Below are positions 1 to 64,000 of a DNA stretch of 64,000 bases, piece by piece. The position numbers and the translations under genes were made by a program. Origin of the DNA: Bacillota bacterium (GTDB lineage Bacteria > Bacillota > Limnochordia > Darwinibacteriales > DTU012). Location: contig DURM01000009.1 in assembly GCA_012837335.1 (NCBI GenBank), positions 1-64,000 of the forward strand. The letters run 5' to 3'. A model generated the notes under the pieces. It was not told the origin of the DNA. It ran no database searches and saw only the letters and a program-made list of their open reading frames with translations. Numbering within the stretch: position 1 is the first letter of the stretch; the number at the start of each line of letters is the position of its first letter.

Positions 1-180
1 AAGATCATATCGGCCATTGCTACGGCAAATATCCAATGCATCATTGCATTTATAACTAAATACCAGTTGACTCGTTCCCTTAGGGTTGGTGGGTCCTATT
101 TCATCCTACAGTTGCTTGACACGATCTTTTTGTTTTGGGTTTATAGCAAAGTCTGTTTCAATATGATATCATTAATGTAA
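1..180 (+). CDS. possible 3' end of a membrane protein gene (partial)
   Basis: Frame 1 is open from the first base to a TAA at 178-180, giving 59 residues that are strongly hydrophobic with a short basic break, like the last two membrane helices of a transporter. The start lies outside the window. No family is recognisable from so short a tail, and an AT-rich open frame of this length can occur by chance, so this is a weak call. The next gene begins 91 bases later on the same strand. Confidence 0.3.
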   Translation, partial: KIISAIATANIQCIIAFITKYQLTRSLRVGGSYFILQLLDTIFLFWVYSKVCFNMISLM

Positions 181-186
181 TGATAT
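166..186. promoter_or_regulatory. short inverted repeat upstream of the MATE gene
   Basis: ATATCATTA and TAATGATAT form a perfect 9-bp inverted repeat with a 3-base gap, about 85 bases upstream of the MATE start and overlapping the stop of the preceding open frame. It could be an operator. There is no U-tract, so it is not a typical terminator. Confidence 0.25.
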
Positions 187-271
187 TTTAAACAGATAAG
201 TCCAACACCAGTGAGGATCTGTCTGGAGTTTTATAAATATTTAGGAAAAAATGTAAAGGAAGAGTGTACTT

Positions 272-1663
272 ATGGCAGTAAGTAAACATGAAATGGATAT
301 GACTAAGGGGTCGCTCTTTGGGCAGATCCTAATATTTGCAGTGCCGATTATGGCAATGAATCTTCTGCAGCTGTTATTTAACGCTGCAGATATGGTTGTG
401 GTGGGGAGGTTTTCTGGCAGCGAAGCCTTGGCTGCAGTTGGTGCCACCGGATCGCTGATCAACTTAATCGTAAACGTGTTCATGGGACTGTCTGTAGGCA
501 CGAGTGTGGTGGTAGCCCAAGACTATGGTGTTGGTAAGCCCCAACCGATCAGCAGGTCGGTCCATACTTCAATTGCAGTCAGTATAGTCTCAGGATTTAT
601 TGTAATGGTGTTGGGACTTATCCTCTGCGGTCCCATGCTTGCCATGATGGGTACACCTCACGATATCATTCACCTTTCGGAATTATACATGCGGATTTAT
701 TTCCTGGGGATACCGGCAAGTATGGTTTATAACTTTGGCGCAGCCATCCTGCGTGCGGTTGGCGACTCTCGCCGTCCAATGAACTACTTAATTATCAGCG
801 GCATCGTCAATGTGATTTTTAACATGTTTTTTGTAATCGTATTAAAGATGAGTGTGGCGGGAGTGGCTTTAGCGACCGTCATTTCTCAGTACCTTGCTGT
901 ATACTTAATTCTCCGCTGTTTAATCAAAACTGATAGGGCGATTCGTCTGTTCCCGCGTCAAATACGCATCGATAAGCAGAAGCTAAAAGATATTGTCCGA
1001 ATTGGACTTCCTGCCGGTCTGCAGAGTCTGCTCTTTTCAATCTCAAATGTCTTAGTTCAATCAGCAGTTAATTCATTTGGTTCTACCATGGTTGCAGCCA
1101 GCTCGGCAGCAGGTAATGTGGAAGGCTTGGTGGGTACGACCATGAACGCCTATTACAACGCGGCCATTACATTTACCGGGCAGAATATGGGAGCAAAGAA
1201 TTATGATCGGATCGACTCAGTAGCTAAGATCTGCACAGTACTAGTTTTTGCCACTTGGTTTGTGTTAAGCGGAGCAATGCTTGTATTTGGCGAAACATTA
1301 CTGGCTCTCTATACGAAGAACCCTGAGGTGATTGAGCTCGGCATGATGCGCTTGAAGATTATGATGGTCGCATATTTTACCTGCGGCATCATGAATGTCT
1401 ATCCGGGATTAACCCGCGGCATGGGCTACTCGATTCTGCCGATGCTCTGCACTTTAGTGGGGGCATGTCTGATGCGGATAGTGTGGCTGGTAACAGTATT
1501 CAGGTGGTATCCGACACCAAATGTGCTGTTTATCTGCTATCCGGTTACCTGGGCACTGGCGGGAATTGGTCAGGTGATCAGTTTCTTCTACGCCCGCAAG
1601 CAGGTACGCAAAAAGGCTGCGCTGGCAGCGGGGCTTACAGCTGAAATGGGTGCATCTGTATAA
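272..1663 (+). CDS. MATE family efflux transporter
   Basis: A 463-residue integral membrane protein of the MATE family, which exports drugs or metabolites in exchange for Na+ or H+. The N-terminus reads KGSLFGQILIFAVPIMAMNL followed by LFNAADMVVVGRFSGSEALAAVG, the typical first two helices. About twelve hydrophobic segments follow, and the second half restarts near residue 235 with IVRIGLPAGLQSLLFSISN, the internal repeat of MATE proteins. Length is normal for the family. The ATG at 272 follows AAAGGAAGAG with good spacing. The substrate cannot be deduced. A paired terminator follows, so it looks monocistronic. A second, related MATE gene runs off the right edge of the window. Confidence 0.93.
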   Translation: MAVSKHEMDMTKGSLFGQILIFAVPIMAMNLLQLLFNAADMVVVGRFSGSEALAAVGATGSLINLIVNVFMGLSVGTSVVVAQDYGVGKPQPISRSVHTSIAVSIVSGFIVMVLGLILCGPMLAMMGTPHDIIHLSELYMRIYFLGIPASMVYNFGAAILRAVGDSRRPMNYLIISGIVNVIFNMFFVIVLKMSVAGVALATVISQYLAVYLILRCLIKTDRAIRLFPRQIRIDKQKLKDIVRIGLPAGLQSLLFSISNVLVQSAVNSFGSTMVAASSAAGNVEGLVGTTMNAYYNAAITFTGQNMGAKNYDRIDSVAKICTVLVFATWFVLSGAMLVFGETLLALYTKNPEVIELGMMRLKIMMVAYFTCGIMNVYPGLTRGMGYSILPMLCTLVGACLMRIVWLVTVFRWYPTPNVLFICYPVTWALAGIGQVISFFYARKQVRKKAALAAGLTAEMGASV

Positions 1664-1680
1664 TTTAGAAGACACAGAGA

Positions 1681-1711
1681 CCGTCTCTCGATCATGGAGA
1701 GACGGCTTTTC
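1681..1711 (+). terminator. rho-independent terminator after MATE gene
   Basis: CCGTCTCTC and GAGAGACGG form a 9-bp perfect stem with a 7-base loop, followed by CTTTTCT. Confidence 0.8.
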
Positions 1712-1828
1712 TAACTGCTCCTCTAATAAACAGAATGGAATGGAAGAGAAACTAACTAACCCATCGGCAAGGGATGCCTTCTGAATAGTGAAATTATCAA
1801 TCATAAAGAGGTTTAGGAGGCAGCTGTT

Positions 1829-2700
1829 ATGGATGTAATTCGCATACAAAATCTGAAGAATATTACGGCAGGCACCGCGGAATCGAGAATGTATCGTTTT
1901 CGGTAAGGGAAGGGGAAATTCTCGGTTTTGTGGGTCCAAATGGGGCCGGAAAATCTACAACAATTAGGATTCTGCTGAACTTTATCTTTCCCACCAGCGG
2001 CACCGCTTCCATCTGCGGGAAGGATGTAGTAACTGAAAGCAAAGCAATTAAAAAGTTCACCGGTTATGTGCCCAGTGATGTCCGCTACTACCGTAACCTA
2101 ACGATCAAGAAACTAATTGAAATCAGTAATGGTTTCCACGGCGCAGGCTTTGATCAGGAGACGAAGCGGTTATGCGAGCTGTTTGAAGTTGATTTGACTA
2201 AGCGTTTTGGCGAGCTTTCTACCGGTAATAAGAAAAAAGCCGCGATTGTGTGCGCACTGGCTGTAAAACCGAAGGTTTTGATTTTAGATGAACCCACCAG
2301 CGGACTTGATCCCATGATGCAGAAGCGATTGTTTCGCGAGCTGACGAGTCAGGCAGAGAAAGGTACTGCGATACTGCTTTCCAGCCATAATCTCAGTGAA
2401 GTGCAGGAATACTGCGATCGTGTGGTTTTTATAAAGCAGGGAGAGATTGTTACGACCGCAGATTTAGGTTTACTGAGCCAACCGCGTAAAATTGTGACGG
2501 TGTGGGGAGGAAAGGCAATGAATAGTGCAGGTTTACAACTATTGGAGGAAGTCGGCAAGAAACGAGTTTATCGCTATCAGGGTGAAGGAGAAATACTGCT
2601 GGATATATTGAAACAGGCTGAGCCAGATGATTTTACTATTGAAAACGAAAGCCTGGATGATTACTTTATGGACCTTTATGAGCAGGAGGAAAGCCGATGA
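1829..2700 (+). CDS. ABC transporter ATP-binding protein, frameshifted near its N-terminus
   Basis: ATPase subunit of an ABC-2 type exporter. From 1930 the frame encodes 256 residues with Walker A GPNGAGKST, the signature ELSTGNKKK, Walker B VLILDEPTSGLDP and the H-loop SSHNLSE. The natural start is the ATG at 1829, 8 bases after TTTAGGAGG, and the first residues (MDVIRIQNLK) fit the family. That frame hits TAA at 1904, while the family sequence (KYYGRHRGIENVSFSVREGE) continues in another frame. One base is missing in the AAGAATAT stretch near 1856-1862, where AAGAAATAT would restore the frame. This is either a sequencing or assembly error in a short A-run or a real lesion. The stop overlaps the permease start (ATGA), so the two genes are translationally coupled. 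Confidence 0.88.
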
Positions 2701-3506
2701 ATACTTTCATGCTGGAACTGCGCAATACTTGGAAGAGTGTTATGATCGGGACCATTGTGTTCTGTGGTTTGACATTTTTTATCTTGGCATTCTTCCCTTC
2801 GATGCAGACTGATGCGATGCAGCAGCTTGCTGGAGCAAAACTGGAAGGAATTGATCCGGTGCTTTTGGCAGCATTTGGTCTTGGAGAACTTTTTGATTTC
2901 ACATTAATTACTAACTTTTTCGGCTATGTGCTGCAGTATCTGACGATTGCCGTCATGATCTTTATCATGCAGTTTGCGGTTAATTCCTTAGTAAAAGAGG
3001 AAACTGACGGAACTATCGAACTGCTGTACAGCAGACCGATCAGCCGCAGCCATATCTTTATCCAGAAAGCAGCTGCCAATATATCCGTCTTCGCTGCGCT
3101 TCTGGCAGTGCTGAGCATCACAACCATCGCGGGATACCTGCTGTTTACTGACTATACGTTGACTGCCAGCGTTAAGGAAGCGGGGATTCTCTACGGTTCG
3201 ATGCTCTATGTGGGCTTGATTTATCTTGCTGTCGGGATGCTTTTATCAGCAGTGTTGAAAAGCAGCAAATCTACTTCTGGTGTGGTTTTAGCGGCTGTAT
3301 TTGGAACCTATATTTTAGGGATTACCAGTATTGTCGTGGAGAGGCTGAGCTTTTTGCGCTATTTCTCTCCTATGGAATGGATTAAGATCCAAAAATTGCT
3401 GAAAGAAGGAATCCTTCCGGTTGAATGGCTGATTGGCATCGCAGTGATAGTAGTCAGTTTTGCAGCCGCCCATGGAATTTACCAGAAAAGAGACCTGCGG
3501 CTGTAA
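2697..3506 (+). CDS. ABC-2 type transporter permease
   Basis: A 269-residue permease with about six membrane segments: residues 14-36, 64-92, 109-135, 150-175, 180-203 and 240-260. The cytoplasmic motif EETDGTIELLYSRPISRSHIF between helices 2 and 3 is typical of ABC-2 permeases of the NatB/YhaP kind, where it couples to the ATPase. Its start overlaps the stop of the ATPase gene by four bases, so the two form one exporter. The substrate is unknown. If the ATPase frameshift is real, this permease would lack its partner. Confidence 0.9.
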   Translation: MNTFMLELRNTWKSVMIGTIVFCGLTFFILAFFPSMQTDAMQQLAGAKLEGIDPVLLAAFGLGELFDFTLITNFFGYVLQYLTIAVMIFIMQFAVNSLVKEETDGTIELLYSRPISRSHIFIQKAAANISVFAALLAVLSITTIAGYLLFTDYTLTASVKEAGILYGSMLYVGLIYLAVGMLLSAVLKSSKSTSGVVLAAVFGTYILGITSIVVERLSFLRYFSPMEWIKIQKLLKEGILPVEWLIGIAVIVVSFAAAHGIYQKRDLRL

Positions 3507-3586
3507 AAAAACTCGGTTTTTTTGAAAGGAATTTCTATCCAGGAGCGGAATATATTGGCGAGAATATTTTAGAAAGGCTGAGATTG

Positions 3587-3949
3587 ATGAAGCCGGACTT
3601 GATTATCGCTGATTTGGGGCAGCGAGTTGCAGAACTTGAGCGCAGGATGGACCTTGTTGCGGAGTTGGAAACGCGGGTAGAAAAGTTAGAAGAACTACTT
3701 GCGGAAATTCAGCGGCAGCTTGAGGATATAGATGAGATTGCTGATCTGGAAGACCGCATCGATGATGTTGACAGCAGAGTTGATGTTATTGAGGATCGTC
3801 TTGACGATGCAGAGTCAGAACTTGAAAAGATCGATGACCTTGACCTTGAACAGTTGGAAGAACGAATTGATGATCTAGAATATGAGTTTAGTCGCCTGGA
3901 AGATGAGGTAAGTGATTTAGAAGATCGTCTGGAAGATCTTGAAGAGTGA
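3587..3949 (+). CDS. acidic coiled-coil protein of unknown function
   Basis: Read from the ATG at 3587, 120 residues that are almost entirely heptad repeats: LGQRVAELERRMDLVAELE, then LEDRIDDVDSRVDVIEDRL, then LEELEERIDDLEYEFSRLEDE-like units. It is very rich in Asp and Glu with Leu, Val or Ile at core positions. A longer reading from 3425 would overlap the permease by about 80 bases and lacks a ribosome binding site; AAAGG at 3574 favours 3587. There is no signal peptide or membrane segment. It follows the exporter permease by 80 bases and has its own terminator. It probably forms rod-like oligomers, but no function can be assigned. Confidence 0.7.
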   Translation: MKPDLIIADLGQRVAELERRMDLVAELETRVEKLEELLAEIQRQLEDIDEIADLEDRIDDVDSRVDVIEDRLDDAESELEKIDDLDLEQLEERIDDLEYEFSRLEDEVSDLEDRLEDLEE

Positions 3950-3966
3950 ACTGTGGAACAAGGAAT

Positions 3967-3990
3967 AAGCCCTTTAATGGGGCTTTTTTT
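3967..3990 (+). terminator. rho-independent terminator after coiled-coil gene
   Basis: AAGCCC and GGGCTT form a 6-bp stem with a short AT-rich loop, followed by a run of T. Confidence 0.7.
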
Positions 3991-4095
3991 GTTGATGAGG
4001 AGGAAGGTTTCCAAGGAACTGGTGGGGAAGTTATTGAATGTGATTATCGGAAGCGAACTTCAAGCTGGAGACTTCCGGGGTAGGGAGATTAAGTA

Positions 4096-4947
4096 ATGAC
4101 CCGCAAAGTAATGGATCAATCATGGACATATGAACACTATAACAGCGAAGCAGAAAAGGCGGCTCTCTATTATGTGCAGAGTGCCGGTCATTATTATTCT
4201 AAACCAATCTACTGCTGCCGCCGCGAGGGACTTGATTCCCTCCTGATAAAATACACTTTGGACGGAACCGGTTATCTGAAATACAATGACGTTTCTTATA
4301 CGGTGCGCCGCCATCAGCTCTTTATTATCGACTGTATGGCGCCCCACTATTACGGCAGTTCCAAAACAGATTTATGGGAGATGGTCTGGATTCATTTTAA
4401 CGGGAACAGCAGCCGCCTTTACGTCCAGCAGATTCTTAAAAACAATGGCCCGGTATTTGATCTGAGCGCAGAACCAAACAATACGATTCTCCCAAAACTG
4501 CTGCAGATTCACCAGCTGATCAGATCGCATAATTACCAAGCCAATATTGTTGCATCACTGCTTTTGAATCAGATTATCACAGAACTGCTGTTAAGGTCCA
4601 GCGAGGAACAGCAGGATTTACAGCAGCTGCCGCCATCGACCACTCACGCAATTAGATATATTAAGGGGAACTATGAAAAACCGCTGACACTGGATCAGTT
4701 AGCTGATGTCGTTGGCATGAGCAAGTATCACTTTGCCAGACAGTTTAAGCGCCATACCGGCTTCAGTCCCCACGAATATTTAATTAAACAGCGCATACAG
4801 GAGAGTAAAATTCTGTTGAAAAACACAAATCTATCGGTCGAAGTAGTTTCGCACCGAGTTGGATTTGAAAGTGTGAGTCATTTTATTCAAACTTTTAAGA
4901 AATCTGAGGGAGTAACTCCGCTTCGCTTTCGCAGGATGTGGAATTAG
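4096..4947 (+). CDS. AraC family transcriptional regulator
   Basis: 283 residues. The N-terminal 150 are a cupin-like sensor (YLKYNDVSYTVRRHQLFIIDCMAPHYY, with HxY-type residues). The C-terminal 100 carry two helix-turn-helix units: LTLDQLADVVGMSKYHFARQFKRHTGFSP and VEVVSHRVGFESVSHFIQTFKKSEGVTPLRFRR, the AraC/XylS signature. Such sensors usually bind a sugar and activate nearby catabolic genes. Its neighbours here are not sugar genes, so the target is unclear. A GGGGTAGGGAG site precedes the ATG. The next gene begins 22 bases downstream. Confidence 0.92.
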   Translation: MTRKVMDQSWTYEHYNSEAEKAALYYVQSAGHYYSKPIYCCRREGLDSLLIKYTLDGTGYLKYNDVSYTVRRHQLFIIDCMAPHYYGSSKTDLWEMVWIHFNGNSSRLYVQQILKNNGPVFDLSAEPNNTILPKLLQIHQLIRSHNYQANIVASLLLNQIITELLLRSSEEQQDLQQLPPSTTHAIRYIKGNYEKPLTLDQLADVVGMSKYHFARQFKRHTGFSPHEYLIKQRIQESKILLKNTNLSVEVVSHRVGFESVSHFIQTFKKSEGVTPLRFRRMWN

Positions 4948-4968
4948 TATAAATCGAGGTGATTTTAC

Positions 4969-5592
4969 TTGAGCAAGAAAATTGACTACAAAAAGGATTT
5001 TAAGCATTTGTATGTACCAAAAAATGAGCCTGAAATTATAGATGTACCTGTGATGCAGTTTTTGATGGTCAGCGGTTCCGGAGATCCCAATGGTGACGAA
5101 TTCAGCAAAGCGGTGGAGGCGTTGTACAGTCTCAGCTATGCGGTGAGAATGTCTTATAAAAGCGCAAACGTACCGAGTGGATATTATCAGTATACAGTTT
5201 TTCCCCTTGAGGGAGTATGGGACCTGCTTGATTACACGAAACCAGCTACCGATAAAAGCAACTTTAAGTATACGCTCATGATCCGTCAGCCTGATTTCCT
5301 TACATCCGAGTGGTTCGAGTATTTCTTGGAGCAGGTGAGTAAGAAGAAGCCTAACCCATATCTTGAGAAAGTGCGCTTTGAGGAGGCTGCTGACGGATTA
5401 AGCTGTCAGATGATGCATCTAGGAAGCTTTGATGAAGAGCCGCGAAGTTTTGCGAGGATGGAAGCATACTGTGAGGAGCACGGTTATGTCCGCGCCAGCA
5501 AAATCCATCGCGAGATTTATCTTTCCGATCCCCGCAGAACTGAATCAGCTAAGCTTAAAACCGTACTCAGGTTTCCTGTCAAAAAACAGTAG
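4969..5592 (+). CDS. GyrI-like small-molecule-binding domain protein
   Basis: 207 residues beginning at TTG behind GAGGTGATTTT. The sequence (DYKKDFKHLYVPKNEPEIIDVPVMQFLMVSGSGDPNG, with later FPLEGVWDL and a Trp-Phe-Glu cluster) matches the stand-alone GyrI-like proteins of Firmicutes, which share the ligand-binding fold of SOUL/GyrI and BmrR effector domains. It has no DNA-binding domain or signal peptide, so it should be a cytoplasmic ligand-binding or hydrolase-like protein. It lies 22 bases after the AraC gene and may be co-transcribed with it. The family call is fairly safe; the ligand is unknown. Confidence 0.8.
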   Translation: MSKKIDYKKDFKHLYVPKNEPEIIDVPVMQFLMVSGSGDPNGDEFSKAVEALYSLSYAVRMSYKSANVPSGYYQYTVFPLEGVWDLLDYTKPATDKSNFKYTLMIRQPDFLTSEWFEYFLEQVSKKKPNPYLEKVRFEEAADGLSCQMMHLGSFDEEPRSFARMEAYCEEHGYVRASKIHREIYLSDPRRTESAKLKTVLRFPVKKQ

Positions 5593-5663
5593 CCGTTTTC
5601 GGCACGCCTTTATTGTGAATATCATCACAATTGCGGTTAAATATTAATAAGAAGGTGTTTGGA

Positions 5664-7019
5664 TTGAGTAACTTATTAAGTGACCATGAATCCCGGGTGA
5701 ATAGGGCCTTAATGCAAATTCTTACAGCTGCATTCCTTGTTTTTTACGTACTGCTGACATTGGTTTTCAAGGTTGGATTTGTGCAGGGTTCGTTTCTGCT
5801 GATAGGTGCGCTTTTTACCTTAGCAGTAGGGGGATTGAGGAGAACACGGTACGCTTCTGTCTGTAAATACTTGTTTGCGGTTGTGCTGGCAGCTGTTCTA
5901 ACAGCCTTGATCGCCATTCTTAAGGAGTACAACACCGGAATTCCCTTTGCAATTGCCATATCTCTAATAGCGATTGCCATGTATTTTAATCAGCGGTTAG
6001 TCGTGGTTTATGCGGGCGCGCTTCTAGCAGCTAATGGCCTTTATGCTTATTTTAATCCAGAGGTGTATATCCACAACTATTCAGCTCAAAATTGGGTGTT
6101 TCTGGCAGGATTATTCCTGTTGGGTACAGTATTAGCTTGGAGCTTAGCTAGAACAGCGCATAATTTGGTTACTTATGCCGAGCAGAAAGAGCAGGAAGTT
6201 CAAAAACAGAATGATGATATGGTTGGACTGCATGAGACAATTAAGGCAGTTGTGAAAGAGGTATCGCTGATTGGAACCGACTTCTCTAGCTCTACTTCTG
6301 AGACTGCCAGCTCGATTGGACATGTTGCGGCTGCAGTTCAGGAGTTTGCGGCTGCTGCTGATTCTATGAACACCAAATCCCAATCAATTGCTCAAACAGC
6401 AAGAGCGGTTGATGAGCTCGCAAACCAGGGTCTAAAGCAGATGGAGAGCACGCAGACAGTAATGACTGGCGTGATTAACTCATCTGAGCAGTCTCAAGCT
6501 GTTGTAGAATCATTATCAAAAGCAGCTGGAGAGATGGCAGGAATTATCGATATTATCGCGGACGTTGCTGAGCAAACTAACTTACTCGCACTTAATGCTG
6601 CCATAGAGTCTGCGCGTGCTGGTGAACAGGGCCGAGGGTTTGCAGTGGTTGCGGAAGAGATCCGGCATTTAGCGGAAGAAACTCAGCATTCAACAGCCAG
6701 CATTCGCAATCTCATTCAGGAGTTTACTCAACAAACCGCGATTGTCAGGAATACTTTTATCAACAGCAATACGCAAACAAAAGCCGGATATGCTTCTATC
6801 AATGAAACTGAAACTATGTTAAAAACAATTGTGGAGAGAATCGGACAGGTTGCGGTGGAAATTCAGGCTATCGCCACAGCAACTGAGCAGCTTACCGCCG
6901 GAAGTGAAGAAATCGCTGCATCAACTCAACAGCAGGACTTGGCTGTTCAAAGTTTATCTGCAGCAGCGGAGAAATTGACAGTGGTTACAGCAGAGCTTGA
7001 AACCTTAGTAAAAGCTTAA
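5664..7019 (+). CDS. methyl-accepting chemotaxis protein with membrane-embedded sensor
   Basis: About 451 residues. The first 165 contain roughly six closely spaced membrane helices and no sizeable extracellular domain, so sensing is probably within the membrane. The cytoplasmic signalling domain follows directly, without an obvious HAMP. The conserved hairpin tip is intact ([20 protein letters not shown] then [16 protein letters not shown]), which is where CheA and CheW bind. Glu/Gln-rich helices on either side are candidate methylation regions. The start is TTG at 5664, since AAGAAGGTG lies seven bases before it; the TTG at 5631 has no such site. No other chemotaxis gene is in the window. 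Confidence 0.9.
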
Positions 7020-7035
7020 ATCTAGGAAACAATAG

Positions 7036-7529
<494 letters not shown>

Positions 7530-7530
<1 letters not shown>

Positions 7531-7560
7531 GAACAGGCTGCTGGGCCTTGTTCCTTTTTT
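7530..7560 (+). terminator. rho-independent terminator after YhcH-type gene
   Basis: GGAACAGGC and GCCTTGTTCC pair with a single-base bulge, followed by six T residues. Confidence 0.75.
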
Positions 7561-7673
7561 CAATGGAGGGATGGGGTTTAGATAACCAGCATTTTTGCTT
7601 AGGAGCGGTGCAGGGGAGGAAAGAGTAGTTCGCACGCCTAGTCCAAAACTACGTTTAAGAGGAGAGAGAAAAA

Positions 7674-8423
7674 ATGGATCTGCTGGAACTGATTATTGAG
7701 TACCATAAGGATAATGACCGGCAGGGACCCGGCAGTGAGGAAGCAACCTTAAAAGCTCTGAGCTATCTTCCGCATTTAGATGTAAATACTAAGATTTTGG
7801 ATATAGGCTGCGGCACCGGCGGGCAGACACTTACTCTGGCTAAGAACACCAAAGCCCAGATCACTGCTGTGGATATACTGCCCGAGTTTTTAGGAAAACT
7901 TTGGCAGAGGGCCGAGGAAAACAATGTCTCCAGCCGCATATCGGCAATAAGAATGTCCATGGATAACTTAGAGTTTGAAGAAAACACTTTTGACGTGATT
8001 TGGTCAGAAGGGGCGATTTACAACATCGGCTTTGCCAAGGGGCTATCCCTTTGGAGAAAGCATTTAAAAGATAACGGGTATATTGCTGTTTCAGAAATAT
8101 CGTGGCTGACTGACTCAAGACCAAGAGAAATCGAGGAGTACTGGATCAGCGCCTATGGGGAAATTGATACGATTGACGCTAAACTATCTGTGATAGAAAA
8201 ATCAGGGTACACGCCTATAGCTAATTTTGTTTTAGAGGAAAGATGCTGGATGGATTATTATCGCCCGCTGCTGGCATATGCAGAAGCATTTCTGAAAAAG
8301 TATGACTATGCAGATGAGGTAAAAGTGTTTGTTGAGGAGACTGTAGAGGAAGCAGAGCTGTATCATCGTTTTAAGGACTATTACAGCTATGTGTTTTATA
8401 TCTCCAGGAAAACAGAATCTTAA
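7674..8423 (+). CDS. class I SAM-dependent methyltransferase
   Basis: 249 residues with motif I VLDIGCGTG-like ILDIGCGTGGQTLTLA (about residues 41-56), the acidic SAM-ribose residue in AVDILPEF, and a post-motif FDVIWSEGAIYNIGF. This arrangement is that of UbiE/Coq5-type small-molecule methyltransferases. The C-terminal half has an extra helical segment seen in Bacteroides and Clostridium proteins annotated only as methyltransferases. The substrate is unknown. The ATG at 7674 follows AAGAGGAGAG. It converges with the esterase operon, and a shared hairpin separates them. Confidence 0.88.
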   Translation: MDLLELIIEYHKDNDRQGPGSEEATLKALSYLPHLDVNTKILDIGCGTGGQTLTLAKNTKAQITAVDILPEFLGKLWQRAEENNVSSRISAIRMSMDNLEFEENTFDVIWSEGAIYNIGFAKGLSLWRKHLKDNGYIAVSEISWLTDSRPREIEEYWISAYGEIDTIDAKLSVIEKSGYTPIANFVLEERCWMDYYRPLLAYAEAFLKKYDYADEVKVFVEETVEEAELYHRFKDYYSYVFYISRKTES

Positions 8424-8430
8424 TTAGAAA

Positions 8431-8455
8431 AAGGCAGGTGCGCGACCTGCCTTTT
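8431..8455. terminator. bidirectional terminator between convergent genes
   Basis: AAGGCAGGT and ACCTGCCTT form a 9-bp perfect stem with the 5-base loop GCGCG, flanked by A-rich sequence on the left and TTTT on the right. It can therefore end transcription from both the methyltransferase and the esterase operon. Confidence 0.85.
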
Positions 8456-8458
8456 AGA

Positions 8459-10921
8459 TTATTTGACTACTTCTAATCTTACCAGTTCACCATAGATAAT
8501 CTCTGCCATCTTTTCGGCACCCGGTTTCGTAAAGTGGGTATAGTCACTGCCGCCTTTTTTGTTGAGCACATAGTAAGTGTCAAGTACCGCCTGTTTTTCC
8601 TGCTGGGTACCGGGCAGACTATTGTAGTGGGCTAACGCGAGATTGTGAGCGTCGATCATCAATGTACCGGTAGTTTCTGCCACTTTTCTTGCACTCGCTG
8701 CATAAGAGCCGAGGGTAGCTGTAGAAGTGAATCCGTGCATCGGCACTGGTGTCACGATTACCGGGACAGCTCCTCGCTGCTTAACACCTTTAATATAGTA
8801 CTCAGAGAGCAGCATCTCATAGTCGGCGTTGGATGTATAGCGTTCTTCTTTGTTGTACGTTCCGTCGTTATGGCCTAACTGGATCAGCACGATGTCACCG
8901 GGTTTTATGCTCAGCAGAACGCTTTCCAGCCTTGCCTCCCGATAGAAGCTGGCAGTACTTCTGCCGCCGATGGCTCTGTTGTTGACAGTGTAACCGGAAC
9001 CTAAGAACTTACCGATCTTCTGTCCCCAACCGGCCATCACATCATTGGCCGCATAGCTCTGCACAGTAGAATCGCCGATTAAATGGACTGTCGGTGTGCT
9101 GCCAGGTTGTTCCTGTTCAAGTTTAGTAATCTCGATGCTGTTGACAAAAGCTTTGTACTGAACTTCACCGCGCTTTTCGCCAATAAAGTCGATATCTAGA
9201 ATACCGTCGACAAGGGCAACATCGAAGACAAGCTCAGAACTGCCGCTCCGGTTGACATTTCCTTTGACGATGAGGTTATCGTATTTATCATTCGAGCGGA
9301 AGCGCTGGGTCGGCACATTCTCAACACCGATTGTCAGGTAGTTAGAATCGGGATCATTAAATGTCAGTTTTACTCTGTAGTTACCGGGATCAAGCTTCTG
9401 CTGGAAGCGGAAGAATCCATTGGGTGAATAGAGGTAATCTCCCTCAACCGGACTGTCAGCGTCAATAACAGCTGCTTGGACAGGGGTACTTGGATCAATT
9501 CCAAATCCTGTAGCATCACTGTAAACTGCGTCGGGCGTAATCTTAATATATCCTGCTTCGGCTGCACCGGTGCCTAAATCGTAACGCATTGGATGAATCA
9601 CAACCTTTTTTGCTTGTGTAATTATGGGATCCGAATTTAAAACAGCTCTTACAGATGCGTTAACCGGTTGAGTACTTGGTTCGATGGTAAGAGTACCGGC
9701 TGCGCTGTCAACTGTCAGCCCCGGATGGGACAGAGGGAAGAGATTATCTTCATCATAGAGCTGCCATGTAACAGACTCGTCAGCTACTATTGTACCATCA
9801 CTGCGGTTTACTGTCACTGCAAATGTCTCAGTTTTTGGGTCAGTAAAGGGAATCAGGATGCTGTCGCTGCCTGATATCTCAATGTTCAGGTCTGTGGCAG
9901 TAAGCTGGATCTCCTGCTCAGTGGTCACACCACCGGCAGTGGCTGTAACAATAATCACTCCGGGCTGAGCACTAGGATCTGCTTTGAGCCATGCTGAGTC
10001 GGCTTCATCGACAATTGCTTCAATTTCCAGCCCCGGATATTGTTCCTTAAGCGCCCATTTAAATGATGATCCTGGAATAATCATGTTCTGCTCGTTGTAA
10101 GCGCGGGCTGTAAGTTTCAGCTGTGTGCTGTCTTGTTTCGGTATTTGCAGTCCATTCCCGGCTTGATAAACGCTGATGCTGGCTACCTGGGGAATGTAAG
10201 CTTTGACATTGTCAATATAAACCGTCTTATCCACAGCTTGATCTGGAAGGAAAACATTGATGTTTCTAATTCCTGATGCCTGCACGCCGCTGCTGATGCC
10301 AAAGTCTAAATCTACAGCTTCGCTGATTAATTTACTTCCATCATAGACTTGAACGGAATATTTTCTAGTATCGGTATTAACCACCAGCTTAAAGCTGTAC
10401 CATTTCAAGTTAGAACTATTTTCTACTAGAGTTACGGTACCGGAACCGTGTGCTGCAACAATATTGCGGTCTTCGCGGCCGATGGATACTGCAGTGTGGC
10501 CAGCGTTCCAGTTGGTCGGAGCAGTGCTTTTTAAGGTAATGGTACCTACACCGTCCCAGAAGCAGACATCAAATTCGATCATTGCTACGCCAGAAATGTT
10601 GAGATCGCGCGAGAGTACAGTTGAGCCTTTGGTTACTCCGTCGCCGCGCATTCCCAGCTCCGAGTAGACCTTAATGTAGTGGTTTTTCCGAAGACTGTTA
10701 TATTCTAAGGAAGCGCTGCGGGTAGCATTTGAACCCAGGATAGCCCAGCCATCAAAATTTGGGTCCGGTTCCTGGGCAATTTCAGTTCCGACGGGATAGT
10801 CGTATTCAAAACCTTCGATGCCATCAGCAGGAATCAAATACTGAGCAGCGAATGCTGAGGTACTGATCAGCGCTAAGATAATCAGACAGGGCAAGAAAAG
10901 ATATAAAGCTCTTTTACTCAT
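8459..10921 (-). CDS. secreted SGNH hydrolase, rhamnogalacturonan acetylesterase-like, multidomain
   Basis: 820 residues. A signal peptide ends near STSAFA (residue 25). Residues 30-230 look like a beta-sandwich of the laminin-G/concanavalin type. Residues 240-440 are Ig-like repeats. Residues 448-610 contain LGTGAAEAGYIKITPDAVYS, the N-terminal module that goes with CE12 rhamnogalacturonan acetylesterases. The C-terminal SGNH domain has GDST (nucleophile Ser at about 618), the block II Gly in GGRS, GHND, and DYTHFTKPGAEKM with the catalytic Asp and His. It should remove acetyl groups from pectin outside the cell. The ATG overlaps the stop of the upstream esterase by one base (TAATG), so the two are coupled. 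Confidence 0.87.
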   Translation of the reverse strand: MSKRALYLFLPCLIILALISTSAFAAQYLIPADGIEGFEYDYPVGTEIAQEPDPNFDGWAILGSNATRSASLEYNSLRKNHYIKVYSELGMRGDGVTKGSTVLSRDLNISGVAMIEFDVCFWDGVGTITLKSTAPTNWNAGHTAVSIGREDRNIVAAHGSGTVTLVENSSNLKWYSFKLVVNTDTRKYSVQVYDGSKLISEAVDLDFGISSGVQASGIRNINVFLPDQAVDKTVYIDNVKAYIPQVASISVYQAGNGLQIPKQDSTQLKLTARAYNEQNMIIPGSSFKWALKEQYPGLEIEAIVDEADSAWLKADPSAQPGVIIVTATAGGVTTEQEIQLTATDLNIEISGSDSILIPFTDPKTETFAVTVNRSDGTIVADESVTWQLYDEDNLFPLSHPGLTVDSAAGTLTIEPSTQPVNASVRAVLNSDPIITQAKKVVIHPMRYDLGTGAAEAGYIKITPDAVYSDATGFGIDPSTPVQAAVIDADSPVEGDYLYSPNGFFRFQQKLDPGNYRVKLTFNDPDSNYLTIGVENVPTQRFRSNDKYDNLIVKGNVNRSGSSELVFDVALVDGILDIDFIGEKRGEVQYKAFVNSIEITKLEQEQPGSTPTVHLIGDSTVQSYAANDVMAGWGQKIGKFLGSGYTVNNRAIGGRSTASFYREARLESVLLSIKPGDIVLIQLGHNDGTYNKEERYTSNADYEMLLSEYYIKGVKQRGAVPVIVTPVPMHGFTSTATLGSYAASARKVAETTGTLMIDAHNLALAHYNSLPGTQQEKQAVLDTYYVLNKKGGSDYTHFTKPGAEKMAEIIYGELVRLEVVK

Positions 10922-12786
10922 TAGTGATTACCTCCCATTGTGATTTCACTGCCGTTTATCACGACATGATTGCCGTAATCGCCATTAGCAGCTGCAATTC
11001 GTAAATGTGCACCGCTGCCAGCTTGGTCAGTGCTGATCTGAACTTCCAAGGGTTTAGAGCTGTGTGCATCGATCTGCTGGGTTGTGACCGCTGTATCGAT
11101 TACATTTCCAGCCTGATCAACAAGCTCAACAATCATGGTTACTGTTTTCGATTCAGTGCCAGTGTTTTTCGCCAGCATCGAAATCCTAACCGGAGATTGG
11201 TCTAAGTTGTAGATGTATTCACCAGAAGCGTTCTTTAATTCTGGAGTGTAGAGCTTCAGTGTTTGATCTGATGCATAGTTTGTTTTTTGAGGTGTAGTAT
11301 AGATACCCGGAATCTCCTGCCGCTTAATATCTTCGGTAATGATGCGGGCCAGCTCTAAAGCGCCATAATAGTTGGGATGGGTGTTATCTGCATAAAGTTT
11401 TCTGGTTTCTGCTTCGCCGATGCTGACAAAATACGCGGAGCTTAATGCTGCGTTGTCGATCAGCAGCACGTCTTTTTCAAAGGCCACGAGGCGTATCGTT
11501 CCATAGAGAGATGCCCATCCAGATACTCCATGGGTCAGATTGCCTTGTGGATCTACACTAAATCCATCTGCTCTGCCTTGGGGAATTACTAGAATTGGAA
11601 TGCCGCCCTTGGATCGGATCTGATCGACAAAGTATTCAAGGTTGGCTTTAAACTGGGAGTTAAGGATTTTGTTCCGGTCGTTAATTCCCAGCTGGCAGAT
11701 GAAATATTCTCCCGGTTTGATCTGCTCAACAATTCCATCGAAAGCGCCATCTTCTCTGAACCACTGGGTGGTTTGGCCGCTGGTGGCATAGTTGCGGATG
11801 TTGATATCATTAGTTAGATAGAAAGGCAGAACTTGTCCCCAGCCGGTGATGGCACCTTTGTTAGCGGGCTCTAAAGGATAATAGTTGCAGACAGTTGAGT
11901 CGCCGCCCAGCCAGATCGTGGGTTTGGTAGAAACCTCATCACCGATCTTTTTAACTTCTAACCAAGCCAATTCGTAGGAGGTACCTTCTTTTCCGGTAAC
12001 TGTAATCTTTGCAATTCCGTCAGGAATCTCCATTTCAAATTGGTCGACCGTGAAGGCTCCGGTAATGTTCAGCACTCCCGGAAGTCCGTTTACATAAATG
12101 CTCATCCGGGCAATTGTTCCCACTGCATACTTAAAGCTGTACCGACCCGGAACAAGAACAATATCAAAGGAGTTAGAACTTAAACGTCCATGGTCAGAAA
12201 ATCTGACCGCATCCTGATAGAGCGGATCGGTCGAGGCTCGATTGAGCCGGTTCTGAACTTTGTCGATGGTAGGCTGTGCAAACCCATAGCCGAGCTCAGG
12301 ATCAAATCCGAAGTCAGCCGGCATTTTAATGTACCCGGGTGCGCGGACAGCGTGACCAAAATCAAACTTTAGGATTTCGGAGACTTCCAGATTAGTTGTC
12401 TCAGGGGCGAAACCGCTGAAGGTGAGATTGAGTTCTCCATCGGCAACTTCAACCTCAAACGCTGCTTCAACGGAGTTTACTAGATGCTCTGAACTTGTGT
12501 AATAGCGGACTTGGTCTTCAGCTCTGATTTCCATTACCTGTGGTGAATCCGATTTTGGAGCGGTTACAGTTACATTATAGCTGCCATTTGGCAGTTCAAC
12601 TGCAAACTCAAAGCCGGTATCACTGGTCAGAGTAATAGGTTCATTTCCTAGCTGATAATAAAAGACTTTGTTAGCCGCCACTGCGCCGTCCTTTCCTAAT
12701 TCCTGAGCCTGGGCAAAAGGTAAGCAAAGAAAGACTGCCCAACAGACTACAACTGCAGTAATAAATAATCGATATTTATTTTTCAT
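10921..12786 (-). CDS. secreted SGNH hydrolase, rhamnogalacturonan acetylesterase-like
   Basis: 621 residues from the ATG at 12786, which follows AAGGAGGG; an upstream TTG at 12807 is in frame but has no such site. The signal peptide ends near PFAQA. Residues 30-140 are a small beta domain and residues 145-290 include FDFGHAVRAPGYIKMPADFG, the accessory module of CE12-like enzymes. The SGNH core runs from about 290 to 490: GGDSTVCNY (nucleophile Ser), LGINDRNK (block III) and DNTHPNYYGALELA (Asp/His). A C-terminal Ig-like domain follows. It is the first gene of the two-gene operon with the 820-residue paralogue; together they suggest extracellular deacetylation of rhamnogalacturonan, acting with the pectate lyase at 46.4 kb. 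Confidence 0.87.
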   Translation of the reverse strand: MKNKYRLFITAVVVCWAVFLCLPFAQAQELGKDGAVAANKVFYYQLGNEPITLTSDTGFEFAVELPNGSYNVTVTAPKSDSPQVMEIRAEDQVRYYTSSEHLVNSVEAAFEVEVADGELNLTFSGFAPETTNLEVSEILKFDFGHAVRAPGYIKMPADFGFDPELGYGFAQPTIDKVQNRLNRASTDPLYQDAVRFSDHGRLSSNSFDIVLVPGRYSFKYAVGTIARMSIYVNGLPGVLNITGAFTVDQFEMEIPDGIAKITVTGKEGTSYELAWLEVKKIGDEVSTKPTIWLGGDSTVCNYYPLEPANKGAITGWGQVLPFYLTNDINIRNYATSGQTTQWFREDGAFDGIVEQIKPGEYFICQLGINDRNKILNSQFKANLEYFVDQIRSKGGIPILVIPQGRADGFSVDPQGNLTHGVSGWASLYGTIRLVAFEKDVLLIDNAALSSAYFVSIGEAETRKLYADNTHPNYYGALELARIITEDIKRQEIPGIYTTPQKTNYASDQTLKLYTPELKNASGEYIYNLDQSPVRISMLAKNTGTESKTVTMIVELVDQAGNVIDTAVTTQQIDAHSSKPLEVQISTDQAGSGAHLRIAAANGDYGNHVVINGSEITMGGNH

Positions 12787-12902
12787 GAGATCCCTCCTTA
12801 GTATCAATGGTATCGGAGATTGTCAACAAAGTCACTAAGACTTATTGCTGTAAAATATAAGAATATTGCTCTGCACTTGTATAGCAAAGGAGGTGATGTT
12901 TT

Positions 12903-13229
12903 ATGGAACTTATAACCAACTTAGAAGGCGTTGAGAAGCTTATTAAAGAACAGAAACTGGTCCTGCTCTTTTTTGGCAGCCAGGACTGCGGTGTATGCCG
13001 TGATCTGAAACCGAAAGTGGAAACTCTGCTTGAACAATATCCGCAGATAAGATCTGCATATATTGATACAAATGAATTTATGGAGCTGGCGGCTTTCCAC
13101 AGCATCTTTTCTATTCCGGCTGTACTCGTTTTTATAGAAGGAAAAGAAGTCATTAGAGAAGCCAGGTATATCAGTCTCAGGCAGCTGCAGAGCAGAATCG
13201 AGCGGTATTATCATCTGCTGTTTTGTTAG
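12903..13229 (+). CDS. thioredoxin-like protein
   Basis: 108 residues with the thioredoxin fold: LVLLFFGSQDCGVCRDLKPKVE carries the CGVC redox pair (Cys about 36 and 39), and IFSIPAVLVFIEGKE supplies the cis-Pro loop. There is no signal peptide, so it acts in the cytoplasm. The ribosome binding site AAAGGAGGTGAT is near-perfect. It is transcribed divergently from the esterase operon across a gap of about 116 bases and is followed by nothing obviously co-transcribed. A general thiol-disulfide reductase role is likely. Confidence 0.85.
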   Translation: MELITNLEGVEKLIKEQKLVLLFFGSQDCGVCRDLKPKVETLLEQYPQIRSAYIDTNEFMELAAFHSIFSIPAVLVFIEGKEVIREARYISLRQLQSRIERYYHLLFC

Positions 13230-13282
13230 GAAAACGATGAGTTTGCGCGGTTTTTTAACTTTTCTAACCCTAATACTGGAAT

Positions 13283-13328
13283 TTGATCCAAAAATTATGT
13301 ATTATATAACTCGATGTAAACAATTGTT
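13283..13328 (+). promoter_or_regulatory. candidate promoter and small palindrome upstream of GH2 gene
   Basis: TTGATC at 13283 and TATAAC at 13305 are separated by 16 bases, a reasonable sigma-A type pair. Just downstream, AACAATTGTT (13319-13328) is a perfect 10-bp palindrome that could bind a regulator. The matches are modest. Confidence 0.35.
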
Positions 13329-13370
13329 ATGGTAGTAAATATAACATATGAAAAAAAGAGAGGGTGTTAG

Positions 13371-15131
13371 ATGAAAACAAACATTCCAAGACCCGAGTAT
13401 CCCAGACCAGACTTTGAAAGAGAAGAGTGGTTGAATCTAAACGGTGAATGGGAATTTGAATTTGATGATCAGGAGCTTGGAGAATTAGAAGGTTGGTACA
13501 AAGATAAGGATTTTTCCATGAAAATCTTAGTACCTTTTGTTTTCCAAAGCGAGAAAAGCGGGTTAGGAATTAAAGAACTGCATGAGGTTATGTGGTATAA
13601 AAGAGAGTTTGACATTCCCGCACCCTGGAGCGGCAAAAGAATATTTCTCAATTTTGGTGCTGTGGATTATTATGCAAAGGTTTGGATTAATGGAGAGTAT
13701 ATAGGCGACCATAAAGGGGGATATCTGCCCTTTAAGTTTGATATAACCAGATTTGTTGAAATAGGTACCAATACTGTGGTAGTAAAGGTAGTCGACCGTT
13801 ATGATACAAGTCAACCGCGGGGTAAACAATACTGGAAAGAACAGCCTGATCGGTGCTGGTATACCGCCAGCTCAGGCATTTGGCAGACAGTCTGGCTTGA
13901 GACTGCGGGAGAAGTAGCCCTCGATCTAATTAAGATTACTCCGGATATTGATAAGAGCTGCGCTTATATGGAACTGTATTTAGATCGCAAGCCGGAAAAC
14001 ATGAACCTGAAAGTTGATTTATATTACAACGGTCGACACATCAACTCTGTACAATGGCAGCTGAACGAGCGGATTTCCAAGCAGACAATTAATATCAAAG
14101 AGGAAGATGAAATTGATGAAATCCATTACTGGACCCCGCAGCAGCCTAATTTATACGATGCTGTATTCACACTGCATAAAGATGGCGAAGTGGTTGATGT
14201 GGTTAAAACTTATTTTGGCATGCGAAAAATCTCCGTCAAAGATGATATGGTGTTGCTCAACAACAAGCCGATTTATCAGAGATTAATCCTCGACCAAGGT
14301 TATTGGCCGGAGACCCTGCTCACGCCGCCCAGTGATGAAGCTATTAAATATGATCTGGAAATGACCAAGAAAATGGGTTTTAACGGAGTCAGAAAGCATC
14401 AAAAAATTGAAGACCCTCGATTTTATTATTGGGCGGACAAACTCGGGCTTTTGGTCTGGGGTGAAATGCCCAGCGCCTACAACTTCAATTCCGAGGAAAT
14501 TGGTAACATTACGACAGAGTACCGGGACTTTATCAACCGAGATTACAACCATCCATCAATTATTTTGTGGGTTCCGCTGAATGAGTCCTGGGGTGTCAGA
14601 AATATCATCTCCGATTCGAAACAGCAGAACTTTGGCCGGATGCTCTATTATCTGTCGAAGGCAGAGGACCCGTCCCGCCTCGTCAGTACCAATGATGGCT
14701 GGGAGCAGGTTATTTCCGATATCAACGCTATTCACGATTATGCTGCAGAGGGAAGTGAGCTGGCACGGAAATTCCAAGATCCGGAGGTACTTTTTAATGG
14801 CAGTGCAGCTTCACGTATGGTATATGCATACGGCGAAGAATATGAAGGCCAGCCTGTTTTAATCACTGAATTTGGAGGAATTGCTTTTGCGGTAGATACA
14901 GCAAGTTCTTCCGGTGAGAGAAAATGGGGATATGGATACGCAGTAAAGGATGAAGAAGATTTTCTAAGAAGATTTGCTGGATTAGTTAAGGCTATCAAGT
15001 CGATACCACTAATTAAAGGCTTCTGCTATACACAGTTAACTGATGTAATGCAGGAAGTAAATGGACTAATGACAATTGATCGCAAGATGAAGGTAGATAT
15101 CGAGATAATAAGAAAGATTATTTTAGGTTAA
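13371..15131 (+). CDS. intracellular glycoside hydrolase family 2 protein
   Basis: 586 residues with the three GH2 core domains. The sugar-binding jelly roll is at about 10-175 (WLNLNGEWEFEFDD, VWINGEYIGDHKGGYLPF), the immunoglobulin-like domain at 180-280, and the TIM barrel from 285 on. The acid/base Glu is about residue 405 in WVPLNESWG and the nucleophile Glu about residue 500 in ITEFGG. There is no signal peptide, so it acts on imported oligosaccharides. GH2 covers beta-galactosidase, beta-glucuronidase, beta-mannosidase and others; this compact form without C-terminal domains resembles the LacZ/UidA-like group, but the sugar cannot be fixed. GAGAGGGTG precedes the ATG. A large hairpin follows. 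Confidence 0.9.
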   Translation: MKTNIPRPEYPRPDFEREEWLNLNGEWEFEFDDQELGELEGWYKDKDFSMKILVPFVFQSEKSGLGIKELHEVMWYKREFDIPAPWSGKRIFLNFGAVDYYAKVWINGEYIGDHKGGYLPFKFDITRFVEIGTNTVVVKVVDRYDTSQPRGKQYWKEQPDRCWYTASSGIWQTVWLETAGEVALDLIKITPDIDKSCAYMELYLDRKPENMNLKVDLYYNGRHINSVQWQLNERISKQTINIKEEDEIDEIHYWTPQQPNLYDAVFTLHKDGEVVDVVKTYFGMRKISVKDDMVLLNNKPIYQRLILDQGYWPETLLTPPSDEAIKYDLEMTKKMGFNGVRKHQKIEDPRFYYWADKLGLLVWGEMPSAYNFNSEEIGNITTEYRDFINRDYNHPSIILWVPLNESWGVRNIISDSKQQNFGRMLYYLSKAEDPSRLVSTNDGWEQVISDINAIHDYAAEGSELARKFQDPEVLFNGSAASRMVYAYGEEYEGQPVLITEFGGIAFAVDTASSSGERKWGYGYAVKDEEDFLRRFAGLVKAIKSIPLIKGFCYTQLTDVMQEVNGLMTIDRKMKVDIEIIRKIILG

Positions 15132-15139
15132 TAATCACT

Positions 15140-15190
15140 AGCACGTTAGACCGCCTATAATTACTCTTTAGGCTGGCTGACGTGCTTTCC
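15140..15190 (+). terminator. probable terminator after GH2 gene
   Basis: AGCACGT and ACGTGCT pair over a 33-base interior that itself contains GCCTA/TAGGC, giving a two-part hairpin followed by TTCC. The U-tract is short, so termination may be partial. Confidence 0.55.
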
Positions 15191-15207
15191 TATTATATCT
15201 GCAAAAC

Positions 15208-15236
15208 TTGACACATATAATATATTCGTTTAAAAT
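15208..15236 (+). promoter_or_regulatory. sigma-A type promoter for the AraC/cupin gene
   Basis: TTGACA at 15208, exactly 17 bases, then TAAAAT at 15231. The start codon at 15321 leaves a leader of about 78 bases. Confidence 0.65.
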
Positions 15237-15320
15237 TATAAATGAATCCACAAAATATTAAATTAATGCAGGTTGTTTCTGGTGTATAAGCATGATGCCT
15301 ATCCGAAAGAAGGATTTGGT

Positions 15321-16118
15321 ATGATTAATGATTATCTTGATATCCTGCCAACAATTGAATATTTCAACGAACGAGAGTGCATGCCGACTTGGTACATTAA
15401 GGAAGATATAACTACGTTTTATGATATCACCTATGTAATAGACGGTACCTCAACATATGTTGTTGACGATATAGACATTATTTTAGAAAGCGGAGATGTT
15501 ATTTATGTTCCGAAAGGAGTTAAACGGCGGGCTTTTACTGATGCAGACAATCCTATGCACTGCTTTGCTTTTAACTTTCAATATAGGTTTGTAGATGGGG
15601 GCTTTAGAGAGCTTCCCCTTCCGCGGAAATTCCATATCGGAATTGAACACAATCTCATTGAACTGCTTGAGAGATTCAAGTTTGTTTGGCTTGAAAAAAA
15701 AGAAGGCTATATTTTGGAGGCGAGGGGGCTATTCCTGCTGATTCTCCATCGTTTAATGGAGAACTATTTAAACATAAATAACACTACGATTCATGGTAAA
15801 AGAATCAATAATGTCAAAAAATATATCCTTGAAAACTTCCATACACAGATTAAAATCCAGGAACTTGCCGATTTGGTCCATTTGCACCCTGGCTATCTTG
15901 GGAAGATTTTCAAGGATGAAGTCGGATATACAATCAATGAATTTATTAACAGAATTAGGATCAACAAAGCTTGCGATTTGCTGGCTTCTGGAGAGACCGT
16001 TTTTGAAACTGCCTATCAATGCGGATTCAGCGATCCTTTTTATTTTTCAAAAGTGTTTAAACGCATGAAAGGAATTCCTCCCTCGGAGTTTACTGCTAGG
16101 AATAGAACGCGTGACTGA
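15321..16118 (+). CDS. AraC family regulator with cupin sensor domain
   Basis: 265 residues from the ATG at 15321, which has AAGAAGGA six bases upstream; a TTG at 15273 is in frame but lacks a ribosome binding site. The sensor (IDGTSTYVVDDIDIILESGDVIYVPKGV) is a cupin. The C-terminus has the AraC double helix-turn-helix: IKIQELADLVHLHPGYLGKIFKDEVGYTINEFI and VFETAYQCGFSDPFYFSKVFKRMKGIPPSEF. It sits between the GH2 gene and the large glycan operon and is the natural candidate for its regulator. The inverted repeat at 16366-16403 would be a possible target; that link is inference. Confidence 0.9.
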   Translation: MINDYLDILPTIEYFNERECMPTWYIKEDITTFYDITYVIDGTSTYVVDDIDIILESGDVIYVPKGVKRRAFTDADNPMHCFAFNFQYRFVDGGFRELPLPRKFHIGIEHNLIELLERFKFVWLEKKEGYILEARGLFLLILHRLMENYLNINNTTIHGKRINNVKKYILENFHTQIKIQELADLVHLHPGYLGKIFKDEVGYTINEFINRIRINKACDLLASGETVFETAYQCGFSDPFYFSKVFKRMKGIPPSEFTARNRTRD

Positions 16119-16218
16119 TCTGCTAACAGCTGTGGTTTATTGTTTGAAAAGTGCAGGTAATGCTTCGATAGTTCTATAGATGGTCGAGCGTATTTTATTT
16201 CTAATCACGTTTTAAGGA

Positions 16219-16263
16219 ACAGCCTATAACCCACAATAACAGCGGGTAGTAGGCTGTTTTTCT
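16219..16263 (+). terminator. rho-independent terminator after AraC/cupin gene
   Basis: AACAGCCTA and TAGGCTGTT form a 9-bp perfect stem followed by TTTTCT. In the rest of the 347-base gap (16119-16465) only the operator-promoter below stands out. Confidence 0.85.
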
Positions 16264-16364
16264 ATGTTTAGGCATTGTACGCTGACGTTTATCGGGTAGA
16301 AATACGATTCCATCTCCAATCTGGGTGTTCTTAAAAAAGTACATGCATTTATTTATTATATCCA

Positions 16365-16403
16365 TTGTTAACTAGATGTTTATTTTATATTATCTAGTTA
16401 ACA
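16365..16403 (+). promoter_or_regulatory. inverted repeat overlapping the promoter of the glycan operon
   Basis: TGTTAACTAGAT (16366-16377) and ATCTAGTTAACA (16392-16403) are perfect 12-bp inverted copies 14 bases apart, centre to centre 26 bp. TTGTTA (16365) and TATTAT (16388) are separated by 17 bases and make a plausible promoter, so one arm covers the -35 and the other the -10 element. Each arm contains GTTAAC. There is no U-tract, so an operator is more likely than a terminator. The first operon start codon is at 16466. Confidence 0.6.
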
Positions 16404-16465
16404 TTGGGTTAGTGTGCGTTTTTATTGTTAATTAAAATAGAGATTTTATAAAGGAGCAATTATGC

Positions 16466-18772
16466 ATGCTAAAGTACAAATGGAACGCAAATAAAGAAGC
16501 AATTCCTGGCAATCCCAGGCCGCAATTAGCTGTTGACTTAACCAATAAAGCTTGGTTTATGTGGACTAATTTGTTAAATAAACGGGGCGTTCCTGTGCAA
16601 GAACAGCAAGATAGTTCGTCTCAAGAAACTGAAATTATCATAGCACAGCTGAATAAAGGCATTATTGAGAATAAGGTTAACTATAAAATTTCCAGCGATT
16701 CAGTAAAAGCGAGAGCCTTATGTGTTGTTTCCAATAGGCCGATTGCTTTTTGGACGCAGGTTATTGGTGGGATAAATTGCCTAGTTGTTGGATCAGCAGG
16801 CGCAGAACCTTACATCATCCCTATAGATGCCAGTGTTTGGGATACTAAAGCAGTCAAACTGCTTGATGAAAGCATACTGCTTGGAGTAATAACATTGCGC
16901 GGCAAAAAAAGTGTTCTCCAATTCTTTCGGTTTGATCCGGTTACTAAAGAACTTAACAAGTATGAGAACCTCCAGATTGATGATGTCTGGTCTTTATCGA
17001 TGACAACCGATGAAAACAGTGGTAGGGTGTGGATTGCTTTTGAAAAGTACGATTCTGATAGATTTGCAGTAGCTGGAGGGTTCTGCGATTTTAGAGAGAA
17101 CGCAAGTAGATTTTTTGTTCTCCCTTCAGAGGGCTATGCAACTGAGCCGACAATCACTCTGCTTAATGATGGCAGGGCATGTGTTGTCTGGCGTCAAGAA
17201 AAAGATTGGGGTAAGCAGGTTTATGACTTCATGAGAGATACCCAACTCAAAATTGCTTTTATTGATGAAGATGGTGTCAAAGCCTCAGAGCTTATCCCTG
17301 TGCCGCTGCCGGAGGAAGTAGATAAGCAAAAGCTGCCGGCCAGTCCTGTTGCGGTTCAGCATGGTGATCATATTAGGGTCTTCTTTAGATATTTTAGAAC
17401 TGAAATTGACCGCAGGGAAGCCGAAGACTGGGGACTTATGGTAAATGATTGGGGTTATCAACTATATGAAATGGTTCGGGATGCCGATGGAAATTGGTAT
17501 CAGCCAGCAATTGTCAGTTTAGATGTAAGTTATCCGGACGAATCGGTACAAGCAGCATTGGTTGATGAAGGACTAGTTCTTATCTACCACAGCTGTAGTT
17601 TTGATTCGCAAAGAGAGTACATCCACTCTGAACGAATTAACATTGCCATTAGCCGGGGGATTCGCAGTATGCTCCTGCAGGAATCGATAGCTGAGAAAAA
17701 GTTTAAGATTTACAGCCGGCCAGTTCTGTATAAACGTCCGATGGAAGCCATTAACGGTCGTGAACTAAACTGTTACTGGGGAGATATTCACAGGCATTCG
17801 GTGGTTTCCAAATGCATACCTGAGCATGATGGCAGTTATGCCGACCATATTAAGTACGCTGTCGCAGCGCGCAAGTTTGATTTCTATTCGATAATTGATC
17901 ACGATGATCAGATCACGGCCCGCGAGTGGAAGGACTATTTGAGTTTTATGGACAGTGTAAACCAAGACGGAAAATTTGTCACCCTATATGGATTTGAAGG
18001 TCCACTTGCATCAGTTCGGGGACATTTAAACTTCTATTTCTTGGATCGGGAGAGTGCGCTGTATGGATTTTACCAAATTCGTGAGATGAAAACATTTAAG
18101 GAGATTTGCGCCAATTTAAGGTCAGCTGGTTTTACAGACAGGATTTATTCCATCCGGCATTTCCATGCAGACAAACTTCCATACAAAGATATATTCGATA
18201 GTGAAACAGCACTCTTTGATCCGGAATTTGATGTTGCGATGGAAGTTGTCCAAGGCCGGGGTTATGCGCCAAAAACAATTAAAGAGCTGCTGTCCCGAGG
18301 ATTTAAGTTTGCATTTGTCGGGGGAAGCGACCACAACAGGCCGCCCGGACATCCTAAAGGCGGTGTAGGAATTTATGAGCAGGCATTAACAGGTCTTTGG
18401 GCACCTGACTTGTCACGGAAATCTGTCTTTGCCGGTCTAAAGGAGCGCAGCACTTTCAGCACCAATGGTGCCCGCCTGGCTGTCTTACTCAAAGTTAATG
18501 GTACTTTTATGGGAAAAACAGCTGTAAATCACCCTAAGAACAAAATAGAGGTTAAAGTATACCCCACTACTGAGGTGAATGAAGTCAGACTGATCAGAGA
18601 CGGTGAAGTTGTTGCTGTATGCGATGAAAGGACCAGCGAGCCTAAAGTCTATGAATTTGAGGACCAGGCCGAGACCTGCCGCTATTATTTTGTTGAAGTT
18701 ATCCAGGAAAGCGAAGGAGAGCTGAACTATCCAGGAATCGCTTGGACTACTCCGGTTTGGATTAAAGCTTAA
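16466..18772 (+). CDS. CehA/McbA-like PHP-domain metallohydrolase with N-terminal beta domain
   Basis: 768 residues, cytoplasmic (no signal peptide). Residues 1-420 are beta-rich with repeated short strands (LNDGRACVVWRQ, LVDEGLVLIYHS), possibly a propeller. Residues 425-660 are a PHP-type domain: YWGDIHRHSVVSKC supplies the first His pair, FDFYSIIDHDDQ the His-Asp, and FAFVGGSDHNRPPG the last metal ligands. NCBI-style names for such proteins are CehA/McbA family metallohydrolase or DUF3604-like. The C-terminal 110 residues are a small beta domain. It is the first gene of the long operon, with AAGGAG nine bases before the ATG. Hydrolysis of a phosphate or carbamate/ester bond is likely; the substrate is unknown. 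Confidence 0.75.
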   Translation: MLKYKWNANKEAIPGNPRPQLAVDLTNKAWFMWTNLLNKRGVPVQEQQDSSSQETEIIIAQLNKGIIENKVNYKISSDSVKARALCVVSNRPIAFWTQVIGGINCLVVGSAGAEPYIIPIDASVWDTKAVKLLDESILLGVITLRGKKSVLQFFRFDPVTKELNKYENLQIDDVWSLSMTTDENSGRVWIAFEKYDSDRFAVAGGFCDFRENASRFFVLPSEGYATEPTITLLNDGRACVVWRQEKDWGKQVYDFMRDTQLKIAFIDEDGVKASELIPVPLPEEVDKQKLPASPVAVQHGDHIRVFFRYFRTEIDRREAEDWGLMVNDWGYQLYEMVRDADGNWYQPAIVSLDVSYPDESVQAALVDEGLVLIYHSCSFDSQREYIHSERINIAISRGIRSMLLQESIAEKKFKIYSRPVLYKRPMEAINGRELNCYWGDIHRHSVVSKCIPEHDGSYADHIKYAVAARKFDFYSIIDHDDQITAREWKDYLSFMDSVNQDGKFVTLYGFEGPLASVRGHLNFYFLDRESALYGFYQIREMKTFKEICANLRSAGFTDRIYSIRHFHADKLPYKDIFDSETALFDPEFDVAMEVVQGRGYAPKTIKELLSRGFKFAFVGGSDHNRPPGHPKGGVGIYEQALTGLWAPDLSRKSVFAGLKERSTFSTNGARLAVLLKVNGTFMGKTAVNHPKNKIEVKVYPTTEVNEVRLIRDGEVVAVCDERTSEPKVYEFEDQAETCRYYFVEVIQESEGELNYPGIAWTTPVWIKA

Positions 18773-18808
18773 CTCCTATTGTCTTGTTTTATTGGAGGAG
18801 GACTACCA

Positions 18809-21631
18809 ATGAAAGCGATTAAAAGAAGTATGTCACTGTCAATAGTCGTGCTATTACTCTTAGCTCATGTAACTTATGCCCAGAGTTTTCTGCTGCAGCT
18901 TTTTCAGAAACCATCGACACCAGCAGAGTGGGAAAAACAAGCCCTGGATAGCATGGAAATAGTTGCGGAGAATGAGTTTTTAGAGCTGTATTTTAATAAA
19001 GAGACTACAGAAATAGCTGTAAGAGTTAAAGCTACCGATCACTACTGGTTTTCTAATCCGGTAGACAGGGAAAAAAACAGTGGATTGATTTTCGAAGAAC
19101 AGAGTGCTCAATTCGCCATTTACCATGATCCTGGTCAGAAAGAAAAGCAGAATTATCGATTCGGGGTGAAGTATGGGCAGTTTGAATACGAACCACTTGA
19201 AAATGGACTGAGAATTAACTACCAGATCGTTGAGGAATGGGGCGTCAATGAATATGTGCCTAGGTTAATCTCCTACGATCGCTTCCAGGATATTCTCAAT
19301 AAGATTGATAAGCAGAGTGATAAAAAATTTGTAGCTGATCAGTATGATTTAATCTTATTAAAAGCTGTAAAGGAAGACGAAGAAATTAGGCTGTCGGGCT
19401 TAAACCATGATGCCTTATTTAACGGCTATGGTCTTTTCCCGTTAGATGACAGCTATAAAAAAGCTGAGGCTGAAAGAGAACAATTAATTGCGGAATTGGA
19501 CGAACTGAAGTCTCAAATCGCCAGTTCTGCCAACCACAGTGAAATACAAGCTTTAGAAGCCAAATTAACTGCGGCTAACAATAAGCTTTTTGATAGAAGG
19601 CGGGATTTGACTTGGCATCTGCTGAACACCGTATTGAGAAATAGGCTGGACATCGAAAGAATGGAGGATATCAGATTTGCTGACATATCCCAGCTTGTTG
19701 ACACTCCAACTTACCTGCTGAAAGATATACCGCGGTTCCAGCTGGAAGATATGGTCGAGATTATTCGAGCAGTGGGCTATGACCCTCATGAGGTTGCCGC
19801 AGATCATAGGGCAAATAACTTAGATCCGACCATACCGCACTTGGAAGAGTTTACAATTCCGCTGGAATATTATCTCGATGGAGACAGTTTAGTAGTAAAA
19901 ATTCCAGTTGATGAAATTTACTATCCCATTGGTGTTACTGATACGATTGGCAGGAAGTATACTTTTCCGATTACCGATATTGATGTGCTTAAATATTTTG
20001 GTGCTGCCGCTCCCGACCAAGAGGGTTATATATTTGTACCAGATGGTTCCGGCGCTTTAATCGATTTTAACAATCAAAGAGATTATTCTACTTTCTACCG
20101 TGAAAAAGTATATGGTTTTGACTATTCTAGTGCCGATGTTATATCAACCTCCATTAACGAGCTTATTTACATGCCAGTATTTGGAATGAAAGCTGACGAT
20201 GACAATGCCTTTGTAGCCATAATTGAATCGGGAAGTTCGATGGCGACAATCAATGCCGATTTTGCAAGAAGAAACCATGCGTATAATACGGTTTACGCAT
20301 CATTCAAGCTTCTTCCATCGGAAAGGCTGGATATCGGCAGAACAACAATTTCCAAGTATCAGCCTCGATTCACCGATTGCGATATAGTAATCCGCTATGC
20401 GTTTTTGACAGATGATGATGCAGATTATTCAGGTATGGCGCGCAGATATCAGCAGCATCTAATAAATGAGTATGGTTTTCCGACCAATAAGGTAGATGCT
20501 GAAATTCCGTTGTATTTAGATATTCTAGCTGCAGTACCTATCGAGAAACCTGTACTCGGATTTCCGCGGACTATTACAAAACCATTATCGACATTCAAAC
20601 AAACCCAACTGATTGTTGCAGAACTTCTTGAAAAGGGTGTCGCAAATATCGAGTTGAGATACAGAGGCTGGAATGACGGTGGTATTGAGCGCAGTTTCAT
20701 GAGGGACTTAAGGTTAGAAAGAACGCTTGGTTCTTCTGAGGATTTTAGTAGTTTAGTTGCTTACTTAGAAGAGAACAATGTTGGGTTTTACCCTGAAATA
20801 TCGGTAGCGAACGCTTCACTCGATGATTCTGCATTTTCGAATTCTAAAGCTGCACGAACCATCAGTGGCAGTGTCGCTAAAGTCGACCGCAGGACAGTGG
20901 TAGTTTCTCCTGCAGTTTTCCAGGAAACAGTGATTTCTTTTGCAGATGACTTAACAAAGCATAAAATTAACGGTTTAGCATTTGCCGCCCTGGGAAATCA
21001 GTTAAACTCAGACTTTAGTGATATCGTCGAGAAATTGATTGATCGAGAACAGACCAAAGCTATTATCAGTGGATTATTGAAAGATTTGGCTGAGCAGCGT
21101 GGCTTGAAGATGCTTGTAGAAGGCGGCTTTGACCATACTCTGCCGTACGTTGAGGCTGTGATTAACGCTCCTATGCGCTCCAATGATTTCAATATTACTG
21201 AGAGAACTGTGCCGTTTTATCAAATGGTTGTACACGGATTCGTAAAGTACACGGGAGTGCCGATAAATTTAAATCCCAGCCGTCGAGATGTACTGCGTTT
21301 AATTGAATTTGGTGCGTATCCGCTGTTTGTTTTCAGTTATGATAATGCTTTCGAGCTAAAACACTCAAATTATGGTGATTTTTATTCAGTTCACTATCAA
21401 AACTGGTTGAACTATGCTGCTGAGCTGTACCATGAGTTAAATCAACTGTATCACGATGTAGCTGATCAGCGGATGGTGTCCCATGAGAAATTAATGGACA
21501 ATGTGTTCGCAACCACTTACGAAAATGGAATTTCGATTGTCGTTAACTATAATCCATATCCAGTAACAATAAACGGCGTGATCGTTGGCGGGGAAGATTA
21601 TTTAAAACTAGAGGGGTTAGATAGACCATGA
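18809..21631 (+). CDS. exported DUF5696-like protein of the sugar-transport cluster
   Basis: About 940 residues from the ATG at 18809 (GGAGGAGG upstream). An N-terminal hydrophobic segment ends near THVTYAQ and acts as signal peptide or anchor. Residues 220-265 form a short coiled coil (QLIAELDELKSQIASSANHS). The middle holds IFVPDGSGALIDFNNQRDY and YMPVFGMKADDDNAFVAIIESG, and a C-terminal half has the alternating pattern of a TIM-barrel glycosidase-like domain. This pattern and the setting next to two sugar permeases and a Yip1 protein match the DUF5696 proteins of Paenibacillus-like clusters. The function is not established; glycan hydrolysis or processing at the outer membrane face is inference. 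The stop overlaps the next start by four bases. Confidence 0.7.
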   Translation: MKAIKRSMSLSIVVLLLLAHVTYAQSFLLQLFQKPSTPAEWEKQALDSMEIVAENEFLELYFNKETTEIAVRVKATDHYWFSNPVDREKNSGLIFEEQSAQFAIYHDPGQKEKQNYRFGVKYGQFEYEPLENGLRINYQIVEEWGVNEYVPRLISYDRFQDILNKIDKQSDKKFVADQYDLILLKAVKEDEEIRLSGLNHDALFNGYGLFPLDDSYKKAEAEREQLIAELDELKSQIASSANHSEIQALEAKLTAANNKLFDRRRDLTWHLLNTVLRNRLDIERMEDIRFADISQLVDTPTYLLKDIPRFQLEDMVEIIRAVGYDPHEVAADHRANNLDPTIPHLEEFTIPLEYYLDGDSLVVKIPVDEIYYPIGVTDTIGRKYTFPITDIDVLKYFGAAAPDQEGYIFVPDGSGALIDFNNQRDYSTFYREKVYGFDYSSADVISTSINELIYMPVFGMKADDDNAFVAIIESGSSMATINADFARRNHAYNTVYASFKLLPSERLDIGRTTISKYQPRFTDCDIVIRYAFLTDDDADYSGMARRYQQHLINEYGFPTNKVDAEIPLYLDILAAVPIEKPVLGFPRTITKPLSTFKQTQLIVAELLEKGVANIELRYRGWNDGGIERSFMRDLRLERTLGSSEDFSSLVAYLEENNVGFYPEISVANASLDDSAFSNSKAARTISGSVAKVDRRTVVVSPAVFQETVISFADDLTKHKINGLAFAALGNQLNSDFSDIVEKLIDREQTKAIISGLLKDLAEQRGLKMLVEGGFDHTLPYVEAVINAPMRSNDFNITERTVPFYQMVVHGFVKYTGVPINLNPSRRDVLRLIEFGAYPLFVFSYDNAFELKHSNYGDFYSVHYQNWLNYAAELYHELNQLYHDVADQRMVSHEKLMDNVFATTYENGISIVVNYNPYPVTINGVIVGGEDYLKLEGLDRP

Positions 21632-22563
21632 ATCAAGGAAGAAGATTTCGGCTTTCGTTACAAGGCAAAAGAGCCCTAACCGGTTTGCTGTTCGTTTCTC
21701 CCTTTATAGTTGGGTTCATCTTGTTTTTTCTACGTCCGTCGATCCAGTCTGTGATTTTTTCACTCAGCGAGTTGAGTATCACAGTAACCGGTTATGAGCT
21801 GGATTTTGTTGGATTTGAGAATTACAAATATGCCTTTACGGTCGACCCCCAATTTATGCGGATTTTTACAGAAACAGTAGGCCAAATTTTAGTCAACGTT
21901 CCAGCGATTATTATCTTCAGCTTTATTGCAGCCGCGCTTTTAAATCAGGAGTTTAAAGGGCGGGGATTAGCGCGGGTAATTTTCTTTCTGCCCGTTATTT
22001 TAGGTGCAGGAATTATTGCGCAGCTGGAAGGTGCAGATATTATGGTACAGACTCAGGGCCTGCAGTACGGTGCTGGTATTGAAGCGGGTATCAGTGGTCA
22101 GGCTCAGGATGTTTTTCTGTTTAGCTCAAGTCTGACCTCGTTCTTCTTGAGAATGAGACTGCCTAAAGAACTGCTGAATTATATTGTTCTGGCGACAGCT
22201 CGCGTTCCTGACATTATCAGTAAGTCTGCAATTCCAATTGTAGTTTTCCTCGCTGGACTGCAGGGAATACCGTCCCATATTTATGAGGCAGCTGATATTG
22301 AAGGTGCTAATGGATGGGAAAAGTTTTGGAAGATAACAGTTCCATTAATTTCACCCCTGATAGTTACCAATATAGTCTTTATTATCGTTGACTCTTTTAC
22401 CGCGCCGGATAATAGACTGGTCAGGTATATTGAAAGTACTGCATGGGGTCGTGGAATATTCGGCGTGAGTGTGGCCATGAGTTGGGTTTACTTTGTTGTT
22501 ATTTCTGTAATACTCGTTGTTGTTGTTAAGCTAGTATCTAGGCAGAGTTTCACAATGGACTAG
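21628..22563 (+). CDS. carbohydrate ABC transporter permease, MalF type
   Basis: 311 residues with six membrane helices. The conserved EAA loop reads YEAADIEGANGWEKFWKITVPLISP (residues 220-244), where the ATPase docks. The first helix segment is RALTGLLFVSPFIVGFILFFL. Compared with typical sugar permeases there is an extra soluble stretch of about 60 residues between helices 3 and 4 (LEGADIMVQTQGLQYGAG onward), which may touch the neighbouring exported proteins. The start ATG overlaps the DUF5696-like gene by four bases. No ATP-binding gene lies in the operon, so a shared MsmX-type ATPase encoded elsewhere is expected. Confidence 0.92.
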   Translation: MNQGRRFRLSLQGKRALTGLLFVSPFIVGFILFFLRPSIQSVIFSLSELSITVTGYELDFVGFENYKYAFTVDPQFMRIFTETVGQILVNVPAIIIFSFIAAALLNQEFKGRGLARVIFFLPVILGAGIIAQLEGADIMVQTQGLQYGAGIEAGISGQAQDVFLFSSSLTSFFLRMRLPKELLNYIVLATARVPDIISKSAIPIVVFLAGLQGIPSHIYEAADIEGANGWEKFWKITVPLISPLIVTNIVFIIVDSFTAPDNRLVRYIESTAWGRGIFGVSVAMSWVYFVVISVILVVVVKLVSRQSFTMD

Positions 22564-22576
22564 GGGAGGCATATTC

Positions 22577-23539
22577 GTGATTAATTCCTCAAGGGTAGAA
22601 CTTAAAGACCGGATGTCGTCTAGGGCGGTGTTTACCAAGCTGAGAAGTTTTACTTGGAGTTTTGTTAGAGGAACACTGATCTGGGGTACCAGCTTGATCA
22701 TCGTCTATCCTGTTATTTTTAAAGTTCTCGTTTCGTTCATGTCGGAGACCGATCTGTTTGATCCCCAGGTAAATCTATTAACTAGAAATTTCAGCATTGC
22801 ACGGATAGCTAGATCATATATGGCCGTAGCTAACACAATGCAGTATATGGAAGCATTTTTGAATTCCCTTGGATTGTGCCTGCTGGTGAGCGGATGCACT
22901 CTTATTTCCAGTACCCTGATCGGATATGGATTTGCCAGGTTTAATTTCAAAATCAATAGTTTGCTGTTCGCTTTCGTAGTATTAACCTTAGTTGTTCCGC
23001 CGCAAATGAATATGATTCCTTTGTTCTTGAATTTTCGGTTCTTCGACTTCTATGGGCTTTTAAGTAAACCCGGTTTCAATTTAATCGGTACTGTATGGCC
23101 TTTCCTTTTCACCTCATTAACGGGCACAGGCTATAGAAATGGCTTGTTCATATACATTATGAGACAGCATTTCGCCGGAATGCCCAAATCCTTAGAGGAA
23201 GCAGCCTACATTGATGGAGCCGGAGCATTAAAAACCTTTATCAAGATTATGCTTCCCGGTGCTATACCGGTTCTGATTGTAGTGTTCCTGTTCTCTTTTG
23301 TATGGCAGTGGAATGATACATTCCTAACGTCCCTTTATATGCGTGATACATCGACACTGCTGCCGTTTACGCTCAACCGGCTAGTTAATGAGTTTGATTT
23401 TGATAACTTTGATAAGCTGTATGCTACTGTGGTGAGAAATACAGGTATGGTTCTGTTTTTAGCTCCGTTACTGATTATGTACGGATTCTTACAGCGGTAT
23501 TTTGTTGAGGGTATTGAAAGAACAGGTATTGTCGGCTAA
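22577..23539 (+). CDS. carbohydrate ABC transporter permease, MalG type
   Basis: 320 residues starting at GTG behind GGGGAGGC. It has six membrane helices and the EAA loop EEAAYIDGAGALKTFIKIMLPGAIP (about residues 213-237), typical of the MalG/LacG side of the permease pair. The leader segment IWGTSLIIVYPVIFKVLVSFMSE is the first helix. A periplasmic loop (FRFFDFYGLLSKPGFN) is longer than in maltose permeases. It lies 13 bases after its partner and belongs to one importer with the binding protein at 25.8 kb. Confidence 0.92.
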   Translation: MINSSRVELKDRMSSRAVFTKLRSFTWSFVRGTLIWGTSLIIVYPVIFKVLVSFMSETDLFDPQVNLLTRNFSIARIARSYMAVANTMQYMEAFLNSLGLCLLVSGCTLISSTLIGYGFARFNFKINSLLFAFVVLTLVVPPQMNMIPLFLNFRFFDFYGLLSKPGFNLIGTVWPFLFTSLTGTGYRNGLFIYIMRQHFAGMPKSLEEAAYIDGAGALKTFIKIMLPGAIPVLIVVFLFSFVWQWNDTFLTSLYMRDTSTLLPFTLNRLVNEFDFDNFDKLYATVVRNTGMVLFLAPLLIMYGFLQRYFVEGIERTGIVG

Positions 23540-23584
23540 ATCGTTCTTAACTCAGCTATAATGAGCAGATAAGGTGGGGTTACT

Positions 23585-25714
23585 TTGAGCGGATATAGAA
23601 AAACTGGGGTAACAGCGATCTTTCTGATAGTGCTCCTGACAATTGTAATAATCGTACTGCCAGTCGAGGCTGCACCATATACAAACTACAACTACAACTA
23701 CTGGAACGAACGAGTAGCCGGTCCCCAAGCTTACCTTCCAGCCAGGATCATAACCGGGGAAGATTTAGGAATCGGCAGTTTTCAAAATCCACAGGATTTA
23801 TTCGTCAGCCCATCCGGTAAAATCTATATTCTGGACACAGGGAATAACCGTATTGTAGTTATGGATCAGAATTTCAAGCTTTACCGCACTATCGATGAGT
23901 TTGAAAAGGATGGAAAAAAAGAGAGATTTAACCGACCAGAAGGCATTTTTGTAACTGAAAGTGAGCATATCTTTATCGCTGACACACAGAACAGCAGGAT
24001 TGTTGAGCTGGATCAAAACGGCGGCTTGATAAGGGAAATAGGACGCCCGGAAAATGATCAAGGTGAGTTTTTATCTGAAACTATCCGCTTTCAGCCCAAG
24101 AAACTGGTAGTGGGTAAATTTGGCGAGCTGTATGTTTTGGCTAACAATGTTTATGACGGGATTCTAAAATTTGACAACGATGGTAATTTTGATGGTTTTA
24201 TTGCAGCAGTCCGGGTAAGCCCAAGCCTAGTTGATATATTCTGGCGTAAAATTGCTACTCAGGAACAGTTGTCGCGGATGTCTTTGGTACTCCCAACCGA
24301 ATTTACCAATATTACACTAGATGAAATTGGCCTGATTTACACAGTGAATAAAAATAAAATTCGGAGGCTGAACCAAGTAGGAAAAGACCTGCTTGATGAA
24401 AGTCCGACAGGTGATATTGGTTATGCAATTTTCGAGCAAGACAGTTCAGCTGTAGCTAATTTCCAATCAAATTTTGTGGATATTGTTGTAAGAGAAAATG
24501 AAATCTACAGTGTATTGGATGATCAGCTCGGCCGGGTATTTACCTACGATAACCGAGGCAGGCTATTGTATGTTTTCGGCGGTTCGGGAGACCAGCGCGG
24601 TAGATTTAGGGTTCCGGTTGCGATAGATGCTCTCGAGGATAAGATTCTGGTGCTCGATCGGGAGGCAAAAAGGGTTACAGTTTTTGAACCTACTCGCTAT
24701 GCTGAACTCATTCACCAAGCAATAGATTTCTACCACCAAGGTGAATATGATGCTGAAATAGAGATTTGGCAAGAGGTTCTGCGACTGAATAATAACTTTG
24801 ACTTAGCCCACAGTTCAATCGGACGCGCACTATTAATGCAGGGTGATGTGGAAAATTCATTGGAATACTTTCGGCTGGCTAACGACCGTGAAGGGTATTC
24901 CCGTGCCTATGCAGTGCACCGCCGAGAAAAAGTAAACGACAATTTCGCAAAAGTATCGACAGCACTTGTAGTGCTAGTCTTCCTCGGAATTTTCCTAAAT
25001 AGAGCAGGGGTTCCGGGAAAAATTAAGGAGTGGTTCAGAGCAAAGGAGACGGATCTATCATCGAGTTCTCAAGCTTATCGGCGCTTGAAGCAAGATGTAA
25101 TTAAACCTTTGGGATTTTCACTTAGGGTGATTTTTCATCCTTTTGCCGGGTTCTGGGAGCTGAAATACGAGAGGCGGGGTAATTTGATAGGTGCCGTTGT
25201 GATTTCTGTATTGACAGTGTTTGCCTATGTTTTTCAAAAACAATACACTGGCTTTATTTTCAACACAGAAAATCTGCGGAGACTTAATATCTGGTTGGAA
25301 GCTGCAACGATTATAGTGCCGCTTGCTCTGTGGTGTATAGTGAGTTATTCCATTACTACTTTATTTGATGGAAAAGGCACGATAAAGGAGATATTCATTA
25401 CTACAGCGTATGCCCTAACTCCACTGCCTTTAATGCTGATTCCTACAACTTTGATCAGCAATTTCATGATTATGAGCGAAGGTTCATTTGTAACACTTAT
25501 CGTTACGATATCGCTGATCTGGGCACTTGCGCTGCTGTTTTTCGGAAGTCTGACCATTCACGAATATTCATTCGGCAAAAATATCATAATCAGTTTCTCG
25601 ACACTTGTGGGAATGGGCATCGTAATCTTTGGGGTACTGCTGTTTATAAGCATTTTTGAGATGATAGTTGACTTAGCATACAATCTTACTTCAGAGATTC
25701 GATTTAGGTTTTAA
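23585..25714 (+). CDS. NHL-repeat, TPR and Yip1-domain membrane protein
   Basis: 709 residues from TTG behind AAGGTGGGG. An N-terminal hydrophobic segment is followed by an extracytoplasmic NHL beta-propeller at about 45-365 (FQNPQDLFVSPSGKIYILDT and FNRPEGIFVTESEHIFIADT are two blades), then TPR-like helices at 375-440 (AIDFYHQGEYDAEIEIWQEV). A membrane helix follows near 456-475, then a Yip1 domain at 500-705 with about five helices. It sits inside the importer operon between permeases and binding protein, the same company kept by DUF5696. A structural or regulatory accessory of the importer is inference; no catalytic site is visible. Confidence 0.8.
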   Translation: MSGYRKTGVTAIFLIVLLTIVIIVLPVEAAPYTNYNYNYWNERVAGPQAYLPARIITGEDLGIGSFQNPQDLFVSPSGKIYILDTGNNRIVVMDQNFKLYRTIDEFEKDGKKERFNRPEGIFVTESEHIFIADTQNSRIVELDQNGGLIREIGRPENDQGEFLSETIRFQPKKLVVGKFGELYVLANNVYDGILKFDNDGNFDGFIAAVRVSPSLVDIFWRKIATQEQLSRMSLVLPTEFTNITLDEIGLIYTVNKNKIRRLNQVGKDLLDESPTGDIGYAIFEQDSSAVANFQSNFVDIVVRENEIYSVLDDQLGRVFTYDNRGRLLYVFGGSGDQRGRFRVPVAIDALEDKILVLDREAKRVTVFEPTRYAELIHQAIDFYHQGEYDAEIEIWQEVLRLNNNFDLAHSSIGRALLMQGDVENSLEYFRLANDREGYSRAYAVHRREKVNDNFAKVSTALVVLVFLGIFLNRAGVPGKIKEWFRAKETDLSSSSQAYRRLKQDVIKPLGFSLRVIFHPFAGFWELKYERRGNLIGAVVISVLTVFAYVFQKQYTGFIFNTENLRRLNIWLEAATIIVPLALWCIVSYSITTLFDGKGTIKEIFITTAYALTPLPLMLIPTTLISNFMIMSEGSFVTLIVTISLIWALALLFFGSLTIHEYSFGKNIIISFSTLVGMGIVIFGVLLFISIFEMIVDLAYNLTSEIRFRF

Positions 25715-25818
25715 ACGGTTTTAAAATACCAATCTGGAATTTGGGGGGTGGTATGCCAGTCGTTTAGTTATAAAGTTGGATATGCTGCTTCATAAATCTA
25801 AGTTCAGGAGGTAGAAAC

Positions 25819-27171
25819 ATGAAGGCTAGGAAGTTAATTTTACTGCTGTTAATAGTTGGTTTGGTAGCTGCATCCTCAGCTGTCCATGGCAGCCAATATG
25901 ACTTTGGTGGAGAAACAGTAAAGTTGTCATTTCGATTTTGGGGTTTAACTCCACTTGGGCCGAGGCGTACTTATGACTGGTACAATCCAGACCCAAGACT
26001 GCAAGAACACATTGAGTCTGTGGAAAAAATGTTTAATGTAAAAATTGAGTTTGTGGGTCCTTATGGTGAGGGTAACGTCGCCAATGTACTGAGAACAGGT
26101 GTAATGGCTGGTGACGTACCATTTGATGTAGCTCATGCTAGGGCACTCGAGTATGTACCGCTGGCACTAGACGGTTTCTTAATGCCACTTGATGATTTTA
26201 TTGAGCCGGAATATTACGATACACTACCTCCGGAGCTGCAGCCGGGCGATATGTATAAAGTGCACGGGACAACATTTGTATTCCCCGCTATGACCGAGCT
26301 GTGGAGCAGTTCGGCTGGACTGACTGTCAACAAAACACTGCTGGAACGCGAAGGGCTGCCTATGCCTTATGAATTATTTGAGCAGGGATTATGGACATGG
26401 GATGTTTTAGCTGAATATGCAAGATTATTAACTAAAGATACCAATGGCGATGGCCAGGTCGATCAGTGGGGATTGGCTATTGACGAGGAGCGATTTGGCG
26501 GGTTCCCTCCATTGGTTTGGATGGCAAACAACGGTGCAGAGTTTGTCAAGTATGAAAACGGCAGAGTGGTTCTTGATCTAGTTACAGATGAAGTAATCGA
26601 GACTCTCGAGTTTCTCCAAGGTTTGTATGCCGAGGGCGTTATGAGAACTACCATGGATACCATGACAACAGCTTTTAATGTCGATACGACACACTTTATT
26701 CAGTTCTCAAGTTTAGCCGCAAATCTAAACAACTATGACATGGAATGGGGCATCATGCCTATGCCTACCGGTCCGTCTGCTCAAGGTCCTGTAGCCACCG
26801 AGCGAGGTAACCTCTGGGGTGGAATCATTCCCATTACAGTCCAGCACGACCCAAGAGCGCTGGTCGAGCTGGTCGGTGCGCTGATGCAGATTAAAGAGCC
26901 TTACATTGAAGATATGGAAGCATGGCGCGAAAGATTCTGGGACAACAGAGCTGTTGCTGTTTATGATCGCGAATCGCTTGAGATGTGGAAATGGCAGGAT
27001 ACTAATCTGCAGACAATTCCTGATGTAATGGTGCGGATGGTCCTGAAGGATGCTGGAATTATTTCAGCGATGGTAAATGACGTGATCATTGGCGGTGAAA
27101 GCCCAGCTTCGGTGCTGTCAGCACTGCAGCCTGAAGCACAAGCGCTGCTTGATGATCTGCTCAGACAGTAG
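25819..27171 (+). CDS. sugar ABC transporter solute-binding protein (family 1)
   Basis: 450 residues. The signal peptide (KLILLLLIVGLVAASSAVHG) has no lipobox Cys, unusual for a monoderm Firmicutes binding protein, which would normally be a lipoprotein. The mature part follows the family 1 pattern: VKLSFRFWGLTPLG at the start, HVARALEYVPLALDG-like segment, ELWSSSAGLTVNKTLLEREGLPMP, TWDVLAEYARLLTKDTNGDGQVDQWGL and LWGGIIPI. It should deliver an oligosaccharide to the permeases at 21.6-23.5 kb. TTCAGGAGG precedes the ATG. A hairpin without U-tract follows, which may protect this part of the mRNA. Confidence 0.9.
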   Translation: MKARKLILLLLIVGLVAASSAVHGSQYDFGGETVKLSFRFWGLTPLGPRRTYDWYNPDPRLQEHIESVEKMFNVKIEFVGPYGEGNVANVLRTGVMAGDVPFDVAHARALEYVPLALDGFLMPLDDFIEPEYYDTLPPELQPGDMYKVHGTTFVFPAMTELWSSSAGLTVNKTLLEREGLPMPYELFEQGLWTWDVLAEYARLLTKDTNGDGQVDQWGLAIDEERFGGFPPLVWMANNGAEFVKYENGRVVLDLVTDEVIETLEFLQGLYAEGVMRTTMDTMTTAFNVDTTHFIQFSSLAANLNNYDMEWGIMPMPTGPSAQGPVATERGNLWGGIIPITVQHDPRALVELVGALMQIKEPYIEDMEAWRERFWDNRAVAVYDRESLEMWKWQDTNLQTIPDVMVRMVLKDAGIISAMVNDVIIGGESPASVLSALQPEAQALLDDLLRQ

Positions 27172-27191
27172 ACAAGGAAGGTGAAATGGAC

Positions 27192-27225
27192 GATGGAAAC
27201 TGTTCGATGCTGACCAGTTTCCATC
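27192..27225 (+). other. intercistronic hairpin without U-tract
   Basis: GATGGAAACTG and CAGTTTCCATC form an 11-bp perfect stem with a 12-base loop, just after the binding-protein gene. It is probably an mRNA-stabilising or processing element, not a full terminator. Confidence 0.6.
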
Positions 27226-27263
27226 TAACCACACTTTAGAAAATCTCTAAGGAGATGGATGCT

Positions 27264-28628
27264 ATGGCTTTTAAGAACAAGAAATTAGCATTAATATTAA
27301 GCTTAGTTTTGTTGATTGCGCTATCCAATGCAGCATTGGCTGATGATCACGCTTGGAAAAGAGTGGATGACAGCCATTCTTCTATTGTGTATTCAGGACG
27401 ATGGCTTGAGAGCGAGACACCCGAATCCTTTGGGGGCTCCGAAAGGATCGCTAACCACAGCAAATTTAATGCCGAGTTTACTTTTGTCGGTTCAGGATTT
27501 CGCTGGATTGGGTCTGAAGGCGTGAATAGGGGTAAAGCTGATATCTACTTAAATGATGACCTGGTCGGAAAAGATATCAATCTTTATAATCCGGTTGAAG
27601 AATACCAACAAGTGATTTATACAATTGATGGCTTAGCTGAAGATGAATACACTGTACGGATTGTACCGACAGGAACGAAATCTGATGAAGCTAGAATGGC
27701 GTACGTAACTATTGACGCTTTTGAATACGTACCTACCTTTAACGAAACTTTAGCCGATGCTCAGCAGGCATTCAGAAGAGCAAGAACGCAGCCGCGTTTG
27801 GGAGAAATCCTGCTTGACTACTACTCGGCAGAGTCTATTGAAGCTCTTAAAGCAGCACTAGACACTTATGGATCAGTTGAAGAGAGCGTGCTTCTCGAAA
27901 GTGAAAAACTGGAAGCAACTTACAGGCTCTTAGGGGCTCTTAATGCCTTTAATGATACTCGGACTTCTTCTGCATTCCAGGATTTGTCCGGAAACGGAAA
28001 CCATGCAGTTGCTTATGACGGTCCGAGCTGGGATGAAGGTAAATCCGGCGGTGCAGCTCAGTTCAACAAAAATATAGGCTACTTAAAGGTTGAACCATCT
28101 GAAACCTTGGGACTGCCAGAAAACATCTATACCTTTGAGGCATGGATCTATGTTCCGACAGGGCTGAAGGACTGGGGCGGAGCCTTTGCCTTCGGTACAG
28201 AAGAACATGGCGCCGAAAGAGGTGTAAGCCGGCTTTTGATCAGGCACGACATTGAAGGACAAATCTATCTACATCTCGGCAACGGAACATCAAAGGTAGT
28301 TGGAAAAGCCATCGATATTGGTTGGAAATATAATACTTGGCATCACATTGCGATGACTTATGACACCAGTGAATTGGTTGTCTATGTTGATGGTGTAAAG
28401 AAAATTGCCGAGCGGTGTCCAAATGTGGATATTTCCAATGGTGTCGGAACGGTTCTCTTTGGGGCTCAAAATATTGGTACTCGCTATTATGGTGGAATGG
28501 TAGATGAAGCAAGACTGTGGAATATTGTGAGAACTCAGGAGGAAATTGCCGAGTATATGAATCAAGAGTTAACAGGAACAGAAGCTGGGTTGATCGGTTA
28601 TTGGAAGTTTGACGAGCTTTACAAGTAA
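27264..28628 (+). CDS. secreted LamG-domain protein
   Basis: 454 residues from the ATG at 27264, nine bases after AAGGAG; the ATG at 27255 touches that site. The signal peptide ends at SNAALA without a lipobox. Residues 30-155 are a beta-sandwich (SESFGGSERIANHSKFNAEFTF style) resembling carbohydrate-binding modules. Residues 158-225 are helical. Residues 235-454 are a laminin-G/concanavalin-like domain: YTFEAWIYVPTGLKDWGG, WHHIAMTYDTSELVVYVDGV and YGGMVDEARLWNIVRTQEEI. The last motif recurs in the three lipoproteins downstream. No catalytic residues are apparent, so a glycan-binding role is likely. Confidence 0.82.
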   Translation: MAFKNKKLALILSLVLLIALSNAALADDHAWKRVDDSHSSIVYSGRWLESETPESFGGSERIANHSKFNAEFTFVGSGFRWIGSEGVNRGKADIYLNDDLVGKDINLYNPVEEYQQVIYTIDGLAEDEYTVRIVPTGTKSDEARMAYVTIDAFEYVPTFNETLADAQQAFRRARTQPRLGEILLDYYSAESIEALKAALDTYGSVEESVLLESEKLEATYRLLGALNAFNDTRTSSAFQDLSGNGNHAVAYDGPSWDEGKSGGAAQFNKNIGYLKVEPSETLGLPENIYTFEAWIYVPTGLKDWGGAFAFGTEEHGAERGVSRLLIRHDIEGQIYLHLGNGTSKVVGKAIDIGWKYNTWHHIAMTYDTSELVVYVDGVKKIAERCPNVDISNGVGTVLFGAQNIGTRYYGGMVDEARLWNIVRTQEEIAEYMNQELTGTEAGLIGYWKFDELYK

Positions 28629-28637
28629 TCCCCTGCT

Positions 28638-28662
28638 GGAACCTCTTGTTTTAAGAGGTTCC
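28638..28662 (+). other. intercistronic hairpin
   Basis: GGAACCTCTT and AAGAGGTTCC form a 10-bp perfect stem with a 5-base loop. A CTCTTTT run begins only eight bases later, so termination would be weak at best. The GH43 start follows within 28 bases. Confidence 0.6.
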
Positions 28663-28689
28663 GCCAGGCTCTTTTAAAGGAGGATCTCA

Positions 28690-30009
28690 GTGAGACGTAT
28701 ATCAACAGCAATTATCTTTTTTGTTATAACTCTAACTCTGCTTTCCGCAGCAGCTGCAGCTGACACCAATTCTTCAGATGATCGATACTATGTAAACCCT
28801 GTGGGCGGTATTGATGCAATCGGCGATCCGTATATTCTCAAAGTTGATGATGTGTACTATTTGTATGCTACTTCTGCTGGTGACCGAGGATTTAGAGTCT
28901 GGACTTCGCTGGACCTAGTCAATTGGACAGACCGGCTGCGCTATGCCCTTGCTTTAGATAAGGATAATCAGGAACTCAAATTTGGCACCGGTTCTTTTTG
29001 GGCGCCGGAAGTAATTGAGTATAAAGGTAAATTTTACATGGTCTACAATGCTAAAGACGAAGACGGCCGCCTTAAGATAGCTCTGGCTGTCAGCGATGAT
29101 CCTCTAGGTCCCTTTATGAATATAAAAGCACCACTTTTTGATTACGGCAAGTCGTACATAGATGGCCATATTTTTGTAGATGATGATGGTATTCCGTATC
29201 TCTTTTATACAGTGGATGTCGGCTATAATATCGTTCGCGGCAGAAAAACTAGTCAAATTTACGTTCAGCAGATGAGCGAAGACTTAACAGAACTGATTGG
29301 CGAACCGGTCCTTGCGGCTACACCGGAGCAGGGGTGGGAGTTTCAATCCGGATCTACTCTCTGGAACGAGGGGCCATATGTGCTGAAGCATGAAGAAAAA
29401 TATTATATGACGTACTCTTCGAACTTTTATGGTTCGTCTGCGTATGCAGTCGGGCTTGCGATTGCCGATCATCCTTTAGGTCCGTGGGTTAAATATGAAG
29501 GCAACCCAATTTTGCAGAGTGATCTCTCTATAGGTGTCTCCGGTCCGGGACACAATAGTTTTACAGTTTCGCCTGACGGCACTGAGCTGTTTATTGTTTA
29601 CCATACTCACACTGATGTGCAGCAGCGAGGAGGAAATCGCAATCTGTGTATTGACCGAGTGAGATTTGAAGATGAAATACTGGTTGTTGCTGGCCCAACA
29701 AGGTCTCCACAACCATATCCATCGGCAGATGTAACTGCCATTGCCAGTTTAGATGAAATTAAACTAAACGATAGAATGCTGACCGGTTTTCATCCATCAA
29801 TCACAGAGTACAGAATTCCTCTTCCTTTTGGAAGCGCAGACATGCCTGAGGTAGCGGCTGTACCAACTCTGCCGGGGGCACAGGTGGAGCTTCATGTAGA
29901 TGGGAATATTATTGAGATTGAAGTCACCGCTGAGAATCAGGTGGACAAGATGTATTATACAATCGAGATTATTATACCACCTTATTTACAGAAAATGCTT
30001 GGTCAATAA
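28690..30009 (+). CDS. secreted glycoside hydrolase family 43 with cadherin-like tail
   Basis: 439 residues, GTG start. The signal peptide ends near AAAAA. The five-bladed propeller of GH43 spans about 30-345: the general base Asp is in AIGDPYILKVDD, a second Asp in YIDGHIFVDDDG tunes the acid, and the catalytic Glu is in NEGPYVLKHEEKYY. FWAPEVIEYKGKFYMVY is another family landmark. The last 85 residues (LDEIKLNDRMLTGFHPSITEY) are a cadherin-like beta-sandwich. GH43 members are beta-xylosidases or alpha-L-arabinofuranosidases, which fits side-chain removal from xylan beside the GH115 enzyme. An intracellular relative is at 37.4 kb. Confidence 0.9.
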   Translation: MRRISTAIIFFVITLTLLSAAAAADTNSSDDRYYVNPVGGIDAIGDPYILKVDDVYYLYATSAGDRGFRVWTSLDLVNWTDRLRYALALDKDNQELKFGTGSFWAPEVIEYKGKFYMVYNAKDEDGRLKIALAVSDDPLGPFMNIKAPLFDYGKSYIDGHIFVDDDGIPYLFYTVDVGYNIVRGRKTSQIYVQQMSEDLTELIGEPVLAATPEQGWEFQSGSTLWNEGPYVLKHEEKYYMTYSSNFYGSSAYAVGLAIADHPLGPWVKYEGNPILQSDLSIGVSGPGHNSFTVSPDGTELFIVYHTHTDVQQRGGNRNLCIDRVRFEDEILVVAGPTRSPQPYPSADVTAIASLDEIKLNDRMLTGFHPSITEYRIPLPFGSADMPEVAAVPTLPGAQVELHVDGNIIEIEVTAENQVDKMYYTIEIIIPPYLQKMLGQ

Positions 30010-30047
30010 GCTAAATGCAGAAAAAGAGACTTAAGGGGGTAGGGAAG

Positions 30048-33000
30048 ATGAAATTTGTAATGGTACTAATTTTAGCAGCACTTATAATTGTCGCAGCGCC
30101 GACAAACAAAGCCTTTGCTGCCGGTGAATCAGATTATGAGAATTTCGTCAGTGCTGTTTATGAAGATGGATACTTTAAACTATTCAGCGATGCAGCCGCT
30201 GCAGATATTTTAATTGATTCAAATGATTTTCCGTCAGTGATTCGGGCAGTTGATGATCTCCAGGATGATATCTATAAAGTAACTGATGCGAGACCTGCAG
30301 TAAAAACCAGAGATTCTAGACTAACAAGTCATGTAATAATCGTCGGTTCTGTTGATAAAAGCAAGTTTATCAAGCAGTTGGCAGACACGGGGAAAATTGA
30401 TGTTTCCGGTATCAAGGGGAAATGGGAATCGTTTTTGATCAAAACGGTGGACAACCCTCTTCCCGGTGTAGAACAAGCTCTGGTAATCGCAGGAAGCGAT
30501 AAGAGAGGAACAATTTTTGGGATTTATGAGTTGTCGGAGCAAATCGGAGTATCACCTTGGTATTGGTGGGCTGACGTTACTCCCCAAAAAAAGGACAGCT
30601 TGTACGTCAAGCCCGGGAGCTATGTTCAAGGTGAGCCCACTGTTCGATACAGAGGCATTTTTATCAATGACGAATATATGCTGACTCAGTGGTCCCATAA
30701 GACACACGACCCGGGTAAGCGGATTGGCCCAGAAACTTATAAAAGGATCTTTGAAACCCTGCTGCGTTTAAAGGCCAATTTCCTGTGGCCGGCTATGAAC
30801 CAGGTAGGGGAAAGCTTTTATGCCAATCCACAAAACGCAAAAAATGCCAACGACTATGGTATTGTAGTTGGTTCGACACATGTTGACATGCTTCTAAGAA
30901 ACAACAACCACGAGTGGCACGCATGGGCAGCCCGCAACCGCAAGCCTGACGGTTCTCTGCCGGTATATGATTATTCGGTTGATCCGGAATATGTTTATCG
31001 CTATTGGGAAGAGCGGGTAAAAGAAGTTAAAGATTATGAAAATGCTTATTCAATCGGCATGAGAGCTATTCACGACGAACCGATGCCTGCGGCTAATGTT
31101 CAGGGCGTGCAGGGCAGGATCGAGCTTTTAGAAAAAATCTTTACCGATCAGCGGGAAATCATCCGTAAATGGGTCAATGAAGATGTAACCGAGGAACTGC
31201 AGCTGTTTACACCTTATAAAGAGGTGCTGGACTACTATAACGCTGGACTTCAAGTTCCGGATGATGTGACAATCATTTGGCCGAATGATAACCACGGCTA
31301 TATTAGAAATGTTCCCAATGACGAAGAAAGGCAGAGAAGCGGCGGACACGGATTGTACTACCATCAAAGTTATTTGGGACCTCCGGGACAAACCTATCTC
31401 TGGCAGGCAACTACGCCGCTGTCATTAATGGCTTCTGAATTAAATAAAGCCATTGAGTACGGAATTGATAAACTGTGGGTATTGAATGTTGGTAGTTTCA
31501 AAACCCGTGAAATTCCGATTGACTTTATGATGAGGCTGGCTTGGGATATCGATAGCTGGGAAGCTTCAGATGTAACCGGTTATATAGAGGATTTTGCGGC
31601 AAAACACTTTGGAGAGCAGTACAAAGAAGAAATTGCTTCTGTTATGATCCGGTATTATCAATACAATATTGCCCGCAGACCAGAGTTTATGGAAAAAGGC
31701 GTGTACAGTCTTGTAAACTACGGTGATGAGGCTCAAAGAGTTTTAAATAACTTTGTAGCGATGCTGAGGGATGCGGAGGACGTTTTTAAAAAGCTTCCGG
31801 AGGATCTAAAAGATGCCTATTTTCAGCTGATTTTATATCCCGTCCGCTCCAGTACTTTAAATCTTGAGCAGTATATTGCTGCTGACAGAAGTGCTTTATA
31901 TGCACTCCAAAATAGGGGTAAGGCAGTAAATATGGAAGCAGCCAGATCTGAGCTGGCTTTAGAGATGCATGAGAGAGATATTAACTATTACAACTTCCAA
32001 ATGTCTAACGGTAAATGGCGTTATTTCCTTGACCCGTATACTGACGTCAATAACCATAATCTCCCTCACTATGCTTGGCTGGAGAAAATGCCCTCTGTCA
32101 GCCATGCTGCCGAGATATCTGACAAACCGGTTCTCGGAGTGATTGCTGAGGGACAGGTGTCCCGCTATGAGGACAGTGAATTAACATTTTCTGTTTACAG
32201 CCAAGACTGCCGCTTTATCGATCTGTTCAATATGGGAGACGGAGTGGTGGAATGGAAAGCCAGTACCAGTCATGAGTGGATTAGATTAAGTAAGTCTGAG
32301 GGCACGGTGGAGATTCAGGAGAGAATTTGGGTTGATATCGACTGGTGTTCAGTTCCCACAGGCACAAGCACCGGCGAGATTGTGCTCAAGTCTGAAGGCT
32401 TAACAAAAGCAGTAGCAGTAAAAGCCTTTAACCCGGCCTATCCGGCAAGAGATGAAGTAGAAGGCCATATTGAAAGCAACGGATATGTTTCCATCGAAGC
32501 CGAGAATTTTTACAATAAAGTAGACACACCTCAGTCCCAGTGGCAAGTTTTTAAAGGTTTGGGTCGAAGCGGGGATTCGGTTAAAGTTGTTCCTGATCTG
32601 TCTGAAAGTTTCACTGAGAACATTAAAGACAGAGCTCCAGTGCTTCAGTACAAAGTCTATTTCTTCAGTACCGGAGAATTCCCAATCGAAATTCATCGTG
32701 TTCCAACTTTGGCACCAATGAGTGGAAGATTTGCAATCAGTATTGATGATGGTGAACCTGAAGTCCTGGTTAGTACCAATAATGTTAATGAGTCACAATG
32801 GAGACAAAATGTCCTAGAGCAAGTAGAAAAAATCAGAAGTACGATCACCATTGAGACACCTGGCTATCATACCTTAAATGTTTGGAAGGTTGATCCGGGG
32901 GTCATTATTGACAAGATTGTCATTAATACAGGTGGTTTAGCTTATTCATACCTTGGTCCACCGGAAAGTTACAACTCTATTTCGAAACACAGCGGTCAGC

Positions 33001-34025
33001 CGACGGCAGATTTAAGCGCAGTAACTGACCTGAAATGGGATGTGCCTGAGGTTGTCAGCCCTGTCTTTTTAGTAGAAGCCGAAGACATGAGTTTATCGGG
33101 ATACAGCATTTATGAAAATTTTGCTGCTTCTCAGGGCAGATATGTTTCCGTCAGCGGCAGCGGTAATGTATCGGCAGAATACGACGGTCCAGCCGGCATT
33201 TACAACATGAAAATAGACTACTTCGATGACAATTTTTCCAAATACACCGTGTATGTGAACAATGAAAAAGTAGATGAATGGGAAAGCGTGCTGATCAGCC
33301 GGGGAGTGACGACCGGTGACGGAGCAAGTTTAGAACGGTATAACAATGTTAAAGCGTGGATTGAAAGATCTGCTGACTTAGGATATGTACCGAATACTAG
33401 AACAATAAAAGCTGTCAGGCTTAACCCTGGTGACGTGATTACAATTGAAGGCAGCAGTAATCAGGAGAAAGGTGCAAAACTAGATAAACTGCAGATCGTA
33501 GAACTTACCGAATTTGGCTGGGGTGCTTTTGTTGAACAAAACGGAGAAGTCTATATAAACGCTGATGCAGCCGCAGAAAATTCTAAATATGCTTCTGTTG
33601 TAGGTAAAAGCAGTCATACTTGGGCTGTAAGGAAAGGCAAATACGGCCTTGCCATGGAGGTCATACCGGCTAGAGGATCCCACTGGACCAACACGCGGGT
33701 AATCCGCAACTTCAGTCCGCAGATGACATTTAGAATCAAGTTTAATACACCCGGTACTTACAATGTATGGCTTTTGGTTAAGGCCAATAGTTCAGAAAAG
33801 GATTCGATTCATGTAGGCATGGATGGAATCCACAGATTTACAAACGAGAATACTTTAGCCAAGGAATTTGCTTGGATCAATGTAGGTAGGATAGCTAACG
33901 TCAGCGCCGGATATCATGACTTAAATTTCTGGGCTAGGGAAGATGGGATTATTATTGAGCAGATTTACCTCGGTAATACTGCCAGACCACCAAAATTGGT
34001 CACTGAATTTGTGAGAGAAAAATAG
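30048..34025 (+). CDS. secreted GH115 alpha-glucuronidase with long C-terminal extension
   Basis: 1325 residues from the ATG at 30048 (AAGGGGGTAGGGA upstream; the in-frame ATG at 30015 lacks a site). The signal peptide ends near NKAFA. The GH115 region reads GSDKRGTIFGIYELSEQIGVSPWYWWADV, LLRLKANFLWPAMNQ, YGIVVGSTHVDMLLRNNNHEW, IGMRAIHDEPM and IWPNDNHGYIRNVPNDEERQRSGGHGLYYH, all in family order. The C-terminal GH115 domain follows, then two further beta domains (about 1010-1140 and 1160-1325) that look like carbohydrate-binding modules. GH115 enzymes remove (4-O-methyl-)glucuronate from internal xylan residues. The protein is longer than usual for the family. Confidence 0.92.
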   Translation: MKFVMVLILAALIIVAAPTNKAFAAGESDYENFVSAVYEDGYFKLFSDAAAADILIDSNDFPSVIRAVDDLQDDIYKVTDARPAVKTRDSRLTSHVIIVGSVDKSKFIKQLADTGKIDVSGIKGKWESFLIKTVDNPLPGVEQALVIAGSDKRGTIFGIYELSEQIGVSPWYWWADVTPQKKDSLYVKPGSYVQGEPTVRYRGIFINDEYMLTQWSHKTHDPGKRIGPETYKRIFETLLRLKANFLWPAMNQVGESFYANPQNAKNANDYGIVVGSTHVDMLLRNNNHEWHAWAARNRKPDGSLPVYDYSVDPEYVYRYWEERVKEVKDYENAYSIGMRAIHDEPMPAANVQGVQGRIELLEKIFTDQREIIRKWVNEDVTEELQLFTPYKEVLDYYNAGLQVPDDVTIIWPNDNHGYIRNVPNDEERQRSGGHGLYYHQSYLGPPGQTYLWQATTPLSLMASELNKAIEYGIDKLWVLNVGSFKTREIPIDFMMRLAWDIDSWEASDVTGYIEDFAAKHFGEQYKEEIASVMIRYYQYNIARRPEFMEKGVYSLVNYGDEAQRVLNNFVAMLRDAEDVFKKLPEDLKDAYFQLILYPVRSSTLNLEQYIAADRSALYALQNRGKAVNMEAARSELALEMHERDINYYNFQMSNGKWRYFLDPYTDVNNHNLPHYAWLEKMPSVSHAAEISDKPVLGVIAEGQVSRYEDSELTFSVYSQDCRFIDLFNMGDGVVEWKASTSHEWIRLSKSEGTVEIQERIWVDIDWCSVPTGTSTGEIVLKSEGLTKAVAVKAFNPAYPARDEVEGHIESNGYVSIEAENFYNKVDTPQSQWQVFKGLGRSGDSVKVVPDLSESFTENIKDRAPVLQYKVYFFSTGEFPIEIHRVPTLAPMSGRFAISIDDGEPEVLVSTNNVNESQWRQNVLEQVEKIRSTITIETPGYHTLNVWKVDPGVIIDKIVINTGGLAYSYLGPPESYNSISKHSGQPTADLSAVTDLKWDVPEVVSPVFLVEAEDMSLSGYSIYENFAASQGRYVSVSGSGNVSAEYDGPAGIYNMKIDYFDDNFSKYTVYVNNEKVDEWESVLISRGVTTGDGASLERYNNVKAWIERSADLGYVPNTRTIKAVRLNPGDVITIEGSSNQEKGAKLDKLQIVELTEFGWGAFVEQNGEVYINADAAAENSKYASVVGKSSHTWAVRKGKYGLAMEVIPARGSHWTNTRVIRNFSPQMTFRIKFNTPGTYNVWLLVKANSSEKDSIHVGMDGIHRFTNENTLAKEFAWINVGRIANVSAGYHDLNFWAREDGIIIEQIYLGNTARPPKLVTEFVREK

Positions 34026-34107
34026 AGGGGAGGGTGATATTTTACTTGGTATCAAAAAGCAGCCATTCTCTGCGAACCAACCATAAAAAGAAAGGTGGAG
34101 TGAAGTG

Positions 34108-35142
34108 ATGAACGCACTTAAAGGCAAGTTAAACTTCGGGTTGATAGCGGTTTTAATCGTTTCCTTTACTCTAGTTGGCTGTTTTGGACGAGTGGTTAAT
34201 GAAGCAAATATCATTTCTTTTGATTTGCTGGATGATGATGGAAATTCAGTTTTAGAGGGAGCAGCATTAATTGACACTAAAGGAAGAACCATTATTGGAA
34301 TGGTCGGTGATCTTAAAACAGTTGATATTACAAACTTGAAACCGCATATCGAAGTAACCGAAAGATACCAGGTATACTTCAGCGAAGAACTGCATGTTAA
34401 TGGTGAATCTGCTTATGACTTTTCTGGACCGGTTATCTTTACGGTGACCAAAGACAACGATCCTAAACTGACAAAAGAATGGACGGTTGTGATTAAAGAC
34501 CCCTACAGTCCGCTTGTAATGTGGAATTTTGCAGATGGTCTCCATAAAGAATTTACCATGCACAATGAAGTAGAATTCGTAGATGGGGTAAGAGATAAAG
34601 CACCCCACTTCAAGGGTTTTGGACCAAATGTATATTTGGTTGTGGATGAAGGATTTGTAGCTGAAAATCTGGTCTTTCCGGATAATACATTTACCCTCGA
34701 AACCTGGTTTTATCTGGACAGCACTTTGAAAACGGATGGCTGGAATGCAGCGTTTTCAACCGGTGGAGATGGTCCTGGCAATGTTAGATTGTTGGTTGGC
34801 GGCCATGCTGAAGGTTTGCTGCAGCAATTAATCTATATTTCTGTAGGCAACCACAAAGGGGAGCGGTCTGTTGATTGGCATCCCGATACATGGCACCACT
34901 TTGCCTATGTGTACGATGGTACCGACCTGTTGGTTTATCTTGATGGTGAGCTTGCATTGGTCGAAGAAAATCCTAATGTAGGAAATATTGATTTTACTGG
35001 CGGAGCTCCAGGATTTTACATCGGTGCTCAGCATCCAACCAGCAACAGACGTAATTTCGGCGGTATGATTGACGAAATGGTTATCTATGACTATGCGCGT
35101 TCCGCTGAACAGATTAAAGCGAGCTACGAAAGCAACAAATAA
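34108..35142 (+). CDS. LamG-domain lipoprotein 1
   Basis: 344 residues from the ATG at 34108 (AGGTGGAG seven bases upstream). The lipobox LVGC at about residues 22-25 marks a lipoprotein. Residues 35-135 form a small beta domain (FDLLDDDGNSVLEGAALIDT to LTKEWTVVIKDP). Residues 140-344 form a laminin-G/concanavalin-like domain: LETWFYLDSTLKTDGWNAAF, WHHFAYVYDGTDLLVYLDGE and FGGMIDEMVIYDYARSAEQI. It is paralogous to the next two genes and closest to the third (VAENLVFPDN versus VAENFVFPDN). Surface glycan capture for the importer is inference. Confidence 0.82.
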   Translation: MNALKGKLNFGLIAVLIVSFTLVGCFGRVVNEANIISFDLLDDDGNSVLEGAALIDTKGRTIIGMVGDLKTVDITNLKPHIEVTERYQVYFSEELHVNGESAYDFSGPVIFTVTKDNDPKLTKEWTVVIKDPYSPLVMWNFADGLHKEFTMHNEVEFVDGVRDKAPHFKGFGPNVYLVVDEGFVAENLVFPDNTFTLETWFYLDSTLKTDGWNAAFSTGGDGPGNVRLLVGGHAEGLLQQLIYISVGNHKGERSVDWHPDTWHHFAYVYDGTDLLVYLDGELALVEENPNVGNIDFTGGAPGFYIGAQHPTSNRRNFGGMIDEMVIYDYARSAEQIKASYESNK

Positions 35143-35150
35143 ATATGTTT

Positions 35151-35184
35151 CAAGTTGAAGCCAACTCAAAATGGCTTCAACTTG
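35151..35184 (+). other. intercistronic hairpin without U-tract
   Basis: CAAGTTGAAGCCA and TGGCTTCAACTTG form a 13-bp perfect stem with an 8-base loop, between lipoprotein genes 1 and 2. It probably stabilises or sets processing of the upstream mRNA. Confidence 0.65.
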
Positions 35185-35218
35185 GCAACTCCAAAATATT
35201 ATGCGGGGAGGAAAATAA

Positions 35219-36286
35219 GTGAACCGGAATGGAATGAAAGTTAATCTTGGATTGCTGATAATTTTGTCTATGTCACTAGTCTTGAGCGGTTGTCTTGGAT
35301 TTGGTTCAAATTTAGCAGATATTCTATCGTTTGATATCTTAGATGACGAGGGCAACAGCGTTTTGGAACAGGAAGTCGTGATTGATGTCAAAAACGGTGT
35401 TGTAACAGGTTCGGTAAAGGCTGAAAACTTAATTGACGCCATTTACGGCAAGCCTGTGATTACGGTAAACAAGGGCTACGATATTTACTATGATGGCGAA
35501 CCTCATGTTAATGGAGAATCGGTTTATGATTTCAGTGAGTCAGTCGAGTTTACTGTAACTAAGGACAGTAAAAAGTCTCAGACTAAAACATGGACTGTAA
35601 TTCTGGAGATCGTTTCCGACACCGATCCTGTAGAACCCGGTCCTGAACCTCTTGTACATTGGACCTTTGATGGAAAAACTCTGCCTTCAGAGTTGAGCCC
35701 GTCGGCAGAAGGAAAACTTGATTTCGTTCCCGGAGTATCAGGCGATGCGATGTTGTTTAAAGACAATGCATGCTTGGTTATTTCTGAAGAGTTTACAAAC
35801 GCGAGCCTCCAGTTCGAAGAAGCTATCTTTACAGTTGATTTATGGTTCAATGCTGACAGTGACTATTTTTATACAGGGAAATGGAATGGCTTGTTCTCCT
35901 CGGGAAGTCAACAAAGGAAAAACGTGCGCCTGCTTTTGGATGGACAGAATATCGGTAAAGCTCATATTCATGTCGACGGTATAAGCGAAGCTGCAGAGAT
36001 TAACTGGGAAACTGACAAATGGCACCATATCGCCCTGTTATATGATGGCAACTCCGTGTTAATGTATCTTGATGGGGAATTGGTTTACGAAAATGCAGAT
36101 GCTGATGTACAGGAAATCGATTTTACTAGTGTTGTTAAAGAGTCATTTATAGGTGCCCAGTATCCTGATGCCGGCCAGGAATCATCGAAACGGTTTTTTG
36201 GCGGTATGATTGATGAAGTCAGAATTTGGGATATTGCCTTAACCCATGAGCAGATCCTAGAAACTTTTAACACAGCTAAGCAGTAA
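35219..36286 (+). CDS. LamG-domain lipoprotein 2
   Basis: 355 residues from GTG at 35219, seven bases after GGGGAGG. Lipobox LSGC at about residues 22-25. The N-terminal beta domain (FDILDDEGNSVLEQEVVIDV, then GYDIYYDGEPHVNGESVYDF) is nearly superimposable on that of lipoprotein 1. A proline-rich linker (DTDPVEPGPEPLVHW) leads to the laminin-G-like domain with WHHIALLYDGNSVLMYLDGE and FGGMIDEVRIWDIALTHEQI. This copy has an insertion in the first LamG strands (EFTNASLQFEEAIF) and is the most divergent of the three. It binds rather than cuts, judging from the lack of catalytic residues. Confidence 0.82.
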   Translation: MNRNGMKVNLGLLIILSMSLVLSGCLGFGSNLADILSFDILDDEGNSVLEQEVVIDVKNGVVTGSVKAENLIDAIYGKPVITVNKGYDIYYDGEPHVNGESVYDFSESVEFTVTKDSKKSQTKTWTVILEIVSDTDPVEPGPEPLVHWTFDGKTLPSELSPSAEGKLDFVPGVSGDAMLFKDNACLVISEEFTNASLQFEEAIFTVDLWFNADSDYFYTGKWNGLFSSGSQQRKNVRLLLDGQNIGKAHIHVDGISEAAEINWETDKWHHIALLYDGNSVLMYLDGELVYENADADVQEIDFTSVVKESFIGAQYPDAGQESSKRFFGGMIDEVRIWDIALTHEQILETFNTAKQ

Positions 36287-36325
36287 AAAGTTCTAGTAAA
36301 GGAGAAAAAAGGAGGTAGTCTATCT

Positions 36326-37327
36326 ATGGCAGCGAGAAAAATTAAACGTATGACAGGTTTATTGCTTGTTGCAATAACAGCTTTATTTTTGGCTGCATGC
36401 GGAAATCCTTTAATGAACATGACATTTGAGCTTCTTGATACCAATGGCGAAAACGTAGTCTATGACTACGAACTCAATGCTGTCAATGGGACAATTACCG
36501 CATATGTCAGTGCCAATACACGTCTTGAAGGCAGAGAATACAATCCGATTTTCGGTACTCCCGAAGGATACGCTGTCTATTACAATGGCGAAGTTCATGA
36601 AAACTACGTTTCCTCCTATAACTTCGAGGAACCTTTGATTATCGAAATCCACGGTGAAGAAGGGGTTGAAACCTGGGAGATTCGCATCGAGCATTTCAGT
36701 TCTCCGATTGTCCACTGGACCTTCGATAAAGGTTTCCCCGAAGAGATCACTCCTTATAACAAAGCTTATCTTGTTTATGGATATGTCAATGATGGAGTTC
36801 AATTTGAAGGTTTTAGCGGCAAAGGTTATCTGGAAGTAGATGCTGGTTTTGTCGCAGAAAATTTTGTTTTCCCCGACAATATCTTTTCAATCGATTTATG
36901 GTTTATGGCTGATTCAGAATATCTAACCGATGGATGGAACGCTTTAATTTCAACAGGCGGAAATGCACCGGGTAATGTGAGGATTTTAATTGGTGGACAC
37001 GCAGAAGGCCTCGCGCAGCAATTAGCATACATCGCAGTGGATGGCAGTGCTGGCCCGGAATCAATCGGCTGGGAAGTAGATAAGTGGCATCACATTGCTT
37101 TGGTCTATGATGGCAGCGATGTTCTTGTCTACTTAGATGGCGATTTGGTTGTGCGCAGAGCAAATGCACCTGTTGATAATATCAATTTCCAAGCCAACTT
37201 CCCCCAGATTTATTTGGGCACTGAATCCCCGACGTTTAGATACTTCGGTGGTGTGTTAGATGAAGTTAGAATTTGGAACTATGCTCTGAGCGAAGCTCAA
37301 ATCAAAGAAGCTGCTAAGCTTCGTTAA
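36326..37327 (+). CDS. LamG-domain lipoprotein 3
   Basis: 333 residues. GGAGG lies ten bases before the ATG. Lipobox LAAC at about residues 22-25. The N-terminal domain (FELLDTNGENVVYDYELNAV, then YAVYYNGEVHENYVSSYNFE) and the LamG domain (DLWFMADSEYLTDGWNALIS, WHHIALVYDGSDVLVYLDGD, FGGVLDEVRIWNYALSEAQI) match those of the two preceding genes in order and spacing. A tandem duplication is evident. The strong hairpin after the stop separates it from the intracellular GH43 gene, so the lipoprotein triplet may form its own expression module. Confidence 0.82.
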   Translation: MAARKIKRMTGLLLVAITALFLAACGNPLMNMTFELLDTNGENVVYDYELNAVNGTITAYVSANTRLEGREYNPIFGTPEGYAVYYNGEVHENYVSSYNFEEPLIIEIHGEEGVETWEIRIEHFSSPIVHWTFDKGFPEEITPYNKAYLVYGYVNDGVQFEGFSGKGYLEVDAGFVAENFVFPDNIFSIDLWFMADSEYLTDGWNALISTGGNAPGNVRILIGGHAEGLAQQLAYIAVDGSAGPESIGWEVDKWHHIALVYDGSDVLVYLDGDLVVRRANAPVDNINFQANFPQIYLGTESPTFRYFGGVLDEVRIWNYALSEAQIKEAAKLR

Positions 37328-37339
37328 ACGATTTGCAGT

Positions 37340-37372
37340 GCTCTCCCGGTAATGCATGTAATTACCGGGAGA
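37340..37372 (+). other. intercistronic hairpin without U-tract
   Basis: CTCTCCCGGTAAT and ATTACCGGGAGAG form a 13-bp perfect stem with a 7-base loop. No T-run follows, so it is probably not a simple terminator. Confidence 0.65.
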
Positions 37373-37456
37373 GACCAAAATCAGCAGTTTAACTATCAGA
37401 AAAGACGCAAAGTTCGTTCGTAGATTGTTCAAAATATCTGAAGGGTGATTGCTGCA

Positions 37457-38395
37457 ATGACATACAAAAATCCACTAGCGATTAACAACATAGGAGATCC
37501 CTTTGTTTTGAAGGCCTCCGACAGCAGGTATTACTGTTATCCGACTTCCGGTGGAGTTCGCGGTTTTAAGGTCTGGACTTCCACTGATTTAGTGAACTGG
37601 GTCGATAAGGGGGTTGTTTACCAAGCAGATGAAGATACCTGGGGCCACAACAGATTTTGGGCTCCTGAGGTAGTTGAATATCAGGGAAAGTTTTACATGT
37701 ATTATACAGCTGGCTGGCGTAAAAATGACAGTTTGCGTATTGGTATAGCCGTGTCTGACAGCCCTCTGGGTCCCTTTGTTGATGTTTTAGAGGAACCATT
37801 ATTTGATTTTGGCTACGCTGCTATTGATGCCCACGTTTTTATTGATGATGATGATCAAAAATACCTGTACTACTCCAGGGATTGTTCGGAAAATATTGTT
37901 GAAGGTCGGCACGAGAGCCATATTTACGGAATCAAGCTGGATGATGATATGCTCAGCGTCAGCGGGCAGCCCATTTTATTGACTAAACCAGAGCAGGAGT
38001 GGGAACTTAAGTCCGGTCCAAAGTGGCGATGGAACGAGGGTGCTTTTGTTCTGAAGCATAAAGGAATGTATTATTTGATGTACTCAGCTAACTGCTATGC
38101 TGGAAGAGATTATTCGGTCGGTTACGCAGTTTCTGAGCATCCTCTGGGTCCATTTGTAAAATACGAAGGAAATCCTATATTGGCGAGCAACAATGAGCAA
38201 ATTTCAGGACCAGGCCATCACAGCGTCACTTTATCGCCTGATAACAGTGAAATGTTTATTGTTTACCATATCCATACCGATCCCAAAAAAGGTGGCGGCA
38301 ACCGTCAGGTATGCATTGATAGAATGGGGTTTAACCCAGACGGTACGATTTGGGTAGCCGGTCCGACCATAACTGAGCAGCCTCTGCCGCGGTAG
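37457..38395 (+). CDS. intracellular glycoside hydrolase family 43 protein
   Basis: 312 residues from the ATG at 37457; the GTG at 37445 lies on top of the AAGGGTG site. There is no signal peptide, in contrast to its secreted relative at 28.7 kb. GH43 landmarks are NNIGDPFVLKASD (base Asp), FWAPEVVEYQGKFYMYYTAG, AIDAHVFIDDDDQ (second Asp) and NEGAFVLKHKGMYY (acid Glu). It would split xylose- or arabinose-type units from oligosaccharides already imported. The two GH43 copies in one operon, one outside and one inside, support a two-stage breakdown. Confidence 0.9.
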   Translation: MTYKNPLAINNIGDPFVLKASDSRYYCYPTSGGVRGFKVWTSTDLVNWVDKGVVYQADEDTWGHNRFWAPEVVEYQGKFYMYYTAGWRKNDSLRIGIAVSDSPLGPFVDVLEEPLFDFGYAAIDAHVFIDDDDQKYLYYSRDCSENIVEGRHESHIYGIKLDDDMLSVSGQPILLTKPEQEWELKSGPKWRWNEGAFVLKHKGMYYLMYSANCYAGRDYSVGYAVSEHPLGPFVKYEGNPILASNNEQISGPGHHSVTLSPDNSEMFIVYHIHTDPKKGGGNRQVCIDRMGFNPDGTIWVAGPTITEQPLPR

Positions 38396-38526
38396 GAAAC
38401 CGAGCCTCCTTAAATAAGTGCAAGTTTATCTTGACATTTTGCATTACTAAAATTCAATGACTTTTATAAAGTAAAGGTGACGCAGTGTTTAGCTTGCTGA
38501 AATCTGTATCTGTGGAGGTTTAAGTA

Positions 38527-39813
38527 TTGAACATCATTTACATACACACTCATGATGTAGGGCGGTTTATAGAACCTTACGGACACAATGTCAGAACTCC
38601 AAATCTATTTAAGCTAGCTAAAGAAGGAACTCTTTTTCGCCAAGCTTTTTGTACCGCACCTACCTGTTCACCGAGCCGAGCGAGCATGTTAACGGGCGAA
38701 TATCCCCATTCTATCGGAATGCTGGGATTGACCCACAGAGGGTTTAAAATTAACGATCATTCTAAGCACTTGGCACATTATCTTAGAGCAAATGGAATAG
38801 AGACAGTACTGTGTGGTTTCCAGCATGAATCATCAGATTTAGATCAGCTGGGCTACAGCAGGTATCTGGGTAATGATTCCGATTTAAACAACGCCAAAAA
38901 GGTTGTCCAGTTTCTTGAGAACAGGGAGCCAAACAAGAGCTTCTTTTTATCCTTTGGCATGATGAGTGCTCATCGTCCCTTTCCCCAACTTGAAGAAGAT
39001 GATGTGAATCCCAATTATGTATGCCCGCCCTTCGGCATTCATGATAATCCGGAAACGCGAAAAGATATGGCAAGATTTATTAAGGGTGTGCATCGAGTAG
39101 ATGAATGCGTCGGAATGGTCATGGAGGCTGTAAAAAATTCCGGATTGGAAGAAAACACGTTGATCTTTTTCACCACAGACCACGGAATCGCCTTCCCGGG
39201 AATGAAATGCACTTTATATGATGTAGGCATCGGAGTTTCTTTAATCATAAAGTACCCCGCAAATCCGAGTAGGGGCGAAGTTGTCGATTCTTTAGTGTCT
39301 CATATCGATATTTATCCAACGGTTTGTGATTTTCTTGGTGTCGAAAAGCCACCTTGGGTAAAAGGTAATTCGCTACTTCCTTTAATGGAGAAAAAAGTCG
39401 AATCAGTGCAGGAAGAGATTTATGCAGAAATCAATTTTCATGCCGCCTATGAGCCAATGCGATGCATTAGAACTGAGAGATACAAGTATATCAAGTTTTT
39501 TGACGACCACAATGACATCGTTGCAGTTAATATAGACGATGGACTTACCAAGAATTTCTTAGTGGAAAATGGTTTGTTAGAGCACAAACGGGAATCTGAG
39601 TATCTCTTTGATTTATATTTAGATCCGTTAGAAAAAAGAAATTTGGTTAACCACAGCAGCTATCAAGATGTGTATCAAACGCTTGCGGTTAAGCTTCAGG
39701 TTTGGATGGAAAAAACAGATGATCCTCTGCTAGATGGAGCGATACCAAAGCCCAAAGGCACAAGAATCCACGACAGAACCTGCTTGAGCACAAGGGAGAA
39801 GAGGTTCCTGTGA
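38527..39813 (+). CDS. intracellular sulfatase (Cys-type, S1 family)
   Basis: 428 residues starting at TTG behind GGAGGTTT. The N-terminus ([25 protein letters not shown]) is like the heparan N-sulfatase-type branch of the S1 sulfatases. The active-site signature is [11 protein letters not shown] (Cys about residue 49); that Cys must be oxidised to formylglycine, in anaerobes by a radical SAM maturase. [12 protein letters not shown] supplies the metal-site Asp and His and a Lys follows at MKCTLYD. There is no signal peptide, so desulfation is cytoplasmic. A maturase homologue is four genes downstream but lacks key cysteines. Confidence 0.88.
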
Positions 39814-39944
39814 TAACCAACTAGGATAATTTTATCGATCAGCAGCAACCCTTTTCCCGACTGCTTTGAGTTATTCTCATCGGAATCAATTGTGCACTAG
39901 TTCAATTTGATCACAAACAACAGCAATATTAAGGAGTTGAGGTA

Positions 39945-41096
39945 ATGATTAATGTAGCAATCATTGGGGTGGGTGCAATTGCTCCCACGCATATTGAAGC
40001 TTTTTTAGAATTTAAGGATCGGTGTAAAATTGTAGCCCTGTGCGATATTTACCCGGAAAAAGCAGAAGCAGCAGCCAAAAGGTACAATTTAGATGTAGAT
40101 ATTTATGATGATCACGAAAAAATGCTTGATAGAAAAGACATTGACTTAGTATCTGTTTGTACACCACCATATACACATGCAGAAATCTCAATTAATTTTC
40201 TGAATGCCGGAGTGCATGTGCTTTGCGAGAAACCGATGGCTTCCTCACTGGAAGAATGCGATGCCATGAATGAAGCGGCCGCTAAAAACGGCAAGATTTT
40301 GTCGATCATTTCCCAAAATCGTTTCGCAACTCCAATGATGAAGTTAAAGGATGTATTAGATTCCGGTTCGATGGGCCCGATCGTCCATGCGCAGGTAGAT
40401 TCTTTCTGGTGGAGAGGTTACAGTTACTATGACTTATGGTGGAGAGGCACCTGGGAAAAAGAAGGAGGAGGCCCGACTTTAAACCATGCTGTGCACCATA
40501 TTGATATCTTCCGCTGGATGAATGGAATGCCGCAAGAAGTTACAGCCGTTATGAGCAATGCAGCTCATGACAATGCTGAAGTTGAGGATATTTCAATTGC
40601 CATCTGCAAGTATGCCAGCGGAGCCCTGGCTCAAATAACCAGTTCCGTGATTCATCACGGAGAGGAGCAGCAGCTGATTTTCCAAGGTAAGGATGCTAGA
40701 GTTTCTGTACCCTGGAAAGTTGTAGCATCAAAGTCAAAAGGGAATGGATTTCCTGAGCCTAACCTGGAGCTGGAAGCCGAGATCCAAAAGGTTTTCGATC
40801 AACGCGAACCGCTTAAATACCAGTTCCACAAAGGTCAAATTGAGGATGTATTATCGGCGGTAGAGGGCAAACAGGATGTCCTGATTACAGGGGAAGATGG
40901 CAGACAAACGCTGGAATTAATCACAGCTATTTACCAGTCAGCAAGTTTAGGAGAGACTGTAAAACTACCTCTTGGCAAGGACAGTCCTTTCTATACCCAC
41001 GCAGGCATATTAAAACATGCTGTGAAATTTTATGAAAAGAAGGTAAGCGTTGAGAATTTCTCAGATAACGAAATTACAACCGGCGGTAATTATTAG
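39945..41096 (+). CDS. Gfo/Idh/MocA family oxidoreductase 1
   Basis: 383 residues. The Rossmann start VAIIGVGAIAPTHIEAF binds NAD(P), and VCTPPYTHAEISINFLNAGVHVLCEKPMA carries the EKP motif that defines the family. The C-terminal domain has WWRGTWEKEGGGPTLNHAVHHIDIFRWM with the His pair used in catalysis. Such enzymes oxidise or reduce sugars, inositols or sugar acids. Its position between sulfatase and maturase homologue suggests a step on the desulfated or uronate sugar, but the substrate cannot be read from sequence. AAGGAGTTGAGG precedes the ATG. Confidence 0.9.
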   Translation: MINVAIIGVGAIAPTHIEAFLEFKDRCKIVALCDIYPEKAEAAAKRYNLDVDIYDDHEKMLDRKDIDLVSVCTPPYTHAEISINFLNAGVHVLCEKPMASSLEECDAMNEAAAKNGKILSIISQNRFATPMMKLKDVLDSGSMGPIVHAQVDSFWWRGYSYYDLWWRGTWEKEGGGPTLNHAVHHIDIFRWMNGMPQEVTAVMSNAAHDNAEVEDISIAICKYASGALAQITSSVIHHGEEQQLIFQGKDARVSVPWKVVASKSKGNGFPEPNLELEAEIQKVFDQREPLKYQFHKGQIEDVLSAVEGKQDVLITGEDGRQTLELITAIYQSASLGETVKLPLGKDSPFYTHAGILKHAVKFYEKKVSVENFSDNEITTGGNY

Positions 41097-41127
41097 TCAA
41101 TGTAAAAATACATGGGGTGAAAATATT

Positions 41128-42213
41128 ATGAATAGACGAGACGGAATGAACTATGCTCCCAAGGGGAAACCAAACAAAGTTGTACAGGATGGAGAGTTTT
41201 TAATTGCAGCAATCGGCTTAGACCATGGGCACATCTACGGCATGTGCAATGGATTAATTGAAGCCGGTGCAAACTTGGTTGCGGTATATGACCCTGATCC
41301 AAAGAAAGTAGAAACCTTCTGCAGAAGATATCCCCAAGCCAAAGCTGCTGAAACAGCAGAAGAGATCTTGAGCGATGAGTCTATTAATCTCATTGCCTGT
41401 GCAAGTATACCGGTAGACAGGCACAAATGGGGTTTAAAGGCGTTGGACAGCGGTAAGCATTTCTTTGCTGACAAACCAGGCTTTACAACACTAGAGCAGG
41501 TAGAAGCTGCTGAGAAGAAAGTTCGGGAAACCGGATTAAAGTGGGGAATTTATTACAGCGAACGGATTCATAACGAAGGAGCTGTATTTGCGGGCCAGTT
41601 AGTTGAGGAAGGAGCTATTGGACGCGTCGTCCAGGTGATTGGTACCGGACCGCATCGAGCTAATGTTTCACAGAGACCGGATTGGTTTTTCGATCCTGAA
41701 TGTTATGGTGGAATTCTTTGCGATATAGGAAGTCATCAAATCGAGCAGTTTTTATACTACACCGGAGCCAAAGACGCAAAGGTTGTTCACAGCAAGGTTG
41801 CTAACTATAACTTCAAAGATTATCCTCAATTCCAAGATTTTGGCGATGCTACCTTAATCGCTGATAACGGTGCAACATTTTACTTTAGAGTCGATTGGTT
41901 TACTCCAGATGGACTGAGAACTTGGGGAGATGGCCGCGTTCTGATTTTAGGAACAGATGGTTATATTGAAGTTAGAAAATATATTGACATAGTTCGCGAT
42001 CAGGGCGGCGACCATGTATATCTGGTAAACCATGAAGGCGAAAAGCATTTTCATGTTTCCGGTCAAGTGGGCTTTCCGTTTTTTGGTCAGTTCATCCTGG
42101 ATTGTTTAAACGGAACAGAAAATGCTATGACTCAGGAACATACATTTAAAGCAGCCAGTCTTTGCATCGTAGCTCAAACTCAAGCAGTAGTTGTTGAATC
42201 AGCAGACAAGTAA
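41128..42213 (+). CDS. Gfo/Idh/MocA family oxidoreductase 2
   Basis: 361 residues from the ATG at 41128, seven bases after GGGGTGA; an earlier in-frame start would overlap the preceding gene. It is related to but distinct from its neighbour. The N-terminal half has AAIGLDHGHIYGMCNGLIEAGANLVAVYD, and SGKHFFADKPGFTT replaces the usual EKP with DKP. YGGILCDIGSHQIEQFLYYTG holds the catalytic-region His. Two such genes in a row often act on successive or epimeric sugars. It is followed by an inverted repeat. Confidence 0.87.
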   Translation: MNRRDGMNYAPKGKPNKVVQDGEFLIAAIGLDHGHIYGMCNGLIEAGANLVAVYDPDPKKVETFCRRYPQAKAAETAEEILSDESINLIACASIPVDRHKWGLKALDSGKHFFADKPGFTTLEQVEAAEKKVRETGLKWGIYYSERIHNEGAVFAGQLVEEGAIGRVVQVIGTGPHRANVSQRPDWFFDPECYGGILCDIGSHQIEQFLYYTGAKDAKVVHSKVANYNFKDYPQFQDFGDATLIADNGATFYFRVDWFTPDGLRTWGDGRVLILGTDGYIEVRKYIDIVRDQGGDHVYLVNHEGEKHFHVSGQVGFPFFGQFILDCLNGTENAMTQEHTFKAASLCIVAQTQAVVVESADK

Positions 42214-42222
42214 TCTACACTA

Positions 42223-42263
42223 TAAATGCAAGTATGATATGTTAAATATTGTACTTGCATTTA
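42223..42263 (+). other. intercistronic inverted repeat
   Basis: TAAATGCAAGTA and TACTTGCATTTA are perfect 12-bp inverted copies with a 17-base AT-rich loop. No T-run follows. It may act as an mRNA hairpin or as an operator for the last two genes. Confidence 0.5.
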
Positions 42264-42300
42264 ACAATCTGTAAGTCCTCGACCGCAAAGGAGTTTGGAA

Positions 42301-43566
42301 ATGAGTCAAACATCCAGAAGAACAGCCGATGCATATCATCTTAATCATTCAATCATGGTCTTTCCCAATGTCCCGCGCTGTAAGGTTAAGAATTATCCTG
42401 AAGAAAAATCCTTTCAGATGGACTGCGAGCTGCTTGAGGAATACATAAAACAGTATATTGAGATCCAGTCCGGACCTATAATAAATTTTGGCTGGCAGGG
42501 CGGAGAGCCGACAATTCGGGGGCTTGAATTTTTTCAGAAAGCGGTTGAATTGCAAAAGAAATATTTACCTTCGGGTTGGCACATTCAAAACAGCTTCCAG
42601 ACAAATGGGATTTTTTTAGATGATAATTGGTGCAGTTTTTTCAAGAAAAATAATTTTTTAGTCGGTATCAGTTTGGACGGCACAAAGGAACTGCATGATT
42701 TGTGTCGCAAAGATAAGCACAACCGCCCTACATATGACAAGGTCGTGAGTGGAATTCGGCTTCTACAAAAGCACAAAGTTGAGTATAATGTTCTCTGCAC
42801 TGTCAACAATTTGAATTCTAGGTTTCCTTTGGACGTGTATATTTCCATAAAAGAATTAGGTGGCGACTTTATTCAGTTTATTCCCATCGTAAATTATGAC
42901 AATCTGGGGAATACTGACGAGCTCTCTGTGAATCCCGCAGATTATGGTAATTTTCTGGTTGCCATTTTTGATGAATGGATTAATAAAGATTACGGTCAAG
43001 TATTTGTGCAGATTTTTGAGGATGCAGTAAGGGCCTGGGCCGGATTTCCACCGGCCTTGTGCACTTTTTCGAAAACCTGTGGAAATGCTGAAGTGGTGGA
43101 GTTCAATGGAGACGTTTATTCCTGCGACCACTTTGTTTTTCCAGAATATAAATTAGGCAATATAAAAGAAAAATCTCTTGTTGAAATGGCCAATTCGAAC
43201 CAGCAAATTCAATTTGGACTAAATAAATTCGAAACTCTCCCGCGGAAATGTCTAGAGTGCGCGGTTAGATTTATCTGTAACGGCGGCTGTCCTAAGAATA
43301 GGACTATCCGAACTAGCGACGGCGAAAAGGGTTTAAATTACTTGTGCGGTGCCTATCAGCAGTTTTTTAATTATATTGCTCCTTACATGAACACAATAGT
43401 GTTTGGATTAAAGCGGCGAATGACACCTTCACATATTAAAGAAAGATTGGTATGGGTGCAGCGTGAAATCTGGGATGTTGGCAGAAACGATCCCTGTCCT
43501 TGCGGTAGCGGTAAAAAGTATAAAAAATGCTGCATTGATCGGATAGAAAGCACCATATCACTGTAA
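42301..43566 (+). CDS. anaerobic sulfatase-maturase homologue lacking the full radical SAM cysteine motif
   Basis: 421 residues from the ATG at 42301, seven bases after AAAGGAG. Most of the anSME pattern is present: [53 protein letters not shown]. The SPASM cysteines are kept ([51 protein letters not shown]), as is a C-terminal SEC-C motif [16 protein letters not shown]. At the place of CX3CX2C the protein reads [13 protein letters not shown]: only the first Cys (about residue 27, codon at 42379) remains and the segment is a few residues short. Neither other frame restores it. It is therefore either inactive, non-canonical, or damaged. The sulfatase at 38.5 kb would be its client. Confidence 0.85.
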
Positions 43567-43589
43567 ATTCAACAAATGAGGTGATAGTA

Positions 43590-44660
43590 ATGAAAATGAT
43601 TTTGCGCTGGTTCGGCCGAGATGACGACCATGTTAGTTTGGAATATATCGTCCAAATCCCTGGGGTAAGTGGTATAGCTGGAGCCCTTTTTGATGTGCCA
43701 GTTGGAGAAGAGTGGCCGCTGGATAAAATTCGCGCTTTAGCTGATGATGTCAAAAAGAGCGGGCTTAAGTTTGAAGTCGTGGAAAGCGTAAATGTTCACG
43801 AAGATATTAAGCTGGGACTGCCCACCAGGGATCAATATATCGACAATTACATCCAGACCATTAGAAATCTCGCCAGTGTAGGTGTAAAGGTGATCTGCTA
43901 TAATTTTATGCCTGTCTTTGATTGGCTCCGCTCTGATTTGGCCATGCAGCTTGAGGATGGCTCCTATGCTATGGCATATCATGAGGATAAGATTATAGAT
44001 ACCAATCCGGTGGAAATTATTGAACGGTTCAGAGAAGGCTCGCAGGGATTTTCTCTGCCGGGATGGGAACCGGAAAGACTGGCGGAATTGAAGCAGGTGT
44101 TGAGCCAGTATGCAGCAGTGGACGAGGACAAGCTGTTTGATAACCTCAAATACTTTTTGGAAAGGCTGAAGCCTGTCTGTGATGAAACCGGTGTAAAGAT
44201 GGCAATTCATCCGGATGATCCGCCGTGGTCTGTATTTGGTCTGCCTCGGATTATTACTAACAGAGACAATTTAGCCAGGGTGCTCAGCCTAGTGGATTCT
44301 CCCCACAACGGACTGACATTATGCACAGGTTCCTTGGGAGCTAATTTGGATAACGACCTTCCGGCAATGATTAGGGAATTTGGTAAAAGAGGTAGGATTC
44401 ATTTTGTTCATGTGCGGAATCTAAAGATCTACGCTCCGGGTGATTTCCACGAGACATCACATTTATCCAGCGATGGTTCTTTGGATATGTTTGAAGTTAT
44501 GAAAGCCCTGTATGAAATAGGTTTTGATGGCTATCTCAGACCAGATCACGGTAGAATGATTTGGGGCGAAAAGGGCAGGCCTGGATATGGTTTATACGAT
44601 CGAGCGCTTGGAGCAATGTACTTAACCGGAATCTGGGAAGCGCTGAGCAAAATGGTGTAG
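43590..44660 (+). CDS. uxuA: mannonate dehydratase
   Basis: 356 residues from the ATG at 43590 behind GAGGTGAT. It converts D-mannonate to 2-keto-3-deoxygluconate in hexuronate breakdown, in the cytoplasm with Mn2+ or Fe2+. Family landmarks are [23 protein letters not shown] at the start, [16 protein letters not shown]-like [20 protein letters not shown], the metal ligands in [10 protein letters not shown] and [23 protein letters not shown] and HFVHVRN. Length matches the family. It is the last gene of the long operon and makes a strong case that uronate (for example glucuronate freed by the GH115 enzyme) is the end product. Confidence 0.94.
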
Positions 44661-44669
44661 ATTTTCTAG

Positions 44670-44718
44670 AAGATATCAGCTTACAGCAGATGGAGCTGGC
44701 TGATATCTTCTTTTTTTT
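44670..44718 (+). terminator. strong terminator at the end of the glycan operon
   Basis: AAGATATCAGC and GCTGATATCTT form an 11-bp stem, with a second CAGC/GCTG pairing inside the loop, followed by C and eight T residues. Confidence 0.9.
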
Positions 44719-44813
44719 AGCACTTATGCATAGCTTGGAGAGAAAGGGATCTGATATGGGCACGGGGAACATTTCATTAACTACACAGGAAAGTGAAAGG
44801 AGTTGAACGATCA

Positions 44814-45092
44814 ATGTTAGAGATAAAAAAAGGTACAAATAAATTCTATATCGGCGATTCAGAAGCAAATCCACTGGCAGAAATCACTTGGGTGCCTTCG
44901 GAGCGCAATCGGGTGATAGCCAATCACACTTATGTTTCTAATGAGCTGAGAGGCCAAGGTGTTGCTAAGCTGCTGCTTGAAAGGTTTATTGAATGGGTAA
45001 GAGAGGAAAATCTTCAGGTTATTCCTCAGTGTTCGTTTGTGAAGGACCAGATGGAAAAAAACAGCGATTACCATGATTTGCTGAGCAGTTAA
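44814..45092 (+). CDS. small GNAT-like acetyltransferase domain protein (YjdJ type)
   Basis: 92 residues from the ATG at 44814 (AAAGGAG upstream). KFYIGDSEANPLAEITWVPS and VIANHTYVSNELRGQGVAKLLLERFIEWVREENLQVIPQCSFV match the compact GNAT family of PF14542 proteins, with RGQGVA as the acetyl-CoA loop. These small proteins lack the N-terminal part of normal GNATs. The substrate is unknown. It ends two bases before the HemW-like gene and is probably co-translated with it. Confidence 0.85.
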   Translation: MLEIKKGTNKFYIGDSEANPLAEITWVPSERNRVIANHTYVSNELRGQGVAKLLLERFIEWVREENLQVIPQCSFVKDQMEKNSDYHDLLSS

Positions 45093-45093
45093 A

Positions 45094-46341
45094 ATGCTGA
45101 CCTCGCTGATCCGAATGTATCTTACCCGCAGCTTTGAACCTTTCCGATTTCAGAGCGAATACAGCAATCACCTTGATTACCATTGTTTGGACAATCTGGG
45201 TTTGTATGTGCACATCCCGTTCTGCCGCTCACTGTGCAGCTTCTGTCCTTACTGCCGAGTCAAGTATCAATCAGAGCTTGTGGAATTATATCTCAAGGCG
45301 CTGCTCCAAGAAATAGAGCTTGTGGGTAAAGCTTCAGCAGGGAAAAAGCAGGTGACCAGCCTCTACTTCGGTGGAGGCACACCTGCCCTGCTGATTGATG
45401 ATCTGGAACGGATCATTAATGCCATCCAGCGGTATTTTGTTATAACTGAAGGCATCGGCATCGAACTCCATCCGGAAGATCTGACCCCATCCAATCTTTC
45501 TAAGCTCAAAGATGCAGGTGTGAATATGGTATGTTTGGGTGTGCAGTCTTTTGATAAACAGTGTTTAGCCAATCTAGGGCGGATGGGAAAGAGTGCAGAG
45601 GCGGAACTGGAATTAGCAGGTAATGCCGGTTTTGCAGCAGTCGATGTAGATTTGATTTTTGCCATTCCTGGACAAACAACAGCATCCCTGCTGCAGGATG
45701 TGGATACTGCATTTAAGTATGGGGCTACCCAAGTTTCAACCTATCCTTTCATCGATTTTACCTTTGCGGATAACAAATATAAGCCGCTCTCAAAGCGGAG
45801 TAAAAAACAAATGCTCCAGGCACTGGTAGAGCACTGCAGAGCTGCAGGCAGAGAGCGAACTTCGGTGTGGACTTTTGCCGCACCGGGAACTCCGAAGTAT
45901 TCTTCGATTACACGAGACTTCTTCTTGGGCTTCGGGGTGTCTGCTGCTTCACTGCTTCGGGATCAGTTTAAAATTAACACCTTCTCAATTCCCGCGTATA
46001 TAGAGAGAGTCAGATCCGGGCAGCTGCCCACAATGCTCACCCTTGAGTTTACTCGGTACCAGCGGGCGGCCTATTATTTGTTCTGGAGTGCTTATTCTAT
46101 GAGCCTGTCACCGGAGCAGTTCCACTCGGTTGTTGGTGAGCCCCTGGAGAAGATATACGGGTTTGAGTTTTGGCTGTTGGAAAAACTCGGGCTGATTTAC
46201 AAACACGAAGATTTCTATAAACTAACAGATCAAGCTGCATATTATTATCATAATCTTGAGCAGATTTACACAACCGCTTACATCGATAAAATGTGGCATA
46301 TCGCTCGCTGTGAAGCATTTCCCCAGGAAATAATACTTTAG
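45094..46341 (+). CDS. HemW/HemN-like radical SAM protein
   Basis: 415 residues. LGLYVHIPFCRSLCSFCPYC holds the CX3CX2C cluster ligands with the extra Cys typical of the coproporphyrinogen oxidase-like group. TSLYFGGGTPALL, GIGIELHPEDLT, VCLGVQSFDKQCLANLGR and VDLIFAIPGQT follow in family order. The C-terminal HemN domain is recognisable but divergent, so it is more likely a HemW-like haem chaperone or a relative acting on another substrate than a true HemN. It directly follows the small GNAT gene with almost no gap and no clear ribosome binding site, which suggests coupling. Confidence 0.85.
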   Translation: MLTSLIRMYLTRSFEPFRFQSEYSNHLDYHCLDNLGLYVHIPFCRSLCSFCPYCRVKYQSELVELYLKALLQEIELVGKASAGKKQVTSLYFGGGTPALLIDDLERIINAIQRYFVITEGIGIELHPEDLTPSNLSKLKDAGVNMVCLGVQSFDKQCLANLGRMGKSAEAELELAGNAGFAAVDVDLIFAIPGQTTASLLQDVDTAFKYGATQVSTYPFIDFTFADNKYKPLSKRSKKQMLQALVEHCRAAGRERTSVWTFAAPGTPKYSSITRDFFLGFGVSAASLLRDQFKINTFSIPAYIERVRSGQLPTMLTLEFTRYQRAAYYLFWSAYSMSLSPEQFHSVVGEPLEKIYGFEFWLLEKLGLIYKHEDFYKLTDQAAYYYHNLEQIYTTAYIDKMWHIARCEAFPQEIIL

Positions 46342-46445
46342 CAGTAAGCAGGCAGGAAAACAGCAGTTGGTGTCAAAAATTAATTTAATGTAAACTTTAA
46401 TATTGCTTCGGAAATAAAATCAAATTTTAAGCAAGGGGGAGCTTT

Positions 46446-49295
46446 ATGAAACGCAAGAGCAGACGGCTGAGACAAGGAATAATTCTGACAGTATTTCTAG
46501 TTTGTGTTCTGACCCAGGCAGCGGTGTATGCTTCTGACGTGGTTTGGACCAAAGTTGATGGAACAGATTTTGCTGACGAGGACATCTGGTTTGCCGAAAT
46601 GTTTGGCGGCAACGGATTTCCGGTTGAAAACCAATCTATTGGTGACGATCCGATGGTGGGAAGAGCCCTTACACTGAGAAAATCCAGCACTGCCGGTCGC
46701 GCAGCAGGCAGAGTGCTCCAAGGTGCTGACCGAGCAGGGCTGTATAAGCTGGAATTCGATGTAAACCTGCCTTCCAATTTCGGCAATGCAACAAGAGGTG
46801 CCGCGGTAGCTTTCTTCGAAACCGGAGTAAATATTGATACAAACTTGAGGCGTTCCGATAACCGCCATATATTCCGAATTCTATCAGTCGATGCGGCAGA
46901 TGGAAGAGAAGGCGGACTTTACCTTGATTTTAAGAAAAACATTGCCAATATAGTTGAAAAAGATGATTCGTGGCAGATTACTGCGGCTAATCTTGAAAAT
47001 ACAGTTGCTGTGACTGCTGCTGATCCTAACTTCACTGCCAATCAGTGGATTAATGTTTCTGCTGTGTTGGATTATAGCTCCAACTCCGCAGTTGTAACGT
47101 TAACCTTGCTTGAAGGCCCGAACGCAGGGTACTCCCGCACTTTTGCGGCTGATCTCCCCGGAGAAGACAATGGTGTCGGTTTAATGGCAGTATGTGGAAT
47201 TACCAAGGGTGGCGGCTCATCCTGGACTGCTCAGATTGCTAACATCAGCATATATACCGGTGCTGGTGAATTTGCCGGCTTTGGCAGAATTCGAATTGAT
47301 GAAGAACCGAGTGATATCACTGCTGTAGCCGGTATGATTGACGAAAATACTAGATTAAGTGTTACTGCGACAGGAATCGGAGTCGATTCAGAACTCAGCT
47401 ATCAGTGGTATAGGTCCAATAGTGTAAGCGGTGCAGATGCGGAACTCATCAGCGGTGCAGTGGGACCGGTCTACGCTGTACCGGAGAACATCGATCTCGG
47501 TACATATTATCTATTCTGCGAGATCTCTGCTGATGGTGTTGACCCGGTGCGGACCAATGTTGTGAAATTAACGGTTCGCAATCCTGCCGGCCGAAAAGAG
47601 TGGGGAGCCTATTATGAAACCGAGTGGAGATATCCATTCCAACGTGCAGTCTTAATGGAGAACAATCCGGAAATGTATCTTAATGACAAATTAAGACCAG
47701 TACTGGCTGAAGACACCTCCGCCGCACCGTTTCTGGTTAACGGAGTGCTGATGATACCATATCAAACAGCTGAAGCAATCTTTGGCGAAGATGTGGAGTG
47801 GGAGCTATCGGCAGATTTACAAACAATTGCAGCTACAAGGGGCAAAAACACAGCTGCTTTGCGTGTTGGCAGCGCTGAACTGCTGGTAGGCGATAAAAGC
47901 ACTGCGATGCTGGCAGCGCCTGTGATCATTGATGATGTGCTGTATATTCCTGCTCAGCCGGTTGCATCAGCCCTGGGAGTATCAGCCGGATGGGATGAGG
48001 AAAGCAGTGTACTGATCATCAGTACCGGTGCTTATGTATTCCCTGGAAAAGTTGCTCACGGCGCGATGAATGGTCAGAATGAAGCGTGGTATGGTTCCGC
48101 CGAATCGATCCGCTTAGCTGATAATCTCTTGATATACCAGAGGAACAGCGGCGGCTGGGTTGAGAACATCGATATGAGTGTTCAGATGACAGAAACCTTG
48201 AAGCGCCAGCTGCTTTCGCAAAAAGATAACACTGATGCATCCCTGGATAATGGGGTTACCATTCCTGAGATCCGCTATCTGATCAGAATGTATCAAGCAA
48301 CAAAGATCGAGCGCTATAGAGATGCTTATCTGCTCGGCATAAACGGTGTGCTTAAGGCCCAGTATCCGAACGGTGGATTTCCACAGCGGATGAACCAGCC
48401 AAGTTCATATCACGGCGAGATCACTTATAATGATAATGCTATGACCCAAGTGCTGCGCCTGTGGTGGGATATTTACTCCAATCCTGATCAATTCTTCAGT
48501 ATCGATGAAGAAACATATGCCAAAATTGAAGACTCCTTAATTCGGGGTATTGACTGTATTCTTGATACCCAAATTTACTCTGAAAAGCAGGGAATGCTCA
48601 CTGCGTGGTGCGCACAGCATGATCGGGTAACTCTGGAACCATCATGGGCCAGAGATTATGAGCCGCCTTCAATCAGCGGTTCGGAGTCAATCGGGATTAT
48701 TAACTTCTTGATGGGTCTTGATAAAGAGTTTCTGATCAGCTTAGATCAGGACAATGTCTTGGGTGAAGAGCTTACTATTTGGGAGCGGGTACAGAGAGCG
48801 ATCCATTCTGCGGTTAAGTTTTTCGAGCATGTGGAAATTCGCGGCTACGCGCTAACAACAGGTTCCTCACCTTGGGGAAGCGATCGGGTGCTCGTTGAAA
48901 GTCCTAACGCTAGGGGCCTGTGGGCAAGGTTTATTGACATTGATACTTTTGAACCGCTGTTCTTTGACCGCAGAGAACCAACCTTCCGGCCCAATCCGCG
49001 CGAGGTGGATACCTATAGACCGATCGTGAGAGGCGCAATGCCGGGTAAACATTATCCTGGTGGAGGAAACTTACGCAACCTCTATAGGGATGCCGATGGC
49101 AATCTTCATCCAATTATTGTTGGTCCTCAAGGCGAACTCATTCGTCCGGAAGGAACAGTTATGGATATCAAAGCCAGCTATGCTAACTTAAGTCATGAAC
49201 GCCGCAATGGATATCAATTTGTGGGCAGCTACGCTGCCAACCTCTCTGATGCATATCGGGCATGGCTGCGGAAAAATGATCTGACAGCTGAATAG
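46446..49295 (+). CDS. secreted pectate lyase (PL10-like) with copper-amine-oxidase-N-like domain
   Basis: 949 residues. The signal peptide ends near AAVYA. Residues 35-275 are a beta-sandwich (LYKLEFDVNLPSNFGN), residues 285-375 an Ig-like domain (LSYQWYRSNSVSGADAELIS), and residues 400-525 a copper-amine-oxidase-N-like module (APFLVNGVLMIPYQTAEAIFG and IIDDVLYIPAQPVASALGVS), common in Firmicutes surface proteins. Residues 545-945 are a PL10 pectate lyase: DNGVTIPEIRYLIRMYQATK, QYPNGGFPQRMN, and AQHDRVTLEPSWARDYEPPS followed by SGSESIGIINFLM. It should cut polygalacturonate outside the cell. GGGGGAG precedes the ATG. It stands alone, between two convergent groups. Confidence 0.88.
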   Translation: MKRKSRRLRQGIILTVFLVCVLTQAAVYASDVVWTKVDGTDFADEDIWFAEMFGGNGFPVENQSIGDDPMVGRALTLRKSSTAGRAAGRVLQGADRAGLYKLEFDVNLPSNFGNATRGAAVAFFETGVNIDTNLRRSDNRHIFRILSVDAADGREGGLYLDFKKNIANIVEKDDSWQITAANLENTVAVTAADPNFTANQWINVSAVLDYSSNSAVVTLTLLEGPNAGYSRTFAADLPGEDNGVGLMAVCGITKGGGSSWTAQIANISIYTGAGEFAGFGRIRIDEEPSDITAVAGMIDENTRLSVTATGIGVDSELSYQWYRSNSVSGADAELISGAVGPVYAVPENIDLGTYYLFCEISADGVDPVRTNVVKLTVRNPAGRKEWGAYYETEWRYPFQRAVLMENNPEMYLNDKLRPVLAEDTSAAPFLVNGVLMIPYQTAEAIFGEDVEWELSADLQTIAATRGKNTAALRVGSAELLVGDKSTAMLAAPVIIDDVLYIPAQPVASALGVSAGWDEESSVLIISTGAYVFPGKVAHGAMNGQNEAWYGSAESIRLADNLLIYQRNSGGWVENIDMSVQMTETLKRQLLSQKDNTDASLDNGVTIPEIRYLIRMYQATKIERYRDAYLLGINGVLKAQYPNGGFPQRMNQPSSYHGEITYNDNAMTQVLRLWWDIYSNPDQFFSIDEETYAKIEDSLIRGIDCILDTQIYSEKQGMLTAWCAQHDRVTLEPSWARDYEPPSISGSESIGIINFLMGLDKEFLISLDQDNVLGEELTIWERVQRAIHSAVKFFEHVEIRGYALTTGSSPWGSDRVLVESPNARGLWARFIDIDTFEPLFFDRREPTFRPNPREVDTYRPIVRGAMPGKHYPGGGNLRNLYRDADGNLHPIIVGPQGELIRPEGTVMDIKASYANLSHERRNGYQFVGSYAANLSDAYRAWLRKNDLTAE

Positions 49296-49307
49296 CAGGT
49301 GATAAAG

Positions 49308-49343
49308 AACCTCACCCTCGCTTAGGAGAGGGTGAGGTTTTTT
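49308..49343. terminator. bidirectional terminator between pectate lyase and DUF1593 gene
   Basis: AACCTCACCCTC and GAGGGTGAGGTT form a 12-bp perfect stem with an 8-base loop, followed by TTTT on the right. The genes on both sides converge on it. Confidence 0.88.
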
Positions 49344-50587
49344 CAGCCTGTACAGCGATCCATCCGTTTTTGGAAGTCCCGGAGGAATTGATCGCGCCAC
49401 TTATTAACTGTTTTTGACCCGGAGATCTCGCCGTCTTTCAGCTCAGGATCAAGAATATCAGACCACCAATTAGCAAACCGCAGCGGGTCTCTGCCGCGGC
49501 TTACCTGTGACTCCGCCACCGAGCGGAACTGTCCTGTTAGACCGTTTAATTCTGGAATATCACTGGAAACCACGTATGACCAGTCACCGATACTCTTTGG
49601 CATAAAGCGGATCCGATACTCTCCATCACCGGTATAATATCCCATGAAGTCCTGACGGGCGATTGTCATTGTAAAAGCGGGGGTGTCCGGATCTATATCA
49701 ATATGTGGACCTTTGAAAACGAATTCGGCAAGTCCAAACAGCTCTACGACATCGTCCAAAGTGGTATTGCCATGAAATACAGTATTTGGCCTGGAATGAA
49801 CCGGGATAAACTGTCCGCCCCAGCTTGGACTTTCCGGATTCTCCGGATTGCCTCTTAAAAGATAGGCAACAGAAGGTGTATCGCCCATTTTGATTGTGTT
49901 ATCGAGGAACCGGCAGAAGAATTCGCCTAAGGCGCCGTGTCCTTGGATATGTTCATTCACAAATGTTTGGTTGCCTAAATCTCCAGACTGATCGCCGCCC
50001 ACAAACCAGCCGCGGTAGGTTGAGTTGTTCTCGATCATCCAAAGGTTGGGGAAGTTGCGCTCTATATAAGCATGAGAGTTAACACCCCATTTTTTATTCG
50101 GCCCAGCAATGTAATATACACGGAGCTTAGCTTGAATGCTTGGATCATCATGCAGTGCTTGTGCTACATCGTCTAAGAGACCCCAAACAAGGATATAGAG
50201 GGTGCGCGGATCGTCTTTTTTCGCGCATTGGATAATCCATTCGGAACCTTCGGTTGGCTTGGAATAGCCTTTATAAGGAGCAGCATCGATTGCTCCTTGT
50301 TTTGTAATTGACCTTAAGTATTCTGGAGTAGGATAAGTCTTGGAGTGGCGGATCAGGTTCGGATAATCCTTATCATAAGCATCAATTACATCGAGAATAT
50401 CCTGGACAGTTCCTTCCCCCCATGGCGAGGAGAGTAAACCCTCGGTGTCAAATATATCAGAATACAGCAGATAGTGAACTATTGATTGATAATCGTCTGG
50501 GTCACTGCCGCCAATATCTGTTGAGACAATTACACGGTACCGCTCACCGGTAAGCGCACCACCCTTTAGTGGTTCGTAATCGTTCAT
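49343..50587 (-). CDS. DUF1593 family nucleoside-hydrolase-like protein
   Basis: 414 residues, cytoplasmic (no signal peptide). RVIVSTDIGGSDPDDYQSIVHYL is the Asp-rich metal site that this family shares with nucleoside hydrolases, and EGLLSSPWGEGTVQDILDVIDAY with TLYILVWGLLDDVAQAL and HAYIERNFPNLWMIENNSTYRGW follow the DUF1593 pattern (PF07632). Members lie in plant polysaccharide loci and are thought to cleave glycosidic or N-ribosyl bonds, but the substrate is unproven. AAGGGGTG precedes the ATG, and a good promoter lies 50-80 bases upstream. It converges with the pectate lyase. Confidence 0.85.
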   Translation of the reverse strand: MNDYEPLKGGALTGERYRVIVSTDIGGSDPDDYQSIVHYLLYSDIFDTEGLLSSPWGEGTVQDILDVIDAYDKDYPNLIRHSKTYPTPEYLRSITKQGAIDAAPYKGYSKPTEGSEWIIQCAKKDDPRTLYILVWGLLDDVAQALHDDPSIQAKLRVYYIAGPNKKWGVNSHAYIERNFPNLWMIENNSTYRGWFVGGDQSGDLGNQTFVNEHIQGHGALGEFFCRFLDNTIKMGDTPSVAYLLRGNPENPESPSWGGQFIPVHSRPNTVFHGNTTLDDVVELFGLAEFVFKGPHIDIDPDTPAFTMTIARQDFMGYYTGDGEYRIRFMPKSIGDWSYVVSSDIPELNGLTGQFRSVAESQVSRGRDPLRFANWWSDILDPELKDGEISGSKTVNKWRDQFLRDFQKRMDRCTG

Positions 50588-50638
50588 TAAAAGAGCACCC
50601 CTTTCGTGTCTAGCGATAAATAGAGCTACTCGTCTCTA

Positions 50639-50666
50639 ATTATATAGTTTTAGAGTACTAATTCAA
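50639..50666 (-). promoter_or_regulatory. sigma-A type promoter for the DUF1593 gene
   Basis: On the minus strand, TTGAAT (50666-50661), 16 bases, then TATAAT (50644-50639). The start codon at 50587 leaves a leader of about 45 bases. Confidence 0.65.
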
Positions 50667-50705
50667 CATGTTTTTAGCAAATGGTTTACCAGAGAGGAGA
50701 TAGGC

Positions 50706-51326
50706 ATGATTATTGATCTTACTCATGAAATTACTGACCAGATGCCGGTTTATCCCGGTGATTCTGCAACCAGGCTTACACATGCGAGAGTTTTTACTTC
50801 AGACTCCTACAACAATTATGACCTGTCCATCAATATGCATACCGGCACTCACATTGATGGGCCGATGCATTTAACAGCCAGCCAAACCTATTTAAACGAA
50901 ATTGATTTAAGCACGTTTATTGGCGAGGGTTGTGTGATCGATGTTTCGGCAGAGCCAAACGTTATTCGCGGAAAGAGTGAATACGAGGAGATTATTAACG
51001 GGAAGCAGATCGTGTTTTTTCATACTGGTCACAGTAAGACTTTTGGCCAACCTGCTTATTTCTGCGAATATCCAGTGCTGAGCCTAGATATTGCTGAGCT
51101 AATTGTGAAGAACAAAGTAAAAATGATTGGTCTGGACACTCCTTCACCAGACAAAGATCCCTTTGATGTTCATAAATACCTATTTGAACATGGAGTTCTG
51201 ATCATAGAGAATTTAACCAGGCTCGATCAATTACTGGATTACAAGTCTTTTGAAGTAATTGCCCTGCCATTGAATATTAAAGCAGATTCGTCCATTGCAA
51301 GAGTAGTGGCAAGAGTAAAGGGGTGA
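50706..51326 (+). CDS. cyclase/kynurenine formamidase-like family protein
   Basis: 206 residues. MIIDLTHEITDQMPVYPGD at the start and NMHTGTHIDGPMHL (His-Gly-Thr-His-Ile-Asp, a metal site) are the marks of the PF04199 'cyclase' family, which hydrolyses N-formylkynurenine or related amides and esters. GLDTPSPDKDPFDVHKYLF near the end fits too. It is cytoplasmic. GAGAGGAG precedes the ATG. It is transcribed divergently from the DUF1593 gene. No tryptophan pathway genes are near, so the true substrate is uncertain. Confidence 0.88.
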   Translation: MIIDLTHEITDQMPVYPGDSATRLTHARVFTSDSYNNYDLSINMHTGTHIDGPMHLTASQTYLNEIDLSTFIGEGCVIDVSAEPNVIRGKSEYEEIINGKQIVFFHTGHSKTFGQPAYFCEYPVLSLDIAELIVKNKVKMIGLDTPSPDKDPFDVHKYLFEHGVLIIENLTRLDQLLDYKSFEVIALPLNIKADSSIARVVARVKG

Positions 51327-51330
51327 TTGG

Positions 51331-51503
51331 ATGCCTCTGCCTATGGTTCATCTTGGTACAGCAAAGGAGTATGCTCGTTCCTAATTAAACTGTGGCACCT
51401 TTTAGACAAAGCCGAATCATATGCTGTTGATGGTTTGTTAAGGTTGGATGAAATAGATGCCGGTGATAGAATCAGAGATTTTTTAAACTCAGAGAGAATT
51501 TGA
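51331..51503 (+). pseudogene. remnant of a zinc-dependent phospholipase C-like gene
   Basis: The ATG at 51331 follows GGGGTGA and opens MPLPMVHLGTAKEYARS, a start typical of Firmicutes zinc-dependent phospholipase C-like or metal-dependent hydrolase proteins, but it stops at 51382. From 51390, in another frame, LWHLLDKAESYAVDGLLRLDEIDAGDRIRDFL runs to TGA at 51501, resembling the C-terminal helix of such a protein. The catalytic middle is gone. The reading is that an internal deletion removed most of the gene; the family assignment is tentative. Confidence 0.45.
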
Positions 51504-51529
51504 AAGACAGATGCTGGAAGGAGCAGGTT

Positions 51530-51997
51530 ATGGACATTAAGTTTACTTATATTGACGATCCAGAACTAAAAGAGAGTATATGCAGAAAAGTTTTGTTTGA
51601 TCTTCCCCTCTGGTTTGGTATTCCGGAAGCAAATGAGCACTATGCGCAGGGAGTAAGGGCAAAACCTTTTGTTGCCGTGATTTTGGATGGGAATATAATT
51701 GGTTTCGCCTCAATTAAAGAAACTACTAAGTTCACAGCCGAATTATATCTAATTGGGTTAATGGCCAAGTATCACTGGTTAGGAATAGGAACAAGACTAA
51801 TCAGTTTTATATGCAAAGAGTTAAAGCTGCAGGGGTATAAGCTGCTGCAGGTTAAGACGCTGGACGAGACTAGGGAATCAGCTGAATATGAAAAAAGCAG
51901 GCGTTTCTACACGAAAGTCGGATTTATTCCTGTGGAGGCCATAAAAGAAATATGGGGTCCTGAAAATCCCTGCTTAATCATGGTAAAAGTATTGTAG
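51530..51997 (+). CDS. GNAT family acetyltransferase
   Basis: 155 residues from the ATG at 51530, six bases after GGAAGGAG. The GNAT core is visible: FVAVILDGNIIGFASIKETTKFTAELYLIGLMAKYHWLGIGTRLI (acetyl-CoA loop HWLGIG, a variant of RGQGIG) and SRRFYTKVGFIPV, the family C-terminal motif. The substrate could be an amine of small molecules or proteins. It stands alone just downstream of the decayed gene at 51.3 kb and converges with the Uma2 remnant. Confidence 0.87.
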   Translation: MDIKFTYIDDPELKESICRKVLFDLPLWFGIPEANEHYAQGVRAKPFVAVILDGNIIGFASIKETTKFTAELYLIGLMAKYHWLGIGTRLISFICKELKLQGYKLLQVKTLDETRESAEYEKSRRFYTKVGFIPVEAIKEIWGPENPCLIMVKVL

Positions 51998-52002
51998 TTA
52001 TT

Positions 52003-52456
52003 TCAGCGCTTAAAGATTTCACTAGCTTGAACGGTTAAGCCGTCAAATACCAATGACCGAACTTCTTGTTCTAAGGAGTATACTTTAAACTCAATTATGT
52101 CAAAATCATTAAAAGTATAAACCATTACGGTTTCTGCTTCAGGGTCTACAATCCAGTATTCTTCGACTCCACCGAGCATATAGCTGTTCAGTTTATAAGC
52201 CATATCATTTCTGCGCGTACTGGACGAAGGGATTTCTACCACCAACGTCGGTGTTCCCATATAGCGCTCGTCGTCGGGAGTGGTGTCATCAATGTCGCAG
52301 GCAATTAGGAGGTCGGGCTGAACCACATCGGGATCTTTAAATCCTTCTTTGTACAAAAGGACATCAAATGGTGCGTAAAAGATCTAAGTAAATACCCAGG
52401 TTCTGTTTAAACTCTGTAGCGGTAATAGTTTTTTTCGGTTCCCTCTGCTTAGACAT
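52003..52456 (-). pseudogene. deletion-fused remnants of a Phd-like antitoxin and a Uma2 family nuclease
   Basis: Read on the minus strand, the ATG at 52456 opens MSKQREPKKTITATEFKQNLGIYLDL, the N-terminus of a Phd/YefM-type antitoxin, which then stops at 52364. In another frame from about 52380, FYAPFDVLLYKEGFKDPDVVQPDLLI to the end at 52003 is the C-terminal two thirds of a Uma2 (DUF820) restriction-like nuclease, with QPDLLIACDIDD, LVVEIPSSSTRRNDMAYKLNSYM and VEEYWIVDPEAETV. The antitoxin's second half and the nuclease's first 60 or so residues are missing. One deletion with its junction near 52380-52385 explains both. A consensus promoter is still present upstream. Confidence 0.75.
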
Positions 52457-52475
52457 AGACTCACCTCTTAATGCG

Positions 52476-52505
52476 ATTATAAATAATTTGAACAAAATGT
52501 GTCAA
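52476..52505 (-). promoter_or_regulatory. consensus promoter of the antitoxin-nuclease remnant
   Basis: On the minus strand, TTGACA (52505-52500), 18 bases, then TATAAT (52481-52476). TTTGA and TCAAA in inverted order around the -35 could be the old antitoxin operator. Confidence 0.65.
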
Positions 52506-52641
52506 ATAATCGTACGAATCGTGTTGAGTGATAGTACGAAATCATCTAGATTGATAAAGCGGTCCTCGAAGGATTCTGACACGGATTTCGTGAATATTAT
52601 TTTAAATCAGAGAATTAGGCAGCAGTCAAGGGGGTAAAGTG

Positions 52642-53091
52642 ATGGAAACTATGTTTTATATCGTAATTGTTGAAGCAGCAATACATCAAGCAGATCGGTG
52701 GCTGATTATCAAACGAAGTGAGAAAGAAGAACATGCGCCGGGTTTGCTGTCTTTAGTAGGAGGTAAAGTAGAGGTAGATGATGCAGCCAATGGTGTGCTG
52801 GAATCAACTTTGAGACGGGAAGTTCTTGAAGAAGTGGGTGTCGAGGTTGGGGATGAACTGCACTACCTGGAGAGCAAATTCTTCTTAACTGATAAAAATG
52901 AACCCGTTGTTGATATAGTATTTGTCTGCAAGCATAAATCTGGTGAACCGATGCCTTTATCAGGTGATGAAGTTGCCGGTGTACAGTGGATGTCCTGTGA
53001 TGAGATACTCAGAAGCTCAACCGCTCCGATCTGGCTGAAGCAAACCATTACAAAAGCAGAAACATTTAGGCTGCAGGAGGGAAGTAAATGA
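52642..53091 (+). CDS. NUDIX hydrolase
   Basis: 149 residues from the ATG at 52642 behind AAGGGGGTAAAG. The NUDIX box is SLVGGKVEVDDAANGVLESTLRREVLEEVGVEV, with REVLEEVGV as the metal-binding core; it has a few extra residues between the GG and the first helix, a variant seen in ADP-ribose or nucleotide-sanitising enzymes. There is no signal peptide. The substrate, some nucleoside diphosphate derivative, is unknown. Its stop overlaps a 19-residue open frame with a strong ribosome binding site. Confidence 0.88.
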   Translation: METMFYIVIVEAAIHQADRWLIIKRSEKEEHAPGLLSLVGGKVEVDDAANGVLESTLRREVLEEVGVEVGDELHYLESKFFLTDKNEPVVDIVFVCKHKSGEPMPLSGDEVAGVQWMSCDEILRSSTAPIWLKQTITKAETFRLQEGSK

Positions 53092-53147
53092 AGGTGTTTT
53101 CTGGTGAAAACGCAAACGCGGCTTACATCGCGAGCTGGCTTCAGTAA
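53088..53147 (+). CDS. very short reading frame coupled to the NUDIX gene, perhaps a truncated gene
   Basis: The ATG at 53088 overlaps the NUDIX stop (ATGA) and lies seven bases after AGGAGG, so it should be translated. It encodes MKVFSGENANAAYIASWLQ and stops. The quality of the start and the early stop suggest the head of a gene whose body was lost; no family can be named. Confidence 0.35.
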   Translation: MKVFSGENANAAYIASWLQ

Positions 53148-53207
53148 AAGAATAGAGCGATGAATGATAATTGGTTTGGTACAAAATAGGGTAAGGATGT
53201 GAATGCA

Positions 53208-53813
53208 GTGAAAGCTTTAGGTAGCTGGACAGAATGCATTAATCTAGCGGTGGAGGCGTATAATGCTGGTTCCTTTGGCATTGCTGCGGTTATTTTGGAA
53301 GATAATGGCAATGTAGTGGCACGCGGCAGAAATCAGCTTAGGGATAATCTGGAGTCATGCAACACAATTAGGATGACACCAATTGCTCATGCAGAGATCA
53401 ATGCTCTTAATAATCTGCCTCTACAAAGGCAGAAGGATAAGGATCTGATTCTATATACTACAGTCGAACCCTGTCCAATGTGTATTGGTGCGATAGTAAT
53501 GTCTAAGATTAGACGAGTAATGGTTGGTTCAGCCGACCCTCACGCGGGCAGTGTGGGATTGCTTGAGAAAGATGATTACCTAAAACAAAAAGGAGTAGTC
53601 GCCGTATTTGCCGACGGCATTGTTGAAGAATTATGTTTTTCGCTGCATTACATTTCAATTAAACGGGACCTTAGACCAAATCATCCTGCATTTGCTCGGA
53701 TGCACAAGCGCTATCCTGCTTATGCTGAAAAACTGGACAAGTTGATAGATTCCGGCAGGCTGATAATAAACAAGCCCCTTGAGACTTCTGAGTTAGTCCA
53801 AGCTCTGGAATGA
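53208..53813 (+). CDS. nucleoside/cytidine deaminase-like zinc protein
   Basis: About 201 residues from GTG at 53208, ten bases after TAAGGA; the GTG at 53199 is too close to the site. The zinc site is complete: HAEINAL (His and proton-shuttling Glu) and TVEPCPMCIGAIVMSKIRRVMVGS (two Cys). This is the CMP/dCMP or guanine deaminase superfamily, nearer to guanine deaminase and TadA-type enzymes. The 60-residue C-terminal extension (HPAFARMHKRYPAYAEKLDKLI) is not part of the core. It is cytoplasmic; the substrate is not certain. Confidence 0.86.
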   Translation: MKALGSWTECINLAVEAYNAGSFGIAAVILEDNGNVVARGRNQLRDNLESCNTIRMTPIAHAEINALNNLPLQRQKDKDLILYTTVEPCPMCIGAIVMSKIRRVMVGSADPHAGSVGLLEKDDYLKQKGVVAVFADGIVEELCFSLHYISIKRDLRPNHPAFARMHKRYPAYAEKLDKLIDSGRLIINKPLETSELVQALE

Positions 53814-53819
53814 CGTGAA

Positions 53820-54059
53820 ATGATGATCTCAGATGATCAGCAACCTCAACTTGATAGACCTTCTGACGAACGGATTATAAGTGTACCTGCAGATTAGGAT
53901 CTCTTTCTAGTAGAGCTGTATCTCAACATTCACCGCATGATTCTTGAGGTTCTGCCGGATATCACATTTTCTATCGATTGTCATGATGGACAGATGGGAT
54001 CTGGCTTGCGGCATCATAAGTTGATTGCCGCTGCAGTAGAGTATTCGGAGGTGAAGGAC
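53820..54059 (+). pseudogene. possible decayed DUF1801-like gene
   Basis: One frame runs from 53820 to 54551 with a single TAG at 53895. The stretch before the next gene's start reads VELYLNIHRMILEVLPDITFSIDCHDGQMGSG, which resembles the core of DUF1801-type proteins (helix, then SIDC-DG-GYG-like turn), but the rest of the domain is missing. This is a tentative remnant; the ribosome binding site of the following gene lies inside it. Confidence 0.35.
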
Positions 54060-54551
54060 TTGTTAAGAGCAAAACCGGTAATTAAGGTAGTGTTGCTGAT
54101 AGTTTTGACGACAGTCATTATTGGATCTGCTCAGGCAGATAGTGAGCTATCCGGTCTCCAACTTTTGCAGAGACAGTTAAAGCTTTTGGAAGGGGCTTTC
54201 GCTCCTCGCTCTTTTCGGGAAGCTGCGGACAAGTGGGCTGAAGGTGTAAAAACCAGAAACGGAGCAGCGCAGTTTGCAGTGTTATCGCCGGAGCTTAGGT
54301 CTAGGCTCCGCAATCAATACGAAGAACTGATGTGGGTAACTGGCACCTCCAGCCCTTGGGTAAGTGAATGTGCTGTTCGAAGCGAACGGAAGATAAGTGA
54401 AACCCAGATGGAGTTTGATCTGCTCTTTAAGTTGACTACTTCTGCAGGTCCTGCCGGCGAGTATATTGTTACTCTCGCTGTAGGAAAAGACCAGGATAGA
54501 TACTTTATCACCCGAATTATTTCCGAAGTACAGGGTTTATTTCCTTACTAG
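54060..54551 (+). CDS. secreted NTF2-like hypothetical protein
   Basis: 163 residues from TTG at 54060, five bases after GGAGGTGA. The signal peptide is KPVIKVVLLIVLTTVIIGSAQA. The mature part (SFREAADKWAEGVKTRNGAAQFAVLSPELRSRLRNQYEEL, then EFDLLFKLTTSAGPAGEYIVTLAVGKDQDRYFITRI) has the helix-then-curved-sheet order of NTF2-like domains, with the typical 'number of trials' Leu-Ser-Pro turn. It probably binds a ligand or partner outside the cell. No enzymatic residues are evident. A terminator follows. Confidence 0.65.
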   Translation: MLRAKPVIKVVLLIVLTTVIIGSAQADSELSGLQLLQRQLKLLEGAFAPRSFREAADKWAEGVKTRNGAAQFAVLSPELRSRLRNQYEELMWVTGTSSPWVSECAVRSERKISETQMEFDLLFKLTTSAGPAGEYIVTLAVGKDQDRYFITRIISEVQGLFPY

Positions 54552-54566
54552 ATTTGCCCACATAGT

Positions 54567-54594
54567 AAAGAGCTGGTACCGCCCAGCTCTTTTT
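54567..54594 (+). terminator. rho-independent terminator
   Basis: AAAGAGCTGG and CCAGCTCTTT form a 10-bp perfect stem with a 6-base loop, followed by TT and preceded by A-rich sequence. Confidence 0.85.
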
Positions 54595-54647
54595 GATTGA
54601 GTCCATGATATCTTGCTTGTTCTTATAAACCCAGCGACTCGAGTCAT

Positions 54648-55889
54648 CTATATCGCTGGTGAGGTCATCTGTTTAACGTTTTCATTGTTGTTGGCTTTTT
54701 TAAGCAATAAAATTCCGATAATCATCAGGATCGGAAAGATCATTACAACTCCTAAACCCGCTTTTAGCCCCAGTTCCGGCGATTTGAGAATTGTTGAATG
54801 GGCGGCATAGTCGGAAACAATTCCGGCGGTCCAAGGTCCGATAGCAGCGCCTACATCACCGAATATTGCCAGCAACCCGAACATCAAAGTTCCACCCCTT
54901 GGTATTCTAGCAGCGGTTAAACTGAGAGTGCCCGGCCACATCAGGCTGACCGAGAGACCGCATAAAGCGCATCCTAACAGCGAGATCAGCGGATAAGGGC
55001 TGAAGATAGTGACAGCGTAGCAGAATGTACAGAATAGACTGCTGACAAGCAGCGCCCGCTCAATCCGCAGTTTCTGGCCGTACCAGCCATATAAAGTGCG
55101 GCCGATTCCCATCAGCACCGCAAATAAGCAGGGACCCACCAAGTCGCCGAGGATCTTAGGTACACCTAAGCCCTGCTCGGCAAACAGGGATGACCACTGC
55201 ACCATCGTTAATTCTGATGCTCCAGCGCAGGCCATTAACAGCAGTGCTACCCAAAAACCACTGTTTCTCAGAAGCTTGTTTCCGGGGATGCGTTCGGTAT
55301 CTGGAACAGGGTCACGGAGGGGTACCCGGGTAAAGTTATACATATTAATCAAGGGAATTATCGACCACATTATTGGCAGAAGATACCAATAATGTGGTCC
55401 GATCATTTTTAACAGGACGGTTGTGACCAGCACAACACCTACCTGACCCCAGCAGTAAAATGAATGCAGCAGGCTCATGGCAGAGGCTTTAGCCTCTCCC
55501 GGCAGCGATTCAACGATCGGACTGATTAATACCTCAATAATACCACCGCCTATGGCGTAGATAACAACTGCGATTGCCAAAGCCCAATAAGAAGTAGGCA
55601 TAACCAGCGGTAAAAGACCCAGCAGTATTAAACCGGTGCCGCAGAAAAGGTGGGCTAACACAACAGCTTTGCGGTAGCCAATTCGGTCACTGTACCTTGC
55701 AGCGGCGATATCAGCGATGATCTGGGTAGTGAAGTTAATCAGAATCAGCCGCCCGACCATTTCGTAGGTGAGATGGAACTGCTGCTGGAAAATTACGAAC
55801 AACAGTGGAGCTAAGTTATTAACTATAGCCTGAGTAATATAACCTTGATAGCAGGCGTAGAGAGTATTTTTGTATGTAGAAGTTCCCAT
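54648..55889 (-). CDS. MFS transporter
   Basis: 413 residues from the ATG at 55889, five bases after GGAGGATGC; an apparent longer reading to 55979 would start upstream of the promoter. Twelve hydrophobic segments are visible, with the loop 2-3 motif AARYSDRIGYRKAVVLAHL and a second in the middle (LMGIGRTLYGWYGQKLRIERA). The segment GGGIIEVLISPIVESLPGEAKASAMSLLHSFYCWGQ resembles sugar/proton symporters of the FucP-type branch. The substrate is unknown. It is alone in its transcription unit, converging with the NTF2-like gene. Confidence 0.9.
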   Translation of the reverse strand: MGTSTYKNTLYACYQGYITQAIVNNLAPLLFVIFQQQFHLTYEMVGRLILINFTTQIIADIAAARYSDRIGYRKAVVLAHLFCGTGLILLGLLPLVMPTSYWALAIAVVIYAIGGGIIEVLISPIVESLPGEAKASAMSLLHSFYCWGQVGVVLVTTVLLKMIGPHYWYLLPIMWSIIPLINMYNFTRVPLRDPVPDTERIPGNKLLRNSGFWVALLLMACAGASELTMVQWSSLFAEQGLGVPKILGDLVGPCLFAVLMGIGRTLYGWYGQKLRIERALLVSSLFCTFCYAVTIFSPYPLISLLGCALCGLSVSLMWPGTLSLTAARIPRGGTLMFGLLAIFGDVGAAIGPWTAGIVSDYAAHSTILKSPELGLKAGLGVVMIFPILMIIGILLLKKANNNENVKQMTSPAI

Positions 55890-55920
55890 AAACAGCATCC
55901 TCCGTTCCCAATATGACTCA

Positions 55921-55949
55921 ATCATAATTAAGAATCCGATCCTAGTCAA
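55921..55949 (-). promoter_or_regulatory. sigma-A type promoter for the MFS gene
   Basis: On the minus strand, TTGACT (55949-55944), 17 bases, then TATGAT (55926-55921). Transcription would begin about 25 bases before the chosen start codon. The rest of the gap to 56228 shows nothing recognisable. Confidence 0.65.
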
Positions 55950-56228
55950 GGAGCGCAAGATAAAGAGCTGTGCTGTCATAAGTTAGGTATATTTTGTTTA
56001 AATGGATACTTTTGCAGGAAATTTCTTGTATTAGCCTGATATATCCAGGTGGAATAATAGCTGACAGCATGATATATTTGATTTAGGCAGCTGAATAAAG
56101 ATAGGGGCGGTGAGACGGGCAAGCAGATTGCTGCAGTGATAATGCAGCTAACAGCCTAGTCGTGTACCACAATTGAATACAAAAAAACGTTGAGTAGAGA
56201 ATACCTCATTAAAGGAAGATTGAAATTT

Positions 56229-56993
56229 ATGCCGTTAACGGTGAAATTTGCTTATGCAGGTAGTATCTTTGAGGTTAAACCAACTATCGAACATTCTACC
56301 TACTCAAGTTTTCTGGGATTTGTCCAATATGAGACGGATTATGAATACGGACGCATCGAGCATAATCTGCGGTTGGTCATCTCTTGGAAGGTTTTGAGCG
56401 AACAAATCCCAAACCTAAGTATTGAAGAATTAAAGCAGCTTGGATATCTGCTCAGTGGAGAGAGCGAGCCAGTAGTTATCATTGCCGAGATATTTGTGAA
56501 GGAATATCCAGCTAGATGGCGTCAAAACATGGGCATCTGCTGGAGCGAATGGCTGTCACGGTTTGATGAAGACAGTAAAGCAATCGGCATCCGAGCTGAT
56601 GAAGTTGCTGCCAATGCTCTTTATGGAAATGCTTTAAATGAAGGAAGTGTTTACATCCTTGACAGATTGGATGTTCACCCCAAGTTTAGAGGACAGCGCA
56701 TCGGAATGCATTTGTGCAGGTATGTTCTGGAAATAGTGCCAAAATGCAGTTCCGACATGATCTTTCTGCTGGCAGATCCAATTGACAGTAAATATGAAAA
56801 TGGAAACAGCAACTGCATTACTGACCTCAACCGTCTGGCAGAGTATTATGCTGCCGCAGGATTCAGTTTTGTCCGGATTCAACCCGATGAACAGATTCTG
56901 ATGGAAGCAGGTGTCAGCCCAAAAGTGTCTGATGTAATGCCCTTAAGTACCATAGTGCTGAGTTCACGTTTTTCTGCCGCAGCAGGTATCTAG
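56229..56993 (+). CDS. GNAT-like acetyltransferase domain protein
   Basis: 254 residues from the ATG at 56229, about ten bases after AAAGGAAGA. The N-terminal 100 residues match no family I recognise. Residues 135-215 look like a GNAT core: SVYILDRLDVHPKFRGQRIGMHLCRYVLEIVP, with RGQRIG as acetyl-CoA loop, then LAEYYAAAGFSFVRI. The protein is therefore a GNAT with an extra N-terminal domain. The substrate is unknown. Two hairpins follow, then the regulated promoter of the DUF5320 cluster. Confidence 0.7.
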   Translation: MPLTVKFAYAGSIFEVKPTIEHSTYSSFLGFVQYETDYEYGRIEHNLRLVISWKVLSEQIPNLSIEELKQLGYLLSGESEPVVIIAEIFVKEYPARWRQNMGICWSEWLSRFDEDSKAIGIRADEVAANALYGNALNEGSVYILDRLDVHPKFRGQRIGMHLCRYVLEIVPKCSSDMIFLLADPIDSKYENGNSNCITDLNRLAEYYAAAGFSFVRIQPDEQILMEAGVSPKVSDVMPLSTIVLSSRFSAAAGI

Positions 56994-57016
56994 ATTTTGC
57001 TGATAATAACTCACTC

Positions 57017-57042
57017 AAGCCTCACATCATGTGGGGCTTTAT
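57017..57042 (+). terminator. terminator-like hairpin after GNAT gene
   Basis: AAGCCTCACA and TGTGGGGCTT pair (one G-T) around TCA, followed by TTAT. Confidence 0.6.
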
Positions 57043-57055
57043 CTATAGCTAGTGG

Positions 57056-57095
57056 AATCCCTCGGTTAAGCAAGTTAAAGCACCGAGGGATTTTT
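57056..57095 (+). terminator. second terminator upstream of the DUF5320 cluster
   Basis: AATCCCTCGGT and ACCGAGGGATT form an 11-bp perfect stem with a 15-base loop, followed by TTTG. With the preceding hairpin it isolates the downstream promoter. Confidence 0.8.
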
Positions 57096-57102
57096 GCATG
57101 CA

Positions 57103-57155
57103 ATTATTGACATATGTCAATAATAATGTATACTATAGGTAAATGACATATGTCA
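57103..57155 (+). promoter_or_regulatory. promoter with two palindromic operators for the DUF5320-DUF134-NifX cluster
   Basis: A 22-bp perfect palindrome centred on GACATATGTC spans 57103-57124, and TGACATATGTCA recurs at 57144-57155, centres 36 bp apart. TTGACA (57107-57112) inside the first palindrome, 16 bases, then TATACT (57129-57134) make an excellent promoter. One operator covers the -35 and the other lies at the start of the transcript. This is the layout of an autorepressed operon; the DUF134 protein at 57.5 kb is the likely regulator. Confidence 0.8.
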
Positions 57156-57177
57156 AAAACATAAGGAGGTGACTGCT

Positions 57178-57450
57178 GTGCCAAGAAGAGATGGAACTGG
57201 CCCGCTTGGTGCCGGCCCCATTACCGGACGAGGCATGGGTTACTGCGCAGGCTGGGCAGGGTACGAATCTGGATTTAGACCGCGTTTTGGCTGCGGTTTC
57301 GGGAGGGGATTTGGATTAGGTTACAGCGGAGTCTTTGCTGCCAATTCAGCACCCACAGATCCCGGATTCCAAAAAGAATTGCTGGAACAGCAAAAAACCA
57401 TCCTGCAAGAACGGGTTAAGCTCATTGAAAAACAGTTAAAAAGGTTATAA
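57178..57450 (+). CDS. DUF5320 family protein
   Basis: 90 residues from GTG at 57178, eight bases after AAGGAGG. PRRDGTGPLGAGPITGRGMGYCAG is the family signature, followed by a Gly/Phe/Arg-rich stretch with two further Cys (FGCGFGRGFGLGY) and a C-terminal helix (KELLEQQKTILQERVKLIEKQL) that may form a coiled coil. Such proteins accompany NifX-like and iron-sulfur-related genes in anaerobes. The function is unknown; the Cys and the company hint at metal or cluster handling. It is the first gene of a three-gene unit. Confidence 0.85.
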   Translation: MPRRDGTGPLGAGPITGRGMGYCAGWAGYESGFRPRFGCGFGRGFGLGYSGVFAANSAPTDPGFQKELLEQQKTILQERVKLIEKQLKRL

Positions 57451-57495
57451 CAGGACCGGGGGTGATCGGAGGACGCTCCGATTGCCCTTAAATGT

Positions 57496-57891
57496 TTGGG
57501 GGTGGTGATTATCGGCAGACCTATGAAATGGAGAAGAGTGTGTAGTTTACCTGAATCCAACCGTTTTGGTCCTTTAGGTGTGCCTAATGTTGGGCGGGAG
57601 CTTGTATTGATGACGGTTGATGAGTATGAAACGATTAGACTGATCGACTTAGAGGGATTTACTCAGGAAGAATGTGCGGAGCAGATGAAGGTGGCCCGGA
57701 CAACGGTTCAGGGCATCTACGGTAAGGCTAGACGAAAACTTGCAGAGGCGCTGGTAGATGGCAAGGTTCTGATTATTGAAGGTGGACAGTACCGCTTATG
57801 TGATGACGAGGGAGAAGGCTGCGGACGCGGCTGTCGCAGACGCAGGCGACGCAGAAGATTTGCAGGTGAAAAAGGTCTGAACGGTTCATAA
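57496..57891 (+). CDS. DUF134 family helix-turn-helix protein
   Basis: About 131 residues. [22 protein letters not shown] and [54 protein letters not shown] are the DUF134 pattern, the second part a sigma-70 region 4-like helix-turn-helix. The C-terminus is a basic tail, [15 protein letters not shown]. The start is unclear: TTG 57496 or GTG 57502/57505 all lie in or next to the GGGGGTGGTG ribosome site. It probably binds the two palindromes upstream of the cluster. Confidence 0.85.
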
Positions 57892-57913
57892 TCTTCTAGA
57901 ATGGAGGATCAGT

Positions 57914-58288
57914 ATGAAGATAGCTGTACCGGTAGTGGAAAAAACTGTGGAGTCAACTATAAGCTTATCTTTTGGTCGAGCTCCATATTTCCTAATTTAC
58001 GATGCGGATAACAAAGAATCTTTCTTTTTGGAAAACAGCGCTGCTGAAAGTACTGGAGGCGCAAGTATTAAAGCATCTCAAATAGTGGCTGATAGTGGTG
58101 TAGAGATACTGATTACTCCCAGCTGTGGTAAAAACGCAGCTGATACCCTTGAAGCTGCAGGTATAATAATGTATAGGGCTTTACCTGTTTCAGCTGGAGA
58201 GAACATTGAGGCCTTTTTTGAAGGTAAACTTACTGAACTAGATGCAGTTCTAAGCGGCGAAGGTGGGCGCTCTTCGCAGTCAACGTAG
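57914..58288 (+). CDS. NifX/NifB-type iron-molybdenum cluster-binding family protein
   Basis: 124 residues. KIAVPVVEKTVESTISLSFGRAPYFLIYDAD and GASIKASQIVADSGVEILITPSCGKNAADTLEAAGI are the pattern of the dinitrogenase iron-molybdenum cofactor (NifX/NifY/VnfX-like) family. In non-nitrogen fixers such proteins are thought to carry iron-sulfur or iron-molybdenum clusters for other enzymes. There is no nif gene here. ATGGAGGATC precedes the ATG. It is the last full gene behind the palindromic promoter. Confidence 0.88.
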   Translation: MKIAVPVVEKTVESTISLSFGRAPYFLIYDADNKESFFLENSAAESTGGASIKASQIVADSGVEILITPSCGKNAADTLEAAGIIMYRALPVSAGENIEAFFEGKLTELDAVLSGEGGRSSQST

Positions 58289-58339
58289 CCCACGCAGCAG
58301 AAGCTGCAGCCTATGTTGAATGTGAGGTGGAGGAACCAA

Positions 58340-58384
58340 ATGAGTTGTTCCGTCACCATCATGAATAATAGCAAAACCGCCTAG
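58340..58384 (+). CDS. 14-residue reading frame with good ribosome site, possible gene remnant
   Basis: The ATG at 58340 lies seven bases after GGTGGAGGA and encodes MSCSVTIMNNSKTA before a stop that falls in the following terminator. It may be the head of a deleted fourth gene of the DUF5320 cluster. Confidence 0.25.
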   Translation: MSCSVTIMNNSKTA

Positions 58385-58404
58385 GCGTTACCAGGCGGTT
58401 TTAA
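58373..58404. terminator. bidirectional terminator
   Basis: AAAACCGCCT and AGGCGGTTTT form a 10-bp perfect stem with a 10-base loop between the NifX-like gene and the convergent BsuPI gene. Confidence 0.85.
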
Positions 58405-58410
58405 CATGCT

Positions 58411-59394
58411 CTAGATTGTCCACTCATTATGAATGATCCCGACTAATTTCCAGCCGTCAACATGATGTTCAAAGACTAGGCGCAGACTTTTCCAATCCAT
58501 GCCGGCATAATCCGGGTTGAAACCAGAGAAATAATACTCGACAATAATCGGGTTTTCATAAACTTCAAACTGGTTTTGCAGCATATTACCAAAACTGAGA
58601 ACCTCGTTGTAACCAATCTGCTCCGCATTGACGAAGTCATGGGAATAAATAAAGCGACGATAGTATTCGTTGGGAGTCATGAGAATATCCCAGCCGGTAC
58701 CATCAAAATAACCCCAGTGATATATTGTATCATCGGTGAAGAAGTTCTTAATCGCTTCTTGGTTAAAAACTAAATCCTGTTCTACTGAAACATAGGTGTA
58801 AGGTGTAAATCTTACACCTTTCTCTGGGTGTACTAACGCAGCAAGTTTCTCAGCATCCTGGTCGCGTATTGCGCGGATTGCTTGATCTGCGGTCTCTTTG
58901 ATAATGCTTTCAGCAAGATCTAGATCCAGTACAGCGATAAGCTGATCAGTTGGGACTGTTGCATCCCCATGGGCAAATCCAGTTAATACCTGAATTTCAA
59001 TCTTATAATTTCCGGATGTCAACTTCTCCCCATTTTTGTCGGTCAAATCCCAATTCTCCTGCCATCTTAACGCTTCACCTGGTTTGATTTCCCGATAAAC
59101 CAAAGCCATGGTAAACATCTTACCATCGGAATATCTGTAGACCTCCTCGCCTTTATCATTGGTAACGATGATTTCGTACTGCTGACCTGAGCCGAACTGC
59201 AGAAGCTGGGAGTTACTGTGCTGATTAATCAACTCAAATTCGATCAGCATCTGGTCATCGTTGATTGTAAAACTAGCATTAGTTACAAAACTGCCTGTTT
59301 CTTTGCTGAACAAATGGGGAGAGGATGCGGCTAACATTACTACGACTAACAGTAATCCTATTCCAAAAATCCTGCTGGACAAAGAGTTTTTCAT
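58411..59394 (-). CDS. secreted BsuPI-domain protein
   Basis: 327 residues from the ATG at 59394 (AAGGTGATT upstream). A signal peptide or anchor (FGIGLLLVVVMLAASSPHLF) opens it. Residues 35-140 match the BsuPI intracellular protease inhibitor family: LIEFELINQHSNSQLLQFGSGQQYEIIVTND and GEALRWQENWDLTDKNGEKLTSGNYKI. The C-terminal 180 residues (DTIYHWGYFDGTGWDILMTPNEYYRR, then SLRLVFEHHVDGWKLVGIIHNEWTI) look like an NTF2-like or uncharacterised domain that often follows BsuPI. It probably acts at the cell surface; its target is unknown. Confidence 0.78.
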   Translation of the reverse strand: MKNSLSSRIFGIGLLLVVVMLAASSPHLFSKETGSFVTNASFTINDDQMLIEFELINQHSNSQLLQFGSGQQYEIIVTNDKGEEVYRYSDGKMFTMALVYREIKPGEALRWQENWDLTDKNGEKLTSGNYKIEIQVLTGFAHGDATVPTDQLIAVLDLDLAESIIKETADQAIRAIRDQDAEKLAALVHPEKGVRFTPYTYVSVEQDLVFNQEAIKNFFTDDTIYHWGYFDGTGWDILMTPNEYYRRFIYSHDFVNAEQIGYNEVLSFGNMLQNQFEVYENPIIVEYYFSGFNPDYAGMDWKSLRLVFEHHVDGWKLVGIIHNEWTI

Positions 59395-59586
59395 TCTAAT
59401 CACCTTTCTATCTATTTAAAACTTCTTGAGGTCATTCTACTAATACTATCCACCGATTCATAAAAAAGTTGATTACCATGAGTACTTTTTTTGGGGCCGC
59501 ATTTGATTCAGATAAAATTCTAAATACAGAGGATATTGAATATTGATGATGAATATACAACCAAAACGTTAACAGGAGGATGTCAG

Positions 59587-59796
59587 ATGATGCATTTTAA
59601 CTTTGGGCTCGGAGTTGGTTTCAACATTATCTGGACTGCACTGATATTGTTGATTGAAACCGCGCTGTTAAAGTATCTGTGGGGTCAGCTTATGCCTTAC
59701 CTTTTTCCGCGAGTGGTCAGCGAAGGATATGTGAGAAGAGAATTGTCTTGGGCGGCCGCTTTTGGTTTGATCCTGCTGTTTGGATTCATTTTATAG
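59587..59796 (+). CDS. small membrane protein
   Basis: 69 residues from the ATG at 59587, behind ACAGGAGGATG. Two membrane helices are visible (GVGFNIIWTALILLIETALLKYLW and AAAFGLILLFGFIL) joined by a short basic loop (RVVSEGYVRRELSW). It matches no family I can name. It stands alone between two unrelated genes. Confidence 0.6.
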   Translation: MMHFNFGLGVGFNIIWTALILLIETALLKYLWGQLMPYLFPRVVSEGYVRRELSWAAAFGLILLFGFIL

Positions 59797-59922
59797 TCGA
59801 GAAAAGCAGGAAGATCAGCAGAGATGTATAAGAGTGACATAGAAGCTGAATCCAGTCTACCATAATTATTAGCATGAGGCAGACTGTTTTGTAATTGGAA
59901 ATGCAGCAGATAGGCAGGTTTG

Positions 59923-60186
59923 ATGAAGTTGTACAGTGTTTATATTCTCGAGTGCGAAAATGACAAGCTGTATACCGGCATAACTACCGATGTAGAGCGC
60001 CGGTTTAGGGAACACCTATCGGGCAGAGGGGCTAAGTTTACGCGAATGCACCGGCCGATTCAGATTGTGTACTGTCAAGAATTTGAGGACAGAAGTTCAG
60101 CGTTAAAAGCTGAGGCAGAAATCAAGAAACTGAATAAAGCTGCAAAGCTGAAGCTGATTCAGGAGCACGCAGTGGATGGTCCGTAA
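59923..60186 (+). CDS. GIY-YIG nuclease family protein
   Basis: 87 residues. YSVYILECENDKLYTGITTDVERRFREHLSGRGAKFTR gives the Tyr-Tyr (YVY/YTG) pair, the catalytic Arg and a basic helix, and EDRSSALKAEAEIKKLNKAAKLKLI supplies the Glu of the active site. This is the short YhbQ/UvrC-like form, a DNA endonuclease of unclear role, often named GIY-YIG nuclease family. The TTG just before the ATG is also possible as a start. It is not linked to any repair gene here. Confidence 0.88.
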   Translation: MKLYSVYILECENDKLYTGITTDVERRFREHLSGRGAKFTRMHRPIQIVYCQEFEDRSSALKAEAEIKKLNKAAKLKLIQEHAVDGP

Positions 60187-60265
60187 ATGCACAGCGAAAA
60201 GCGGGGAATACTATATCTGATCTAGGTTGGGTTGGTCAAAAAGAATTTTCATGGAGGAGTCCACT

Positions 60266-61045
60266 ATGACGAAAATAGATTTTTATCACTGGGGCTGCCA
60301 GTGTCCCTGGATTTCTGCTACGAAGGAACTCCTCGCAGAACTAAAGGAAACTACTTTTCAGGTTCAAACTTTTGACATTGCCGAAGATCATGAGCTGGCT
60401 GAGAAGATGAACATGTTTGCCCCTTTTCTGCTTGTATTCAATGAGCAGCATCGGTGGAATGGCCCAATCACAAAGAGCCAGATTAGGGAACTCGCCCGCG
60501 GCAAATATCCGCGTAAGCAGCCATATGAGGTGAATGTGAGCAGAGTTGTTGTGACTGGTGAATTGAGGGAATTAACGGAAGATACTGTGGATGATACGCT
60601 TAAAGTATGTGGTTTTTCCTCCAGACATGGGCAAGACTGTCAGGCTAAAGGACGATGGATAAAGGTGATTCGAGAGAAGTATACTCTGCCTCACTTAGGA
60701 CTGCTGCATTATGCGGAAGGCAAGTGTGTCGGCGGAGCTGAATTCGTTCCCTCCCTTGAGGTTCCTTATCCAATACCGAAAAATGAAAAGACAGCCTTTT
60801 TGACTTGCTCGTTTCCTTCCTGTGAACTATTCGACTACCGCAGTTTCCCGCTTGCACGCTTAGAAGAGCAGTTAAGACGACTTGGCTTTCATGAGCTGAT
60901 TGCGGTTGCGTCAGAAAGGGTCGTTTTCCCTAACGGGCCATTACAATGGTTTTTGGAACGCAAGTATCAAGACTTGGGCAGTGTTTACTACGAGGAGAAT
61001 GATTTTGCCAGAATGCATTTAGTCAGTAAGAAACTTGTCGACTGA
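60266..61045 (+). CDS. thioredoxin-like and GNAT/YoaP-like domain protein
   Basis: 259 residues from the ATG at 60266 behind GGAGGAG. The first 90 residues (KIDFYHWGCQCPWISATKELLAELKETTFQVQTFDIAED) form a thioredoxin-like fold with Cys-Gln-Cys in place of CXXC. The rest (GFSSRHGQDCQAKGRWIKVIREKYTLPHLGLLHYAEGKCVGGAEFVP) resembles the YoaP-like/GNAT-related region. Such fusions are called GNAT N-acetyltransferase in databases although catalysis is unproven. Four further Cys are spread in the C-terminal part. The next gene, a GNAT, overlaps or directly follows. Confidence 0.6.
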   Translation: MTKIDFYHWGCQCPWISATKELLAELKETTFQVQTFDIAEDHELAEKMNMFAPFLLVFNEQHRWNGPITKSQIRELARGKYPRKQPYEVNVSRVVVTGELRELTEDTVDDTLKVCGFSSRHGQDCQAKGRWIKVIREKYTLPHLGLLHYAEGKCVGGAEFVPSLEVPYPIPKNEKTAFLTCSFPSCELFDYRSFPLARLEEQLRRLGFHELIAVASERVVFPNGPLQWFLERKYQDLGSVYYEENDFARMHLVSKKLVD

Positions 61046-61061
61046 GGAGAGGGGATTAGGC

Positions 61062-61541
61062 ATGCCGATAGTTAGAAAAGCTGAGCTCAAGGATTATGAG
61101 CAGGTGCTGCGTTTAAAACGCCAAGTTCATGCGCTGCATGCCAATGCCTGTCCCGACTTTTACAAAAACAGCGATCTGCCGCTGACTAAGCGGCAGTATG
61201 AGATGGACCTCCACAACGACATGGTGGAGGTTTATGTCTTATCAAGGGACAGAGATGTGTTGGGTTATGCTGTAGCCTCTACCAGAATCGTAATCGATCA
61301 TCCCTTGGTTGTTACCCAGAAAATCATGTATATCGAAGACTTCTGCATCGACCAACAGCATCAGAGCCGCGGGCTGGGCACCCTGTTCTTCCGTGGAATC
61401 GAGGAACAGGCCAGGGAAGACGGATATACTTCGATTGAACTTGATGTATGGGAGTTCAATCAAGCTGCCCAGATGTTTTACAAGAAAATGGGGATGGAAT
61501 GCTGCCGGCTTCGTCTCCGCAAACAACTAAAAAATCCATGA
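61062..61541 (+). CDS. GNAT family N-acetyltransferase
   Basis: 159 residues from the ATG at 61062 behind GAGGAGAGGGG. PIVRKAELKDYEQVLRLKRQVHALHANA opens it, and IVTQKIMYIEDFCIDQQHQSRGLGTLFFRGIEEQAR (acetyl-CoA loop QQHQSRGLG) with DVWEFNQAAQMFYKKMGMECCRLRL are complete GNAT motifs. It lies 16 bases downstream of the YoaP-like gene, so both may be co-expressed. The substrate is unknown. Confidence 0.9.
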   Translation: MPIVRKAELKDYEQVLRLKRQVHALHANACPDFYKNSDLPLTKRQYEMDLHNDMVEVYVLSRDRDVLGYAVASTRIVIDHPLVVTQKIMYIEDFCIDQQHQSRGLGTLFFRGIEEQAREDGYTSIELDVWEFNQAAQMFYKKMGMECCRLRLRKQLKNP

Positions 61542-61564
61542 TCTTTACTAAAAATTAATTCGAT

Positions 61565-61593
61565 TTGACAAAACAATTTATTAATGATATCAT
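61565..61593 (+). promoter_or_regulatory. sigma-A type promoter for the second binding-protein gene
   Basis: TTGACA (61565), exactly 17 bases, then TATCAT (61588). The start codon at 61717 leaves a leader of about 117 bases. Confidence 0.7.
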
Positions 61594-61716
61594 AAATAAC
61601 AAAGGTAAAATTTACATAAACTAAAGATGAACCACCTGATGCGGCATCTTTTTTTGCTTATTTATCGAAAGATTCGAAACCTAACTGAGAAAAAAGTAAA
61701 GGAGGAAGTTAGAGAA

Positions 61717-63180
61717 ATGATTGAATCGGGTGTAAAACTGAGAAAGGGTATGTGCTTTTTCTTGGCGGCATTTTTGATGCTTTCTTCCCTAGTTGCCATT
61801 ACTAGTTTCGCACATGCCGAGGCTGGCTGGATTGCGGAAGGCGATCAGGGGTATGGTGAACCAAGAAGAGTATATTCAGAAGATGGAGCTGTCTTGCTTG
61901 AGCTTGAACCCGATGAGTTGTTTATTTTTACTACTAACCAAAAGATCTATGAGAAGTCGACTGCGGCACGGGAAAGACTTATCGGTCAGTATATCCGCGA
62001 AAAGTTCCCCGGCTTAAAATTCAGACTGGTTCACTGGGACGATATGGGTATTCGGGAGAGTAATTTCGAAATATCCGGCGTTTACCCAGACCTTGTGCTG
62101 GAACTTGTGGACCGCAATACAACAAGAATTATTAAAACCTATGGTATGGACTATGATCTGACACCTTTAATCGAGAAGTACGGCTTTGATTTAGATCGCA
62201 TCGATGAAGCCAGTATGGCAATTGTTCTCGATCGATCCACAGGCGGTGTCCTGTCTATTCCATTTGAGATTAATGATTATATCCTCTTTTACAATAAAAC
62301 GATCTTTGATAAAAAGAATGAGCCCTATCCGTATCCGGGTATGACTTATGATGAAGCCTATCAAAAAGCCAGAAAGCTGACATTCGGTGAAGACTTGACA
62401 ATGTACAAGGGATATTTACAGCATCCCGACCAGTACTTGAAGCTGAATCAGCTGGGCTTAATACCATTTAGCCTGACTGAACCGAATAAAGTTGTACTTG
62501 ATACACCGGAGTGGATCGACATTGTTGATAATCTGGTCAGATTCTATGATATCCGCGGCAATATTTGGACAACAACCGATGACTTCTTTACCCGCGGTAA
62601 TGTTGCCATGTGCGTGGATCACATTGAGCGGCTGCTTCAAGCTGCTTTGGTAGAAGAATATATGCCCGCTAACGAAGTTTCGATTTGGAAGAGCAGATTT
62701 GCCGAGAACGGCCTGGTTAAGGGCACCTGGGATATCGCACCGATTCCGGTGTTGAAGGAAGGCGACACCACTGTCTACAGACCTAACATGCTGGGCTGGT
62801 TTATCCCACGGCAATCTGAGCTCAAAGAGACTGCATTCCAGGTAATCATGCATATGCTGTCTGATGAAGTGCAGATGGGCAGAGCTATGGATGGAGTCAA
62901 GGGTACAGTTAACACTCCAGAAATTGCCGCTGCCTACGGTGCCAATATTCCGCAGCTGCAGGGTTTGAACCTCGCAGCAGTATACTGGGGTGAAAACGCA
63001 GTTCAGCCAGTTCGTGATCCGGAAGTTGCTGGTGAAGGATACTGGGACATCGCTCTGTGGATGGTATACAGACAGTATATCCTGAAAGATGGATACTTGT
63101 CTGATATGGCACTGAGACGCGTAGAAATGGAACAGAATCAATGGATCCAGGATCAGATCCGTCAAGGTAAAAAGTGGTAG
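61717..63180 (+). CDS. sugar ABC transporter solute-binding protein (second)
   Basis: 487 residues from the ATG at 61717, behind AAAGGAGG; in-frame starts from 61627 have no ribosome site. The signal peptide ends near TSFAHA and again has no lipobox Cys. The body shows family 1 features: FEINDYILFYNKTIFDKKNEPYPYPGMTYDEAYQKARKLTFGE, TWDIAPIPVLKEGDT and MLGWFIPRQSELKETAFQVIMHML. It is alone, without permease genes nearby, so it may be an extra receptor for another transporter. The substrate is unknown. Confidence 0.87.
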   Translation: MIESGVKLRKGMCFFLAAFLMLSSLVAITSFAHAEAGWIAEGDQGYGEPRRVYSEDGAVLLELEPDELFIFTTNQKIYEKSTAARERLIGQYIREKFPGLKFRLVHWDDMGIRESNFEISGVYPDLVLELVDRNTTRIIKTYGMDYDLTPLIEKYGFDLDRIDEASMAIVLDRSTGGVLSIPFEINDYILFYNKTIFDKKNEPYPYPGMTYDEAYQKARKLTFGEDLTMYKGYLQHPDQYLKLNQLGLIPFSLTEPNKVVLDTPEWIDIVDNLVRFYDIRGNIWTTTDDFFTRGNVAMCVDHIERLLQAALVEEYMPANEVSIWKSRFAENGLVKGTWDIAPIPVLKEGDTTVYRPNMLGWFIPRQSELKETAFQVIMHMLSDEVQMGRAMDGVKGTVNTPEIAAAYGANIPQLQGLNLAAVYWGENAVQPVRDPEVAGEGYWDIALWMVYRQYILKDGYLSDMALRRVEMEQNQWIQDQIRQGKKW

Positions 63181-63201
63181 CAAGCAAATTAAACAAGACG
63201 A

Positions 63202-63232
63202 AAGCGGCTCCGAACAGCGGAGCCGCTTATTA
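63202..63232. terminator. terminator between binding-protein gene and convergent MATE gene
   Basis: AAGCGGCTCCG and CGGAGCCGCTT form an 11-bp perfect stem with a 5-base loop. The T-run is short. Confidence 0.75.
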
Positions 63233-63237
63233 GTTTA

Positions 63238-64000
63238 CTAAACTTTCATTTTACGCCATTTGCCCCGGCGGTAGAAAACATAGGTAACAACTGCTCCTAA
63301 GGTCCATGAGATCAACAGTGAAAAGAAAATTGACTCGGGCCTTCCGGTCGGATACAGCTCGCTTCTGGTTAAGTATGCGATTCCGTAGGCCGTTGGAACA
63401 CGGAGTACAACGGTAGTAAAGAGAGAAATCCACATCGGTGTCATCGTATCGCCAGCACCGCGCATAACTCCGGCTAAGCTCTGCGTTACCGCCATTGCAA
63501 CATAGCCTAAGGCGAGAATTCTCATCATGCGCATACTTAGACCAACCAGCTCGGCAGTGTCGGTAAAGATGTTGACTAAATATCTCCCTAAAAGCAGGAT
63601 AATTATAGTAATAACAGCTGATACGGCTACTGCAATTTTTGTGCCCGTTAATGCCCCTTCTTCAACCCGGTCTAACTTTTGAGCTCCAATATTCTGTCCT
63701 GTAAAGGTTGTCATGGCTGCTCCAAAAGAGAAGTTCGGCATCATTGCAAACCCGTCGACTCGCATTACGATTACGTTACAAGCAATCACCATTTCCCCAA
63801 AGGAGTTTGTTAGTGACTGAACTACAATCATGGCCAGTGAAAAAATGGCCTGAGTTAATCCTGAAGGCAGTCCAAGCTTAATCAGTCTTACAGCGAGGTC
63901 TTTATCCGGCTTTAATACTGCCCAGTTCAGATCAAAGCTATCCTTCATTTTCATCAGCTTCCACAGACATAAAATTCCGGAGATTCCCTGAGCGATTACA
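63238..64000 (-). CDS. MATE family efflux transporter (partial, C-terminal half)
   Basis: The frame is open from the right edge of the window (VIAQGISGILCLWKL, then MKMKDSFDLNWAVLKPD) to TAA at 63238, about 253 residues. This is the second half of a MATE transporter: LIKLGLPSGLTQAIFSLAMIVVQSLTNSFGE restarts the repeat, GQNIGAQKLDRVEEG is the family motif, and the last helices end in a basic tail. The apparent ATG at 63954 is internal, not the start. It is related to the MATE gene at the left edge. Confidence 0.92.
   Translation of the reverse strand, partial: VIAQGISGILCLWKLMKMKDSFDLNWAVLKPDKDLAVRLIKLGLPSGLTQAIFSLAMIVVQSLTNSFGEMVIACNVIVMRVDGFAMMPNFSFGAAMTTFTGQNIGAQKLDRVEEGALTGTKIAVAVSAVITIIILLLGRYLVNIFTDTAELVGLSMRMMRILALGYVAMAVTQSLAGVMRGAGDTMTPMWISLFTTVVLRVPTAYGIAYLTRSELYPTGRPESIFFSLLISWTLGAVVTYVFYRRGKWRKMKV

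Follow-up and report, generated by a model that had tools for sequence, protein, structure and literature searches.

The catalytic chemistry of anaerobic sulfatase maturases (anSMEs) and of their SPASM relatives is tied to a short cysteine motif, CX3CX2C, which binds the SAM-cleaving cluster; in PqqE, a single Cys-to-Ser change abolished SAM cleavage, as related in the available part of PMC5715301. The accessible portion of PMC5491770 describes a SPASM enzyme in which all three cluster Cys were replaced by Ala and which could be purified and gave no product, and it treats eight further Cys as ligands of two auxiliary [4Fe-4S] clusters. B. thetaiotaomicron without its anSME loses growth on sulfated glycans, one anSME being needed for sulfatase function (PMC12928629, in its available part). 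In the open-licence PMC literature, we found no paper on an anSME lacking the radical-SAM motif. Here, we describe such a protein, encoded in what we call the window, the whole 64,000-nucleotide stretch of DNA that was analyzed, and we set it beside its relatives, its neighbors and a second protein with a similar loss.

An anSME homolog without its cluster loop

The reading frame begins at a TTG (42295-43566, + strand), six bases ahead of the ATG that gives 421 codons (Table 1) and that is preceded by an AAAGGAG-like ribosome site. In an NCBIfam profile search, the product reaches 444.8 bits against the TIGR03942 equivalog 'anaerobic sulfatase maturase' (cut-off 349.45), and PF04055 is matched at 42.2 bits (cut-off 29.5), with the match beginning only at profile position 21. 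Alignments show 11 residues (33 nt, in frame) to be absent after Cys1 of CX3CX2C, which is followed at once by a conserved Lys placed 11 residues later in relatives. Cys2 and Cys3 are gone together with 9 further residues, neighboring conserved aromatic residues are removed by the same gap, and Cys1 is the sole survivor of the triad. Few parts of the family are as strongly conserved as the deleted stretch, whose Asn, Cys, Tyr and Cys are each present in 162-165 of 166 aligned rows. Neither of the other two forward frames holds the CX3CX2C loop over 42291-42470. The first-pass annotation had proposed an anSME homolog with one triad Cys left, a few residues missing at that site and no rescue by other frames; each of these points stands, the few residues now being 11. 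An F in the window's 'MVFP', considered as decay of a 'KP' before the loop, is also found in the intact L009, L060, L061, L063 and L073 and is thus a clade trait.

Table 1. Coordinates of the gene, its motifs and its neighbors in the window
Feature	Position	Strand	Remarks
Cys-type (CSPSR) sulfatase, SGSH-like	38527..39813	+	PF00884 127.2 bits, PF16347; ORF open, ordinary
Gfo/Idh/MocA-type oxidoreductase between sulfatase and maturase	39945..41096	+	NCBIfam matches below cut-offs
Second Gfo/Idh/MocA-type oxidoreductase	41122..42213	+	Pfam
anSME homolog without radical-SAM cysteine loop	42301..43566	+	421 aa; TIGR03942, Pfam Radical_SAM/SPASM/SEC-C
Gap site of 33-nt in-frame loss	42379..42384	+	Cys1 (TGT, codon 27) abuts Lys codon 28; alignments, DNA
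GGEP motif codons, kept (G67-P70)	42499..42510	+	sequence
SPASM region, eight auxiliary-cluster Cys all kept	43060..43347	+	166-row alignment
SEC-C motif	43483..43533	+	PF02810, 41.1 bits, residues 395-411
Mannonate dehydratase (UxuA), directly downstream of maturase	43590..44660	+	NF003027 491.3 bits, PF03786 540.3 bits

Outside the gap, the anSME frame is retained, as had been claimed from the outset: GGEP and the SEC-C motif are joined by QTNG (Q100-G103), SLDG (S124-G127) and Asp276 after the third auxiliary Cys, and all 8 auxiliary-cluster columns keep their Cys (254, 260, 275, 317, 320, 326, 330 and 349; matched to anSMEcpe numbering through the available parts of PMC5491770 and PMC5715301). 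At strict columns (at least 95% conserved in the 166 rows; 42 columns, with the gaps of both loop-less proteins left out), the protein departs at none. At looser columns (90% in 33 relatives), 8 of 97 are changed, the highest count of 34 rows, the next being 7, and this may reflect a slight relaxation. Relative-rate comparisons with L060 gave p <0.05 for 2 of 8 outgroups, the window protein being the faster in both, and those with L009 and with L073 gave none of 7 each at that level. In a tree built before L060 was known, the protein is sister to L009 (95/92), with an end branch of 1.18, the second longest of 30.

A structural model predicted from 13 aligned rows, all whole ORFs, has a mean pLDDT of 80.8 and a pTM of 0.80, with residues 1-36 below pLDDT 50; an earlier model, for which six of the seven related rows began after the motif, reached pLDDT 59.3. 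The top Foldseek match of the model is anSMEcpe (E 5.0e-30), and superposition on 4k38 gives Z 38.2 and an rmsd of 2.5 over 351 residues (34% identity, residues 14 to 371), in keeping with a partial TIM barrel plus SPASM domain, residues 1-36 again being of low confidence. The deletion thus removes the cluster loop and would, to judge by the prediction, spare the body.

The triad among relatives

In the 166-row alignment, the Cys2 and Cys3 columns hold Cys in 164 rows, the exceptions being the window protein and L080, a proportion that makes the gap in the window more than chance. This census leaves out 18 of 184 rows: 12 as short or frame-broken (L030, L034, L086, L087, L088, L090, L100, L183, L191, L192, L193 and L198), four in which the motif is not covered (L041, L074, L104 and L148), one of another family (L031) and one duplicate (L121); it also omits at least three further matches, two in G883 and one in G612. 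Other internal gaps of at least 5 core columns number two, of 5 residues each (L081 and L082).

The closest relatives, L060 (62%) and L073 (58%), both of genome G401, and L007 (57%), have intact motifs (CNLNCDYC, CNLKCEYC and CNLDCEYC, respectively), and every relative at 57-62% that covers the motif has the triad. So do 69 of the 74 loci of one set (a count that includes L090, with a stop before GGEP), the remainder being L080 and the non-covering L034, L041, L074 and L104; 106 of the 109 loci in the phylum to which a Kiritimatiellae genome belongs, the rest being one contig-end cut and two frame-broken genes; and all 10 phage and plasmid records examined. The triad in relatives had been named beforehand as the result that would argue for simple local damage, and local damage is what the comparison indicates, with L080 as the only exception. 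L074 (G401, 57%), considered as a second loop-less case, begins at residue 73 and sits at a contig end (142,025), and it was rejected.

At 1e-60, none of the four same-genus genomes has a match; within the order, 9 of 36 do, the window's own included. Matches occur in 22 of 72 genomes in the class, 18 of 398 in a sample of the phylum, 12 of 59 in the class of G401 and 7 of 82 in the class of G222, each species being represented by a single genome in these collections.

Broken maturase genes are no rarity elsewhere: among 191 matching loci, five have stops in the body (L086, L090, L100, L192 and L198). L192 and L198 (G621 and G588) lack an intact triad and were not counted as loop-less, these being frame-broken genes with stops elsewhere; in both, a small lesion at Cys3 of the motif shifts the frame. 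At L076:11386-12715 (G401:C16), a CSPSR sulfatase by the intact anSME L073 is split into two ORFs, and sulfatase genes, too, can therefore break in such clusters.

A second loop-less protein

A scan of viral contigs brought up L080:1983-3146 on IMGVR_UViG_3300008262_000188, an anSME homolog that is 48-50% identical to the window protein and scores 470.5 bits against TIGR03942. Its N-terminus, FHVMAKPIGPLCNIGEKMFP, keeps Cys1 and lacks 9 residues, Cys2 and Cys3 among them, at the same place as the gap in the window. The frame is open for 387 codons, the auxiliary Cys are kept, and a sulfatase (PF00884, 167.3 bits; CAPAR) is convergent to the gene, which is preceded by genes for a nucleotidyltransferase and a dTDP-sugar epimerase. 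Some neighbors on the 69-kb contig belong by their matches to phage RNA ligase, endolysin and ATP-dependent protease families; the L080 protein has no further match within this record, which is possibly a fragment. The nearest relatives of L080, in G835 (64%) and G567 (58%), have the triad, and the two losses therefore appear separate. Of the 356 positions that a random 9-residue gap could take in the 364-column core, 12 would affect Cys2 or Cys3, a figure chosen post hoc. A degenerate DNA pattern over the window junction found no match in the viral contigs scanned.

The gene cluster and the second maturase

The Cys-type sulfatase, first described as four genes before the maturase, in fact lies three upstream, with two Gfo/Idh-type oxidoreductases between. 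The cluster also includes a GH43-like protein and other sugar genes in addition to the mannonate dehydratase. Elsewhere, comparable arrangements come with intact enzymes: G314 has an intact anSME from the window's clade directly after a sulfatase that is a 46.5% relative of the one in the window, and G006 has an intact anSME directly after a 62% relative of the second oxidoreductase. These gene pairs make it most likely that the window gene descends from a working maturase for its cluster's sulfatase. The second oxidoreductase has no clear GxGxxG near its start (AIGLDHGHIYGMCNG), its 62% relative in G006 notwithstanding. Also in this cluster, translations of the region at 34105-37327 show a 1336-aa protein followed by a tandem set of three putative lipoproteins (333-355 aa), LamG-like and related to one another. 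A HemN/HemW-like radical-SAM protein, below the cut-offs of the listed NCBIfam equivalogs, is encoded at 45094-46341 with an intact CX3CX2C (CRSLCSFC).

The genome also encodes an intact anSME (G000:C69:5589-6809, motif CNLKCEYC), which bears out the suggestion that a second, complete maturase be sought there. It lies directly after a CVPSR sulfatase, scores 478.3 bits against TIGR03942 and is 47-50% identical to the window protein. Three sulfatases of the genome exceed the Pfam cut-off, all of them Cys-type. True FGEs have a catalytic Cys pair; this pair is seen in none of the three FGE-domain (PF03781) proteins of the genome, which led us to reject a true FGE as its maturase and leaves the C69 anSME as the only evident one.

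Discussion

We consider it probable that the window gene encodes what used to be an anaerobic sulfatase maturase, at one time paired with the Cys-type sulfatase nearby, and that a single 33-nt in-frame deletion took away its radical-SAM catalysis. Deletion of the loop would eliminate the catalytic [4Fe-4S] cluster and with it reductive SAM cleavage, and a protein missing these ligands would make no formylglycine; it would probably still fold, perhaps with both auxiliary clusters in place. The intact C69 anSME could convert the Cys of the window sulfatase to formylglycine in trans, so that the loss would be tolerated; the sulfatase would either depend on the C69 enzyme for its maturation or stay unmatured. 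Given this spare copy, losing the window copy is cheap. The near-perfect upkeep at all other strict sites implies either a recent loss or a protein that continues to be useful. We favor (i) a recent loss, which we regard as probable and in which the gene would be a maturase just beginning to decay, not an enzyme with new chemistry, over (ii) a kept use, which we regard as unlikely. Of the three options in the first-pass annotation, a short deletion with a maturase elsewhere fits best, given the triad in relatives, the clean 33-nt gap and the C69 anSME. A non-catalytic helper, which has on its side the conservation of the remaining protein and the like loss in L080, is possible but less likely, and altered cluster binding finds little support. 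Two observations weigh against decay. There is little of it outside the gap, where none of the 42 strict columns is changed, the ribosome site is good and the frame stays open over all 421 codons, and with an old loss this would point to a function that has been maintained; and a like, apparently independent, loss in L080 exceeds what random damage readily gives.

These two observations bring up the possible, though unlikely, alternative that the protein is a cluster-less pseudoenzyme, which has shed its radical chemistry and is kept for binding the sulfatase or its CxPSR segment or for holding the auxiliary clusters; it might then serve as chaperone or timing device, or regulate the maturation that the intact paralog carries out. 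In favor of this reading, all but the loop is kept and the model fits anSMEcpe, and L080, which lost residues at the same spot and keeps its auxiliary Cys, its open frame and an adjoining sulfatase, would be a separate instance. Yet there are just two cases in 166 rows, the one in the window having been known beforehand; neither gap is common to any relative, no conserved gene pair points to a new partner, and within its own clade the window protein shows a mild excess of changes at looser columns, the highest of 34 rows. It would be a doubtful step further to see loop-less anSMEs as recurrent natural pseudoenzymes, in which selection, in separate lineages (one bacterial, one a phage-like contig), drops the cluster loop and keeps a sulfatase-binding body with two auxiliary clusters as a non-catalytic sulfatase partner, annotated all the while as a working maturase.

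Quite improbable, to our minds, is a strain variant or an assembly fault, in which the gene would be whole in the species at large and this contig would show a minority allele or a spurious gap. The genome is indeed a draft of 91 contigs, and the comparison covers one genome per species, but the gap preserves the frame exactly and is inside single-read distance, another radical-SAM gene of the window (45094-46341) retains its motif, and a multi-strain collapse would break the frame more often. That Cys27 holds the catalytic cluster in another way, with Cys42 and Cys135, which are new in the window protein and found at those columns in none of 33 relatives, is scarcely credible, because the spacing of the three is unlike CX3CX2C, the conserved loop aromatics are also gone, and the geometry is not readable in residues 1-36 of the model, where pLDDT is <50.

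Both loop-less proteins easily pass TIGR03942, so automatic annotation will credit such genomes with a maturase that, from everything known about this family, would be incapable of the chemistry. Were the pseudoenzyme reading correct, these proteins would offer a natural system for the role of the SPASM body and the auxiliary clusters without the radical cluster.

Comparison with known systems

The window protein is closest to the anSMEs themselves (TIGR03942; anSMEcpe, PDB 4k36-4k39), with which it shares the profile score, the whole-length model fold, GGEP, the eight auxiliary Cys, the Asp and the SPASM domain, as well as a SEC-C tail, present in many relatives, and a Cys-type sulfatase close to the gene; it differs in lacking Cys2 and Cys3 of CX3CX2C and 9 more residues. 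L080 resembles it in the lost loop, the kept Cys1, a passing TIGR03942 score and a sulfatase nearby, but lost 9 rather than 11 residues, belongs to another lineage, comes from a virus-collection contig and has no SEC-C tail in its 387 residues. PsgB (TIGR04419), a HemN-related non-iron pseudo-SAM protein, would be, by its family name only, a radical-SAM fold without an iron cluster; it is of the HemN subfamily, however, and its weak match (23.9 bits) is to the neighbor at 45094-46341, not to the window maturase. The laboratory mutant A3 of KW_cyclase, as far as the available part of PMC5491770 describes it, is likewise a SPASM radical-SAM protein that lacks the three cluster Cys and can still be purified, but it carries point mutations in another SPASM enzyme, whereas in the window protein the loop was deleted in nature.

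Follow-up and report, generated by a model that had tools for sequence, protein, structure and literature searches.

The question raised by this locus is what reads the twin palindromes that lie on the promoter of a DUF5320-DUF134-NifX gene cluster, and to what effect. In the window, that is, the whole 64,000-nucleotide stretch of DNA analyzed here, operator O1 (ATTATTGACATATGTCAATAAT) is a perfect 22-bp palindrome at 57103-57124, and operator O2 is the 22-mer GTAAATGACATATGTCAAAAAC at 57139-57160. The exact palindromic core of O2 (57144-57155) is a second copy of TGACATATGTCA and starts 36 bp downstream of the first. Perfect palindromes of 22 bp are expected by chance about 0.015 times per 64 kb (64000/4^11). 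The sigma-70 type promoter (57107-57134, plus strand) consists of TTGACA at 57107-57112 and TATACT at 57129-57134 with a spacer of 16 bp, and matches the consensus at 11 of 12 positions. Its TTGACA box sits in the left half of O1, and the predicted transcription start, at about 57141, falls within O2. The palindrome over the TTGACA box, the recurrence of its core 36 bp downstream and the consensus promoter had all been pointed out in the first-pass annotation, and all were borne out. The window has just two exact copies of GACATATGTC and the 2.4-Mb genome just two of TGACATATGTCA, so that a search of the organism's own genome for a wider regulon by the exact site gave nothing beyond O1 and O2; TGACATATGTCA with one mismatch was present at three other places, in or beside unrelated coding sequence. 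At the level of sequence comparison, a lone 10-mer pair is weak evidence, and conservation in relatives is decisive.

Three plus-strand genes make up the unit, and Pfam confirmed the cluster as originally described for each of them. The first is a DUF5320 gene with a GTG start (57178-57450, 84.5 bits), which is also the commonest first gene behind the operator. It is followed by the DUF134 gene (57511-57891), a member of PF02001 (UPF0251) with 76.1 bits against a cut-off of 27, and by a NifX-like gene with a Nitro_FeMo-Co domain (57914-58288, 72.1 bits), the only NifX-like gene of this genome. The DUF134 protein is 124 residues long and has the recognition helix ARTTVQGIY; a second DUF134 of the genome, on contig C85, has the helix ARTTVQRLY and is adjoined by an Mrp gene. 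The start of the window DUF134 gene is uncertain, being either ATC at 57511 or GTG at 57505. The family alignment puts the first codon at ATC 57511, behind a GGGGGTGGTGATT ribosome site (window 57490-57520). Among the scored DUF134 genes, ATC as first codon was seen only in the window, and locus L049 has ATA; a Pusillibacter copy (L315) also begins with ATC by alignment. Upstream of the promoter, at 57056-57092, we observed an inverted repeat (AATCCCTCGGT / ACCGAGGGATT) followed by TTTT, which is likely the terminator of an upstream GNAT-family gene. A GC-rich inverted repeat, AAAACCGCC...GGCGGTTTT (58372-58403), lies between the NifX gene and a convergent minus-strand gene and is likely a terminator as well; in the terminator scan it received a score on the minus strand alone. 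An Rfam search of the region gave no match.

The DUF134 (PF02001) profile was searched against 61 relatives, the class, 348 genomes of the phylum, many of the sampled genomes being fragmented metagenome bins, and the contigs of named genomes. Family labels in the locus and genome analyses came from small profiles built for the analysis. DUF134 scored above the cut-off in 233 of the 348 phylum genomes, or about two thirds. In nearly all of 80 named loci, which came from Bacillota, Synergistota, Spirochaetota, a Chloroflexi bin and others, GTTATTGACATATGYCAWTAAC-like sites, usually two of them, preceded DUF134 by approximately 40-700 bp. With up to 5 mismatches allowed and some loci fetched twice, a GTTATTGRCATATGYCAATAAC-type operator was present within 800 bp upstream in 113 of 145 DUF134 loci, compared with 1 when the sequence was shuffled and none when the pattern was reversed. 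The stretch downstream also held sites at 19 loci, and those inspected belonged to the next operon, typically DUF5320. The spacing of twin sites was 32-46 bp, most commonly 34-36 and 38-39 bp. The site centre was ATAT in 89-91 of 91 upstream sites, and the outer ATAA was conserved. As evident from these results, the GACATATGTC pairs that the first-pass annotation had proposed to look for near the DUF134 genes of relatives lie near the majority of those genes, commonly in a twin arrangement, and sites near DUF134 were found in Bacillota, Synergistota, Spirochaetota, Bacteroidota and enterobacterial plasmids. The paired palindromes are, on this comparative evidence, very probably binding sites of the DUF134 repressor family.

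From the sites, their overlap with the promoter, and the co-occurrence, target genes and covariation described below, all read from sequence, we infer binding, dimerization, repression and a signal as follows. The palindrome GTTATTGRCATATGYCAATAAC, with a -35-like core (TGAC, TGGC, GGGC or GAGC) in each half-site, would be read by a DUF134 dimer by means of its helix-turn-helix, a relative of sigma-70 region 4. Two dimers would bind, one on O1 at the -35 box and one on O2 at the start site, and their occupancy would exclude RNA polymerase from a near-consensus promoter, such that the DUF5320-DUF134-NifX unit is repressed by a protein that it encodes. DUF134 would then be released by a signal, perhaps the state of a metal cluster or the redox status, at conserved cysteines. 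Five cysteine positions are conserved at 98-100% in the class of DUF134 proteins with Gly in the recognition helix, and we offer as a guess that this suggests metal, cluster or redox sensing. We consider it highly likely that DUF134 is a sequence-specific autorepressor that reads GTTATTGRCATATGYCAATAAC and clamps the near-consensus promoter of this unit.

The positions of O1 and O2 fit a repressor that acts by promoter occlusion. They also bear on the possibility that DUF134, bound to the sites, acts as an activator or alternates between activating and repressing, which draws on the fact that regulators can act both ways; for IscR, the placement of the -35 box inside the site decides the sign (PMC8561392). 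However, O1 covers the -35 box, O2 covers +1 and the promoters are already near consensus, which is the usual arrangement for repression, and we regard activation as unlikely. Among 145 related operators with TTGACA, 130 are followed after 15-19 bp by a -10 box with 5-6 of 6 matches; therefore, the operator lies on near-consensus promoters.

We found that the motif and the protein occur together. The degenerate motif, with 2 mismatches, was present in 176 of 233 genomes with DUF134 versus 18 of 115 without it (P = 2.6e-27, odds ratio 16.6, a P value that overstates independence because the 348 genomes are related), and the reversed-pattern control in 29 of 233 versus 8 of 115 (P = 0.14). The matches in the 18 genomes without a detected DUF134 arose in part by chance and are in part apparently real, for example in G203. 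In that genome, in which DUF134 was not detected, we observed a perfect operator beside NifX and ferredoxin-ATPase genes (C73:12678; L226, L324). At loci identified by the motif only, 54 of 58 had a cluster gene within about 1.5 kb, counting DUF134, DUF5320, NifX, Mrp/NBP35, ferredoxin-ATPase, glutamate-synthase-like and linked radical-SAM genes. In a set of 163 distinct site clusters that is biased towards DUF134 loci, 144 were directly beside a DUF5320, DUF134, NifX, Mrp or glutamate-synthase-like gene, DUF5320 being the commonest. A GTTATNNNCATATGNNNATAAC-type site, which marks membership in the DUF134-operator regulon as we define it, was found before the DUF134-cluster genes. The genes on the target side encode DUF5320, DUF134, NifX-like proteins, NUBPL/Mrp-type ATPases, MinD-like ATPases with 4Fe-4S inserts and a glutamate-synthase-like protein; occasional neighbors of the operator are radical SAM, MOSC, flavin reductase and Fur- or DtxR-type regulator genes. 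The theme of the regulon is likely the handling of Fe-S or Mo-Fe-type clusters in anaerobes, as judged from these genes. Operators adjoining DtxR-like or Fur-family regulator genes were observed at L160 (1234-1289), L208, L222, L253 and L170, hinting at cross-talk with metal regulation.

The recognition helices of DUF134 proteins are of the VARTTVQ[G/R]IY or SRPTFQRIL type, and the residue X of TTVQX predicts base 6 of the half-site (GTTAT-6): Gly goes with T or C, and Arg with G. Counted per protein, Gly was paired with 76 non-G and 4 G, and Arg with 57 G, 6 non-G and 4 ties. By normalized mutual information with base 6, this residue ranked top of 110 protein columns. The half of each site that bears TTGAC was left out of the scoring, and therefore the promoter itself does not make the covariation signal. 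Both types are present in the genome studied here, where the window protein has Gly and TGAC halves and the C85 paralogue has Arg and a GTTTTGAACAT half. The Gly/Arg residue changes only twice on the tree among the scored rows, with at most 2 independent pairs; therefore, the covariation is not phylogenetically replicated. We also found 78 of 145 distinct Arg-type proteins with no site in the fetched stretch, and some genomes with such siteless genes carry operators before DUF5320, NifX or Mrp operons elsewhere (e.g., G238). Siteless genes together with sites at other operons suggest that DUF134 may act in trans, and autoregulation by DUF134, as judged from the placement of sites, is not universal. 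The earlier proposal of a DUF134 autorepressor with a GACATATGTC-pair site is supported by the site near most DUF134 genes, the co-occurrence and the helix covariation, with the qualification that many Arg-type genes have no site in front.

A second position behaves similarly. The Arg of VARTT is kept in 234 of 239 DUF134 proteins and is Gln in five. Operators in which T replaces C9, either in both halves or in the free half (GTTATGGGTATATACCCATAAC), were at first seen at two of these Gln loci and nowhere else. A prediction was then recorded for G188, G213 and G300, namely that C9-to-T operators occur in these and not in Arg genomes. Such operators were present in four of the five Gln genomes, two of them among those predicted. 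Of the five, three (G174, G188 and G213) have exact ATRGGTATATACCYAT, which all 60 comparison genomes lack; with one mismatch, it was found in G103 and in eight comparison genomes, at whose places no cluster gene was found. The variant operators lie at DUF5320 genes in G213 and at DUF134/DUF5320 in G174 and G103, and the search for them in G300 found none. Over the three genomes, the prediction therefore came out once at the expected genes, once at an unexpected gene and once not at all. In G188 (L336 2044-2098), the twin C9-to-T operators lie outside the usual regulon: the consensus promoter that carries them is followed by a long leader and then by a ribonucleotide reductase gene. A single origin of Gln was not rejected (p-AU 0.83). 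The covariation rests on few evolutionary events, and its phylogenetic weight is limited. If it is read correctly, Gly-to-Arg in TTVQG would shift the half-site preference from GTTATTGACAT to GTTATGGGCAT or GTTATGAACAT, and Arg-to-Gln in VARTT would favor T at position 9 (TATATA core).

This covariation weighs against the view that another regulator beside the genes, e.g., of the Fur family, binds the operator and that DUF134 merely travels with the cluster. Fur-family genes do adjoin some operators (L170, L208, L222 and L253), and the motif was matched in most, not all, genomes with DUF134. Nevertheless, two residues of the DUF134 recognition helix covary each with a different base position, most of the listed loci showed no Fur-family gene and there is none among the cluster genes of the window, which leaves this explanation quite improbable. 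Less probable still is a site for a CRP/FNR-type regulator such as HcpR. The delta-proteobacterial HcpR consensus is wyTTGACnnnnGTCAArw, its TTGAC-N4-GTCAA matches O1 exactly (PMC1274295), and a Crp/Fnr gene adjoins one DUF134-NifX gene (L315). We rejected this reading because the four central bases are free in HcpR sites, whereas the ATAT centre is nearly invariant here, and because the bases of the half-sites vary with the DUF134 helix, Arg-type operators having no TTGAC in the second half. In addition, the outer ATAA is conserved, the motif follows DUF134 and the target genes are not of the hcp or frdX type. Chance palindromes, or a promoter with no operator, are a negligible prospect, for although chance would give 1.7 one-mismatch matches to GACATATGTC in the window, twin exact copies lie on one promoter, and conservation across phyla refutes this reading.

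DUF134 as a sequence-specific repressor is also consistent with the likely fold of its DNA-binding part. The helix-turn-helix that had been attributed to the protein was recovered and, by sequence and in the AlphaFold model, is sigma-70 region 4-like. Against Pfam Sigma70_r4_2, the window protein gave an E-value of 3.7e-5 but 23.7 bits, which is below the cut-off of 25.7, and a plasmid DUF134 gave 27.6 bits, above it. The model had a mean pLDDT of 83.8 (about 95 over the helices), and Foldseek aligned it with structures of sigma region 4, among them sigma-E on -35 DNA, at 0.6-0.9 Å over about 47 residues with a probability of 0.98-1.0 and weak E-values (0.03-0.3). A search of solved structures by sequence revealed no DUF134 relative (best E 0.02). 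DUF134 as a sigma factor was rejected: region 2 is absent, the match to sigma models is confined to their region 4 part and the protein has 124 residues. In our alignment to the E. coli sigma-70 segment, the conserved Arg of DUF134 falls on R584, and X of TTVQX on Q589. R584 of sigma-70 reads the -31 C:G pair, and R584A prefers A:T there (PMC2613000); Q589 is near -35T (PMC8561392). C9 of the half-site corresponds to -31 when TTGACA is read in the sigma register, and therefore the Gln/T9 pair agrees with the R584 data; the base with which X covaries is adjacent to that assigned to Q589. We tentatively put forward, as a reading with somewhat less than an even chance of being right, that across the family a sigma region 4-type head docks on the half-site in the -35 register of sigma-70, with the R584 equivalent at the -31 base and the Q589 equivalent (Gly/Arg) at the -34 base. 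The operator would then be a palindromic doubled -35 box, and the regulon would comprise NifX/Mrp/ORP-like metal-cluster genes whose state is sensed via cysteines.

The first-pass annotation had called DUF134 targets poorly described. In the open-licence literature, we found no description of an operator, regulon or specificity residues for DUF134/UPF0251/COG1342 (PF02001, "predicted DNA-binding protein"), UPF0251 appeared only in a transposon-insertion listing and the operator sequence was not found. The family is widespread: 187 plasmid records carry DUF134, mostly from Klebsiella, Citrobacter and E. coli, and a phage search found none. In an E. coli plasmid copy of DUF134, two CATATG sites spaced 29 bp apart immediately precede the start; in a Phocaeicola copy, GTTATGAACATTTGTTCATTAT goes with an Arg helix. 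DUF134-NifX pairs occur on enterobacterial plasmids (L311 3942-4757), in an E. coli plasmid beside PaaI-type thioesterase and Dps genes; in Pusillibacter faecalis (L315 3001-3774), DUF134 and NifX are fused in one reading frame. If our reading holds, an uncharacterized family would become one of regulators whose operator and target genes can be named and whose specificity residues are testable by single substitutions. The DUF5320, NifX-like, Mrp/NBP35 and ferredoxin-ATPase genes of anaerobes would be tied into one regulon, giving a handle on their function, and DUF134 would be a naturally occurring example of a repressor that may recognize the hexamer that sigma reads.

Compared with known systems, DUF134 resembles sigma-70 region 4 in its helix-turn-helix fold, in having TTGACA in the half-site and in an Arg that is nearly invariant and aligns with R584. 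In contrast to sigma-70, it has no region 2, it would sit on and cover the promoter and its target is palindromic; therefore, it is presumably a dimer. HcpR sites resemble O1 in TTGAC-N4-GTCAA, and co-evolution of helix and motif was used for HcpR too (PMC1274295), whereas the central ATAT is fixed here and the protein, genes and outer bases differ. The orange-protein (ORP) complex of Desulfovibrio and MrpORP, which acts in Fe-S biogenesis there (PMC6345978), share the NifX-like, Mrp/NBP35 and ferredoxin-type MinD ATPase parts. Of these, the window holds only NifX, Mrp lies beside the C85 DUF134 and all parts occur together in relatives. The orp operons of Desulfovibrio, in contrast, are not under a DUF134 operator and rely instead on sigma-54 together with IHF and a cognate regulator (PMC3897727; also Fievet 2011, as cited in a later paper).
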